Source: Collybia mongolica
Taxonomy: Eukaryota; Basidiomycota; Agaricomycetes; Agaricales; Clitocybaceae
Assembly: GCA_013420905.1 (NCBI GenBank)
Contig: JAAXNY010000011.1
Coordinates: 1,674,001 to 1,738,000 of the forward strand
Reading direction: 5' to 3'
DNA: 64,000 bases
Every line of letters begins with the position of its first letter. The first letter of the stretch is position 1. Made by a program: the position numbers and the translations under genes. The notes beneath the pieces are model-generated. The model saw only the letters and a program-made list of their open reading frames with translations, was not told the origin of the DNA and searched no databases. Below are positions 1 to 64,000 of this stretch, in pieces.

Positions 1-510
1 GCCAGGTGTACGATAACGACAAGCTCATATGTCCCGTCTCCAAGGGGGACAAACTCGGTGGCGCAATAAGAATTCATTAACACATACTCCCAATCGAGCT
101 CTAGGTATTATTGACACCGGGCCCAGCTGTCTGCACCTGTCTAGCCTATCTGTATGTGGTAGCAATACCAGGAACAGCACGCCATAGACGCCTGCCTCAG
201 TTCTTAAAATAAAGTGCCAGTGGATATGCGAGTGTACATGGACTTACAGCCTATAATGCATAAATATGAAAACCCTCACCAACAAGATGATCTCCAATTG
301 GCCCTTGAAGAGGAGCATCGCCATAAACCTGCCGCGAGTGCTGTTAGAACGGCCTTAACCATCCTCGTGGTCGGGCTTACGATTCCCTTGAGCTGTTTGA
401 GGAATGATTTCGCGGGTTCGTGGCCCAGCCCTGACTATGAACTATAGGAGGCGTACCATGCGCTTTTTGAATAATGCTTATGTGGTACCATTGCGACTTG
501 TAAATATGAC
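1..510. other. Unassigned sequence at window start
   Basis: No recognisable gene, RNA or repeat was found. The one open frame here (214-447, plus, 77 codons) matches no family I know and lacks supporting splice signals. Confidence 0.4.
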
Positions 511-1308
511 CTATCGTTCCAGACAACGGGCTTCGAGAACGAGGTCGACCCTATTCCACTCGGTGTAAGAAACCTGGATGATACAAAACACTTGTATGGA
601 CCGGGTGAGTGCATGATGATCCTGTAGCTGATAGATCTCGGCGGCGTGGTGGAAGAGGACGAACACCACACCTGGCATAAACATATCTTCGAAGACTAGC
701 GTGGACAAGACCACAGTTTTTGCACCATTGCCCAATGATTGAATTGCTTCGCGCCAGACCTGAATTGGAGCTCCTGGGCTAACAAGGACGTTAGAGGTGA
801 CAACTTTTGACAGAAGATGTGCGACAGCGGGACGGGAATTGCGAAGGACACTACAAATACCGTGATCTCCGCTCGAAGCGTTCCAAGCCTCGCTGCTGTA
901 AGATATGTGATAGTATCTTTCATATCGTTTCATCAGTGATTTTTCGGCAAATGGGATGCACACAATGTGACCTGTTGCGGCCAGGATGGTAACAGTGGGT
1001 CTAGGGTCATCACCTCCAAGATCAAGGTTTGCCCTTCGTGCAACCACCCGAGCGGCAGTATGCGCCCCAGGGCCCACATGGGAGGTGAGACGGGATAACT
1101 TGCCCTCCACATTTTGATAAAGGAAGACAAGATGTGCTGGGTTGTTCCTAGTAGTGAAGATCATAGAGCTCAGAAATTGTGAATGAGACGCCCACTGATG
1201 GAGGTTTGAAGCCATTGTGGTGGACAGTTCGCTTGGGCAAATCAAATAGAAGCTCATGGTGTTTGTGAGATTCCTGTCGATGTTACAGTCATCAGTCAGT
1301 TGTTTCAC
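511..1308 (-). pseudogene. Possible helicase-like relic ORF (265 codons)
   Basis: A single open frame of 265 codons without a convincing start context. Its last third contains a stretch of the form VVLST-x2-F followed by PGVVFVL, which resembles helicase motifs IV-V of the RecQ-like ATPases that are abundant as repeats in Agaricomycete genomes. The arginine-finger motif (QxxGRxGR) expected next is absent; only a weak QDHHALTR is found. No Walker A or DEAH motif is visible in the window, so if the assignment is right this is a decayed C-terminal fragment. A fragment of the same broad type (45815-46021) lies upstream of the second SSP copy. The alternative is an unrelated hypothetical protein or a chance ORF. 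Confidence 0.25.
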
Positions 1309-2225
1309 CGTGATAACCCTTATGGAAGCACAACTAGGTCAAATATAGCACTGAAGAAGCACCATCGGGGCCGAACGCTGCCACCTCACTCAGCTACGCT
1401 GGAACGACAATAGCCGACTGAATCCAGAAAACTTGACGTGCACCGGATATTCATGCCTTGTTCCAACTGTTCGAGCTCGTTATTACTGACCTCTGCTCTT
1501 GTTGACACATCTCAATCGCCTTTCAGACATAGCTTCTCCAAGCTTTTGCAGGGATCTGCTAGCAAGAGCCGGAGTGTAAGTCTAGCTAGTCCAAGTCGTT
1601 TCAGATCATCACTAGATCTAATTTTCAGACATAAGTTCTTGCTGCCCATGCATTTTCGACTTTGAGCACATACTCAGCCTGTCTATGGACTAGCCTCATG
1701 ATTAGTCCGGTATAGTTGGGTTGATTGGTGGCACACTGAAAAAAAAAAACCCTGTGCTGCGGCGAAGGTTGGGTGATTCCAGGGGCACCCGGTGGTGCTT
1801 GCTAGACCCAGGATTAGTCGGATTGTGGAAGTATAACAGCTATCGAAGAACAATATTAGTACGGCGGTTCATGTACAGCAGACTTACTACACAACCTGGT
1901 CAGACTCAAACACCACAGATTTATTTTTCACGTCAAAATGTGCGGAATTTACCGAGGCGCCTTGGGAGATCACCTCATTTAGAAATCCGTGGGAGAAATC
2001 GATGTTTTTTCATGAATCCTAATGTCAAGGAAGAACAGTCTTGTTACCCTAACCATGTTGAAAGTCAATTTATTGTTGTTATTGCCCTCAGCGTCCAATC
2101 AGCCTGTCTCCCACCACAGTCCTGTGAAAGCTTCGCTTGATCGCAACAAATCTAGGAGGGATAACATGGAAACCGTCATGATATTAATAACCTTGAAGAA
2201 TGTTGACTCGAAATCTAGCTTGTGA
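1309..2225. other. Unassigned sequence upstream of SSP copy A
   Basis: Contains a short A-run near 1740 and two overlapping ORFs (1721-2140 and 2022-2225) with no recognisable family. I see no RNA gene or repeat. Confidence 0.4.
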
Positions 2226-2408
2226 GTTGCAAAAATAAACTACTAATCGCCTCTCCACTCCTTCTAGCGCAATATCACAAGGCATCCTGATTCTATTCTA
2301 CGTCTAGTCTCATCATAAGCTTCCATTCTCGTTCGTGAACATTTGACAAGCCCCAACGCCGCGTTCGACATCCAAACAACATAATTAAACACTCACCCAT
2401 CCACCGAG

Positions 2409-2415
2409 TATAAAA
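2409..2415 (+). promoter_or_regulatory. TATA box of SSP copy A
   Basis: TATAAAA about 105 bp upstream of the start codon. The same box, at nearly the same distance, occurs before copy B (46672), so it survived the divergence of the duplicates. This fits a strongly or conditionally transcribed secreted-peptide gene. Confidence 0.7.
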
Positions 2416-2514
2416 GCCCCCACGAGTACCAGATGTAAACTTAAGAGTTCAACTTGCATCTTTCGTTAACTACTTATCTGCACTTTCGCTCTACTCACAC
2501 TCTCTCAGTATACC

Positions 2515-2731
2515 ATGCGCTTTGCACTCTACACCCTCCTCGCAACCTTGGGCCTTTTCGCTACCTCTATCGTAGCTACTCCTTTGCCCCACCCTGATGG
2601 CGGTGACCTTGGCCACGACCTCGGCGATACCGTTCGTGAGTGCTCATGGCTTCGTGACCGTTATGCAGATGCTAATCAGTGAAAAAGATGACGTCGTGGA
2701 CCTTTTACCCCTCGACAGCCACCAACACTAG
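2515..2731 (+). CDS. Small secreted peptide, copy A (54 aa)
   Basis: Join(2515..2635, 2688..2731), with one 52-nt GT-AG intron containing a GCTAATC branch site. The product has a clear signal peptide: Met-Arg, then a hydrophobic run to Val20-Ala21, with a likely cut before Thr22. The mature peptide of about 33 residues has no cysteine, is rich in Asp, Gly and His, and carries a GGDLGHDLGD block and a VVDLLPLD block. There is no CaaX box, so it is not a lipopeptide pheromone precursor. The splice choice is fixed by copy B: using the earlier AG would give a stop there, while the chosen AG keeps the same frame in both. Over the shared 50 codons the copies differ at 13 bases, 11 of them silent, which indicates selection on the protein. 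Function unknown; an extracellular role is inferred only from the signal peptide. Confidence 0.8.
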
Positions 2732-3085
2732 AAGAGAGAAAGACAAAAATCTGGGGACAATGACAGAGCTGATGGAAAAAGAACTTATCTCGGTCTTCAC
2801 GTCTTCGTCTCGGAAAGCTCTACCCCCTCATCCCCAGCCAACTCTACTTCGCTTCAATCATTTGCTACAACCACTCTTTGAACTTTTTTCTTTTCGATTT
2901 TGAATCGCTTCTAAACTTTTGATAGTTGCCTGGTACATATTCCGATAGCCGTATAATTCTGTGAGGCAAAGCACTTCATTAGTCATGCTTTTACTCCACT
3001 TTGGGCAGCTCTTTCTGTTGGGAGGATACATTCTTTGTCAAATGACGTTGGCAACTTTGTAGACTTTTCCAATATAGTCTTTCTA

Positions 3086-3990
3086 ACTTGGTCAACTTGA
3101 CAAAACTAATTACGAAGCTCAGTAAGGTTAGGTCTGCTCTCGAACCCTTTAGAGCATGCACGGTAAGAGTCAGTGAGAGAGGAGAGGTTTAATTGAAAGA
3201 GACTCGGTCAGTTCAGAGCGCATCGAACAGTGGTGCCAAGTCACTCTGAGTTCTCAGTAAAATGAAAAAGTCAGGGTTCGTCGGCCGGTAGTCAGGGCAG
3301 TCAGATGATTGCTGCAGAGTGGCCCATTGATGCCGTTTTTGATCCCCGAGAATAATATTTGACATCAGCTTTGTGCGTCTATTCCACGAGCACCGATGGG
3401 GACCTGTAACGTTCTGGGGTAAGTGTCAAGTCTTTAGAGGACCAGCTATCTGCGAGTTTCTTCCGATGGATTATGTCATGCGCGGTGCCCTTTTCTCGCC
3501 CGTCTTTGACCAGAAGGCCAAAGCACTATATTATGCTATTGATACTGTAGACTCAGACATATTTTTACGAGTTAATGGCGGGTAAAGTTGAAAGATGTAC
3601 ATTATAGTTAAAAGATTGTGCACAAGCGGATAAAGCTAAACCTTGTCCGAAAGGAATTATCCCCCATATACAGCCTAACCACATCTGATCAAACTTCCCT
3701 CCAAAGCTGACGAGACCTGGTTAGGCCGTTAGGTTTCGCAATGGCTGATAAGGTAAATTACCTTATGATGAATCTAAATTTTTCGACACGATGTGGGACT
3801 ATTCTTCGTTGATGGGCCCATCCATGAAAGAACACACCTCCCACCCCACAGCCCCTACTGGGTGCACAGTGTGGTGTATCTACATGGCACCAAAATTTTA
3901 TCACAACGCACTAGAAATTTCACATATAGGATTGAAGGTAGCACACCTAACAGCTTAATGTATGCTACTTTATACCCATTAGGCTGGTTG
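3086..3990. other. Intergenic sequence between SSP copy A and the 7-TM gene
   Basis: ORF 3373-3585 (70 codons) has no recognisable family. The plus-strand frame 3793-4299 is mostly antisense to the last exons of the 7-TM gene. No RNA or repeat was recognised. Confidence 0.4.
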
Positions 3991-5309
3991 TCAAACCCCT
4001 ACGTTCTTCAGTTGGAACGAATCCTGATGATAGGTGCCACTGTGTGTCGAAGATATCCTAGTTGTCGAATCGTGCTGAGCAAAAGCAATGGTCGGCGGTT
4101 TTCCGGGATCATTGCCACTCCCTATGACGTAAGGACGTTCTGCATAATGACTGGTCGTATTGGTAGTAAATCCTTTGTTTACTGCCAACATGATAAGCGC
4201 AGGGAATATTCCCTGGTAGTCCGTCAGTCCTACCACACAAAATGTCAAACACGACCACAACTTACCATGATCTGTGGCATACATTCGAGCGGGATGTAAA
4301 ATGCGTTCAGTCCATTGAGTCCATCGTCAGGCGAGATCTGGAAGAGGATGAATTCGATTGTTTTGCTGATTGCCATAAATATCCCAGACTCGATTATGAT
4401 AAGAATAACGGAATGGTACTTGACTTGGGAGGATTGAAAGTTTGAAGCACCAAGCTGATGCGATAACCTCCTGAAGGAACGTGTTAGCATAGTCATGTAC
4501 AAATAGATAAGGACCTTCTATGACGGACCAAATTCTCCCCGCAGTCAAACCAGTCACGAGAATATTTGTTGCCATTGAAATGGATAGCATTGCTCCGGCC
4601 CATCTTACGGCTACCGCCTCATATGGGTTCGGGGTGAAATATCGTCCCACAGAACCATACCCTGATACTTGATATTACCAGATTCAGTGCTCTTCATTCC
4701 AGAAGAGTGCACCGTAAAATTCACCTGCTGTGCCAACTACCATGATCGCGGGGAGAGAAATGGCATAGTAATTTCTATTCCACACCATGAAACAGCGCCA
4801 CACTAAGATGAGGTCTCCAAGGACGATCTTTTGAAAATAAGCAAGATGTACATTAAGCCAGGTTTTGATCAGTGACACTCACCATAGATATATATATCAT
4901 ATCCTTACTCCTGTTGAGTGGTTGGCCGATATCTGCGAAATAAGATATAGCCCCTCCCTCGTCATGAATGTGAACGATAAATCCTTGAATGAGGCGGGCA
5001 AGTACTAGAGCTATATGTGCAGTCGCGAGCATATACCTAGGCTTTAATTAATTTGGGATGGGATAGTTTGAGTGCTCTACGCACATTAGACAAACAGCGG
5101 CCATGGGCACATAGTGACGGCGTATGTTCTCTCGTTTGTTCAGAACAGAAGTCATCCACAGGAGAAAAATTATTGTGTATCCACCTAAGTTAACGTTATT
5201 AAATCAGCATATGGACAAGACAAAGATGCGAAGTCATACCCCAGAGCGCGCTGGCTAACCACCCTCCTACAAGGTACGCCTTATCAATTGGGAAGTTTGG
5301 TGGGGACAT
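3991..5309 (-). CDS. Agaricomycete multi-pass (7-TM) membrane protein, 330 aa
   Basis: Seven exons on the minus strand: 5309-5240, 5184-5085, 5036-4883, 4827-4725, 4667-4529, 4470-4266 and 4212-3991 (including stop). Every junction is GT-AG and keeps frame, giving 330 residues. Hydrophobic segments alternate with short loops. Recognisable landmarks are WLASALWGGYTIIFLLW, LGDLILVWRCFMVW followed by a WNRNYY loop, GLTAGRIW near the fifth segment, ILIIIESG in the sixth, and GIFPALIMLAV in the seventh, followed by a hydrophilic C-tail of about 65 residues. This order is typical of a large, uncharacterised serpentine family that is expanded in mushrooms. A receptor-like role is possible but unproven; no ligand or G-protein motif can be named. 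The gene appears complete. Confidence 0.8.
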
Positions 5310-6237
5310 ATCGGTTGTAGTGAGCGAGTGACTTGATTTGAAGCCTTGAGGGTGTTAATTACTTCTGTAACGTAGCCTATTATGAAGCGGTAAATTCGCG
5401 ACTATTTAAGAAAATGGGCTAGTGAAACGGCGAATAGGCTTGATCCCAAACCTATCAGATCGTAATGGTGGTATCATCGCACTATCATCTATCAAAGATA
5501 ACTTATTTCGGGGTGCCAGCGAATGATTGATAGGGTCTCATGATGCTAGCGAAGTGTTGAGGAGAGACTCGATCCCTTTAACTCGACCCCATCGGGGCAG
5601 GGCCGTTGGCGGAGAGGGGGCTGGCATTTTACGATTCGTGGCTTCAAACCGTGAACGAGATAATTTCACCATTACTGCCGTACTCGAGTGATTGCCGACG
5701 ATGTCGGCATTAACCTTGCTTGCTATGAAGAGTGGTTTCGAAACGCCCTGCGACGTTGTGGGAAGCAGTTACTGAAAATGGTATTGTTTGTTGATTGTTT
5801 GCCAACATGAGTCGCAAACTGGCTTTATTTTAACTTTCCAGAGATCTTGACAAACAAGATAATAATCTGCGCATTCTTGTCACAATGCTGCAATACCATT
5901 TGCCCTATGTAGCGCGGTGTTCCCATTGGTATTCAATTCAATAACGACAAAAATAACTCATATGTGCTTCTGGGAGCTTCTTCGACAGCGTCCTTTGAGG
6001 GTCCTATCTTTTAGCTTTCAATTTTGGGATAATTATAGTCCCTTTACCAGATCATAGTGAGATATTTCTTCCTTTTGGATGCGAAACCACTGATAGGGGG
6101 TAGCTAATGTCCGGAGTCATCCACAACCATCTACCGAAATCATGTTTAACAGGTGCATACAAGAGAGTATATCCGCGGTCAAGTTGTGTACGTGTATCAA
6201 GCAGAGTACCTTTTCCCTAGACACGCACTTTCGCACT
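5310..6237. other. Intergenic, divergent promoters of the 7-TM and SDR genes
   Basis: About 0.9 kb between two genes transcribed away from each other. No ORF or repeat of note. It presumably holds both promoters, but no factor site could be named. Confidence 0.4.
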
Positions 6238-7560
6238 ATGGGTCAAACTTGGTCGCAAACATTCCCACCAGCTCCCAAATACCAGCTAAATGATATTCCT
6301 GACCTGGCTGGGAAGGTCATGTTAGTTACTGGTAGTGGTTTTTTTTGGTTTGAATTTCGTTCAGCCTGACCCAGTCAACAACAGGTGGCAACTCGGGCAT
6401 TGGAAAGGAAATCGTCAGGGCGCTCCTCAGCCGAAATGCCAAAGTCTACCTCGCCGCCCGTAATCCGGAGAAAGCAAAATCCGCCATTGACGAGTTGAAA
6501 GAGGATACAGGAATCGAGGCAGTCTATCTTGAACTTGATCTCGCAAGCTTGGATAGTGTTCACCGTGCCGCAAAAGACTTTCTAACCAAAGAACGCGAGC
6601 TTCACGCCTTATTCAACAATGGGTGAGCCCTGATAATCTTGCGTCTATCTGGATTTGAACGGCTTTCCAGGGGAGTTATGTTTCTAAACCCTGCCGCGAA
6701 CGCACTAGATATTACACCGGACGGGTACGACATACAATGGGGTACAAATGTCGTTGGTGTGTAATCTTTCTAAAGTTATCAGGTGCCTTTTAAGATCGAT
6801 TCGGCGTTAGGTCCTTTCCATCTGACACAGTTACTTGCCCCTGCGTTGATCGAGGGAGCCAAATCCTCTCCAGATGGCAAAGCACGCATTACATTCGCCT
6901 CGTCGATCGTTCAAACAAGTTCCATAAAGTGGGATACCCTCACCGACACTCCCGAGAGAAAGAAATTATGGCCAGAGTTTCGCTATGGCCAGTCGAAGTT
7001 TGTATGATTATAGTTTTATTCTGTGAAAGCATGACACGAACTTATAGCAATGATTTCCATGGCTTAGGCAACTGTGGTTCTAGCCCGGGAATTTGGAAGA
7101 CGTTACGGTGATAAGGGACTTGTATTTACGTCTATGGATCCAGGTTAGTTCGCATGTCAAGGGAATATAGAATTCCCCTGATTTGATATTAGGTGGAGTT
7201 AAGACCGGTCTCCAGCGTCACATGCCTGGTTGGGCGAGGGTCCTTCTGGTAGGTCTTGTTTCCAAGCTGTGGCGTGTGCATTCACTTCACACCTGATTAT
7301 GTAGAACACGATGCTCAAGCCACCTCATTTTGGCGCTCTCACTCACTTATGGGCAGCAACATCTCCAGAAACTGTTGATTATAACGGAAAGGTAAGAACT
7401 CCTCTTCTGATCATGCAGGGATCTCGCCACTTACAGTATTGACTTGGCCTAGTTTTTGATTCCCTTTGGAAGACTTGGTGTTCCTAGTGCAGCTTCTCAA
7501 GACCCTGATCTTGGTTCAAAGCTCTGGGAGACTCTTCAGCAACAAGTTAAATCCAAGTGA
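6238..7560 (+). CDS. Short-chain dehydrogenase/reductase (retinol-dehydrogenase-like), 311 aa
   Basis: Eight exons: 6238-6331, 6385-6622, 6671-6756, 6811-7001, 7068-7143, 7193-7248, 7305-7391 and 7453-7560, all GT-AG and in frame. It is an NAD(P)-dependent oxidoreductase with a Rossmann fold. The nucleotide-binding TGxxxGIG motif is TGGNSGIG at residues 31-38, the NNxG-type motif is NNGG at 109-112, candidate catalytic serines lie at 170-171, and the YxxxK pair is Tyr198/Lys202. The spacing between Ser and Tyr, with a WDxL loop between them, is that of retinol-dehydrogenase/WWOX-like fungal SDRs rather than classical FabG types. There is no signal peptide or membrane helix. It lies 3.3 kb from the terpene synthase, separated by transposon debris, so a role in the terpene pathway is possible but not shown. 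Confidence 0.85.
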
Positions 7561-8101
7561 CTGATTCTTGATACATACTGTTTTAGAAATATGCAATTGT
7601 TTTCTTTTGATTACTGTTATAAAGTTACCGGTAAAAGGACTTCTTGGCTGTTCCTGGGCCAATATCTGTTCACTTGTCATATAGCCATCTTGTATCATTC
7701 AAGAAATGAATAGCTTTTGAATGATCATGTTTTCGATGTTGAAAAGAAGGGACCAACAGCCACATGACAGTTTACACTCGATAAAAAAAAGTTGTATTTA
7801 GTTGGTATCTAGCAAGGGGGTGGCGGGGGTAAGGGGGGTCCGCCGGAGGCCAAAAAAAATCCGACTTGGCCCAAATTGGTCTGGGAGAAGCTCGCCAGGG
7901 CATCCTTAATCGTTTATAGCAGATCAACTTCCTCACTGAATGACAAGGAGGCTCTGTTCAGTTGTAAATAATTTGTAATACAAGCATTCTTTTTCAAAAA
8001 CTGTCTCACTATGTAGTGAGACCAAGCAAAAAGTATGGCAAAGAAAAAAAGGTAGCAATTCACACACATGTCACATTCACAAAACTCGGGCACTAATCCT
8101 C
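7561..8101. other. Unassigned sequence before the transposon patch
   Basis: Contains a G-rich block near 7815-7850. It marks the transition from gene-type sequence to the AT-rich repeat-type sequence that follows. No gene recognised. Confidence 0.35.
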
Positions 8102-8238
8102 GATAACTGCATCTGTGGTAACCCAGTGTCATCTGAGGAGATCAAAACAGGAGATTTGGTGATGGCTTGTAAAGTGGCAGGCTGTGAGACAGTTTGGGTA
8201 TGTGCACATTCTGAGTGATGACTATGAGCTGACATGGT

Positions 8239-9056
8239 TAGTGATGTGCACGGCTCGGCTCAAAGCCGCAAGCCGGCCGGGGCCGAGCCTGCAGAAGCCG
8301 AGCTGCCCTGAGCTGTGCAGCAGGCTCTGAAGGGCTCACGGCTCAGGCTTGGAGTTTTCAAAGCCTGGAGCTGTGGCCTAAGCTGCAGCTTTTTCACTGG
8401 CGATTGTTACAATTCAAATTGGACTTTTGGTACATGAATACTAACAATGTAATCCCTCCTGGTATGACTGTTGTGGTGTGGTGGGGAGTGCGTACTTGTG
8501 GATCCCAGTCCCTAAATCATTGTGTGCTAATATATTGTTTTTAGTTAAATGCACCTCGTTACCCAGTTGCAAGTTCACTGGCTTGTGATTATCTTGCAAT
8601 TATGGCATCTTCTGTCTCAAGTGAACGCACATTCTCGTCAGCTGGCCTTACAATCAGTAAACATCATAACCGGCTAAAGGGTGATATCGTAGAAGCTTTG
8701 CAGTGTCTGAAGTGTATGTATAATAATGACCTCATCTTCCAGGACATCATAGCAGCTACTGAAGAGGAAGAGGAGCTTGAGGATATGGACCTTGAGCTAG
8801 CTGGTGAAAACGAGGGCAATGTTGGGGAAGAGTTTACCTGGGATGGGCTACTTGGTGATGATGGGGATATATATGAAAATGAGAAGTAGGTCATTGTACC
8901 GAAATTCAATGCTCTATCCACTGCGAAGCCGTGGCTTAAGCCTGAGCTGGCCTGAAGCCATCGTCACAGCTCAGGCTTGTATTTTCTAAAGCCTAAGCCC
9001 CCAAAAGCCGAGCCTTTGCCGCGGCTTTCAGGCCAAGCCGGGCTGTCAAGTCACTA
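8239..9056 (+). mobile_element. Non-autonomous hAT transposon (818 bp) with 8-bp target duplication
   Basis: The ends are imperfect terminal inverted repeats beginning TAGTGA, with GC-rich subterminal blocks full of AGCC/GGCT words. The flanks 8231-8238 and 9057-9064 are identical (GACATGGT), the 8-bp target duplication expected of the hAT superfamily. Inside is only the C-terminal dimerisation part of a hAT transposase, so the element is an internal deletion derivative that would need a transposase in trans. Confidence 0.9.
8545..8889 (+). CDS. hAT transposase C-terminal dimerisation fragment
   Basis: A 114-residue open segment that starts right after an AG 3' splice site and ends at a TAG. 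It contains the hallmark hAT C-terminal sequence (SSVSSERTFSSAG, then HHNRLKG and VEALQCLKC) followed by a short acidic tail. The catalytic DDE part and the BED zinc finger are missing. It is 5' truncated inside the 818-bp element and is not expected to catalyse transposition. Confidence 0.85.
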   Translation, partial: LNAPRYPVASSLACDYLAIMASSVSSERTFSSAGLTISKHHNRLKGDIVEALQCLKCMYNNDLIFQDIIAATEEEEELEDMDLELAGENEGNVGEEFTWDGLLGDDGDIYENEK

Positions 9057-9439
9057 GACATGGTTTCTGTCATCAGTTTCATCAGGCATGTATGGATCAT
9101 GATTTTGCACCCAAGAATTGGTCATGTCCAAGCTGTAAAGCCAGTGGTACAACTAGTAAGCATTGACATATATAGTATCTACTCAATCTAGCCTCCATGT
9201 GTTGAACAAATATTATTTAGAGAATTATTTCAGAGAATAACATATCCATGTGATCAAAACATACCATATATAGAAAGAGGGGGGGAGGGGGGTCTGAGGG
9301 ATTGTGAAAAAAAAAAGTACAAGTACATATCCTCTTTTCCTGTTCTGCCACCCCCTTGGTTTCTAATCTGAAATTTTGTTATAGTCAGGAAAAAGTTGTG
9401 TAAAAATCAGCTTAAAGTTAGCCTTTTTACAAGTTACAA

Positions 9440-9700
9440 AGTCCTTATGTTTACATAAGTAACTCATTCATCATCCTGGGAAAATTCAGCATACCCAACA
9501 AGATCCAGTTTCCAAGAATTCATTAGAACATGGTCAATAAACATTTTGAAGTACATTAGTAAGACTTTGTAGTTGTGGAAATATTTTTCTAACTGTGAGA
9601 ATCAAAATTAGCTGAGGTGCATATTCTAAGCAAAAAAGGCAACTGCTAACATAGGCTGTATTTAATACCATAATTTTGAGTTAATCTCAGGAATTAAATA
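9440..9700 (+). repeat. Diverged terminal fragment of the palindrome-arm element
   Basis: Starts AGTCCTTATGTTTACATAAG and follows the first about 280 bp of the palindrome arm (30428-30710) with scattered substitutions and small gaps, then continues into sequence matching 31681 onward. It therefore lacks the 953-bp retro-insertion found in both arms and shows the pre-insertion state of that site. It is an older, truncated member of the same family. Confidence 0.8.
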
Positions 9701-10829
9701 CCCTTCTAGCAACTTATGCCATAGTGCATTACCTTTAAAGAAGAACTCAATGGCATACTGGATAAGACATCAGTATTGTTGATTGTCAATATCAGGAGGT
9801 TGTTGGGGGTCTTGCAACATTTTGATAATGTTATTGGGTCGCAAATTGGCCCTCATTTGGCGAGTGTTGCATGGTATAATGACTTTGTTTGAAGAAGTTG
9901 TTGAAGCAGGTGTGAAGTCGAGGGAAAGGTGAACAGTGTCCATGAAAGATGATTGAGGGGGGTCATCATGTCAGATAGATTGAGGAGTGGCAGGGTATAA
10001 TAGTTTGCCACAAGTCAAAGGTGATGGGTGAAGTGTATAGAGTGAAACTGACAAAACAGGCATAGAAGCAGACAGGGAAGAGATCGGGTTAATGAAATGC
10101 ATGAAGCTGTATGCACAATCAATCCAGTCTTCATAGTCATTGGAGTTGTCAAGGTTGACATCATTGTCTGGCTGTGCTGGTTGTCAAGAAAGGCTGTCTG
10201 GGCCATGCGAGGCACCTGATATGTGGACTAGCTTGAAGTCAAACAGAAGGATGCCAGCAATCCAACAGTTGATCATTGTGTTTGGTTGGATATCTGGGTT
10301 GTTAAGCATACCTTTGATATACTTGGCATCCACTTCATTTCTTGATATTATAGAATGATACCCTTTTTGATGTGTACCTGCTGTGTGAATGCCTAGAGTT
10401 GTAGATCTATTTATACCTTATTCTATTTTTATCAGGTTCCAAGATCTTGCATGGTAAAATAACCTACCAAGCCAATCAATCACATGAGATTCCTTGATAC
10501 ACAATGTATCCTGTGTCCCCAATCAGTTCAACAATGCTCAAGCCTAATTTGGAAGCATGCAACAGTGATGCATCACTTTGGGCAGGAGGAAAAGGTGCTA
10601 CAAAGAATCCTGGGGGCATAACTGTAAGCTGATGCACCATCTGCCATGTGGGTGAAAAGAAATTCCTTTATTAATTCTAGAGTATTATTTGGTGCAATTT
10701 TGTGACATGCCTGTATCATGTTCAAGTATAGCTCACCTACTATTGAAGGCTGATTTATTCCCTGCATAAGACTTGAGCTCAAGTTGGCCTAAATTAATCC
10801 AGTGAATCACTTTAACTACATTTGTTATC
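9701..10829. other. Degenerate transposon-type sequence
   Basis: AT-rich sequence with broken minus-strand frames (10015-10215 and 10573-10782). The base composition is unlike the adjoining cluster genes. I could not name the element and found no ends. Confidence 0.35.
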
Positions 10830-12116
10830 TTAATAAGCAAGGATATCAACTTCTGGGATGACTACATGCTCTCTACGAAGGGTGCTGTCTTCCTGAGCGG
10901 CAAGACATTTAGGGAAGAGAGGAACTAGTCGAGTCCTCTGAATTTCACGACCCTTGCTCCCAAAATAACGGCCGCTCTCGAAGTTCCAGCAATCGTTGCA
11001 TCGTGGCCAATTAGCGAGCCCTTGGATATATTCCTGTACTTGACGATCCATCAGATATCCCCAGGATGGTACTCGCTTGAGACCATCAAGGAACTTTGTC
11101 TTGACTTCTAAATGATAGTCTTGGACCCATTCGATGGCCGCGTTGAGCTCGATACTAAACTGGTGCATGACAATGGTCAGAATATTATGCCTGTCATCGC
11201 CCGTTGCTCGCTCCTTGTTGTATGACGCGAGATCCTGCGTAGGGCTAAATCAAACCGTCTTCGTGTATAGAGACGAGATTGAAACAAACATTGTCAAGGA
11301 TAATCAAATCCGCGATGTAGTATGATAGCTCCTGAATCACCGGATGGTAAAACACTTCGTCAGGGAGATTGAGACCAAGTTCCATAGGAACGTAAGAGGG
11401 GCGCGCTCCAATATTTTGACGTCGGTTTTCCAAATAAGATTCGACTGTCCGGATAGTATTGGTGTCGCGATCAGCAGCTTGCTGAACGACCGACTCGAGA
11501 TAAGCAGTGAAGCTCTCTAACATATGCTTCTGAGAGGTTGGACTAGCCGTTTTAATCGCCAGCTGCCAAAATCTAGTGGAGTATGGGTGTTCAATGCTCA
11601 GAACCTCAGACCCACAAACTTACTCTTTCGCGACGGCACCGAGAATAACCTCACCCTCTGGCCGAGCTTTAAACGGATTATGAAGGGCATCAACCACAAC
11701 ATCGACCATACCGCGAACCACCCCCTCCGGCTCGACATCGGTGTATTCATCGATGATGAAAAATAAATTCATAAGGTCACAACCTGTCCGAAGGTGCTCT
11801 TTTCGAAGTCAGACAGCTTTACGCGGGATACAGGAAGATAGATGACCTTTGGATGCCCATGGATACGCAAGAGCAGCAAGACGGCCTACAAAAAGATTAA
11901 AGATACGGCCATCACATGGGAGAGCAGTAACTTACCGAAGTCACATTTGTTGAAAGCGTTCTGCGACTGGGCAGTGAATGGCTTAAAGCTCTCAAACCAA
12001 GTGTTAGACGCGGCCTGGACTTCCCGGTAATAGGGGTTAATAGTCCTCTTCCACGGCCAGTGGGCCATAGTTTCTGGAAGGTAGAACATAGGCTGTACCT
12101 TGCTTACAGTCATCAT
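10830..12116 (-). CDS. Sesquiterpene synthase (class I terpene cyclase), 360 aa
   Basis: Five exons: 12116-11936, 11885-11847, 11798-11624, 11572-11290 and 11234-10830, all GT-AG and in frame. It should ionise and cyclise farnesyl diphosphate in the cytosol with Mg2+. The N-terminal region has the fungal FYLPET-x4-WPW-x5-NPYY pattern. The aspartate-rich metal site is DEYTD at residues 90-94. The NSE/DTE metal site is Asn226-Asp227, Ser230 and Glu234 (NDLASYNKE), and intron 4 falls between Asn226 and Asp227. The C-terminal Arg-Tyr pair is Arg315-Tyr316 within FESGRYFG. The start could instead be Met10 (12089). The length is normal for basidiomycete sesquiterpene synthases. It is head-to-head with P450-A. 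The exact product cannot be predicted. Confidence 0.92.
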
Positions 12117-13314
12117 GCTTTCACGACTTTGGAAGCGCAAGTTTGGCTCTCTTTTAAAGGATGTTTCGGAGACCGGCGTCCTAGCTGAACCGCGAGACCA
12201 GACTGCACATCTGGCATGATAATGAACTGGCCCAATAAAAATATGGCTATGCGAATTACCAGTCACAATATCAAGGTTATCGCCGCCCAAAAAGGTACTT
12301 GCCCTGATCATTAAGAAAAATAGACTGGTTCCTAAAGTGCCGTAGCACTCGGGGAGTTGGACTTTCGATCGACAGATGCCCCGTTTAAAATACAGAATCG
12401 GTTACTGAACCATCCTGGGATCTGAATAAGAAGTTTGATCAGGCTTGTACGTACGTCTACAGAAGTATAGAGATATCAATGGATTGAGTTTTTGATCAAA
12501 GCATATTCGTACCCGCAAAATCAATCAGAAAAACGATAGTTCCGAGTTCTGATTATAGAATGAGGTTCCTTTTTGCAGTGGGCCAAGATTTTCAATTCTT
12601 CGCGAAAATCGGTAACCGTGCACGTGACCTTTTGATTTAAATGTTCCCTATCTATATGTTTCGACTTAATAGTCTGCTTTCGGATTTATGATTTTGTTCC
12701 AAAACATTGACAACAAAACAATATTCACTTACTCATCACGTGGCTATTTCAAACTTGTAGTTGCTTGGTACTCGGCTGCTTGCAGGAATGACCAGTGCTT
12801 TCAATAACCTGTCGATAACACACAACCTCAGGCTTTCATGCTACCATGATGCTCTGTGGTCCATGATTCTTATATGAAATGTCCACAATAAACTCGGACT
12901 GGCCATGCACAGCATTGGCTATATCATTTACTCATTAGTAGCTACAATTTGCGTCAGTCTGACCGAACTGGCCCGATGGGACAGGATCATTATTCACGTT
13001 ATTGATTTCGTGCCATTCAGCAAAGCGCCTGCGCGGTCGGTTGTCTTACGAGAACAATACTCTGAAAAGTTGAAAGCACTAGCGATTTTTCTTTTATAAT
13101 CCGCATATTTGATCAGTATCATGGATGCAACCAAACAATGCAGTATAAACAGCGGCGACGCAGGTCGGCTCATCGTTACTTATGAAATTAACTGTAAAGT
13201 AATCTGAAGCTTCCAATCTGATGGGAACGAGCTGCCGTAGTGCACCCTTTTCCAATGCTGCGCAGTTATAAAGCCAATTCTCCGACGCTACTTACAACTT
13301 ACCCACTTTGACGC
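12117..13314. promoter_or_regulatory. Divergent intergenic region, terpene synthase / P450-A
   Basis: 1.2 kb between the start codons of two divergently transcribed cluster genes, so it should contain both promoters. ORF 12905-13099 is not conserved-looking. No specific regulator site could be assigned with confidence. Confidence 0.45.
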
Positions 13315-15550
13315 ATGTCGATTATAGCTACCTCCCTCATTCTTGCAAGCCTTGTTACAGTACTTATCTCTTGGTATCACTGGTCAAACAGACTCAAAGG
13401 GCTCCCCGGACCTGCTATCACAAGCTACATAGTAGGCCATGTCGGAGAGCTCGAGCGCGCACCGATGGGATCAAAGATGAACGTCTGGGCAAAGAAGTAC
13501 GGCCAAACCTACAAGATGCGTGGCCCTCTCCTGGTGAGTCAAGCGCAGATATGGTCAACGGTAATCTGAGAGCCAGATTAGGAGCCTTGGGTTGTACTTG
13601 GAGATCCTAAAGGCGCTATCTACGTTCTTCAAGGAAAAAACTATGTCAGGCCAGATGCTGATCGCACTATTCTGGAGTTATTTGTGCGTTTTCTAGTCGT
13701 CGGCGATTTCAACTCTCTAACCGTGTTTTCCAGTTCGGAAAAAGCCTATTCGCTGCTGAAGGTACATTGGTAATGGGTAATGGGCCTATGGAATGCTTAT
13801 TCTGGTTTAGGCGATGAGTATCGGAGGATGCGGAAAGGCTTGAATCCCGCGTTTACGTGTGTCTAACTTTACTTCGAGTATGCAATGCTAAACATGTCCT
13901 ATTAGCCTTCACTCGGTTGAGGAAGTATCCCATGTATTTTTCGACTTAGCATATAACGTTTGCCCACATTTCAGGTGTTATTTCGTTGCATCATTTGATA
14001 TATCCGATACAGTTAAAACGACAGTATGAAGAATTGATTGATGGGAGAGACGCCGCCGTTTTCGACATCGCGCCCAATCTCCATTTACTTGCGTGTGTAT
14101 CCTTCGAAATCGAACATTCCATTTATTGACTATGGTGACCAGCTTGGATGCGATAAGCATGACTATGTTCATGCACAATCTGAGCACATCGGCATCATTA
14201 GAGGGCTCAACTGATATTCCGGAGCTACTACATTCAATGTCTAACTCCCCAACCGGCGCCACATTCAACATTCTACTTGAAGCATTTGCGTCTTTGTTCC
14301 CCTGGCTTTTGTATCTTCCATCCCCTATCAAAACATACGGAAATAAATTGAAATATGAATTTGGAAAGATTGCGGAAGAAGTATGGCAGGGAAAGGAAGG
14401 CGTTGGGATGCATGCTAAAGTGTTAGATGCCTTAGGCAAGCCCACAATATTTTCTCATTAAATGTGCTTAACATATACGGCCCCCAGCAAACCAAAAAAC
14501 TGATATACCAATAAGCAAAGAGGAGGCTGTTGGTCAGGTACATACATCTATGGTGGTTACTCATGCATGACCTGACGAACGAATGAATAGATAATCGGTA
14601 TCCTGTTTGCCGGATCCGAAACGACGGCAAATACAATATCTGTTAGTAGTCATCACCACGCACTCCATTACTTCCCAGTCATGACATTTTCACTATTAGG
14701 AATGCATTTATGAACTTGCCGTACAACCTCGCATACAAGAATGTCTTCGCCTGGAATTGAAGAAATTTTATTCCGTTCATGGACGTACGCCAGGATTCGA
14801 CGATTTGATGAACGCCACCACACTGCCATACCTTGATGCTGTTGTGCGCGAAACTGTTCGTACAAAGGCTGTACTCCGAGAAATAGGCCGCATGGTAAGC
14901 CCTCGCATTCGGTTTGCTCGGAGTCTGACGTGAGATATTAGGCCGTCCACGACGATGTGATTCCCTTACAATTTCCAATCCAAGGGAGTAACAAGAAGGA
15001 GCTTCATGTTAAAGCTGGACAGGTCATTCAAATACCTATCCGAGATGGCATCAACGCCGACGAGGCTATTTGGGGCCCTGATGTGGCAGAGTTCCGCCCC
15101 GAAAGGTGGATTATGCAAGGTGGTCTTCCAGAGTCGGTCAACCTGATGCATGCTCAAGGGCATGTTTTAACTTTCGGTGACGGGTGAGCCGATGAATTGA
15201 TTCTAAATCTTTCGTCAACCCCTGCTGATATCATTGATAGTCCCAAACATTGCCTCGGTAGAGTCTTTGGTGGGTTTCGGGTTCTACATACCCTTTTCAG
15301 TTGCTGATATAACCCACAGCGACAGCCGAACTGAAGGTGCGTCTATGAATCAGAGTGGTTTAGTGCGTATCTTATGTTCTTCACCTCCTTGCCCTAGATC
15401 GTCGTTTCGGTTCTCGTGGCAAATTTCTCTTTCGAAGACACAGGGCTTCCACTAGACTTCTATCATCTAGGGGGGAATACGATCAAACCGTTGATTCGCG
15501 GACGTGAGAAGGAAGGAGTCCAGCTTCCATTGAAAGTTAGATGTCTTTAA
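13315..15550 (+). CDS. Cytochrome P450-A (cluster monooxygenase), 518 aa
   Basis: Fourteen exons: 13315-13533, 13582-13683, 13734-13761, 13811-13856, 13906-13957, 14013-14092, 14143-14435, 14488-14537, 14591-14641, 14700-14894, 14942-15183, 15241-15269, 15320-15336 and 15398-15550. An N-terminal membrane anchor is followed by a proline-rich LKGLPGP hinge. The I-helix oxygen motif is AGSETT at 297-302, the K-helix is ETVR at 358-361, FRPERW follows, and the heme loop is FGDGPKHCLG with Cys457. All frames close. Intron 7 (14436-14487) has a GC-AG pair with the strong GCAAG donor; every other junction is GT-AG. It is an ER-bound monooxygenase that probably oxidises the terpene made by the adjacent synthase. 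It is head-to-head with the synthase and tail-to-tail with P450-B. Confidence 0.9.
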
Positions 15551-16835
15551 TCTATCGCCTCTCTCTTAGTGATGATGTTAGTGGTATGTCCGTATTTTGG
15601 AAAATTTCGCAAACATTTGTATACCCAGAAAAGAATGAAATATGAGTCTCACTGACGAGGTGCTGCATAGTTGTGCGTACATACATATCTTCTGACTGAT
15701 GCTCCAACTTCCGGGTTCTCATTATCCTAGTTGATTATATTTAGATGGAATCGGGTCAAGATCGGGTTGGACAAACGGAACGCGACTTGACTGCAACAGG
15801 ACGCGCTATTGTCTCAACGATATAAGTCTAGAGTAACTTGATTCGTTCTGAGTCGAAACTCGTCACCATCGGGACTTAATTTCGATCGCGCCTTCAAGTT
15901 TCAGCACATATACTAGCTATATGGACCAACAATTAATTTAGTGTACACTCAAAAAGTCCCCGATATCAGGAACTCTAATAATCAGATTTCAGCCGTCTGA
16001 GTCGGCTTTGTATATGTTGTATTCAATGCGACTTCATTCCTTTATTATCGCTTCAAGTATAAATAGATGTGGGACTTCCTGGACGAATCCAAATCAGAAG
16101 CAAAGCGGGACGAGCTTCACGGGGTGGGAGTGTAACTGCATCAACCGTATTGCTTCATTATACAACAACTAGGCATTTTGCGAGTCCACAATTTTGTTGC
16201 TATTACGGCTCAGGATTCTCAGCCCAAGTTGAAACCTGGTGCCGCGCTATATTTGCACGTGTGATTTCAGACCAATTAGGGCTTAACTCAGCCTTGACTC
16301 TCCTTCCACAAGAACTATCAGAAAGTCATTGCGGCCTCATGGAGATGCACATTTTTAGCCTTTTAGTAGGTGGGCAATCTTGGGTTCTGCCAGCGGGGAT
16401 TTGATCGAACATGCCATACGGCGAATAAATTTGTCCCCGATTCTGCTCACATGGTAAGGTACCGAATCCAGACATCCACCAATGTGATGTTATGTCATAT
16501 GTCCAACGTTTACGAGAGACTTTGGTATCATTGGTCAAAGGGGGTAAGGGGGGAGCAAGCGCACTCTATTGCCTCCCCGTCGTAGTCGGCAATTGCCAAT
16601 TTCTTACAAGTCTCTCTGAATACAACCAAAGATCTAGAACCCTTGATATATTCTGACATAAACAGGATGCCACCAAGAGCTATAGCCTATAAGCTTTGAT
16701 GGTGAAAATTGGCAAAGATGATGCTAAAACTGTTGACGTGACATTGAGTGAATGTTTTTACTGATCTCCACCGCTCCAAAGACCCATAGGCAACCAATCA
16801 CAACATGGAAAAGTCGATGGCGCATCGTGTTTCCT
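15551..16835. other. Intergenic region between convergent P450-A and P450-B
   Basis: 1.3 kb. ORF 16069-16404 (111 codons) and its antisense partner match no family I recognise and have no clear splice context. No repeats seen. Confidence 0.4.
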
Positions 16836-18981
16836 TCACTCCTTTGAATTCTGAATTAAGGAAACTGATGTTTTGAAGCGAGGTTCAATGATGCACTTGA
16901 AAGGTTTCGGGTGTCTGTAGGATAAAAAGACCGCCGATAAACAGGAAGTCGGTAATTTTGAGCAAGGAAAGAGTTGAACGAACCGAACACTGTGCTCTAA
17001 GTGGCGATTATCGATTGGTATATCGAGCCCTTGCTGGTCCACGGCTGGCATGATTCTAAAAGCGTAAATAAGGGAAACTATAGTAATCCAGATCGTGTTC
17101 TCAGCGATTTCTTGCCCAGGACAAGCTCTAGACGACTGCGTCAGATTGTTCAACACTAAGATAATTAAATTCACCTTCTGCCAAAGCCAAAGGCGCATGA
17201 TCTCGGGTCTGGTTGGGGACTTCGACCTTCACCTGTCAAGAAGCGGTCAGGGTTGAAGATTTCGGGTTCCGGGTAAATCTTAGGATCGTGAAGCATTGCC
17301 CTTGCAATAATCTCAGATAGATCACCCTTTGAAGGAGAAAGCGCTTACCAACTGTTCGCAACTACGGTCGTTCCCTGAGGAATAAAGTATCCGTTGTAGA
17401 TGTCGTCTTGGGTCAATCGGTGGGGAACGCCTGTCACGGATTCAACGACTGCATCGGAATACTAAGTACGAATCACTGACCTACTGGAGTTGTCGCACCC
17501 CACCTTGTAAACATCAGCAGAGTAACATTTACATCATAATACGAGCCTACCGTATTGCCTCAGTTATGATGCACTTGATGTAGGGCAAGTTATCCCGGTC
17601 ACAAAAGTCGGGTAAACGGTGCCTCCCGACATTACTGTCGAGCTCAGCTTGAGCTCTAGCCTGTATGATAGGGTCTATTACCAAAGAAATCAGGGCGCTC
17701 ATTAAGGTGGCTAAAGTCTGATCAACAATAAGTCCGCTGCATGAAGACAAGAAAAACATTATATTACTGTGTCAAACCCAGCTATGGAGCAATGAATTTA
17801 GTATAAGAGTCCCGAATGAGCTTAATGGTTAACCCCACCAGAATAGACATTCGCAGTTGTATCCCTAATGCCCTCTTCATCTTGAAAATTTGTGTCTTCA
17901 AGTAAATCAGAAACATAACAAGACTGAGCCATCCCTTTGGCCTGTTCCTTTGACTTTAAAATCGGAGGATTTCTACAAAAGCGTTGAGTGCTTACCATTT
18001 TTTCTTTTACATGGTTGAATGGTATATAGCGCATTGCAGAGAGATCCTCTCTGGTTCCTCGAGGAAGATGCTTAAAGCCAGTTCCTGGGAGCCAGTCAGG
18101 AAGAAAGCGCACTGGTTAAGTATTTGGTTATTATCAACTCACACCTTCCGATAGAGTTAACGTACAAAGGGGAATCAGATCAACTATGTGAGAGCCAACA
18201 GCCCCAGCCGCAGCTATTGTCCGACCACCTTTAGATGCAATAGTGAGGTATTCGTCATCTATTGAATGAACTTCGTGTCCGAATACGATATCCATTATGA
18301 CGGCACCTGCAAGCCTGGAAAAAAGGTTCAAACAACCCAGACTACCAAGGGGGTTAGGTTTTACCGCTCTATGTGAGATTTGAAGTTGTCGGGATCGTTG
18401 AGAATATCGTTCAGAAGCCGCCGAGCTTCTTTGCACTGAATGTAATAATAATTAGGAAGCCGATTCTTCGCAAAGTATTGCTGAAGGTATCGACGATGGC
18501 GACGGAAAGTTTCGCCATATGGAACCAACGGTAAGGCCCAGTTCCAACCGATGCTACACGATGCTCATTAATTAATCAGTAAAAAGAGTAAACCCATGCT
18601 TACACATCACCTGCCATGGGGACATATGGTCGACAGGAATAGATAGCGCTTCGCTTCTCCAATAATTCATGCGCAATATGGGCAGAGTTGATCACCACGA
18701 TCGACTTTTGGAGGACGCTAAAGTGTATAATATCCCCTGAGAAGATCACGTTTGAGTATTTCCGCGACGTGCATATTGGACTGTTCAGGGGGCTTACCAA
18801 AAGTTTTCCCCCACTCTGCATAAACTTTCCAAGGCGTACTGTCATGGCTGGGGACATCGAATATATTCCCGAATAGAGGAATAGGTTTGGGTCCTGGAGG
18901 TAGATTCCTGTATTTTCGAGAGCGGAGCAGCAGGAATCCGCTAGCCATGCATATACAAGCGAAAATGGAGAGATGCCACAT
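16836..18981 (-). CDS. Cytochrome P450-B (CYP64/O-methylsterigmatocystin-type), 525 or 502 aa
   Basis: Exons 18981-18798, 18736-18604, 18553-18365, 18314-18166, 18111-17996, 17941-17839, 17781-17768 (14 nt), 17717-17551, 17503-17481, 17430-17349, 17300-17175 and 17127-16836. The N-terminal anchor is followed by NLPPGPKPIPLFGN. The I-helix AGFDTT (292-297) is assembled only by including the 14-nt exon. The K-helix is EAIR (349-352), then WGATTPVGVPHR across a 23-nt exon, and the heme loop is FGFGRRACPG with Cys431. The last exon contains an in-frame 69-nt stretch with GT-AG ends that may be a final intron, which would give 502 aa instead of 525. The family resemblance is to the multi-substrate P450s of mushroom terpene clusters. 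It is divergent from P450-C. Confidence 0.88.
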
Positions 18982-19559
18982 TCTTCCTACGCAAAGTGTT
19001 CACTGGGAAGGAACGTCACTTGTCTTTTTATTTCAAAACCTGCTCCGCTCCGAAATTCCGACTTGAATCTGCGACATAGAATCCGGGGGTCCCGGTAGCC
19101 TAACTCGAATAGAAATATCCAGAATCGTAAAGATGTCTTTTCGGGAGGCATCATCTCAGCGCTCTACCAATGTGACACCAGTGAACAGTTGAAAAGGCTG
19201 GAGATCTAGATAACTAAGGTTGACCATGACACTCGGATATGACCAACTTCCTTCAACATGCAGTTTTTGTGAATTTTTCGTTCCGATTTCAGAAAGAGAT
19301 TGTGGTGGGAAGTTGTCTTGGGAGTTAATTAAAACTGGTAATTTTAATTTACCCGTGAACTCCGGAGTCCGCTGTTCCCGTTGCGTCGTGCATGATGCGA
19401 GCCAGCCGGGCTCATAGCAAGTAAACTCCCTTGCTACACTAACACAACTCTTATATCGAGCAACATGGCGAGATTTTGTTCTCTCAGATGACCTTCAATC
19501 CCTATTGAAGATCCCATCATTGTACATCGGTGCTTGATTTGTATTGAAATCCCTCCTAA
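18982..19559. promoter_or_regulatory. Bidirectional promoter region, P450-B / P450-C
   Basis: Only 578 bp separate the start codons of two divergently transcribed P450 genes, so they probably share regulatory DNA. No TATA box or factor site is convincing enough to mark. Confidence 0.5.
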
Positions 19560-21834
19560 ATGACATTGTACAGCACAGTGTGGCTCTCCCTCCTTGCCTC
19601 GGCAGTGGTATGGGCCTTTACAACCAACATACGACAACGTATACTGCGGAAGAAAATGCCGCCAGGTCCTCCTGGTGTTCCACTTCTCGGTAATGTTTTT
19701 CAGATGCCAACCAACTTGCCCTGGATTCGATTTGCTGAGTTCGCGAAACAATATGGTATGTGAGGCGGGCACTTACATATCATGTAAACTATACTTACGT
19801 TTTTTGAAAGGTCCTGTAGTTTCATTTATCGCTGCAGGTCAGCCTGTAATTGTTTTGAACGACCACAAATCTGCGTTTGAACTTTTGGGTACGTTTCTAC
19901 TGACAGAACACGTACGAGTTGCTTTTATTTATTTAAAGATAGATAGGAGAAGTTCGATATATAGCGACCGCCCTCGCTTCATAATGGCTGGCGAGCTACT
20001 TTGTCAGGGAATCATGCTTTCTTTCATCTCTTATGGTGACTTGTGAGTTTAGAATATGTGTTTTGCCCGAAGTGTCTAATGACCTAAGCCATTAGATTTC
20101 GAAGGATGAGGCGGGCTACGCACGCCGTGTTTGGACCGCATTCTTCCGAGCAATTTCAGCCTTTGCAAGAACTAGAAGCGGCGCGCCTTGCCTTAGAGCT
20201 ACTCTATGAGCCTCACAACTGGGAGCGGATAATTAAAAGGTGCCTTAATCTATCACCCGACCCATATTCCTGCCTCCTAGCATCCTCATAACGCTAATCT
20301 ACATTTCTTAACCAGATCAGTTTCATCCAATATTCTGACAGCAACTTATGGATGGCCTCGTATCACAGACAAACATCTACCTCTCGTCACTCGCATCCAC
20401 GCACACACCGCTCGTCTAGCTAATGCCTGTATCCCTGGGACGAGCATGGTTGATATCTTCCCAGCTTTGAACCGCTTACCGTTATGGATGGTGAAGTGGA
20501 AGCGTGATGCACTCGAATGGCACGTGCGAGAGTCAAATATGTTCGAAAATTTCTATAGTGACGTCGGAAATCATATGGTGAGCATTCCAAACGGCTCTCA
20601 TCCAACTCTGATGAACCGTATATTTCAGAAAGAAGGAAACATTCAACAATCCTTCGTCTCGTCATTGATAGAGGATACAGATAAGAACAAATTAAATCTG
20701 AAGGAAGGAGCCTGGCTTGCTGGAATAATGTTGTAAGTATTCTCCACTGACCAATCCCTCATTTTTTCTGAGATATGTCGCAGCTCAGCTGGAGCAGAAA
20801 CCACTACGGCATCCTTGGGGACTTTCCTCATCGCAATGATCCACTATCCACACATAATGCATAAGGCTCAGGCCCAGATTGACCATACGATTGGGCACGA
20901 TCGACTCCCTTCTTTTTCGGATCGGCCTAAACTTCCTTACATTCGTGCCATGGTTAGGGAGTTGCTACGCTGGCGACCTGCTGGGCCTATGGGTAATTAT
21001 CTTGTTCTTTTCCCTTACACTACCACAGATCACTTGTTATCTAGGCATCCCAAGACGAGCGGCACAGGCAAGGCTCTATGAAAGGAATTAAGGGACTCAT
21101 TGACAACATTTTTTTCACACATTAGGATGATTGGTACAATGGGTTTTTCATCCCGAAAGGTTACCGCTTTTCTCTTGAGACTCTTACCAAGGTGTTGAAG
21201 AATATTGACAGGTTCCACGGTTATCTCAAACATTTGGTAAGTTTGGTATTTGAGCAATTACGATGATTCTATTCCCTATTCCATGGTAGGGCTATCAATA
21301 GGTAAATTAAAGATCCGCCAGACATACTATTCACTGCTCACTACATGTCTTGTTAGAGACCCGGACATATATGCGGACGCGGATGTGTTTCGTCCGGAAC
21401 GTCATTTGGATGAAACAGAAACGATTGACATATCCCCTTCAAACATGCATTCGTTGGGCCACACTACATTTGGATTCGGAAGGCGGTGGGTGTCTCCCTG
21501 ACATATGTGGCTTGCTGGACCCCAAAACACTCAAATTTCATCCCCATAAGTACATGTGTCGGCGTTACCTTCGCTAGCCAGTCGCTGTTCATTGACTTCG
21601 CTATTCTACTTTGGGCATTTGACATTGAACCGGCGCTGGGCGAACACGGGGAAAGCTTGATGCCTTCCCTGACTGAAGTTGTAGATGGAGGTGTCACAGT
21701 GTGCGTATTTGGAGACTCGACCCCATGGTCTACTAAACTTTCCCCGCAGTGGCCCGGCTCCATTCCAATGCCGTTTGGTTCCACGAAGGCCAGAAGTTGG
21801 AGCAATCCTCTCAAGGGTTTTGGCTGAAACCTGA
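19560..21834 (+). CDS. Cytochrome P450-C (cluster monooxygenase), 516 aa
   Basis: Fourteen exons: 19560-19755, 19811-19888, 19943-20042, 20096-20239, 20316-20577, 20629-20732, 20784-20992, 21045-21067, 21126-21159, 21212-21236, 21290-21301 (12 nt), 21357-21485, 21551-21700 and 21750-21834. The N-terminal anchor is followed by MPPGPPGVPLLGN. The I-helix is AGAETT (297-302), the K-helix ELLR (354-357), FRPERH precedes the heme loop, and the heme loop is FGFGRRTCVG with Cys441. The usual CPG is CVG here, a known tolerated variant. The 12-nt exon restores the family sequence WAINRDPDIY. The intron 21068-21125 has a GC donor (CAG/GCAAGG). The enzyme is of the same general subfamily type as P450-B. 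It is an ER-bound oxidase, probably acting on the cluster terpene. Confidence 0.88.
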
Positions 21835-22833
21835 AGAATTCATCTCGTTTGCACCTCGTCCAGGCGTATAATATAATTGGATTGAAAGTGGATATGAAAG
21901 CTGCGCATGGCGATTTACACATAATTAGTATCAGTCAGTAGACAAAATACTATTGACATTCAAGTGTTCCTGACCATGAGCATCTCAACGCGGCCAAAGT
22001 AGACTAGTGACGCGTGACGATGGAAACTGTCACAGCTGTGCACGACTCATATAATATGTATGTATCATTGTAAGGTGCTATTTTTAATCTTTATAAGGTT
22101 CATCAAAGTGCGTTTACTGTCGGAGACATTTCGGACTACGTATAAAACCTAACACTGGCAGCGAATGGATGTGCATCTGTGACAGGTGTCACCCTCGATC
22201 GAAGGTACATATGGGCAATCTCTAAAAAACAAGGCATACGCCCGAGGGAATATATCTTGCACTGCTCCAGACCTTGAGGATAGACTAAATGGTAAAAACC
22301 CGAACGCCAACCGCCTCGCTCTCTCTGGCAAATAATTTGGATAGTACAATCAATCATCACGCGTTGCCAAGGATTTTTCGTGTTCGAATCAGAATACCAT
22401 CTTTATGTCTTTTTTTAGAGGTGGGTCCCATCGTTCTGAATTTAGCTGGGGGTTAAGTAGCTCTAATAGTCGTATCCTGCCGTTTTATCTCACCTCGTTG
22501 GTACTTAGTACCGAGCAAGAGCCCTTCAGGCTCCGGATGTCTCCGGATTTCCCAGAGGTACTCGTTGTCTTTTTTGCAATCAGGCCTAATCAGGCACCCT
22601 AGCTCTTCCATCTTCGAAGCTTCACGCTCCATCCATGGTGCCGATTGATCGAGCCAAGGGCCTTAGGTTCATTGCCAGGGAATGGTCGGCTCCTTGAATA
22701 GACATACCACAAAGGTTCCGTCGCCAGCGGCCAAACACAGCCGACTTAATGCAGAAAGCATCTTCTATGGCTGGAATGACTTATATTCATCGTCTCTCCT
22801 TTCCCCCTCGCTATTGTAATTTTGCTGCTTGGC
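21835..22833. other. Intergenic region between P450-C and the MFS gene
   Basis: 1.0 kb with overlapping short ORFs that look like chance frames. No gene, RNA or repeat recognised. It should include the MFS promoter. Confidence 0.4.
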
Positions 22834-24644
22834 ATGACAACTCCTTCGAAAAATACGGATTCAATCATACCAGAGGGAACGACTAATGTCCTGAAAGCCA
22901 CTCTCCTCGGAATATCGTGTCTTGCACTATTTACAGATGCACTTATGACAACATCCATAATAATTTGTCTGGATGCAGTGAGTTTTTTCTAGACTACGAC
23001 CCCATGTAACTATTCTAAACCTTCTGGTACTGTTATTTTTCAGATTAGCCAGGAGTTCAACCAATCCACCAGCATTGTTCCCTGGATCATGACCGCATAT
23101 GGCTTAACATTTGGGTCCTTCTTGCTTTTGGTGGGGCGATATCTTATGACATTTCTCAACTTCCAATATTTTTAGGCCGGCAAAATTTCCGATATCTATC
23201 ACCCTAAACCTGTCTTCATCTGTGGGTTCTTACTTATCGGGGCCCTTGGAATCGGGGCGGGTTTCGTGCAAAACATAATTCCGTTGATCATTCTTCGAGC
23301 GCTGCAAGGAATTGGTGCTGCGATGACGATTCCTTCTGCAACCTCAATGCTGACAGCCGCATATCTCACACCGCTCGCTAGGGGAATAGCATTGACCTTG
23401 TGAGCCACGTACAGTCTCGCCTTATTTAACCTAATTCCTTGAAGGTTTGCAGCTGCAGGAACACTTGGTCTATGCACAGGCTTTATTCTGGGAGGTGTTT
23501 TTATCCAATTTGCCTCCTGGCGATGGACTCTTTGGGTTGTACCCATGATTTCATTTCCTGTATCGATTATATCGGTGTGCGTATTACCTGGCCACCGACC
23601 TAGGTCAACGAACTCTATCAAAAAACTAGATGTCACCGGCGTTGTTATCTTAACCTGTAGGTCACTTTATTATTTTGATCGTTGTTGGATAGATCAAAGG
23701 CTGTTTTAGCATCCATTATACTACTGCTGTTCGCTCTATCACAGGCACCCACCATGGGATGGGGGATTGCTCGTGTCCTTGTCCCTCTGTTGGTATCGCT
23801 CATTGGGCTCGTTGCATTTTTCCTTCGTCAGGCGAAGCTGGATGATGACCATGCTCTCATACCTTCAAAATTCTGGTTCATCCCCAACTTCCTAGTCCTA
23901 GTGATGGTGTCCTTGTGCACCCAAATATATTTAACAGGGCCAGTCTTTATATTCAGCATAATATGGCCATATTCCTACGGCTGGAGTCCATTGAGCATTG
24001 GCTTACATGGGTGAGTACATTGTTTGTTTATGCTGTTAATGTTCAAGCATTTTAAACGTAAGACTTAGGTTACCAATGGGCGTAACAGCGGTTATTGTGT
24101 GCGTAATTCTCCCAAAGTATATATTACAGGTGCCACCACGAATCTCTTTGACACTTTCGACGGCAATGAGTGGTCTTTTCTCTCTGCTCATGGTTTTTGG
24201 AGATTCCGAGTCCCGCTACTGGAGTCACATCTTTCCGTCCATGGTATTTATCACTCTTGGGTCAACGGCTGCATATATGATATCTAAGTGAGAGGCACCA
24301 TACTGTTTTCTTTTCCCGGTGTTTTTGACTCATACCCTTTCAGTGTTGGAATAGTCACGTCTGTGCCCATCGATCATGTTGGCGTTGCATCTGCAATCTT
24401 CAGTGCTGCTCAGCAAGTTGGGGGTGCTATCAATATTGCAATCCTCACAACAATTTTTGTGGAAGTGCGCAATGAACACCCGCTACCATCATACAAAAGC
24501 ACTGCTTCTGCTTTGTGGTACCTGGTTGCTCTCGGAATCACGCAAGCTATTGCAGTCGCTGTGTTTCTCAACACAAGGCAGGATTCAGGATCTTCCTTCG
24601 AAAGTTCACCTGACCCTGCAACAGAAACAAAAGAGCCAGCTTGA
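22834..24644 (+). CDS. MFS drug:H+ antiporter (DHA2-type), 502 aa
   Basis: Seven exons: 22834-22977, 23044-23130, 23176-23399, 23445-23660, 23693-24010, 24069-24287 and 24344-24644, all GT-AG and in frame. Hydrophobic segments suit a 12-14 helix transporter in the plasma membrane. The first helices show LDAISQEFNQSTSIVPWIMT, then a motif-A-like loop LLLAGKISDIYHPK, then LRALQGIGAAMTIPSA and a motif-C-like GLCTGFILGGV. This order is that of fungal DHA2 multidrug/secondary-metabolite exporters. The C-tail is short and acidic. It lies 1 kb downstream of P450-C on the same strand and is the obvious candidate exporter for the cluster product; substrate unproven. Confidence 0.88.
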
Positions 24645-24995
24645 TCCAGGAATATTTCAAGTACGGTAGTTGAAAATTGTACATGCACCCATGACATTCA
24701 ACGATCCATTTAATGCCATTGCCCACCTTCCCTGACTCCATTACATAAATGATATAGAGGGTTCTGTTGCTGGGGTTTACGCAGACTCCTAACACAAGCG
24801 GCAGAACTTCTAGCGTTTGACCCGGTAAACTTATGTAATGTATTCTGATTGCTGTGCTCCCGGCCCACTTGTTGGATGCACGATCACGCGATCATGCATG
24901 AGCTCGTTCTAGCTAAGTGCTTTGTTCTCGACATGCTCCTACATGTCCATCTGCCATGCAGTGTATCATTCAGTGAGGGCCGTTGCCAGTACTTC
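24645..24995. other. Unassigned sequence after the MFS gene
   Basis: About 350 bp between the MFS stop codon and the first element of the repeat island. Nothing recognised. Confidence 0.4.
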
Positions 24996-26612
24996 ACACT
25001 CCCCCACATCCTGCAGAGGATTCCGATCGGAATCCGGAATTCCGACAGGAATCTGATCGGAATCCAGAGGAATGCAGGAAGATTTTGAAAAAGTTTTATA
25101 ACAGAAATTCCTTTGAGGAATTCTGCAATATTCCGCTCGGATTCCGCTCAGAACACAGAATTCTGATTGAAATCATCGGAATTCCGCAGAATTTTGAGGA
25201 ATTTCTTACAAAGTGTGGAAGAAGAAAATTCTCAAAGGAATTCCACAACATTCTGCTCGGATTCTGATCAGAATCATAAGTTTTAAGTCAAAACAGTCAA
25301 TAAAGTCAACAGTATATCTAACATTTTGAAGTACTAAATTACTCTCTTTCAGCCTGTCTTTTTAAAATCTGTTGAGTATGATAAAAAAGCACTCTATAAT
25401 TAATAGGATAAAACATGTATTATTACTAAATATAATACATATATGATAAGATAAATTTAATATAGGCGGGGCCCCCGCCCCCGCCCCCCCGTCGTCCTCG
25501 TCGGCCCCCGCGACATCGTCAGCGGCGACGGCACTGGCCGCTCTACTTGCCGCTGTCCCCGTCCCCGCCGCCGCCGCCGCCGTCCTCGTGGTGGTGGTGG
25601 TCGTCTTTGTTGTAGTTGTTGTTGTTGTTGTCGCGCCGTTGTTGGTGCCGCCGCTGCCGCTGCTGTTGCCGTCGTTGCCGCAGGCCTCGTCGGCACTGTT
25701 GCTGCTGTTGCTGTTGCTGTCTTCGTCGTTGTCGTTGTCATTGTCGTTGCCGCCTTCCTCACTATTGCTGTTGGCGGCCGTATCGTTTGTCTTGAGTTCC
25801 TGAAGTGGGGGGGAGGGGGACGTGCTGCATGGTGAGCGTGTGGGTGAGCGGCGGTGTATGACTCACCTGGTTCTGCCCCTCGGGGTGCCCTTTCCTCGTC
25901 GTCCCCTCGTTCCGCGTCCGTTTCTATCCTTCTCCCCACACCGTCTTGTGCGTCATCATGTCGACGTCGGTTGGTGTTCGATGCGTTGGCGTTGGCGGCG
26001 TGGGTGCGTTGGTGTTGGTGTCGGCATTGGCGGTTTGGTGGACGTCGTTGATGTGGTTGAAAAGAACCAACGAAGACGTGGCAACGGTAATGTGACCGTT
26101 GCACGTGCCTCATAATCATGTGACCTAAGTCTGTTGACTTGAGGCCAGTGAGCCGGCAGCTAGAAATGCCCGCCTTGCCCAACGGTTATGAACGCCAAAC
26201 ATATTACGTAATTTTCGTGCCTGTACACGTTCGAACCTAGTCGGATGCAAATTTTTCACCGCCGTTATGTGATGTTATTAATAACAAATAGTATATATAA
26301 TTTGTGTAAATAAAATTTATATTACTAATCTGATTAGTAATCAAACACGTGACCACAACGCGTCGTCACAACGCTCCGGCATTCCATCCAGGAATTCCGA
26401 TAGAATTCCTGTGGACTCTGTCAGAATTTCAGTATTCTGAAGCCGGAATTCCTGTGGAATTTCATTCCGCTCGGAATCCGTTCGGAATTTTTATCTATTT
26501 TTACAGCCATTTTCTATTACTTCTGCAGCCAAAATTCCGACAGGAATCCGAGCGGATTCCTGTCGGAATTGAGGATTCCGCTCGGAATCCACTGGAAGAT
26601 GTGGGGGAGTGT
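24996..26612. mobile_element. 1.6-kb TIR element with GGAATTCC-rich ends and GC-rich core
   Basis: The ends are inverted repeats: ACACTCCCCCACATC on the left and its complement on the right. The similarity continues inward for over 50 bp and more loosely for about 250 bp, through runs of GGAATTCC, TCGGAATCC and related words. No coding transposase is visible, and I could not find a convincing target duplication. Between AT-rich shoulders (25290-25460 and 26270-26340) sits a very GC-rich core. It may be a non-autonomous transposon that captured foreign or low-complexity DNA. Confidence 0.6.
25460..26182 (-). repeat. GC-rich low-complexity core with trinucleotide runs
   Basis: GCC, GTT and GTC-type triplet runs, most obvious at 25560-25760, dominate this segment. 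The minus-strand 241-codon frame reads as Arg/Ala/Pro/Thr low complexity with no domain, and long frames are also open on the plus strand, as expected for triplet repeats. I treat it as repeat DNA and not a gene. Confidence 0.55.
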
Positions 26613-27334
26613 AAAGACCTCGCTGTTGCATGGCACGGCATATCCAAGTTCGAAATTATGGAAAGTCAAGAATGCTTACTACTATTAATCATAGACAATA
26701 CGCAGTGCGTGTTGCCTTTTTTCCATGACAATAGGAAAAATCCTGCACTTTGGTGAGGATTCCTTCATACTGCATTTACTGCCCAGTTGGCATGCCATCA
26801 TGGAACCAAATTTGCCCATGGGACATAACAAACTGTGCAGTGAAATGGCTGTTCCCATAATAGATGATCCCCCAGAGTCAATGCATATGATGGTGAGCTC
26901 CCACAGGTATAACTAATGACCCATGTAATGAACAAGCGAGATTGGTGATTTCAAATCCCGGGATAGGAGGTGTGCTTATAATGTTGGAAATTTAAATCGC
27001 CCCTTGTAAGGCATGTGAATTACAATCAGATCATGGTTGCCTTACAAGTATGAGATGTTGGTTGCAAGCACATCATTTTGCTTGTTTTCTGATCATGAGA
27101 ACACAGAGATCACTACTTTGATGAGGGAATTGACACCACTTAAACTGCTCAATAACTTCATCCCACTTTGCAATGTCACACACTACTGGACCACAAGAAG
27201 ATGGGGAGGGAATAATGTATAAGTCAATATTTATGGACTCAGAATTAATTTTGTTATTTCATTGCCAGTACTAAACAGTGTTGGGTGTGTGTACATATAC
27301 ATATCCATCAGGGAAACAACAGGGGCCCAAGAAT
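26613..27334. other. Unassigned AT-rich sequence
   Basis: Contains only short frames. No repeat ends or gene recognised. Confidence 0.35.
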
Positions 27335-27640
27335 AAGGGGCCTTGAACCTCGCATTTGGGGCCTTGGCTTGTTGGAGGGAGGTCAGATGAGAGGAGAGGG
27401 CCCCAAACATCATGTTTGGGGCTATGGGTTGTGGCAAGGGCAGTAGGCAAGAGGAGAGGCCCCAAATACAAAGTTCAGGGCCTTGGTTCATGGCTGGGGC
27501 ATCCAATGAGAGGAGAGGGCCCCATAAGTGATGTTTGGGGCCTTGGTTTGCAGCACAAGCATCTGTTGTGAGCAGAGGGCCCTGGACACAATGTTTGGGG
27601 CCATGGTGTGTGGTGGGGGCAGGTGAGAGGAGAGTCTAAG
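27335..27640 (+). repeat. Minisatellite, about 5 units of ~60 bp
   Basis: A unit with a GAGAGGAGAGGGCCCC head and a TTTGGGGCCTTGG-type middle recurs at about 60-bp spacing, near 27397, 27458, 27518 and 27578. The units differ by substitutions and small gaps, so it is not a recent expansion. Confidence 0.75.
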
Positions 27641-27832
27641 GGTCAACATCCAACATTGATCTGACAATGCCCTGCCTGCCACTGCCAAGACAACCCCTGC
27701 CAAGTCAATCCCTGGAACTTGAGCAACTTGGTATTCAAAAAGGGCAGTCATGCCCACCTCATTGAGTGATGGAATATTACAGCTGGATTAGAATCACCTC
27801 CCCTCCCTGAGTTTTATCTATACTAACCACAA

Positions 27833-28173
27833 TGTAAGGGGATTACTTGTTTGTCCACATCTAGCCATCAGGATCACTATTGCACAGCTTGCATAGCATT
27901 GCTGTTAACTCTGGACTGACATATCATAGATGGACTATTGCATCAGTAGAGCTACTGATATCAGATTCTGCTGTTACTTGAGATGTAGCCACAATGTACT
28001 GTATATAAGGTGCTCCTTCCTCTCTATAGAAGAGCACCTTTGCAATAGACTTGGATTGGGTTCTCTCCTTGTGATCAAGCCTCTTGTGCTCTACACTTGT
28101 CCCTTCCCTGCATGGTTGCCATATTGTGTATACTGCTCCCTGCCTGAGCCTCTTGGCAACATGGCCCCTTACA
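27833..28173 (+). mobile_element. LTR of family A (341 bp)
   Basis: Starts TGTAAGGGGA and ends CCCCTTACA, the typical TG...CA LTR boundary with short inverted ends. It contains a GTATATAAGG promoter-like box. It aligns along its length with the 393-bp solo LTR at 35334-35726 except for a missing internal piece of about 50 bp. The flanks do not show matching 5-bp duplications, so it is a remnant of a larger or rearranged insertion. Confidence 0.75.
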
Positions 28174-28265
28174 ATTTGGATCAACTCCTGAATTAGGAAG
28201 AGGATTGGTAAAGATCTGTTGCAAAGTTGGTAACCACCACATACCAATGACACTGACAAACATCA

Positions 28266-28691
28266 TGTAAGGGGAGTGCATATGTGCCCCACATCTAGTC
28301 ACTCAGACATACTTCACTTCATTGTATACATATCCATATGCTACTGTATGCCTCAAGATACCTTGGCATAATCCTATCCACCTTGTGACATCTTCCTTAC
28401 CCCCTTTAGCAGATATTGGTTTACTCCTTACTAACACATTACATCTGTATCACTTGTACAGCCCTAGCAGGCTGATATAGGTTTCCAGTATATATCCATA
28501 CTGTTTTCTGATGTACCTATATAGATGGGGCTGTCCAATTGTGGACGGCACCTTTGCAGTACACTAGGCCTGTATGTCCCTTTGCAACAAAGCCCACTTA
28601 GTCCTCTGGTGCCTCCTTCCCTGTGCAGCTGAGTTTGCTGTTCATATTGCTCTCCCCTCAGGACACTCAGTGAGGCACAACCCCTTATACA
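28266..28691 (+). mobile_element. LTR-like repeat of family B, copy 1
   Basis: Starts TGTAAGGGGAGTGCATATG and ends CCCCTTATACA. It matches the interrupted copy at 28782-29960 and the inverted copies in both palindrome arms (33970-34245 and 38112-38387). No target duplication found. The termini resemble those of family A, while most of the internal sequence differs. Confidence 0.65.
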
Positions 28692-28781
28692 TTATACATG
28701 CTCCAAGTGCCCCTTGGGGAAAATATAAAAATATATCACTACCAAAATCTACCAATATCATTCTATAAGCCCAAAAAATAG

Positions 28782-29960
28782 TGTAAGTGGAGTGCATATG
28801 CACCCCACATCCAGTCACTCAGATATACCTTGCTTATTGTATACTCACTCATATGCTGCTGACATGCTCACACTTGCACTATGTGTGTAAACCAATATCT
28901 TTGACAATAATATCATCTCATCTTCTTTGACTTTGACTTCAATATCATCTTGGCAAGTCTTCAACTTGTCAATACACTCATCACAACTTTATACTCCTTC
29001 AATCACATCCCATTCCTTTCTGTTTTCCTTTTGTCTTGCCTCTCTGCTGCTTGATCATGCAACCAGCACATTTCAATAACCAATCATGCCCAACATGTAT
29101 TGATTTGACTCTCTTTTGGACTACAGACCCGACCATGCCTGATGGGGCTGGCCAACTTCAATTTAGAGTATTGAGCAACCCTTGTAGATCTAGTACAATA
29201 CCATCATACTATACCCTTTTTAGATATACCTTTCTTTTACCTCATTTTGCAATATGGATTCCATCATAAAATTTACCAGTTAGGTACCATTTTTGACATA
29301 TAAAAGGTCTCTGTTATATAGGTATCAAACAGCAATTCACATCTACTCTTTTCTTGCACTCTTCAATCTTGACTTGTCCTCTCAACTTTGATTTGCATTC
29401 ACAATCCCTTGATTTGAGTTTATTAAAGTACTTTGATGTACTTTAGGCTATTAACATTGCAAATTGCTGTTCAATAAACCATATAATATGTTGATTCTAT
29501 CACTCACTTGGTGGCCCATTGTTTTAATCACTTTGGTCTTTATCTGCATCATTATCAAGTTGTCAACTTCCTTGACTAGAGTCTGGCAACATCTTCAGCC
29601 ATTTGATTGAAAGCCTCTCAATTTCTATCAGAGATTGTCAACAACATTAAACATGTTATTGACTGTACTTGCCACTGTCACTGCCATACACCTTGAGACA
29701 TCTTGGTATAACTCTATTTACCCTGTGACACCCTCCTTACCCCCTTTTCACATTTATTAGTTTACTTTTTACTGACATATTACATGTGTATCATTTGTAC
29801 AGCCCTAGTGGACTGATAAAGGTTTCTGATGTATTTCCATAGTATTTTCTGATGTACCTATAAAGATAGGGCTGTTCAATTGTGGATGGCACCTTTGCAA
29901 TAAACTAGGCCTGGATCCCTCTCTTGTGATGAAGCTTGCTTAATCATCTGGTGCCCCCAG
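28782..29960 (+). mobile_element. LTR-like repeat of family B, copy 2, split by a later LTR
   Basis: 28782-28859 matches the first about 80 bp of copy 1, and 29681-29960 matches its continuation. The break coincides with the family-C insertion at 28860-29680. The far end is lost at a poly-G run. Confidence 0.65.
28860..29680 (+). mobile_element. Solo LTR of family C (821 bp) nested in family B
   Basis: Starts TGACA and ends TGTCA. It is flanked by CTGC on both sides (28856-28859 and 29681-29684), a short target duplication. It interrupts family B copy 2. A co-linear second copy lies at about 44223-45074. It contains a TATAAAAGG box in its second half. No internal retroelement genes are present here. 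Confidence 0.7.
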
Positions 29961-29979
29961 GGGGGGGGGGGGGGGGGGG
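29960..29979 (+). repeat. Homopolymer run of 20 G
   Basis: Twenty consecutive G preceded by CCCCCA. It marks the truncated end of a family-B repeat. Length may be unreliable because such runs are error-prone in sequencing. Confidence 0.8.
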
Positions 29980-30192
29980 CAGTAGAAGAATCTGAGACCT
30001 TGAGTCCCCTGGACCCTTACATCAAGGGACTTGTAGGGTCCTCCATAGGACAACTTCTCAAGTAGGAAATTCAGTTTGGCTAATTTTGGCCAAGTTCAAT
30101 TGCACCAGACTAGATGAGAATCTGTTATCTTCTTCTCCTTATTCTACCCCATCTGTGTACTTCACCATATAAATATCTACAAGTTAATATAA

Positions 30193-30450
30193 ATGATACT
30201 AAGGGTCTTTGGTTTAACCTTACCAATATACTTAGGGGAGCCTGCCCTAGCTGTAGCTAACCTTTCAAAGCATCTTACAGTGAAAAGGCTTGAGGCTGAG
30301 GCCAACATTAATTATTACTTATGTGGGCAAACTACAAAGCTCAAAAACATAAGGAATCATGTGGGAAAGTACTTGCTTTTTGCTCAGAGAAAACCAAATC
30401 AATTTGAGAAGTTACTACCTGATTACAAGTCCTTATGTTTACATAAGTAA
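30193..30450 (+). pseudogene. Transposon-type ORF fragment running into the palindrome
   Basis: 85 codons with a single-finger-like pattern (LCGQ, then IRNHVGKYLL) reminiscent of C2H2-like fingers in mushroom transposon proteins. The last 7 codons lie inside the palindrome end, so the native C-terminus may have been cut off by its insertion. No start or upstream exons assigned. Confidence 0.3.
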
Positions 30451-30712
30451 CTTGTTCATCATCCTAGGTTTGCGGGGAAAATTCAGCGTACCCAACAAGA
30501 TCCAGTGTTGTTTTTCCCATGGTTAGTAATTTTGAAGTGTTCTGAGAATTCATTAGAACATGATCAGTAAACATTTTGAAGTACATCAGTAACACTTTGT
30601 AGTTGTGGAAATATTTTTCTAACTGTGGGAAGCAATATTAGCCAACGTGCGGATTTTGAGCAAAAAAGGCAACTGCTAACATAAGCTGCTTTCAATACTA
30701 TAATTTTGAGTT

Positions 30713-31665
30713 TTTTTTTTTTTTTTGGGTCATATAAAAATATTAAGCGCATGTGGGTTTGACCCAGCTACATGCAGGCATAAACACCTATTACCACTAA
30801 GTAATCTGTAATGGGCCATCAGGGTGGAGCTGTACACTAAGTTGCTCTCCAGGTCATATTACAGGTCTAGACTGAGGATACCTGCAGTCCAATGGTATTG
30901 TACTGTACCATGTCTGAACCTCCCAATGCCTTAAAGGTTTACCTTCGCTTGTCAGGGCATGGTCCCCTCCCTTCACGTTGGTACCCCATTCCACTCCCCT
31001 CCTGGTATTTTCAGGTTGCCCTGGAAACCCATTACTCCCCCCCAGTGTCAAAGATAAATGTCCAATCTAAATGAACAACCCATACCTCAAACCTGCTCCC
31101 CCTCTCCTGAATCCCCCCTATTACTTTCCCCCCTGTTCCACACTGCTCTCCCAAAGCAATGACTCCCCTCCAAAATGAGGCTGCCAAATCCCACCATTGG
31201 TCAATAAACTGGCATTCTCCCCAAGAGGTGTGCTCTGTGCAGGGACAGTAGCTGATCGGGGGCCAGACCCCTTCCTCCTTTTTTGTGTTTGGGTGTAGTG
31301 GTTAAGCAAGTACAAATAAATTGTCAAAAATGTTGGCAGTGACGCTCCCTAAGGATCTGCGTGAAACAGAGTACTAGAGTTGTGGTGTCCTTGTGTGGCC
31401 TGGTAGTTGATGAGGTGGATGTGAACAGATTAGTGAAGCCCCCAGTACAGGCAAGATGAGATGTCCCTGCAGATAGTCAGGATCAGCTCTGATAAGTTAA
31501 AAATTTGGATATGGTATAAAAGGATAGTGGCCCAGGCTGAAAGAGTGGTCTGATGAAAGGCAATGTCGATTAGGGATGAGGTGTTAGGTAGTTTAGGGAC
31601 GACCTAGTGCAGGAGGGACAAATTCCCACGGTCAGATGGTGGTGGTAAAAGATCAAGAAGCATTG
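30713..31665 (-). mobile_element. Poly-A retro-insertion (SINE/LINE-tail or retrocopy), left arm
   Basis: 953 bp in reverse orientation. The plus strand begins with a T run (a poly-A tail on the minus strand), and the element is flanked by identical 15-bp duplications CTATAATTTTGAGTT at 30698-30712 and 31666-31680. Long variable target duplications and a poly-A tail indicate LINE-machinery insertion. No reverse transcriptase frame is present. The related repeat at 9440 lacks the insertion. Confidence 0.8.
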
Positions 31666-31733
31666 CTATAATTTTGAGTTAATTGGTCTTATGTTGGGAT
31701 ATCTCAAGAATTAATTAATAACTGTCCACTGCA

Positions 31734-31803
31734 TAATCATGCTTACGTTTGTCAACTACGCTGTTAGCTCTAACAGCATAGTTGACAAACATAAGCATGA
31801 TTA
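31734..31803. repeat. 70-bp hairpin (34-bp arms), left arm
   Basis: TAATCATGCTTA... pairs with ...TAAGCATGATTA around a 2-nt loop with two mismatches. It would form a strong stem in DNA or RNA. It could be a minimal MITE. Confidence 0.8.
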
Positions 31804-31847
31804 CAAGAGGCTTCTTCCGCTTTGGGCCAAACTTTTCCCACATTACA

Positions 31848-32790
31848 AAACATTGAATATCTCAACAACGACAAGACTTATGGATGCAATTTAAATTGCT
31901 ATCACTAGATATGGTGAAGGGCTACCCAATTGGTATATTTGTATGTATTTGTATTTGTTTGTTCACCTTCAAACATCATGATCAAAAGCAGCTCTCTCAC
32001 TACAAGCATGTTTGTATATGACTTTGCCACAGCTAGCCAAACAAACAATACCATCAAAGTTCCCACAATATAAATCATTGCATATCTCAGCAACAACAAG
32101 GCCTATGGATATAATTTAAATTGCTAGTGTTAGATATGGTGAAGTAGTACCTCATGTATATGTTTGTAAGTGTTTGTATTTGTTTTTATTTTTCTAAACC
32201 TCATCAACAACAATTTTCTTGCTACATATTACAAATGAATACTGTCTGTATATCACTTCATCACATCTGACCAAATAAACAATAATATTAAAGAAATTCC
32301 CACAATATAGATGATACTTATCTCAGCAAATACAAAGCTGATGGACATGCTACTACTAGACATTGTAACAGAATACATGATGTGTTTATTTATATGTGTT
32401 TGTAGTTGTTTGTACCCTTCCAAATCTCATTATCAACAACAACCTTTTTACTACATATTACAAATGAATATGATCTGTATATCACTTTGCCAACATCTGG
32501 CCAAACAAACAATATTAATGAAGTTCTGACAATATAGATGATGCATATCTCAGCAAATACAAGGCTAACAGACACAATTGAAATTGCTACTACTCCTAGA
32601 CCTATGGAGGGGGTACACCAGGAAATGTATATTTATATTTGTTTGCCTTTCCAAATTTGATTATAATCTCTTATTATATCTATTTTAATATCACATTTAT
32701 ATATTACTTGGCTATAAGCATAGCTAAACAAGTCAATGTGGATGCTCCTGGAATCTATAATGCCCAATATCTTGACAATGGCTAGCTACA
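31848..32790 (+). repeat. Tandem array of ~220-236 bp units, left arm
   Basis: Four diverged units plus a partial one, anchored by a TATCTCAGCAA-type word near 31857, 32083, 32320, 32547 and 32768. Each unit continues into a GTTTGT-rich region and an AACAACAA region. Not coding. Confidence 0.7.
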
Positions 32791-33044
32791 ATATATGAGT
32801 ATAGTTAAATATAGTATGTGATAATACAACAAAAAACACTTAACAGGCATATGTACATTTGTTTGAACTTTGTCTTTGATGATGATATTTCTATTTTTAG
32901 CATATCTGATAAGTTTTTGATTAACCCAGGATGCAAGGCTAGAAATAAAATGTTAAATGTTGAATGGTTGATATACATTTCAATACTATGGGAACTTGTT
33001 TCTATCATTACAAGTTCTTTATCAACCCAGGTTTCGGGCAAAAA

Positions 33045-33071
33045 ATTGATTGATTGATTGATTGATTGATT
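33045..33071 (+). repeat. (GATT)n microsatellite, left arm
   Basis: About seven copies of GATT. The right arm has the mirrored run at 39286-39312 with the same number of units, which matters for judging how recent the palindrome is. Confidence 0.85.
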
Positions 33072-33969
33072 CATATTTCAACACTGCAGGAAAATATTTC
33101 CATAATGGGATTTTTCTTCTCTTGTGGCTTTTTACAGCATTTTTCCACAAATACAAAGTATTGTGACATAATTTGCATGTATTTGGGATGCTTACATAAT
33201 GCTTTTGATGATGCCATCAAAATTATGCATATCTAATATTTCAGAGTGTCTCAAAATTTATTTTGTGTTTCTCTCCATAACCAGTAAAGCTATTAACTTT
33301 GTTTTATATATTTGGAATGTACAAACATGGCTCAACAATTTCCTTGTTGAGCATATTTTCTCCACAGTCCATATTGAGCAAAATATTAGAAATGTCCAGA
33401 TTCAGCTAGTTTTGAAGGTCTGTGTGTTATGTCAGGGGTGAACAAACATCTTATAACAACAATGACCCTTACCAAACATGACCCTTGTGGGAAATTACAC
33501 TAAACATTGGAATAATCAACAACTACTACTATAATTACCTGAAATACAAATTAGATTGATTTCTCTATTTATTGGCACATGTCACATGATCTATTCCACC
33601 ATATAAGTATACCAAATACATGACAACAATCTGAATGCTTATTAGTGTCCATGATCCTGGGAAAAGTTAGTTCTGATGGTTTTTGTGTTTTCTCCATAAC
33701 CAGGCAAGCTATGGCATTGGGTTTTGTGCACAGGTATTGCTTGTTTACTTGGTAACATTCTCCCATGGTCACATGATCTCTATAAACTATCATCTACATT
33801 GTTTCTACTCATTTACAACTTCCTGAATATGGAATGGAGCCACACAGTGTGTTGGCCCACTCCACCCAAGTAGGCATTTGGATTAATATTACTTCCTTAG
33901 TGATTAACTATTTGGTATATTCTTTGTTTATTAATTGTCTTAAAATTTAAACAATTAGTTTAAGTTTCA

Positions 33970-34245
33970 CAATTGGGTAGTCCAATCTATAAATAGATAC
34001 ATTGGATAAATACTGTGGGTGTACCAGAAGTCTATATCAGCCTACTAGAGCTGTGCAAATAGTACAGGGGTAAAGTATTAGTAAGAAGTAAACTAATATT
34101 TGCAAAAGGAATAAGAACATATCACAAGGTAGATAGAATTACACCAAGGTAGTCTCAAGGTATACAGCAGCATATAGGTGCATATACAATAGAACAAGGT
34201 ATATCTGAGCAACTAGATGTGAAGCACATATGCACTCACCTTACA
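33970..34245 (-). mobile_element. Family-B LTR remnant, left arm (inverted)
   Basis: Reverse complement of the family-B sequence seen at 28266-28691. Its 5' terminus on the minus strand reads TGTAAGGTGAGTGCATATG. It is diverged from the copies outside the palindrome, and no target duplication was seen. Confidence 0.6.
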
Positions 34246-35333
34246 CACATCTGGTTTGGGCATAGGGGTGATTGGCACTACTTGGTCTAGACAGCACATC
34301 TAGGGGTGCACACCCAGCCACCAGGTGATGGTTCTACCATATGGAATATACCACTGCACCATCCATGTCCACCATGCTAGCTGCTCACTAGCAGATGTGG
34401 GCAGGCAGTCACTGATAATGTGGCAGGTGCCTCTGTAGTTCTTGCTGCAGCTCTTATTGTTGTGATTTTGCAGTTGTTATTTTCACTGAGAGGGGTGGAT
34501 ATGAGAGAGGGTGGTGGTATCCATGGCAGTGGGACCTGGCATTGTACTTGGCAGTGTTGTGCACAATCATATGGCAGGGAGGTGATGGGTGGGGCAGCTG
34601 GGGATGTAGTGGTGGAGGTTGACAACAAGGCTAACAGGTGATGTAGTACCTATCAACAATATTCAGCCATTGCCAGTAATGGCCAAGAGTAGGCAGCAGG
34701 GGTCATTATAAAAACAAGCACCTTGGACTAACAAGCTCATATTACCAAATGGTTAATCTGCATACTTTATGCACATGACATGTAACCTTGAGGCCTTGTA
34801 TTTGACTCTCCAAAATGTTGCATTTTTGTGCATTAAATAAGCAATGGTAACTAGCAATCTGGACAGTCTGCATGGACTTCATGAGGAGTTGTTCCAAGCT
34901 GGGTCTGAGCATCCAAGTAACAGCATGGATTTATGGACTTAGCTTTGACTTGGCTCAGATGCAGACTGCCAATCAAGCAGGGCTCCCTGCCAAACAGGGT
35001 CTGAGCTCAGACTGCAGACACCTGCATTTGTCTGTGCGGTCTGTGTAGCCCATATAGCTCAGCGTAAAGTCCCCAGAGAAGCTACTGAGTTGGTTGTATA
35101 TTTGGAATATACAAATATGGATCTACATTTCCAAGTTTGTTAATTTTTTCATATAGTCCATCTCTGAGAGTCTCAGTCCCTACTTTACCAGCTGACTTGT
35201 TTTTAAGGGAAGTGCCTAGATATATATGGATACCTTTTGTTGTTGGATATTTGTATAGGATCTATAAACACCAACTTCTATTGGCAATTCATATGCAGTT
35301 GCTTATATCATACACCATGGATATGGGTGAAGT

Positions 35334-35726
35334 TGTAAGGGGATCACTTGTTTGTCCATATCTAGCCATCAGAATCACTATTCCACAGCTTGCATAGCCT
35401 CCCTGTTATATCTATTGTTCTGACACACACTGCTTTAACCCCTTGGCAGATAGTAGTTTACTCTGGACTGACATATCACAGATGGATTATTGCATCAGTA
35501 GAGTTACTGATATCAGATTCTGTTGTTATTTGAGACATAGATACAATGTACTGTATATAAGGTGCCCCTTCCTCTCCATGGAAGGGCACCTTTGCAATAG
35601 ACTTGGGCTGCATTCTCTACTCATAGTCAAGCCTCTAGTGCTCTATGCTCATCCCTTCCCTGCATGGTTATTCATACTGTGTATACTGCTCCCTGTCTGA
35701 GCCTCTTGGCAACATGACCCCTTACA
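35334..35726 (+). mobile_element. Solo LTR of family A with 5-bp target duplication, left arm
   Basis: 393 bp, TGTAAGGGGA to CCCCTTACA, flanked by GAAGT on both sides (35329-35333 and 35727-35731). This is a textbook solo LTR left by recombination between two LTRs of one retrotransposon. Confidence 0.9.
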
Positions 35727-36161
35727 GAAGTGCAACAAGTATTTGGCAAGCTCAAATGTGTGGTCATATTACATCTTCATGTTGTGTATCCATCAGGCCT
35801 TCCATGTTGTCAAGCTACTCCCTGTACCCTACAATCTAATTCTAGGACAATGCCTGACAAGTGTTCCAGAACCAAACTTATCAACAACAAAAAGTAATAT
35901 AAAGTTGAAGAGATTCTGGATAGCTAGTTCTATTGCAATAATCTGGTTCTAGAAATATAAAGAAAAGTTAATCAAAAAAAAAAACATAAGGACTCGTATC
36001 TGCCAGTAATGGCCCTCTACCTCAAGTCTATGCTTATTGGACTCCTATGTATATATAGGGATATTCTAGCTTAGTTAGTTCTTTAGCTTTACCTAGCTGA
36101 ATTCACCTTATTCATCTATTCTTGACTCCTCAATGCAAACTCAATCCTACTTGCCTTACAA

Positions 36162-36195
36162 GTCAGATCATTCATTCAATGATGCGCTACTCCCT
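36162..36195. repeat. 34-bp spacer at the palindrome centre
   Basis: The only non-mirrored DNA in the structure. It is flanked on both sides by 167-168 bp of palindromic DNA lying outside the two transposon-like units, so the duplicated block is larger than the element itself. Confidence 0.85.
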
Positions 36196-36630
36196 TTGTA
36201 AGGCAAGTAGGATTGAGTTTGCATTGAGGAGTCAAGAATAGATGAATAAGGTGAATTCAGCTAGGTCAAGCTAAAGAACTAACTAAGCTAGAATATCCCT
36301 ATATATACATAGGAGTCCAATAAGCATAGACTTGAGGTAGAGGGCCATTACTGGCAGATACGAGTCCTTATGTTTTTTTTTTTGATTAACTTTTCTTTAT
36401 ATTTCTAGAACCAGATTATTGCAATAGAACTAGCTATCCAGAATCTCTTCAACTTTATATTACTTTTTGTTGTTGATAAGTTTGGTTCTGGAACACTTGT
36501 CAGGCATTGTCCTAGAATTAGATTGTAGGGTACAGGGAGTAGCTTGACAACATGGAAGGCCTGATGGATACACAACATGAAGATGTAATATGACCACACA
36601 TTTGAGCTTGCCAAATACTTGTTGCACTTC

Positions 36631-37023
36631 TGTAAGGGGTCATGTTGCCAAGAGGCTCAGACAGGGAGCAGTATACACAGTATGAATAACCATGCAGGGA
36701 AGGGATGAGCATAGAGCACTAGAGGCTTGACTATGAGTAGAGAATGCAGCCCAAGTCTATTGCAAAGGTGCCCTTCCATGGAGAGGAAGGGGCACCTTAT
36801 ATACAGTACATTGTATCTATGTCTCAAATAACAACAGAATCTGATATCAGTAACTCTACTGATGCAATAATCCATCTGTGATATGTCAGTCCAGAGTAAA
36901 CTACTATCTGCCAAGGGGTTAAAGCAGTGTGTGTCAGAACAATAGATATAACAGGGAGGCTATGCAAGCTGTGGAATAGTGATTCTGATGGCTAGATATG
37001 GACAAACAAGTGATCCCCTTACA
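36631..37023 (-). mobile_element. Solo LTR of family A, right arm
   Basis: Mirror of 35334-35726, including the GAAGT duplications (seen as ACTTC on the plus strand). Confidence 0.9.
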
Positions 37024-38111
37024 ACTTCACCCATATCCATGGTGTATGATATAAGCAACTGCATATGAATTGCCAATAGAAGTTGGTGTTTATAGATCCT
37101 ATACAAATATCCAACAACAAAAGGTATCCATATATATCTAGGCACTTCCCTTAAAAACAAGTCAGCTGGTAAAGTAGGGACTGAGACTCTCAGAGATGGA
37201 CTATATGAAAAAATTAACAAACTTGGAAATGTAGATCCATATTTGTATATTCCAAATATACAACCAACTCAGTAGCTTCTCTGGGGACTTTACGCTGAGC
37301 TATATGGGCTACACAGACCGCACAGACAAATGCAGGTGTCTGCAGTCTGAGCTCAGACCCTGTTTGGCAGGGAGCCCTGCTTGATTGGCAGTCTGCATCT
37401 GAGCCAAGTCAAAGCTAAGTCCATAAATCCATGCTGTTACTTGGATGCTCAGACCCAGCTTGGAACAACTCCTCATGAAGTCCATGCAGACTGTCCAGAT
37501 TGCTAGTTACCATTGCTTATTTAATGCACAAAAATGCAACATTTTGGAGAGTCAAATACAAGGCCTCAAGGTTACATGTCATGTGCATAAAGTATGCAGA
37601 TTAACCATTTGGTAATATGAGCTTGTTAGTCCAAGGTGCTTGTTTTTATAATGACCCCTGCTGCCTACTCTTGGCCATTACTGGCAATGGCTGAATATTG
37701 TTGATAGGTACTACATCACCTGTTAGCCTTGTTGTCAACCTCCACCACTACATCCCCAGCTGCCCCACCCATCACCTCCCTGCCATATGATTGTGCACAA
37801 CACTGCCAAGTACAATGCCAGGTCCCACTGCCATGGATACCACCACCCTCTCTCATATCCACCCCTCTCAGTGAAAATAACAACTGCAAAATCACAACAA
37901 TAAGAGCTGCAGCAAGAACTACAGAGGCACCTGCCACATTATCAGTGACTGCCTGCCCACATCTGCTAGTGAGCAGCTAGCATGGTGGACATGGATGGTG
38001 CAGTGGTATATTCCATATGGTAGAACCATCACCTGGTGGCTGGGTGTGCACCCCTAGATGTGCTGTCTAGACCAAGTAGTGCCAATCACCCCTATGCCCA
38101 AACCAGATGTG

Positions 38112-38387
38112 TGTAAGGTGAGTGCATATGTGCTTCACATCTAGTTGCTCAGATATACCTTGTTCTATTGTATATGCACCTATATGCTGCTGTATACCTT
38201 GAGACTACCTTGGTGTAATTCTATCTACCTTGTGATATGTTCTTATTCCTTTTGCAAATATTAGTTTACTTCTTACTAATACTTTACCCCTGTACTATTT
38301 GCACAGCTCTAGTAGGCTGATATAGACTTCTGGTACACCCACAGTATTTATCCAATGTATCTATTTATAGATTGGACTACCCAATTG
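38112..38387 (+). mobile_element. Family-B LTR remnant, right arm
   Basis: Mirror of 33970-34245. Reads TGTAAGGTGAGTGCATATG on the plus strand. Confidence 0.6.
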
Positions 38388-39285
38388 TGAAACTTAAACT
38401 AATTGTTTAAATTTTAAGACAATTAATAAACAAAGAATATACCAAATAGTTAATCACTAAGGAAGTAATATTAATCCAAATGCCTACTTGGGTGGAGTGG
38501 GCCAACACACTGTGTGGCTCCATTCCATATTCAGGAAGTTGTAAATGAGTAGAAACAATGTAGATGATAGTTTATAGAGATCATGTGACCATGGGAGAAT
38601 GTTACCAAGTAAACAAGCAATACCTGTGCACAAAACCCAATGCCATAGCTTGCCTGGTTATGGAGAAAACACAAAAACCATCAGAACTAACTTTTCCCAG
38701 GATCATGGACACTAATAAGCATTCAGATTGTTGTCATGTATTTGGTATACTTATATGGTGGAATAGATCATGTGACATGTGCCAATAAATAGAGAAATCA
38801 ATCTAATTTGTATTTCAGGTAATTATAGTAGTAGTTGTTGATTATTCCAATGTTTAGTGTAATTTCCCACAAGGGTCATGTTTGGTAAGGGTCATTGTTG
38901 TTATAAGATGTTTGTTCACCCCTGACATAACACACAGACCTTCAAAACTAGCTGAATCTGGACATTTCTAATATTTTGCTCAATATGGACTGTGGAGAAA
39001 ATATGCTCAACAAGGAAATTGTTGAGCCATGTTTGTACATTCCAAATATATAAAACAAAGTTAATAGCTTTACTGGTTATGGAGAGAAACACAAAATAAA
39101 TTTTGAGACACTCTGAAATATTAGATATGCATAATTTTGATGGCATCATCAAAAGCATTATGTAAGCATCCCAAATACATGCAAATTATGTCACAATACT
39201 TTGTATTTGTGGAAAAATGCTGTAAAAAGCCACAAGAGAAGAAAAATCCCATTATGGAAATATTTTCCTGCAGTGTTGAAATATG

Positions 39286-39312
39286 AATCAATCAATCAAT
39301 CAATCAATCAAT
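39286..39312 (-). repeat. (AATC)n microsatellite, right arm
   Basis: Mirror of the GATT run at 33045-33071, with identical unit number. Confidence 0.85.
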
Positions 39313-39566
39313 TTTTTGCCCGAAACCTGGGTTGATAAAGAACTTGTAATGATAGAAACAAGTTCCCATAGTATTGAAATGTATATCAACCATTCAACAT
39401 TTAACATTTTATTTCTAGCCTTGCATCCTGGGTTAATCAAAAACTTATCAGATATGCTAAAAATAGAAATATCATCATCAAAGACAAAGTTCAAACAAAT
39501 GTACATATGCCTGTTAAGTGTTTTTTGTTGTATTATCACATACTATATTTAACTATACTCATATAT

Positions 39567-40509
39567 TGTAGCTAGCCATTGTCAAGATATTGGGCATTAT
39601 AGATTCCAGGAGCATCCACATTGACTTGTTTAGCTATGCTTATAGCCAAGTAATATATAAATGTGATATTAAAATAGATATAATAAGAGATTATAATCAA
39701 ATTTGGAAAGGCAAACAAATATAAATATACATTTCCTGGTGTACCCCCTCCATAGGTCTAGGAGTAGTAGCAATTTCAATTGTGTCTGTTAGCCTTGTAT
39801 TTGCTGAGATATGCATCATCTATATTGTCAGAACTTCATTAATATTGTTTGTTTGGCCAGATGTTGGCAAAGTGATATACAGATCATATTCATTTGTAAT
39901 ATGTAGTAAAAAGGTTGTTGTTGATAATGAGATTTGGAAGGGTACAAACAACTACAAACACATATAAATAAACACATCATGTATTCTGTTACAATGTCTA
40001 GTAGTAGCATGTCCATCAGCTTTGTATTTGCTGAGATAAGTATCATCTATATTGTGGGAATTTCTTTAATATTATTGTTTATTTGGTCAGATGTGATGAA
40101 GTGATATACAGACAGTATTCATTTGTAATATGTAGCAAGAAAATTGTTGTTGATGAGGTTTAGAAAAATAAAAACAAATACAAACACTTACAAACATATA
40201 CATGAGGTACTACTTCACCATATCTAACACTAGCAATTTAAATTATATCCATAGGCCTTGTTGTTGCTGAGATATGCAATGATTTATATTGTGGGAACTT
40301 TGATGGTATTGTTTGTTTGGCTAGCTGTGGCAAAGTCATATACAAACATGCTTGTAGTGAGAGAGCTGCTTTTGATCATGATGTTTGAAGGTGAACAAAC
40401 AAATACAAATACATACAAATATACCAATTGGGTAGCCCTTCACCATATCTAGTGATAGCAATTTAAATTGCATCCATAAGTCTTGTCGTTGTTGAGATAT
40501 TCAATGTTT
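39567..40509 (-). repeat. Tandem array of ~220-236 bp units, right arm
   Basis: Mirror of 31848-32790. Confidence 0.7.
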
Positions 40510-40553
40510 TGTAATGTGGGAAAAGTTTGGCCCAAAGCGGAAGAAGCCTCTTG

Positions 40554-40623
40554 TAATCATGCTTATGTTTGTCAACTATGCTGTTAGAGCTAACAGCGTA
40601 GTTGACAAACGTAAGCATGATTA
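40554..40623. repeat. 70-bp hairpin, right arm
   Basis: Mirror of 31734-31803, with the same two mismatched pairs. Confidence 0.8.
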
Positions 40624-40691
40624 TGCAGTGGACAGTTATTAATTAATTCTTGAGATATCCCAACATAAGACCAATTAACTCAAAATTATAG

Positions 40692-41644
40692 CAATGCTTC
40701 TTGATCTTTTACCACCACCATCTGACCGTGGGAATTTGTCCCTCCTGCACTAGGTCGTCCCTAAACTACCTAACACCTCATCCCTAATCGACATTGCCTT
40801 TCATCAGACCACTCTTTCAGCCTGGGCCACTATCCTTTTATACCATATCCAAATTTTTAACTTATCAGAGCTGATCCTGACTATCTGCAGGGACATCTCA
40901 TCTTGCCTGTACTGGGGGCTTCACTAATCTGTTCACATCCACCTCATCAACTACCAGGCCACACAAGGACACCACAACTCTAGTACTCTGTTTCACGCAG
41001 ATCCTTAGGGAGCGTCACTGCCAACATTTTTGACAATTTATTTGTACTTGCTTAACCACTACACCCAAACACAAAAAAGGAGGAAGGGGTCTGGCCCCCG
41101 ATCAGCTACTGTCCCTGCACAGAGCACACCTCTTGGGGAGAATGCCAGTTTATTGACCAATGGTGGGATTTGGCAGCCTCATTTTGGAGGGGAGTCATTG
41201 CTTTGGGAGAGCAGTGTGGAACAGGGGGGAAAGTAATAGGGGGGATTCAGGAGAGGGGGAGCAGGTTTGAGGTATGGGTTGTTCATTTAGATTGGACATT
41301 TATCTTTGACACTGGGGGGGAGTAATGGGTTTCCAGGGCAACCTGAAAATACCAGGAGGGGAGTGGAATGGGGTACCAACGTGAAGGGAGGGGACCATGC
41401 CCTGACAAGCGAAGGTAAACCTTTAAGGCATTGGGAGGTTCAGACATGGTACAGTACAATACCATTGGACTGCAGGTATCCTCAGTCTAGACCTGTAATA
41501 TGACCTGGAGAGCAACTTAGTGTACAGCTCCACCCTGATGGCCCATTACAGATTACTTAGTGGTAATAGGTGTTTATGCCTGCATGTAGCTGGGTCAAAC
41601 CCACATGCGCTTAATATTTTTATATGACCCAAAAAAAAAAAAAA
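40692..41644 (+). mobile_element. Poly-A retro-insertion, right arm
   Basis: Mirror of 30713-31665. Here the poly-A tail is on the plus strand at the 3' end (just before 41644), followed by the target duplication. The sense-strand frames 41030-41236 and 41306-41503 match no family I recognise. Confidence 0.8.
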
Positions 41645-42152
41645 AACTCAAAATTATAGTATTGAAAGCAGCTTATGTTAGCAGTTGCCTTTTTTGCTCA
41701 AAATCCGCACGTTGGCTAATATTGCTTCCCACAGTTAGAAAAATATTTCCACAACTACAAAGTGTTACTGATGTACTTCAAAATGTTTACTGATCATGTT
41801 CTAATGAATTCTCAGAACACTTCAAAATTACTAACCATGGGAAAAACAACACTGGATCTTGTTGGGTACGCTGAATTTTCCCCGCAAACCTAGGATGATG
41901 AACAAGTTACTTATGTAAACATAAGGACTCGTCATAAGCGTAGTTTACACTATTGGTTGTATAGATAGGAGGGATTAGTGCTATTGGTTATATGGATAAG
42001 GGGATGAGTAAGCATGGGAAATAGAATGCATATATGGGTTGTTAGAGATAAAAGTCAGCCAATGTTAGTAAGCAATGTGTAATCAATGATATGTAAGGAA
42101 AAGAGTGAATAAAGCACATGAATAGGGAATTTGTAACAGGCATGTCTTTGGT

Positions 42153-43875
42153 TCAAGACATGCTGCTGGCTGACTCCTCATATTCCTTGCCATCTTCATC
42201 ATTGTCACCATCATCTGCATCTTTGACAGCAGCTGCCTTTCCCTTTCCCTTCAACAATTGATGGCTTGGGGTGGCCTCATGCTGTTCATGAGCCATTGTC
42301 TGTTCCAGCTTGGCCTCCAGCCTCTGCAATGCCATGAGGTTCAAGGTCACATGGCAAGCCTCCTTTTCCAGACAACAAAGTTGATCAGATATGCTGTTGA
42401 TCTCCATATGAACAAGTGCCAAGTCAACCAACATGGCCATAGGAGATGGCCCAATTGCTGGCGCAGTCTGGCTCATCACCACCCTTGACAGCAAACTCCT
42501 CATAGTCCAAATGACCCAGCCAGTCCTCAGATCAACCATTGGCAAGCTAGGTGTAACCAGCATCATGATCCCACCTGGACTCTCACCTGTCTGTGCTCCC
42601 AACACCTTTGCATGCCGTGCCTTGATGCCACCCATGTTCCATGATGCAGGCCACACCCCCACTGAGCTTTCCACACCACTGCCAGCTGAACTCTCCCTGC
42701 CTCGCATGCTGCAACTGATGTTGGTCTTTGCATGGCCCCAAGGAACCAGGAGCTCTGGCAAACTTTTGCTGTCACTGGCAACCTCCTCACCACTAATCCC
42801 AACATCTGTACTGGCACTGGGCCCAACCAGACCCATAGTCAAAACAACAAGGTGTTTCAACAGCTTTGCATTCTTCACAATCTTGTCCTGCACCCATTCC
42901 AGCAATCCCTTCATTGCTGCCACCAACAGGTCACACACCCATTTGCCTGCCTGGCACCACATACACTTGTATGACCAGAGGGAGTCTTTGAATTTGCAAA
43001 CTCCCTTGATGCTGCAACAGTAGTTGCATGGCTGGGTCATCTAATGATTGCATGGTGAGCCACAATCATTGTCACTTCATGACTGCTTACCTTGTGAGTT
43101 GTTGGAAAATGGCATGTCCTCAAGTAGTGCTGGTACACTTGGTCTGGTCCTGACATTCCTTTACCCCATTTTGCCAACATCTCCACTGCCTCAGGCTGCT
43201 CCCTGCTAGCTTTCCATTTTGACCAGCCACTGTATTTGTTACTGTTGACTTTTGAGAAGTAAGCACAACCTCTGCCCAGAGCCATGGGGTCTTTGATATT
43301 GCCAATGACATTGAAAGAGCCCTGGGCCGTGCCAACAGGGGAACCTGCTCTTTGGCAGACTCACTTTTGTTGCTACCAATCACCTTCATCTTCACAACTG
43401 CTGGCAACTCCTCATCATCCGAGTCACCACTGATACTGGTATCCCCACCAGCAACCTTCACTGCACTTTTGGCCTGACATTTTGAACAGCCTGTTGACTC
43501 CATTGGTGGACTGGTGGCCAATTCAGCTTCAACTTCCTGGAGTTTCTCCTTGATCAAAGCTGGTCCCAAGCTGAGTAGATGATTGTAGTTGTGATAGTTG
43601 AGCTCCCACCAAGCTCCATTGATGTGCCTGTAGATAAATGTGTCCAGTAACAACATCGTGTATGGCATGCTGGTGGTAATGATGTTGGTTGGTGCACTGG
43701 CCAGATCGATGTACAGGTCCTGCCATTTGTCTTTACCCCATGTCATCTCAAACAATTTATTGATCAACTTACCTGTGTCGCCATCACACATCCTGTGATC
43801 TTGAATGCATCCTCTGGCATCATGTTCACCCCTGGCCTGATTTGAGGAAATTGAGGACATGGCTAGCTTTGACAA
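42153..43875 (-). CDS. Transposon-associated hypothetical protein, 545 aa
   Basis: Three exons: 43875-43165, 43129-43091 and 43040-42153, joined by two GT-AG introns in phase 0. The N-terminal half has a WGKDKWQDLYIDLASAPTN stretch and a hydrophobic MLLLDTFIYRHINGAWW segment. The middle has two CxxC clusters (PCNYCC and CMWC with nearby Cys), suggesting a zinc-binding or DNA-binding region. After a Met/Leu-rich coiled-coil-like part, the C-terminus is very acidic. The frame is intact. From memory, this architecture resembles multi-copy hypothetical proteins embedded in repeats of Boletales and related mushrooms; that similarity was not checked. Function unknown. Confidence 0.55.
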
Positions 43876-44222
43876 CAGGGGGGGAGGTTGGCCATGGTAG
43901 ATGCTTAATCAGAATGATGGGGGAATCTTCTGTGATCCATGGATAAGTAATCAGATATGTTCAAACTCCACCAGTATCACACTACAACATTGACTTGATG
44001 ATTTCACACTGCTATATCCTGATGTTTTGCCGCCTTGCCAGCATTGTTTTAAAATTTATCAAGCCACTTCCCTAGCACACTCCTTGGTCTTTGTCACTTC
44101 TCTCTCTCTGTTTGACTTGCCTCTGCATCAATCTACCCAAATGTATTACTTTTGACAAGACAATGCACACTTCAACTTTGAATGTTTTGACTGGGGACAG
44201 TCAAAATCAAGTCCAGGGGAGA

Positions 44223-45074
44223 TGACACACTTGCACTTGCACTATGGGCATACACCAATATCTTTGACAATGATATCATCTCCTCTTCTTTGACCTTGAC
44301 TCCAACTTTGACTTCAATATCATCCCAGCAAGTCCTCAACTTGTCTATACACTCATCACAACTTCATACCCCTCTGATCACATCCCATTCCTCTCTCTCT
44401 TTTCCTTTCATCTTGCCTCTCTGCTGCTGGATTGTGTGACTGGCATATTTTGACAACTGATCACACCCAACACATGTCAATTTGACTCCATTTCAGATTA
44501 CAAACCTGACTTCACCTGATTGGGCTGGCCAACTTCAATTTAAAGTATTGATGACCCTCGTAGATCTAGTACAATGCCATCATATGGTACCCCTTTTAGA
44601 TATACCCCAATTTCACCTCACTTTTGCAATACAGACTCCATTGTAAAATTTACCAGCTTAGGTACAGTTTTTGACATATAAAAGGTCTCTGTTATGTAGA
44701 TCTAGGACAGCAATTCACATCCACTCTTTTCTTGCACTCTTCAATCTTGACTTGTCCTCTTGACCTTGATTTGAGTCTATTGACTTTGATTTGCATTTAC
44801 AATCCCTCGATTTGAGTCTATTGAAGTACTTTGTACTTTAGGCTGTTGATATCATGAATCACCGTTCAGCAAACCATATAACATGTTGATTCTACCACCT
44901 GCCTGGTGGCCCGTCATTTCAATCACATTGGTCTTTGTCTGCTTTGTTATCAAGCCATCAACTTCCTTGACTAGAGTCCGGCAACATCTTCAGCTGTCTG
45001 GTTGAAAGCCTCTCAAGTCTATCAGAGATAGTCAAAAATGTTAAACACATTATTGACCATACTTGTCACTGTCA
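44223..45074 (+). mobile_element. Family-C LTR-like repeat, copy 2
   Basis: Co-linear with 28860-29680 over nearly its whole length, including the TATAAAAGG box and the TGTCA end. It carries an extra piece near the start and another near the middle. The flanks show no clear duplication, so the exact left limit is uncertain. Confidence 0.65.
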
Positions 45075-45814
45075 ACACAATGCGATACAAGAGGGCATGA
45101 CAGGTTGGAGTCCAAAGATTCTCCAACACAACAAACAATGAGCCACATACCAGTTGCCAGTGAGCTCACTCTATGGTTAAGTCCTCAGCAGCTATTGTGT
45201 ATTTATTGCACAGTACTAATATAAATCCATGCTAATTAGGCAGGTATGAGAGCCCTAACTAGGCAGGTGACTTGGTACTGACAGGTGGAATATTTTAGAA
45301 TTATATTAAAGATGTATATCAGAGCCTCAAAATGAGACAGTAGAAATAATAACTAATTCCACATGCTCTGATGGTCTGCCTTGCTTTCAGTTTGAAGAAA
45401 TGATGGACTCATAGATACTTAACCACTCTATAGAATGTTTTGAAATTTCAGGATGAAGATGAGCTTTTCAAAGGGAATCAATCGTGCATGCTCCAAAAAC
45501 CTTCCCACATGTTTTTTGCTTTGGCCAAAAATTTCGAGGTCATCTGACAGTAAATCTTACTTTAGAGAGTGTTGGCTTGTGCAAACTTTTCCTTTAACTC
45601 ATTTACACCTCTTTTCATTAAACGAAAGCCCTCCGTAATACCTGATCCAGTTGAATAGATCACCCATCAAATGTTGTTTTTGATTGTCCATAACTGTATG
45701 TCCAGGCCCGAAGATGCGTAGTTGGTTCAGGATATCCACGACACCCACCCAATCTCCAATCAATGCCTTCGACGGATATTCGTTTATCTATGGAACTCCA
45801 CCAGTCACTCCAAG

Positions 45815-46021
45815 AAACCAAGGTGAAACCCCGGTTTTTTCTGTACCAGTAGCCATAGTTACCAGAACATCATCACCATCAAGGCGTGAACATATCCCAT
45901 CTAGCTACTAGTCGTGTGGCTCAATAGGGTGCGGGAAGCATTCGGCCAGAATCTTTCGAACAAGATTGTAGCCTTCAGTGGTGTTATAGGCGGTGCATCG
46001 TGTGGCAGAAGGGACAGGCAT
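45815..46021 (-). pseudogene. RecQ-like helicase, dead N-terminal fragment
   Basis: Reading from ATG at 46021 on the minus strand, the frame gives MPVPSATR..., then LVRKILAECFPHPIEPHD, two consecutive TAG stops, then LDGICSRLDGDDVLVTMATG. This is the start of the RecQ-like DEAH helicase family that is repeated in mushroom genomes; the stops fall where the family normally has Tyr-Gln. The Walker A site, normally TGSGKT, reads TGTEKT. No further helicase motifs follow before the frame is lost. It is non-functional and close to SSP copy B. Confidence 0.7.
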
Positions 46022-46671
46022 GTCATGGGGACCCATTTAATTCAGAAAGGATAGTAGAGTATTATATTAGTATTAGGTTGAGTTTTAAAAGTGTGTATAA
46101 GGCATATAAGGACCAAGTCGCGCGACGCGTCAATTTTCGCGCGCGACCATTTTATTTGACTATGTTGTTTCTACACGTGATGATGAAATAGCCGAAATCG
46201 GAACCATGGTTGGAGACCCGCACGTACAAACAGACTAGATATGCCGTGCTTGCGCGGTCCTCACAAGACGGTACCCCTACCTTAGTGCCTGCGAGCGTCG
46301 GTCTTAGGAGCCTGCCTGAACCCTATCAAGAATCAACTCAAGTTACGGCAATCAAGCAGCCTGTCCTCGGACACAGTCTTGTTTAAGCCTTACGGGGGCT
46401 TTTTTTCCGTTACGACATAACCAGGAAGGATAACCTGGAAGACGTTGCATACAATTGAAACAGTATGACTGGAACTCATCGCTTATAAACTGCAAAACGA
46501 GCTATTAATCGCCTCCCCACTCCTTCTAGCATAATATCACAAGATGTCCCGATTCCATTCAATGTCATCACAGGCTTCTATTCTCGTCCGTGAACAGGCT
46601 TTCACAGGAACTGAGCGTTGACTAGCCCTGGGTGTCGAAAAAACAAGATCAAATACCTACCCGTCATCGAG

Positions 46672-46678
46672 TATAAAA
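46672..46678 (+). promoter_or_regulatory. TATA box of SSP copy B
   Basis: TATAAAA 107 bp upstream of the ATG, matching copy A in sequence and spacing. Confidence 0.7.
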
Positions 46679-46778
46679 ACCCCTGCGAGACCAGATGCAA
46701 AATTAAGAGTCCAATTGGGATCTTTCATTGACTACTTATCTGCACTTTCGCTCTACTCAAGCACTCTCAAAGACCACC

Positions 46779-47004
46779 ATGCGTTTTGCAATCTACACCC
46801 TCCTCGCCACCTTGGGCCTTTTCGCCACCTCTATCGTAGCTACTCCTATGCCCCACCCTGATGGCGGTGACCTTGGCCACGACCTTGGCGATACTGTTCG
46901 TGAGTACTCATGACTTCCTGGCCATTATGCAGATGCTAATCAGTGAAATAGATGACGTAGTTGATCTTCTACCGCTTGACATTCACCACCACGACCACCA
47001 CTAG
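46779..47004 (+). CDS. Small secreted peptide, copy B (57 aa)
   Basis: Join(46779..46899, 46952..47004), with a 52-nt intron exactly matching copy A in position and length. The signal peptide and mature core are the same as copy A except Leu5 to Ile and Leu24 to Met. The C-terminal tail differs: copy A ends in SHQH, copy B in IHHHDHH. The His/Asp tail could bind metal, but that is only a suggestion. An upstream in-frame ATG at 46728 exists, but copy A has no such extension and it would bury the signal peptide, so 46779 is chosen. Confidence 0.8.
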
Positions 47005-47330
47005 AAGAGAGATAACGCTGGGAATGATGATAGACCGTTGGTGGAAAACGTCTTATCTTCCACGTCTTCGTCCTGGAAGACCCCGTCATCCCATCCCCAA
47101 TTAACTCTACTACAATTCAACGATTCGCTAGAGCCACTTTTTTAAATTATCGGTTCAAATTGCTTCTAAGGTGTCCTATCATTAACTTTTTGTAGTCAAA
47201 TTATTCGTGGGACAAAGCATTTCTCTTGTCGTACTTTTACTTGACTTTTGACAGCTTCTTTTTCTGTTTGCGATACATTGTTTGCCGAATGACTTTGACA
47301 GCTTTGTAGATTTTCCAATATATTAAACAC

Positions 47331-49244
47331 TTCTTTTTTTTATATTGCCCATCATAAGACCTAGAATAGTGTCGTGCTGGTGAGTTCAGGTACGCTGGAC
47401 ACCAAAACCGCACCTCCTCCGTCGTATAATTTGAAGACTCGGAGTGAATAAACATGTCCGGACTGCTCATGGTCCCACGCATGTACAGAGTGTGATGAAG
47501 CTGTGTACGAATAATACGTAAGTGATGCATTTCAACTCTCATAAGTGCTCCGACTGCAAGGTGTCGACCGGGCTAGGCGGGTGGTGTAAACCGACGAGGC
47601 AGATGCGAGTACCCGTGGCTCCCTCCTGGCCAATTTAAAGAGGCGGCCGTGCACTAAAACGGGGTTAACCATCGAAATGTCGACCATCACCTGAGGTGTA
47701 CGCCCTTTTGTTTCTCCACACGATATCACAACGTTTTTCTTGCCCACTGTTTAACAAACGGAAAACTCGTCAGCAGGAGAGTGGTGAAGCGTTAGTATTA
47801 CCACAGACCGATTAAGAGGAGTTCCCTCGTCAATAACAAACGCAGGAGAGCCATACGCGAGATCTCAGAAAGGCAATCTCCAACGCCCGCGTCACCATCC
47901 CCCTGAGCTGGTTAGGTCGGCCTCATTGAGAAATCTTCTAAGGAGAACCAGAGAGGCTTTCGTCGACGAAACGTGGCGAGGCCAGGTAAATTTTCCGTGA
48001 CAGAGGAATGAATTGCAATGGTTCGCTTTACCCGTGTTGCTTGTAGACTTATTTTCGAAATTCATCAAGTAGGATTTTCTGAGAGATTGGTTATAGCCGA
48101 CCACCGAATTTATCCGAGTCTTTCCAGAGGTCAATGCGCCATCAAGATCCTGAGTATCATGAACTTGAAGCACCCCTCGTCAGCTGGTCCGTGGTCCAGA
48201 TCGCGGATTCCAGTGAGTGTGATGTTAGTTTTCGTCCGCAATTTATCATTGACTATGCGAGAGCCCACGGCAGACATACCTCGGCTGTAGCCCGTGAAGG
48301 ACTCGAAAACAATGTAACTTGATTTAAGTTCACTTCCTGATGTACGCATCGAATGTCGTCCTCTTTACCTAGATTTATGAATACCTGATATCTACTGATT
48401 ATCAACGTAGTAGTTGTTCAAGACCTACTCGACGCTCACCTCACCCAAGGGCCACCCTTTAGCCAGTCATGCACACATGCGTTTTTCAACATGGAGTTAT
48501 CAATCATGACATGCATGACACTCTGGGCTTCTTCTGTCAATGAACGTGTAATGATTTGAGGGCTGGGACCTGGTGTTATTCCCGGTGTCCTTTGCAGGCC
48601 AGGGGTGGTTATTGGTATTTGGACATCTTGTTCATACGATATGCTGTGGTGGGCAGAAAAAGATTACAGTCCCGGCACTCCTTAAAATAACTTTAACCGG
48701 TCAATCCAAAGGGGATGTATGACGATAGATCAGGCGCGGCGCCCAACTAACCACATGGTCGAAGGAAAGAAGTTCGGTGCGAACTCGCGAGGTTCCGGTT
48801 GAAAGACAATTTCAATGGCGCCTATGTCAGACTTAGTCGCGTTTAATTCACTAAAAAAACAAGCAGATAGTGCAGAAAGTAGTAGAGATTAAGATCATGT
48901 TGTAAAAGGAGGAGTCGTGGCGAAAAACTTGGCTGCTTTGCAGCTCGGTTTTGAAAGTGCGATCACATTTTGTGCCTTGTCACCAATTGCCGCTCTCGAT
49001 CGATATCTGGATCACGCGATTTTATAGTCGAAAAGATACTATTTGTTATGGCTCTTTTTTTCTAGACGCGCCTACCGAGTAACCCGTGGCTGACCTTGTC
49101 TTCTAAACCCCACGTCCACCGGAAGCCATATCCTGTGAACATCACCGTTCAGGCTTGTGCTCGCACCACAAGGGCCCTTCGTTTGGCATTGGCTCCACAC
49201 TCGTTCTACTTATAATAATCCTTGTTCGGTTTTGGACTTAGAAA
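47331..49244. other. Long intergenic region before the permease gene
   Basis: Several short overlapping frames (around 47532-47747 and 48018-48349) without recognisable domains. No RNA gene or repeat recognised. The end of the region should contain the permease promoter. Confidence 0.4.
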
Positions 49245-52002
49245 ATGGTTTCCACCAAATCTACACACTCAATATCCAGTTCGACCGACGATGATGACAG
49301 AGAACTCGTGGCGCTGGGGTACAAGCCCTCTTTCAAACGCGAGTTTTCGAACCTGGCTACTGTACGTCGCGATCTTTCACCTCCCAGGCCTGAAGCTGAT
49401 CCAAAATCACAGATAAGTTTTGCTTTCAGCATTATGGTATGACATGACTGACACCGTAGATTCTTTGCTGAAATGTCGCTCGACTAGGGATTGTGTTCAA
49501 GTATTGCCACAACATTCAACACCCCTCTACTTCTGGGCGGTCCGTCGTCGGTACATCAAGCATTGAAAACGTCCGTCATTCTCGCTCCTGATCTGTCATT
49601 TTTAGGTCGTGTGGTGTTGGATTCTTGGAGCAACAATGTGCTTCACCCTTGGGGCGAGTATTGCGGAGATCGTTAGTGCTTATCCCACCTGTGGCGGATT
49701 GTGAGATAAACCTTTCGTTCTTATTACTGGTCACCCCTCATGTACCCATTAGATACACCGCATCAGCTCAGCTGACACCGAAAAGGCATCGGGCTCGGGT
49801 ATAACTTTTCTCCATTTTCGTACTCTATATCCGCTCACTTGCCTTCAGATTGGATGGGTAGTTGGATGGCTCAATCTCCTTGGTGTGTCCTGTTCCTTTC
49901 TTGCCTTACCTTGGCAATGAACCTAAATTATAACGATCTTTTAATTAGGTCAGATCGCTGGAATTTCATCCACGGAATTCGGTTTGGCCAATATGATATG
50001 GGCGGCAGTTGTTGTCGGCAAAGTAAAAAATTATTTTCGCTCACCTTTTACTCACCTCATTAATTAACAACATTCTCTATCTTTAGGGTGATGACTTTGT
50101 CGTCACTCAGGTACAATCTAACCTACACCCCGCGAGATCCCAATCTGACAAGTTGAAACAGGGTATGACTGTTGGCTTATTTGCGGGACTCCTTATGTTC
50201 CACGGAGTTCTGGTAATGGATGCGCCGCCACTCATGTTACAACATTGGCTAAAAACTGGTCCAGAATTCCCTGGCAACACGGCATCTTGCTCGACTCACG
50301 ACTGGCTTTGTGTTCGTGAACCTTGGGGCTACGTTCCGTCAGTATCACTTTATTTCTGCACATACACAAAATACCTAACAGTCAATGAATACTGCTTAGT
50401 TATTATCATTGTACTGCTCTCGACAACCCCTAGATCCGAAATGCACCCCGCCGAGTACGTTTTCGGCACCGCAGGCTTGTTCAATCAAACAGGTGGATGG
50501 AACACTGGAATCGCATTCCTATTTGGACTTCTGAGTGTACAATGGACGGTAGGTTATGGAAAACTCGTAGTTAGATAAACTCAACTAATCCTACTCCATA
50601 GATGACGGTTAGATAAATCGATTTGAGTCCCTCACGCGCCGTGCTTATTGTTTACTAGGACTACGATGCAACAGCTCACATCTCGTATGTAAATAGTGGA
50701 GGGCAAGTTGTGTACTACTAACCTGGTTCTAAACGTACAGAGAGGAAGTGCGTCGCGCGGCGTACGCAGGTAAGCTAGCTGTCCGGAACATTGTGCCCTT
50801 TGCTTACGCTCCATCTAGCTCCAACTGCCATCTTCGTTGCGGGTATGCAGGTCCAAATTATCACTATTCGATCGTCTTACTTACTGCACTCGATAATCTT
50901 TCCAGTCATCGGCACTGGTCTTATCGGCTGGCTTCTCAACATTATCCTTGTCCTATGTTCTGGACCTCTGTGAGAAATCTCTCCCTTTTTGATGCTGCCT
51001 GAGCTACAACGCGTCCCTAGAGAAAATCTACCCGGCCCTTCAGGCTCGGCGTTCCTCGAGGTGGGTCTCCTGGGCCATCTTTAAATTCTCGTTCTAAAGC
51101 TCGATGTACAGATCATGGCTTTACGCATGGGCAAAGACGGCGCTCTGGTACTTTGGGTATGACTCTCCATCCCACCAAGTCAACATAAACTCACAAAGAA
51201 CCTACTTAGGCGTTCGTTTGCCTGACAGCATTTTTCGTTGTCCAGACGGCTCTACAAGCCTGTTCGCGTACCCTTTATGCCTTCAGCCGTGACCATGGTA
51301 CGTGCGCCTCCCGCTTTTCTACTTTTACTCTCTCATCCTTTTCGGGTAGGCCTTCCTGACAGGGGCTTTTTTGGCAAAAATTCCAAGAAGACCATGACAC
51401 CCCTTCGCGCTATCTGGTTGACCACGATTGTTAGCATTCTCCCAGGCTTACTCGATCTTGCCAGCCCTGTCGCTGCCAACGCCATCTTCTCTCTGACCGC
51501 AATGGCACTCGACCTGAGTTACATCATCCCAATTTTCCTTCGCCGTGTGTTCGCGCATCACCCTGAGGTCATGTTCAAACCCGGACCCTTTTATATGGGT
51601 GATGGGCTCCTTGGGAAGTTCTGCAACTGGTTATGCATCTTCTGGACACTCTTTATCTGCGTTATCTTCTCCCTACCGACGATACGCCCGGTTACGGCAC
51701 AAAATATGAATTATGCATCGGTGTGTACCCACTTTGCACCGAGGCTTGAATTCTCCCTGATGTGCTGACTCCTGCTCCGTTATAAAGGTTATCACCATAA
51801 GTGTGTTGATCCTTTCATTGTGCGGACTGTTGTTATTTTCATCCTTTATGACATCGTTGACACGACAAACAGCGCATGGTACATCCTCGGGGCGCACAAA
51901 CACTACATTGGTCCCCAATCCAACCTCCACGAAAAGTCCGACATCGATACAGATGTCAAACACTCCAATGAGGAGAGTAACGACAGCAAAGACGAAGTAT
52001 AG
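49245..52002 (+). CDS. Amino-acid/GABA-type permease (APC superfamily), 551 aa
   Basis: Twenty-one exons with GT-AG junctions, including 49245-49436, 49488-49550, 49606-49700, 49949-50022, 50400-50548, a 6-nt exon 50602-50607, 50659-50684, 51350-51720 and 51873-52002. The 6-nt exon (ATGACG, Met-Thr) restores the family sequence QWTMTDYDATAHISEEV. A polar N-tail precedes about 12 helices. Recognisable blocks are WCWILGATMCFTLGASIAEI, YPTCGGLYTASAQL, GWVVGWLNLLGQIAG, GTGLIGWLLNIILVLC and a C-terminal WYILGAHKHYIGP. This is the fungal UGA4/HNM1-like class of plasma-membrane or vacuolar amine/amino-acid transporters. The Lys/Asp/Glu-rich C-tail is typical. The exact substrate is unknown. Confidence 0.9.
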
Positions 52003-55000
52003 ACTCAACATCTTGCAATACGACGATAGGGGCCTCATCTGCCCTTTGCTTTTACGTCTACAGTTTAATTGTTCAACACATTATATCATTATATACCTAC
52101 TTACACCCACATCAAATATTCACCGGACTGTACAGCATTATGCTATCTTACCAGTTTGGCCTGGGACTCTGTTTCCTTATGTCTTCCCCGCCCGCGTCAA
52201 TGCAATGCTTCCATCAGCTATCACCTTACTTCGAATTGCAGTCGCTCGCAGTCTGGTTTTAAGGTGTTTTAATATTCAATGCTCATGAGTCCTTCATATA
52301 TATGAGGCAAAAGGGTATGACTTTTACCCCTTTGAGGATGGAGGTGAGCTTCTAGTTCATTTGTACATTGCGCCCATATGTCATGCTGTGCGACGCACTG
52401 TACCCGCGGTGTAATACGGTTTCTATTAAACCCTCCTCTTCCGCTACAACCAACGCCCAGCATCAACGTCACTCGAGCGGAGTTGTCCGCACCATTGCTT
52501 CATGTTTTCACTCGTCGGGGGGTTTATAAGCGTCTAATCAAAGGAGCCTTACCCCACAACAAGTTGGCAAACACGGCCGTTTAATACCTGAATAAACACG
52601 CGCGGGTCAAGATCCTAATGTATGGTGCAATGCAGATTCGCACAAGCCCAGGGAAGAATTAATTGGATTGGGGTCTCAAATCTGCTCACAGGTGACCACC
52701 GATCTATTTTCAAGCTCATTAAGTTCAAGTGCCACTTGGCAGTCCATGCACTTTAATATAGCGTCAGAACTCACTGAACGTCCGTCATTAATAAGGCATA
52801 CAGTGTCTTGGCTATATCTTCGGCCGCCGTTGCGTAAGCACCTCCGTCGAGGAACGGTGCGCAGTACCATCCTTGGGATACACAGGTCCAACTTGGGGTC
52901 AATTCCCTAGCTCCTCGCGCCATAGGCTGCATATGTATCATCTCTTCTGAAATGCTCCACGAGCTCATCGTCCCGCCGAGGACTGCCCCGAGTCCAGACG
53001 ACCCCAGGTGCCACAAGTCCAGCCGACCCGCCACTGCTCGTCTTCTCTACCCAAAATAACATGCACCTCTCATGCCTTATCAGCATACCAAAATTGGTTC
53101 GGACACTTGGCAAAGAGATTGTTATCTTCTTGACCCGAGGACGGGAAGACGGAGCGAGGATTCTGCGAGCCTCAGCGCATGGTAGCTCATTGTCTTGGCG
53201 GGCTTGGTTTTGCGCTATCGCCTTATTCGGGAAGGCCGACTTCTAGTGTCGGGGAGTACTGCGAGCTTGGCACACCACCCTTCTCACTGACAATCACGAA
53301 CACGGTGCGTGCTGCGGCTTGGCTCATCGAGTAACGCCCTAGTAACCCCTTAACCCAAATTTCTGGGCCAAATGGAAGCTTGGTGCTCTTACAGCTCTCG
53401 ACGCTTCGAAGTATCCTTCGAGGAAGATCCTATGTAAAGTGGTATCATTTCAGTGCACCAGCTGGTCCAGATATTAATTAACCTCTACATAGAACGACCG
53501 TCTCGGTGGAGGCTCCAACCCCCACGGCGAACTCGAATGTATGTGGGAGAGACCACAGAACACTCTAGACCTCCTTAGCTTTGAGAGTCGAGCTTGGCAC
53601 CAGTCTATTTCGTGAACCCAAAATTTACAGGCTTGATTAGCTCGACTCCTGAGGTTCTCCACCACGATCCCGCGTGCTTTTCCTTGGAACCGAAAAGCTA
53701 ATCATCGCCAAGGGCCAACGTCCACCACGTCCCATTCTTCGTTTTCATCACACAAGACCACAGTGACGCATTTACCTACCCGTCACAACCCTGTCACGAT
53801 GTAGAGTGTAAATACTAAATCAACTCAAAAGTTTAAAGCCCTTTTCTCGAATAATGCGTCGAGAATATTCAATTGTCGGTATCGAATTGTCCAAATAACA
53901 ACTGGCTCGGATGACCGGGCCGCGATTCCTGATAACGTTCCGTGCATGTGCCTCCGCCTGCTCTCCGCGAATTTCAATATCGAGCATGATTTTCGCGAAG
54001 TAGTTTCGCGACCATCCCTAATTGTCGTTCGCGCATGATCCCGTGTGACCTCACACACAGCACACGTTCCTAGATAAACATCTAATCTCTTGCAGATCAC
54101 CTCGGCATGATCATGGACTATCATAGCATATATACCAACCCATCACCCACCAGTCTTTCGGGTCGCATGAACCACGGAAGCCGGAAAAGATGGGCAAAGA
54201 TGCCTGATGTCCCGGACGAGCGCTCAGAGGGGTATTTTCTGGACACTAGGAGTGAATCGGATGCTTAAGAGAGATGGCGTCAGGGCTGGGGAGAGGTTTG
54301 ACTGATTTGGGGATGAGATGGGGGTACGAGTGACAAAAGTGATGTGCAATGGGAACTGATCTAAATAGTCTGGCACACGACATAGAAGTGGATGCACTGT
54401 GTATAAGGGGAGGAAGAACACAGGGGCAAGATACCCGCGGTGTTCAGAACCCGTAGTGTGTGGGTATTCAATGACATATGTATAGAACTTACAATATATC
54501 CGACGTGCCATCTTTGATCGACACTGCGACGCGTTTGGGCGGGAAAGAAGTGTTGTCGACTGCCAACTCGACGTTGGCCAGCCTGTCAACGGGGTAACAA
54601 CGTGACGTCGGTGCCTCGAGGCAGCGCCGGCCATTGTAACCAATGTCTGTCCCTCAGTCTCATAATTCCAAACCGTTGGAAATCGAGCATCCCGGCACTT
54701 TAGATCTATCCTGAGGAGGTTTAATGATCAGCTGCCCTCAGGGCCTTTTCCAGCACCGTGATCAGGGCACCACACACAAGGGTATCGATACGAAGTGATT
54801 ATTTGCCACTAGTCCCAACTTGATACATGCAGCGTGGTAGGGTAAAGGAACGTGATCATCATCTACCCACGAGCTGAATATACAGTGAGGATTTCGATTG
54901 GTGGGCGAGCCTGAAAGTGCACACACGCGCACGCTCTCCCTCACAGAAGCCAGGAATGTTCGAAGAAGGCGACGGAAAAACACGATCGCGATTGCGACTG

Positions 55001-56228
55001 CCTTTGTTTGGGAACTTTATGCTCCAGATAACGAACCTCCCCCCCGAACAGCTCACCATGAAGAACTGATGGATTCTTACTAGGCCTCGACAACGTTCAG
55101 ATTGACTTTGTTGCCAAAGTGGCTTCTGCCAAGCCGTATGATAGTGGGCGTGCTTCGTGGCTTTGAGCGGGGGCAGATTTGCTGTGTCTTCCGCATCTAT
55201 ACATTGAACGTAACCAGCCAGTCTCCCACAGTGGACATTGCGGCCTTAGAAGAAACCGATCCAAGATGTGTTTTGGGGTATACATAATGGGGGGTACATC
55301 TTCACAGGACTGACCAATGGATGTGAAGAGATGCTTTGTTGAAGCCATTAAGTGCGGTGGAGCCAGATAATTCTTTGTATATTTTTGACCATTAGGCGTA
55401 TTGAGACGGGGAGTGTTGTTCATGGCCATGGTCACCAACGGAAACACGTTATGATGAGTTTTGATATCGGTTAGGCACGGAAGCATTAGACTTACGCATA
55501 AGGTGCGCAGTGCGCCGCGCCACTGTAAAATAATTGGGGTTGGCATCGTATCACTTGATGGCAGAGGGATTTACGCCGGTAAAGGAACATGACTGAAGTT
55601 AAGGTTCCAGGCATGGGGATTCGGCGTCGGGCGTCCAATTGCGGTGTGCGGCGTCGACACGCTGGCCATATACAGAACCGGCGAATTCAGCCATTTTGCG
55701 CCTGGAAGGGCGATCCTTTTGACATGCGAATATAGAAAGGTGATCCGACGATAGCGTCGCACCGCTTTTGTGTGATTCAGATATTTTTATCGCATGTTTC
55801 GGATAGGGGCCGTAAGGCCTAGCTCCTAGGAAAACGGAGTTGAAGGGGGAAAAAAAGTCAAGGTTGACATGACATTGTGGTTCATACACGAGGAGCAGGT
55901 AAGAAGAAGAGCTGTTGGAAAGGACAAGTGCTGGGCAATTGATGGAAGCGAGATGCGAGGAGTGGCTGGGCGGAGATTGCGGACGGCCACGCCGTGGACC
56001 GGAGACAAGGAAAAACAAAACAAGGGACAAATAAAGGACAATACAGATGTCAAACCCTGTATTTATGTCTTGTTTGTGGCGGCCAATAACTCTTCTCCCA
56101 TCCCACCAACTGAACACTTATAATGCCTTCGAGTTGCTAACACTGGTCTCCCTGTTTAAAAGTCGCCGTTCTCTAGTATAAAGCTAGTGGCCTCGGCTAC
56201 AAGCTCTATATCCCTCTACTTCCTCGCC
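52003..56228. other. 4.2-kb stretch with no recognised gene
   Basis: Short frames on both strands (for example 54224-54643 minus, 55097-55546 minus and 55599-56117 minus) lack known motifs and do not chain convincingly across introns. A spliced lineage-specific gene or a non-coding RNA could be missed here. No repeats were noticed. Confidence 0.35.
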
Positions 56229-57062
56229 ATGTCGCCCCGCCCGATTCTCAAACAACGTTCCAGTGCCCCTAGCGACCACCATCTCGCTGTGCACTTCCCC
56301 CCATCTCCCTGCCTCACCACCCACACTTTTGCCGTCTACTCTGCATCTGTATACGACCGTTCTCCAATCGTAGTCTCGCCCAACTCTTGTGCTCTACCTG
56401 AACGCGGCTGTCCGGGCCGCACTTATACGCTCGACGACCCTGTAACGCCAACCCCGTCAGCCATCAAGAAAGGTCACCCGTATGGCGGTCGCGACCTTCA
56501 CCCCCGCGCGATGGCATTCAATGCATCGCGGCAGCAGAGACATGGGAACGACGATGGCGACCGCACCCCTACCGCGACCTCCTCTTCCCTGCCCCCTCTA
56601 ATACCTGACCTCTCGTCCGAGTCGGAAGAGAGCGATGGCTTTACCAGTCCGCCTCTGGAATCCTCCTACACTCCCAACCACCTTCACGGGCTTGCGATCC
56701 CTGAGGACAGATATGCCTCCTACTCATCCTACGACCTTGACATGTACGGAAGCGGCGCTACCTCTCCCTCGGCCCTTTCCTTCCTCCCTCACCCCCCTGC
56801 ATCTCCCTCGTATTCCACCTACACCCACGCCCCCGTTGACGACGATATGGCGACACAGAAGCCTCGCAAGCGCCGGGAACGAAAGCACGAACCCTCGCGC
56901 ACTCCCGATCGGATACCTAGCGGGTCAAGCGATGCCCAGGAGAATATGACACCCACCAAAAGCAAGAAAAGCAGGACGTGCGGGTTCAGTAGAACTCTAG
57001 CAGCGCGCCACGCCGCGTCGAGCTTCCGCATCGAAGACGACGGCTGCCTGGGAGGTTTTTGA
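56229..57062 (+). CDS. Hypothetical disordered protein, 277 aa (MSPRPILK N-terminus)
   Basis: Single-exon frame. I prefer the start at 56229 over the first in-frame ATG (56187), because MSPRPILKQRSS looks like a natural N-terminus and a TATAAAG box sits only about 50 bp upstream, which would place 56187 at or before transcription start. The protein is rich in Ser, Pro and charged residues with no membrane segment. Notable blocks are AVHFPPSP, YDRSPIVVSPNSCALPERGCPGRTY and a basic KPRKRRERKHE cluster (possible nuclear signal), then a C-terminal part rich in Ser/Arg. It resembles a conserved but unnamed mushroom protein; function unknown. Confidence 0.65.
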   Translation: MSPRPILKQRSSAPSDHHLAVHFPPSPCLTTHTFAVYSASVYDRSPIVVSPNSCALPERGCPGRTYTLDDPVTPTPSAIKKGHPYGGRDLHPRAMAFNASRQQRHGNDDGDRTPTATSSSLPPLIPDLSSESEESDGFTSPPLESSYTPNHLHGLAIPEDRYASYSSYDLDMYGSGATSPSALSFLPHPPASPSYSTYTHAPVDDDMATQKPRKRRERKHEPSRTPDRIPSGSSDAQENMTPTKSKKSRTCGFSRTLAARHAASSFRIEDDGCLGGF

Positions 57063-59869
57063 CCACACCGTACTCTTAGTTATCTCTTCGTCTTCTCTTT
57101 TGTATGATGGATAATCATCTCTTATTTCGAGAATGGACTTCATGACTACAGACTTCATGATATTTCGCTTGTTACCTCCTAATACAGCGTAATTCCTACG
57201 TCCACGATCATTATTCATTGCACTTTTCCCGTCCTCTCCCGTACCCATGAGTCATGACCCACATTACATTCGTCTTCCTGCACGCCTGTATCATCATCAC
57301 CATGCATTAGAGATCCAGTCTTCCATTCACCTCTTAAATATACGACCTTGGTGGTGTGCTAATAACATTTGCCTTTTTACCCTCTTTTTTTTTTTGGGTT
57401 CCGACATCATTGAGAATTCGAAGCTCTGTACGTATGCCAAGGCCATCTTTTTCGTGATTTTGCAATTATTCCATCGATATACAGATCATTCCCACGCCAT
57501 AAATCTAATCTATCATCGGCAATGGGACCAGAATACGGAATCATCCTTCCCAAGCCAATGGGACTCTTCAACACTTCCATTGAGGCTGTGGCCTGCTCCC
57601 TCGGAGTGGTCTATCCACGGCGTAAATGGACCACTGACTGCGAACATAACATACTTAGACATGTTCCGGGATGAAGAGCGGAACATGGTACAATGGAACA
57701 ATTAGTGAAGGATCTCACTCTGCCCGCCGTCCACCGGATGCTGGGCCGGACACGTTGTATTTTTTCTCCCTTTCCGTAATGGTCTTGATTTCTTCTTTTT
57801 CTTCTTACCTCCTCTTGACTTGCCGACTCCAGGAACAAAGGATGATATGATTTATGGGAACGACGACCTGTCAGGAATTTCGAATGGATGCCTCGAGGCC
57901 CAAGGCACCTTCGCATGTATGAGGGCTTGCGAGAATTTCGGCGTGAGTGCATACCTACCGTATGCATGCACCGGGCGCGAGATATGCTCCCCATTCTATC
58001 ATCCAGTCGACCCTCGAAGATCAACCAGTAGGTGGCCCACAATGGCCCTCCAATCGGGGCTTTTCCATTTGCCATACAGTCCCCTCCATAATGCGGTGGG
58101 TAACCTGAAAAGTAACTACCAACAACCTTAACGGACTGCTTGGTTAGCGCCAAGCATGAGCTGAGTTTCGAGGACCACATGCTAGTGCTCGTGTTTCGCG
58201 ATTGAGCTTTCAACTTGCTTATCCTGGAATCGCTCATATCGCTCCCGTGTCTCTACGAGCAATAACAACTTGGGATGCCCTACGGGCCTGTTGTAGCCCT
58301 ACTGCTTTGACTGATTGAGGAACTCAGGAACTCGTGATCTGATATCGTCCGGCACATCTATCAGAGTCCGAATGCGACTTGCGGCACCTATTCGCAACTC
58401 TGATGGTTGTGATCACAGCGTATTTATACATATGCAGATGGTCGTGCCGACCTCCTGTGTCGTGACGTGCCACCAGGTTGACCCTTCTGTGTCCCCATAT
58501 TACTGTGTGCTGTTGGTGGAGTCATAGAAGGAACTCAAGCAGTTTGGTACAATCGCTTTTATCCGCTAGTGCATCGCGAGATATGGTTTACCTCAATCAG
58601 TCCAGCCACCTGATGTGATAAACAAAGACGTCAATCGTCTGACCACGTTCTTTTACTCCAACTCGCTATTCCTGGCATCTCTCTCCCAACCACCTCTAGG
58701 CCTTCCGTGGGTATTGGACCTTCCTTTACAAACAACTATGAGACCTTTTTCCGGCGCCCCACTGCCTGATCAGCCCAAGGCCACAGACATAGAATCTAGG
58801 ATACCCACCGATACCGGCGTGTTCGAGACAACTGTCGAACATGCTCTCCTGAATGTTGGATCTCGGCGTCCATTGAGCTCCGACAGATCTATTGACCGGT
58901 CTTGTCGCGGAATCTCATGTCTATCCATAGTGACGTACCTGCGACCTTCTAGCCCGTTTTCACTGCAATTTTTAGCGATGCAGTCATTGGCCAACTGCTG
59001 CGATTGGGCCCCAGCATGACGGCGCCGGAGGGATTTATTTTTATGACAATTTGCATAGACGTTGGCTTTCTAGGCCTGGATTGACATGACGAGTCTACAA
59101 CGTTAACATGGTATCGTAAATACAGGCAACTAAGGTTCTTGAAGAATTTTCACAGGGTTATGTATATATGTAAGATAGTTGTTGTGGAGTTCCTCGATGT
59201 GGCTTCCTGCGCCGACGTACCATGATAACCCCGTACCAGATGACAACGCAGAACAGAGGTTCTAGATTGCAATCTCTCCGTTCCATTTCGTCATATTCGT
59301 GAAACCCGAAGAGGTGACGATAGCGACCCCCCACCACCATCAACAAGGGGACTTGGTCCGTGCACTACGCGTACTTGACGCGACATGGTCACGTGATTCT
59401 ACGACCGAAAGCTGCTGTCACCGACCTCAGAATTCTGACTAGAATGTCCGCCAAAATCTCCCCAACGTTACCGACGAGCTGCGGGTATCAATGATGCGAG
59501 ATTTGGGGTGTGTGCATGCCCACCCTAGTGGAGCATCAGGTATAAAATTCCTCGTCAGCGGGCTCCCTGAGGTGCCGTATTCAACGTGTTTTTCGCTCAC
59601 GCTGATTGTACTGGCAACAACCGGGTTGATCCTGAGGTTAACGTCAAATCCTCCGTTTGGAGGCCCACACGACTTATGATTGGTCTATTAACCTATTATA
59701 TGTCGTGGCGGAATGCCGCGACTCACGCCCGCGGGTGACTGGCAATGGCGAAATAATTCGCGTCGAATCACGTGGATCCTCGGACACCTTTTCCGCGATT
59801 CCGGATTCCTCAGAATCTCCAATCCCTCCTTCAATCTCCCATCCTCCTCACCCCAATCCACGAACAAAA
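57063..59869. other. 2.8-kb stretch with no recognised gene
   Basis: Contains ORFs of 100-200 codons (57247-57705 plus, 57611-58237 minus and 58615-59019 plus) that overlap each other on opposite strands and show no family motif. The last part should include the MDH promoter. Confidence 0.35.
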
Positions 59870-61413
59870 ATGGTCAAAGCTGTTGTCCTTGGAGCTGCTG
59901 GTACGCGATCTATGTTTATCCTGTCTTAATAGCGCGCATGCTAAGCGTTTGACAGGCGGTATCGGCCAACCTCTGGCCCTTCTGTTGAAGGCCAATCCGC
60001 TTGTGACAGAGGTACGTTTTGCTCCCGTTTCTTCGATCGACACGAGGCTAAGGGTTCCGCGTAGCTGAGTCTCTTCGATATCGTCAACACCCCCGGCGTT
60101 GCTGCCGATCTTTCGCACATCTCTACCCCGGCTAAGGTCGAGGGCTACCTTCCTCCTGATGATGGCTTGAAGAAGACACTGACCGGCGCGGACATTGTTG
60201 TCATCCCTGCTGGCGTCCCCAGGAAACCCGGTGTACGTTAAACGCCTGCCGATCTATGCCTTTCACTGAATATAACATCTCAATAGATGACAAGGTGATG
60301 TTACGTTTTGCTATACGTTCGCTAGCGTGTATTGACGATAAGGACGATCGTGCTCAGAGATGACTTGTTCAAGGCGAGTGATCTCACCTTGGAAAAATTT
60401 CAAGCGAAATTGAACCCTTTTCATATTAGATCAACGCTGGAATCGTGAAAGACCTGGCCACCGGAATCGCAATAACCGCCCCCAAGGCATTCGTCCTCGT
60501 CATTTCCAACCCTGTCAACTCCACCGTCCCCATCGTTGCTGAAGTTTTCAAGAAGCACGGCGTTTATGACCCAAAGCGGTAGGCAATAAAGTTCTTGCGC
60601 GCTACCCAAGAAATGACCCCTGAGTTGCAGAATCTTCGGTGTTACCACCCTTGACGTCGTCCGATCATCCACTTTTGTAGCAGAGATCCTCGGTGACCTC
60701 TCTCTGTCCAAGGAAATCGTTGTCCCCGTCGTTGGAGGCCACAGTGGTGTCACTGTACGTTATTTCATGGACTATCACCGGTTTGTCCCTGAGTGTCTCG
60801 TCATCGTAGATTGTCCCCCTCCTCTCCCAATCATCTCACCTCCTGCCTACCAGTATCTCTACCCCCGATTACGAAGCTCTCATTAAGCGCATCCAGTTTG
60901 GTGGTGACGAAGTCGTCAAGGCGAAGAATGGTGGTGGCTCCGCAACCCTGTCGATGGCGTATGCAGGTGCCGAATTCGCCGCCAAGATCCTCCGTGCCTT
61001 CAAGGGCGAGAAAGGCATCGTCGCACCCAGCTTTGTCAGTTTGCAGGCAGACCCTTCTGGTGCCGCTGCTCTCACAAAGGAGCTCGGCCAAGAACTCGAG
61101 TTCTTCTCTTCCAACGTTGAATTTGGTGTAAGTGGATTCGAATCCCTTGTTCGTTGAGAGCGCGGGCGGTGTGCTGAGATGCTGGTTTTTGACGCAGACT
61201 GAGGGAATCGTGAAGATTCACCCGCTCGGCACGCTCACTGATGCTGAGAAGGCGCTCGTCAAGGCCGCCATCCCCGAGCTTGCTACTAACATCCAGACTG
61301 TGGGTCTTTAATATTTGTACCCGTGGAATGGTTTCTGATGTAGAAAATTCTAGGGTACCAAGTACGTCGCGGATGCCTACCAGAAGGAGGACGACGGCCC
61401 ATCCAAACTTTAA
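59870..61413 (+). CDS. NAD-dependent malate dehydrogenase, 343 aa
   Basis: Ten exons: 59870-59900, 59956-60011, 60065-60232, 60287-60294 (8 nt), 60358-60373, 60430-60578, 60631-60754, 60810-61127, 61198-61299 and 61354-61413. It interconverts malate and oxaloacetate with NAD. The Rossmann loop GAAGGIG is at residues 8-14, the mobile-loop arginines lie in PRKPGMTRDDLF (Arg82 and Arg88), INAGIV and [12 protein letters not shown] follow, and the catalytic His is His180 in GGHSGVT. The protein starts directly with the nucleotide-binding strand, with no mitochondrial presequence or clear peroxisomal signal, so a cytosolic form is most likely. Intron 5 (60374-60429) uses a GC donor (AAG/GCGAGT). 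Housekeeping gene, intact. Confidence 0.95.
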
Positions 61414-62606
61414 AAGGTTCGATGTCCGGGCAGAGGAAAAATGAATTACATGTATACTAGGGCAAGGCATAGGGACAGATTACGTTGTAGGTAGGCACAA
61501 TATAAATCACTACATTTTTCCAGAACCTTTAGGCCGTATCAACGTCGACGGGCCGCCCTCAATCGATACTTATATGCCGGTAATTCAGGCTTCAACATAT
61601 ATTTTTAGAATACATCAAGCGAATCTCACGGGAGAAAGCTGCGCAGCTTTCTTCGGCTAAAGCCTCCTGCTGTGTTGTCCATCTGGACAAATCCCTTGCC
61701 AGTGATGGGCTCGTAGAATTCATGGACTACGGCAAGTTGGGTGAATATCATACACCGGAGTTTCGAACCAGGCTTCGAAAATTCCGACATAATAATGTAG
61801 TCGTTTGAATAGAGATCTTAATCCTTGGAACGACATATGGGGCTGTATCTGCCAGTGGAGAGCTTGGAGTATGTAAATGGTTACGGGAGCGTAATGCAGA
61901 CGTACGTAGCTTCTCGTGTAATGTTATTGTTTCCATGGGACAAAATTAGTCTTTGTGGTTGAAGCGCCGGCATAGATGGCTCGATATTCCCATCTGCGTA
62001 AGTCGCTCGAAGATCGATGTGGGAGACATTGGAATAAAGGAGGTGAGCTTAGCACACGGTGGGACCTGCGTTTCGAAGGTTGTAGTTGACTTCTCTTGCT
62101 GCTTGCTTTGTCGGTAGCTGCATGTGCAATGAGCATTCACCCAACGGACCAGGGTGGCGGTGGCTCGGAAGAGTGGGTCTCGGAGATCGGGTGCCGGGTC
62201 AGGTGAACAACCGAACACAAGACCCACAACACATGACTCGAAATGTGGCGTGGGAACGGGAGAAGCGTTGATGACTTTTCGAGGTCACAGGGCTTGTGGT
62301 CACGACAGTCGTGACCTTCACGTTCCCCCAATTCCCCCTGCCTCCCCCGCCCCCTCCCCCGTCCCTCGTCGACGGCTACAGCAAAGCATCTAGCGCATCG
62401 TGCTACACATATAAAGCTGTAAACAGCATAGATCAACAGCAAACGGATCAGCGATTAGCCGCAGCTTTTAAAAATCCACAATTCGCACCACACCACACAC
62501 CGACAGTCAATTGCTAGGACCAACCACCTATTTCTACCTGAACGACTTTTATCTAGCGTTCGGATACATAAACCAGTCCTAAATCTAACCAAATAAGCCC
62601 ACAACA
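61414..62606. other. Intergenic region between MDH and the bHLH gene
   Basis: Minus-strand frames 61748-61936 and 61924-62227 could be pieces of a small spliced gene, but no motif supports it. The last few hundred bases should be the bHLH promoter and 5' leader. Confidence 0.4.
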
Positions 62607-64000
62607 ATGGCTCCCACTGTCCCCGTCGCCCACGATCCAGCGTTGTCTCATATCGTCGCCAATGCAAACAACCAGCAAGCACCTCAGGGGGCTCCTGGAC
62701 TTAATCAGAATATACTGGGAACAGACATGTCGCAAATCAGCTCACTCGATCCAAACCAAATCATGACCCTTCTACGAAGTTTGCCTGGTGTGTTTAATAA
62801 GGTACGACCTATAACTGCTCCTTTTTTATCTCTACCCCTCTTTCTCCCACCTTCCACCTTACCCGTCACCTTTTTGATTATAATTTCATCCGTCCCCGAG
62901 AACTCCTTGATCGTTATTCGACCACACGTGACTATGTCGCGCTCAGAGCACGAGCGTGTCGTGCACAGTCACGGGGGGGCGACGAGCACCCTTTTTTAAC
63001 TTTTGTACGAAGTCGTTGCTGACTATCGATACAGCTCACCGAAGCAGGAAAGGAGGATGCGGCCCAGACACTCTCGAACCTAGCTCAAGCGCCCTACCCG
63101 CCCGGCACCCACCACCAGCTCCCCGTTCAGCAGCACCCCTATCCCGGGCCACAGCATGCTGGGGCAGGAATGCCTGGTATTAATGATCCAGGCCCATCGT
63201 CTCACCCCCGTGGTCCACCAAATTTGGGGCAACTCTCAGCGGTAGCTATGTCTGCAGCGCCTGCCTCCGGATCGGCACCAAGGCAGCCGCCTCAGCTTCA
63301 AGGCCAAGCTCAAGAGTTGGAGGAGAGCGAGGATGACCGCCGTGCTTCCGGTCAGGCCCCAACCAGCGGAGCATCTACAAAGGAGGGGACAACGTCTTCT
63401 ACGACAACCCGAGCAAGGGGTGGTCGGAGTGCCACGATGGGCAGTGACGAATGGAGTCGGCAGCGAAAAGATAACCATGCAAGTTTTTATCGTCATTATC
63501 TGGAACTATCCACTAACATCGAGTTCCTCAACAGAAAGAGGTTGAGAGAAGACGCCGTGGGAACATCAATGAAGGTATCAACGAGCTCGGGCGGATCGTG
63601 CCAAACGGCTCTGGCGAGAAGGCTAAAGGTGCCATCCTCTCCCGCGCTGTGCAATACATCCATCACTTGAAGGAAAATGAGGCACGCAACATTGAGAAGT
63701 GGACGCTGGAGAAGCTTCTGATGGATCAAGCCATGGGCGACCTCCAGACTCAGCTCGAGGAGGTCAAGAGGATGTGGGATGAGGAGCGGATGGCCCGGCA
63801 ACGAGCGGAGAATGAGTTAGAGGTGTTACGAGGCGTGCATCATGCCACCGTCACTGCTGCAGGCTCCGGAGGCCAGAATACACAGCAGAATCAAAATCAG
63901 ACCCAGAATCAGAACCAAGCTCAAAGCCAGAGCGCCAGCGGAAAAGCTGGAGAGAAGAGGGAAGGGGATGCTGCAGAAGGCTCAGAGGCAGATCGAGATG
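62607..64000 (+). CDS. bHLH transcription factor, CBF1/USF-like (3' end beyond window)
   Basis: Exons 62607-62801, 63035-63478 and 63535-64000 (open at the window edge), with at least 368 residues in the window. The N-terminal part is low in structure, with Pro, Gln and Ser. The bHLH domain begins at the junction of exons 2 and 3: His213, Glu217 and Arg221 form the His-Glu-Arg set that reads CACGTG E-boxes, followed by INEGINELGRIVP and KGAILSRAVQYIHHLKE. A long coiled coil and a Gln/Asn-rich stretch follow. This order fits fungal CBF1-type regulators of methionine, phosphate or chromatin functions. The intron that splits the basic region (63479-63534) has a GC donor (CAT/GCAAGT). The first intron is 233 nt and contains a CACGTG word. 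Confidence 0.9.

Follow-up and report, generated by a model that had tools for sequence, protein, structure and literature searches.

An 11.5-kb palindrome bounded by Helentron-like 5' ends in Collybia mongolica, probably a scar of DNA repair

The palindrome and the element in its arms

The window, a stretch of 64,000 nucleotides from Collybia mongolica (contig JAAXNY010000011.1, positions 1,674,001 to 1,738,000), contains a palindrome of about 11.5 kb in a genome of 46 Mb. Self-comparison of the window places the inverted arms at 30428-36161 and 36196-41929. Each arm comprises 5734 bp, the mirror sum is 72357, the unpaired centre measures 34 bp (36162-36195) and exactly one mismatch separates the arms (36090 versus 36267), all in agreement with the original prediction. 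The palindrome is genuine within the assembly, and an inverted repeat of such length and identity cannot have arisen by chance. Among the loci compared, none besides the arms is more than 96.2% identical to an arm over at least 1 kb. The older nested insertion that had been proposed is likewise present. It spans about 953 bp and is bounded in the left arm by 15-bp direct repeats (CTATAATTTTGAGTT) at 30698-30712 and 31666-31680; locus L011 aligns through it at 93% and locus L075 is without it. Its sequence appears retroposon-like. No Rfam family reaches its gathering score within the window, and a homology search with the 295-aa frame at 42153-43040 returned no match. The features of the locus are as follows:

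29961-30423, plus strand: host repeat A, left flank; starts with a G run and is interrupted after CCTGAT
30424-36027, plus strand: left Helentron-like unit; 5' end TACA-AGTCCTTATG..., 3' end ...CTACCTCAAGT, termini taken from other genomic copies
30424-30437, plus strand: 5' arm of the asymmetric terminal inverted repeat, TACAAGTCCTTATG; other copies read TACG, TACA or TATG
30713-31665, no strand assigned: nested older insertion of the left arm, about 953 bp with an oligo-T start, delimited by comparison of L011 and L075
35985-35998, minus strand: 3' counterpart of the terminal repeat arm, CATAAGGACTCGTA, stopping 29 bp short of the 3' terminus
36028-36161, plus strand: left copy of X134 (hereafter X), the first 134 bp of host repeat R past the insertion point; derived base at 36090
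36162-36195, no strand assigned: unpaired centre of 34 bp, bases 135-168 of R, which the copy next to the right unit alone carries; the join overlaps by AA
36196-36329, minus strand: right copy of X, by comparison with R copies the original R sequence next to the right unit
36330-41933, minus strand: right Helentron-like unit, by the same comparison a complete insertion in R; 5' end GACG-AGTCC... at 41933
40692-41644, no strand assigned: nested insertion of the right arm, mirror of 30713-31665
41934-42144, minus strand: 5' part of host repeat R, right flank; LTR-like, begins TGTTACAAATTCCC

The bodies of the two units are identical. Judged by its termini, the element of the arms is an abundant non-autonomous Helitron2/Helentron-like (HINE-like) element, with 179 exact 5' ends and 180 exact 3' ends in the genome. 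The original prediction was right in placing AGTCCTTATG at all four boundaries, but this motif is ruled out as the true element end: in other copies the 5' end reads T|TACG/TACA/TATG-AGTCC..., 4 bp outside AGTCCTTATG, and the 3' end reads ...CATAAGGACTCGTATCTGCCAGTAATGGCCCTCTACCTCAAGT|, 33 bp beyond it. In Helitron2/Helentron elements one arm of an asymmetric or subterminal inverted repeat occupies the 5' end, and the other is set back from the 3' end by 20-60 bp; here TAC(G/A)AGTCCTTATG opens the element, and 29 bp separate CATAAGGACTCGTA from its 3' end. Hairpins lie near both termini, as in that group. The 5' hairpin, CTTATG-TTTA-CATAAG, directly follows the inverted-repeat arm (-9.6 kcal/mol) and a weak one, GCCA-GTAA-TGGC, lies between the 3' inverted-repeat arm and the terminus (-5.6 kcal/mol), both values being RNA energies computed on the commoner letters of the family and not on those of the window. 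A T precedes the element in all 44 distinct 5' ends, 43 of which also begin with T, and the 14 other copies printed at the 3' end all read CTCAAGT. Insertion next to T occurs without target-site duplication, as the flanks are joined without duplication in 6/6 R copies tested. A canonical Helitron1 (5' TC, 3' CTRR, A/T target) is ruled out by the ends found here (5' TAC..., 3' ...CTCAAGT); unlike the A/T target of Helitron1, the bases after the insertion-site T are C, G and others. The open frames listed within the unit do not exceed 89 aa. Helitron_like_N has 40 matches in the genome, several of them in frames of more than 1700 aa; one that was tested is related to Helraiser. None was linked to the termini of this family, and no autonomous partner, such as a RepHel transposase gene with matching termini, was found.

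Two host repeats with two separate insertions

On the right side the flanking part of R matches three of its copies (L079, L081, L062) at 91-92% and a fourth (L080) at 77%, up to the base adjoining X. Uninterrupted copies of R join the outer flank directly to the centre of the palindrome, reading (A/G)CTTAT^CTATGC in all six tested (L062, L077-L081); in a further copy, L054, the insertion site is deleted. Comparison with these copies shows the right unit to be an original, complete and ordinary insertion in R. The 167-168 bp of additional DNA that had been reported on each inner flank are indeed present, but they consist of the 33 bp of the element's 3' end and 134 bp of the host repeat. X and the centre are contiguous in L054 and L079-L081. 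Because the R copies carry one arm together with the spacer as contiguous sequence, the central inverted pair is one R sequence that became duplicated, and a separate 134-bp fold-back MITE in this place was rejected for the same reason. The single mismatch has a polarity, since the right-arm base is found in 6/6 R copies tested and the left-arm base is thus derived. Taken together, the R copies show that at least 134 bp of R, inverted on the left, were copied from the right. The continuation of R beyond X, as read in three R copies, has no match in the window.

On the left side the flank is a different repeat. Ten other near-full copies of A match to within 15 bp of the break, and there are more partial matches. 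Among the ten read at the site (L087-L096), L088, L089, L094, L095 and L096 continue with GTATCTA(C/T)..., L087 diverges after AGTGTA, and L090-L093 are shorter forms without the site. By this comparison, A is shown to carry a Helentron 5' junction of its own, separate from the insertion in R. The terminal four bases are TACA on the left and GACG on the right, whereas the 5734 bp that follow contain a single difference. As a 5' end, GACG occurs once in the genome and TACA in 12 of the 44 distinct ends compared. The first variant that both arms share and that is rare elsewhere stands at arm position 39, where 37 of 38 other copies differ. Below, the insertion in A is called H1 and that in R is called H2. 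The expected junction of the H1 3' end with the rest of A was not found genome-wide at up to three mismatches, which is expected if the intervening DNA was lost.

Origin of the palindrome

We favour, with a probability of about 0.6, a recent inverted duplication by DNA repair or replication, built on two opposite Helentron-like insertions, H1 in A and H2 in R. Probably, then, the palindrome is a scar that DNA repair left behind, and not a mobile element of a new kind. A break would have occurred in R, 168 bp past H2. By one route, the broken end would fold back, be copied outward through H2, switch onto H1 and continue into A. By another, the end bearing H1 would invade H2 and copy until it ran off at the resected strand (134 bp), and the run-off product would be joined to a 3' overhang longer by 34 nt. 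Either route would entail the loss of the DNA between H1 and H2. The outer limit would fall at the 5' terminus of the element because homology between the two insertions ends there. Repair-made inverted duplications show little homology at the centre and loss of the DNA beyond; here R is cut at 168 bp, and its join to the inverted copy of itself overlaps by 2 bp (AA). In yeast, fold-back inverted dimers are reported to break, and their repair at subtelomeric PAU repeats or Ty1 to leave inverted duplications behind (PMC10164571, PMC6103520). The original prediction of template switching with a transposon end as breakpoint therefore came near to the reading favoured here, except that the left limit is the genuine junction of a second Helentron.

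The simplest assumption is that the left arm is in its entirety a copy of the right one; alternatively, H1 may already have been a near-identical sibling of H2. If H1 was an average member of the family, homology would have extended over about 5.6 kb and the switch must have fallen in its final 38 bp (about 0.7% if switches are uniform), which counts against the repair reading. Pairs of family members up to 99.9% alike over 1 kb exist, and this occurrence of near-identical unlinked copies weakens both the 38-bp limit and one of the arguments against misassembly. The constraint would also lift if all that was left of H1 was a short piece of its 5' end, or if conversion had reached its edge. With a near-identical H1 the switch could lie anywhere, but it would need explaining why the first four bases differ twice and the rest not at all.

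A simple assembly fold-back, as had been considered, does not fit, for the mirror stops at the 5' end of the element and a different repeat lies beyond. A compound misassembly is unlikely, yet it has to be taken seriously: a chimeric palindromic read at R/X would have been accepted, and the assembler would have run via the false inverted Helentron into the real junction of A with H1. Artificial palindromes are a known problem of long reads (PMC6218980), and with numerous Helentron copies (179 exact 5' ends), some of them unlinked and up to 99.9% alike over 1 kb, the assembler could conceivably have jumped between repeats. Against this stand the halt of the mirror at the element end with a true insertion junction beyond, and the derived base of the left arm. 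Moreover, the true continuation from H1 to the rest of A should then exist elsewhere and was not found, a search that would also miss it if the 3' end of H1 was lost.

Transposition offers further readings. A one-ended event with bypass of the end, in which A received the 5' end of H2, replication proceeded 134 bp past the 3' end and the free end rejoined R, so that two inverted copies resulted, would account for outer limits that are both Helentron 5' ends after a T and for the 134 bp of 3' flank in the left copy; capture of flanking DNA by 3' end bypass is reported for Helitrons (PMC5148889). We consider it improbable. It predicts the donor GACG at the left, where TACA is seen (two differences in 4 bp versus one in 5734 bp), no remaining part of A follows on the far side, and no second tail-to-tail pair with copied flank was observed; the 200 ends paired include no tail-to-tail neighbours within 1.5 kb, with or without copied flank. 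Similarly doubtful, and held to be slightly less probable, is that Helentron transposition itself yields tail-to-tail inverted dimers, by an end-bypassing strand whose 3' end snaps back and a completed palindrome that is joined at both 5' ends. If true, this would add a new kind of product to eukaryotic rolling-circle transposition.

That a fold-back or inverted-pair unit bounded by the two 5' ends moved as a whole is hardly credible. In its favour, one family supplies the 5' ends at both outer limits, and six neighbour pairs facing each other 5'-5' occur among the ends paired (C1-C6 and C8). Against it, the outer flanks belong to different repeats, A and R, the missing part of R lies in the centre, no second palindrome centre appears among the matches listed for X (about 40 at most per list), and in three of the six pairs (L075, L082, L085) and in L083 the inverted parts are short or 79-98% alike.

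Other facing pairs in the genome

A search for further element-bounded palindromes had been called for, and no near-perfect one was found among the neighbour pairs read. Ends were paired on C1-C6 and C8, which covers 105 of the 179 exact 5' ends and 95 of the 180 exact 3' ends; 88 of these 200 remained unpaired. As palindromes we rejected L075 (arms with 91% identity across 0.7 kb), L082 (stretches of 93 bp, 98% alike, and of 55 bp, 91% alike), L085 (one copy nested inside another) and L083 (an inverted 5' end 96% like that of its neighbour), as well as two 3'-3' cases, L046, a copy into which a 258-bp inverted 3' fragment is inserted, and L084, a mosaic. The closest tail-to-tail pair among the ends paired (L097, C1:3208804/3210985) was also rejected, having a 2.2-kb centre and no flank in common. 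Its members are 98.9% alike over the 1006 bp compared and 2.2 kb apart, and this identity is unexceptional, ranking tenth among 300 pairs of 35 distinct 1-kb 3' pieces (best 99.9%, median 93.9%). Further 5'-5' pairs (C1:358910/371550, C3:410069/427622, C5:783251/798853) are 12.6-17.6 kb apart. In the literature searched, as far as its accessible parts go, we found no description of Helitron palindromes of this kind.

Among known systems, the element of the arms resembles the Helitron2/Helentron-HINE elements FoHeli1-5 of Fusarium oxysporum (PMC5148889) and DINE-1/HINE (PMC4067079) in the asymmetric placement of its terminal inverted repeat, which reaches the 5' end but stays about 30 bp short of the 3' end, in hairpins near both ends, in insertion after T without target duplication, in non-coding copies and in self-insertion; its terminal letters differ from those printed for these elements in the passages compared. 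Long perfect palindromes are said to be unstable and to occur rarely in natural genomes (PMC10766186). With palindromic junctions made by ODIRA (PMC10766186) the locus shares a short unpaired centre at a closely spaced inverted match, which here is a 2-bp match with a 34-bp centre as compared to 5-6 bp and 40-80 bp in ODIRA; no triplication or second palindromic junction was noticed within the window. A palindrome that ends exactly at transposon ends need not be a transposon. An intact palindrome with 5.7-kb arms whose two parent insertion sites are recoverable from copies of the repeats would be a useful record of dispersed transposons terminating fold-back duplications. To the fold-back and inverted-dimer rearrangements of yeast (PMC10164571, PMC6103520) it compares as an interstitial structure of only 5.7 kb with intact arms, its mechanism being deduced from one static locus, and it shares with them the inverted duplication, the loss of neighbouring DNA and the outer join in a dispersed transposon copy.

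Two Helentron insertions in a palindrome

The original prediction of an equal-armed mirror palindrome is correct and unambiguous: two arms of 5734 bp each mirror one another exactly around an unpaired centre of 34 bp, with a sole mismatch at 36090/36267. The arms consist mostly of two Helentron-like units.

30424-36027 (+), left unit, joined at its 5' end to an insertion site in host repeat A
30428-36161, left arm
36028-36161, inverted copy of the first 134 bp of X, the host sequence adjoining the right unit's 3' end
36196-41929, right arm
36330-41933 (-), right unit, inserted in host repeat R
9440-9682 (+), orphan 5' end belonging to this Helentron family

Genome searches covered 46 Mb in 26 contigs, presumably of a fungus, the window being bases 1674001-1738000 of C11. 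AGTCCTTATG occurs 444 times, whereas its reversed control gives 95 hits; exact matches number 179 for a longer pattern of the 5' end and 180 for a pattern of the 3' end. Comparison of copies places the true 5' end at T followed by TAC(G/A)AGTCCTTATGTTTACATAAG... and the true 3' end immediately after ...CATAAGGACTCGTATCTGCCAGTAATGGCCCTCTACCTCAAGT; proposed as the element terminus, AGTCCTTATG thus holds its place near the 5' end but lies 29 bp inside the true end at the 3' side. Since the copies place the true ends differently at the two sides, the inverted repeat is asymmetric, with one arm at the extreme 5' end and the other internal to the 3' end.

The unit in the window measures 5604 bp, above most family members in length, and has no listed open frame longer than 89 aa. 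The older nested insertion claimed for the arms was found again: it measures about 953 bp, starts with oligo-T and has a 15-bp direct repeat. It is spanned by the alignment with the genomic locus L011 and absent from L075. Rep-helicase genes are present elsewhere in the genome, where Helitron_like_N has 40 matches. The one tested is related to Helraiser (PDB 7lcc), and none was linked to ends of this Helentron family. One Helitron_like_N fragment, interrupted by stops, immediately adjoins the outer side of a family 5' end (C4:1751930-1752286); here a Helentron appears to be inserted in a decayed Rep gene.

Host sequences at the two units

R is an abundant repeat starting with TGTTACAAATTCCC; we label it LTR-like from its appearance. 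The flanks of the right unit (41934 onward at the 5' side; X, 36329 down to 36160, at the 3' side) are contiguous in six of six uninterrupted R copies tested (L062, L077-L081), which read (A/G)CTTAT^CTATGC at the insertion point; in the R copy L054 the insertion point itself is deleted. The insertion is without target duplication, and judged from these copies the right unit is the original one. The 34-bp centre represents R bases 135-168, retained on the right side only; X and the centre form one continuous run in L054 and L079-L081, and the join at the centre has a two-base overlap, AA. At the arm mismatch the base of the right arm is shared by six of six R copies tested, the left base being derived.

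The left unit's outer flank is a distinct repeat, A, ten copies of which (L087-L096) were read at the junction site. Four copies (L088, L089, L094, L096) have CCT(G/A)GTGTATC and L095 has CCTGGGGTATC, where the window reads CCTGAT and then passes into TACAAGTCC; L087 departs from the others after AGTGTA. The site is absent from L090-L093, which are shorter forms. Because A copies continue where the window turns into element, the left outer junction is, on this comparison, a genuine Helentron insertion site. At the 5' terminus the left unit starts with TACA and the right with GACG, an end found once in the genome. Two differences in four end bases, against one in 5734, suggest that TACA was not copied from the right unit.

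The loci read supplied 44 distinct 5' ends, of which 20 begin TACG, 12 TACA, 10 TATG, one TACT and one GACG. The TACG, TACA and TATG variants resemble CpG decay, which suggests methylation-linked or RIP-like mutation of the family.

Origin of the palindrome

In place of the original interpretation, we conclude that the structure is probably the result of a repair event involving two ordinary insertions of Helentrons, and is not a mobile palindrome. That the bodies are identical is not in itself proof that one was copied from the other, as unlinked copies are up to 99.9% alike (35 distinct 3' pieces of 1 kb, 300 pairs, median 93.9%); direct copying from right to left is proved by the 134 bp of non-element R present on the left. 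The simplest history would start with the left insertion (H1) in A and the right insertion (H2) in R, in opposite orientation, with R broken 168 bp past H2. Either the broken end would fold back on a two-base match and be copied outward through X and H2, with rescue on H1 and then onward into A, or the end carrying H1 would invade H2, copy to the limit of a resected strand (134 bp) and be joined to an overhang 34 nt longer. Either route would account for arms that are identical, for 34 bp kept on one side only, for the short overlap, for the loss of what remained of both repeats and for an outer limit where homology ends; the two are indistinguishable here. Arm position 39 holds the nearest variant common to both arms yet rare elsewhere (37 of 38 other copies lack it), so that, had H1 been an average member of the family, right-unit sequence would give way to H1 within the outermost 38 bp. 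Before the event H1 may have been such an average copy, which H2 then overwrote; it may also have been a 5' remnant or a near-identical sibling.

The structure may instead be a compound misassembly that passed through the Helentron repeat. Against this, the displaced junction between H1 and the remaining part of A did not turn up in the assembly at up to three mismatches; the absence also fits a real deletion, and would likewise be expected if the original 3' end of H1 was different or lost. One-ended transposition of H2 is unlikely, since the transferred end should be GACG and the left end is TACA. The assembly fold-back considered originally does not fit in its simple form, in which the mirror should run on into R past the element; it stops with the element. 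Movement of a fold-back or inverted-pair unit as a whole, also offered at first, is contradicted by the unrelated outer flanks (A and R) and by the other half of R in the palindrome centre.

Related arrangements and known systems

Pairing of 200 ends on C1-C6 and C8 gave 48 normal 5'-3' neighbour pairs (41 spanning 2.3-6.5 kb), six 5'-5' and two 3'-3' pairs, with 88 ends unpaired; no second near-perfect palindrome of the family was found in this survey. Three of the six 5'-5' pairs (L075, L082, L085) and a further 5'-5' composite (L083) were read. Inverted parts are short or diverged in L075, L082 and L083. L085 (C6:850000-857130) is clearly a nested insertion, a Helentron within an opposite-strand copy at arm position ~2330, with 5' ends outward on both sides. 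The closest tail-to-tail pair, L097 (C1:3207800-3212000), has members 2.2 kb apart and 98.9% identical across the 1006 bp compared; its flanks are unrelated, with none in common, and it was rejected as a second palindrome with copied flank.

Other arrangements were seen. In L046 (C1:2093266-2096496), at 1049-1731, a 258-bp inverted fragment sits between arm positions 5177/5178 of another copy; it ends exactly at the Helentron 3' terminus and its 5' start is non-canonical. Head-to-tail ends at C1:371526-371736, where 159 bp separate a 5' end from the 3' end of the next copy, are a possible tandem insertion. The orphan in the window (TTACAA followed by AGTCC...) matches arm 1-285 at 77% over ~243 bp and carries a deletion; between 9440-9682 and 30348 the listing shows no AGTCCTTATG, at one mismatch or none, that could mark its 3' end.

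The arm element resembles Helitron2/Helentron in having its inverted repeat at the 5' end but internal to the 3' end, an asymmetric architecture described for such elements in PMC5148889 and PMC4067079; the former also describes chimeric and multi-5' Helitrons from self-insertion. For the proposed repair event, PMC10164571 describes, in yeast, inverted repeats that interact in single-stranded DNA and yield inverted dimers, whose breakage is mended at Ty1 or PAU repeats and leaves inverted duplications.
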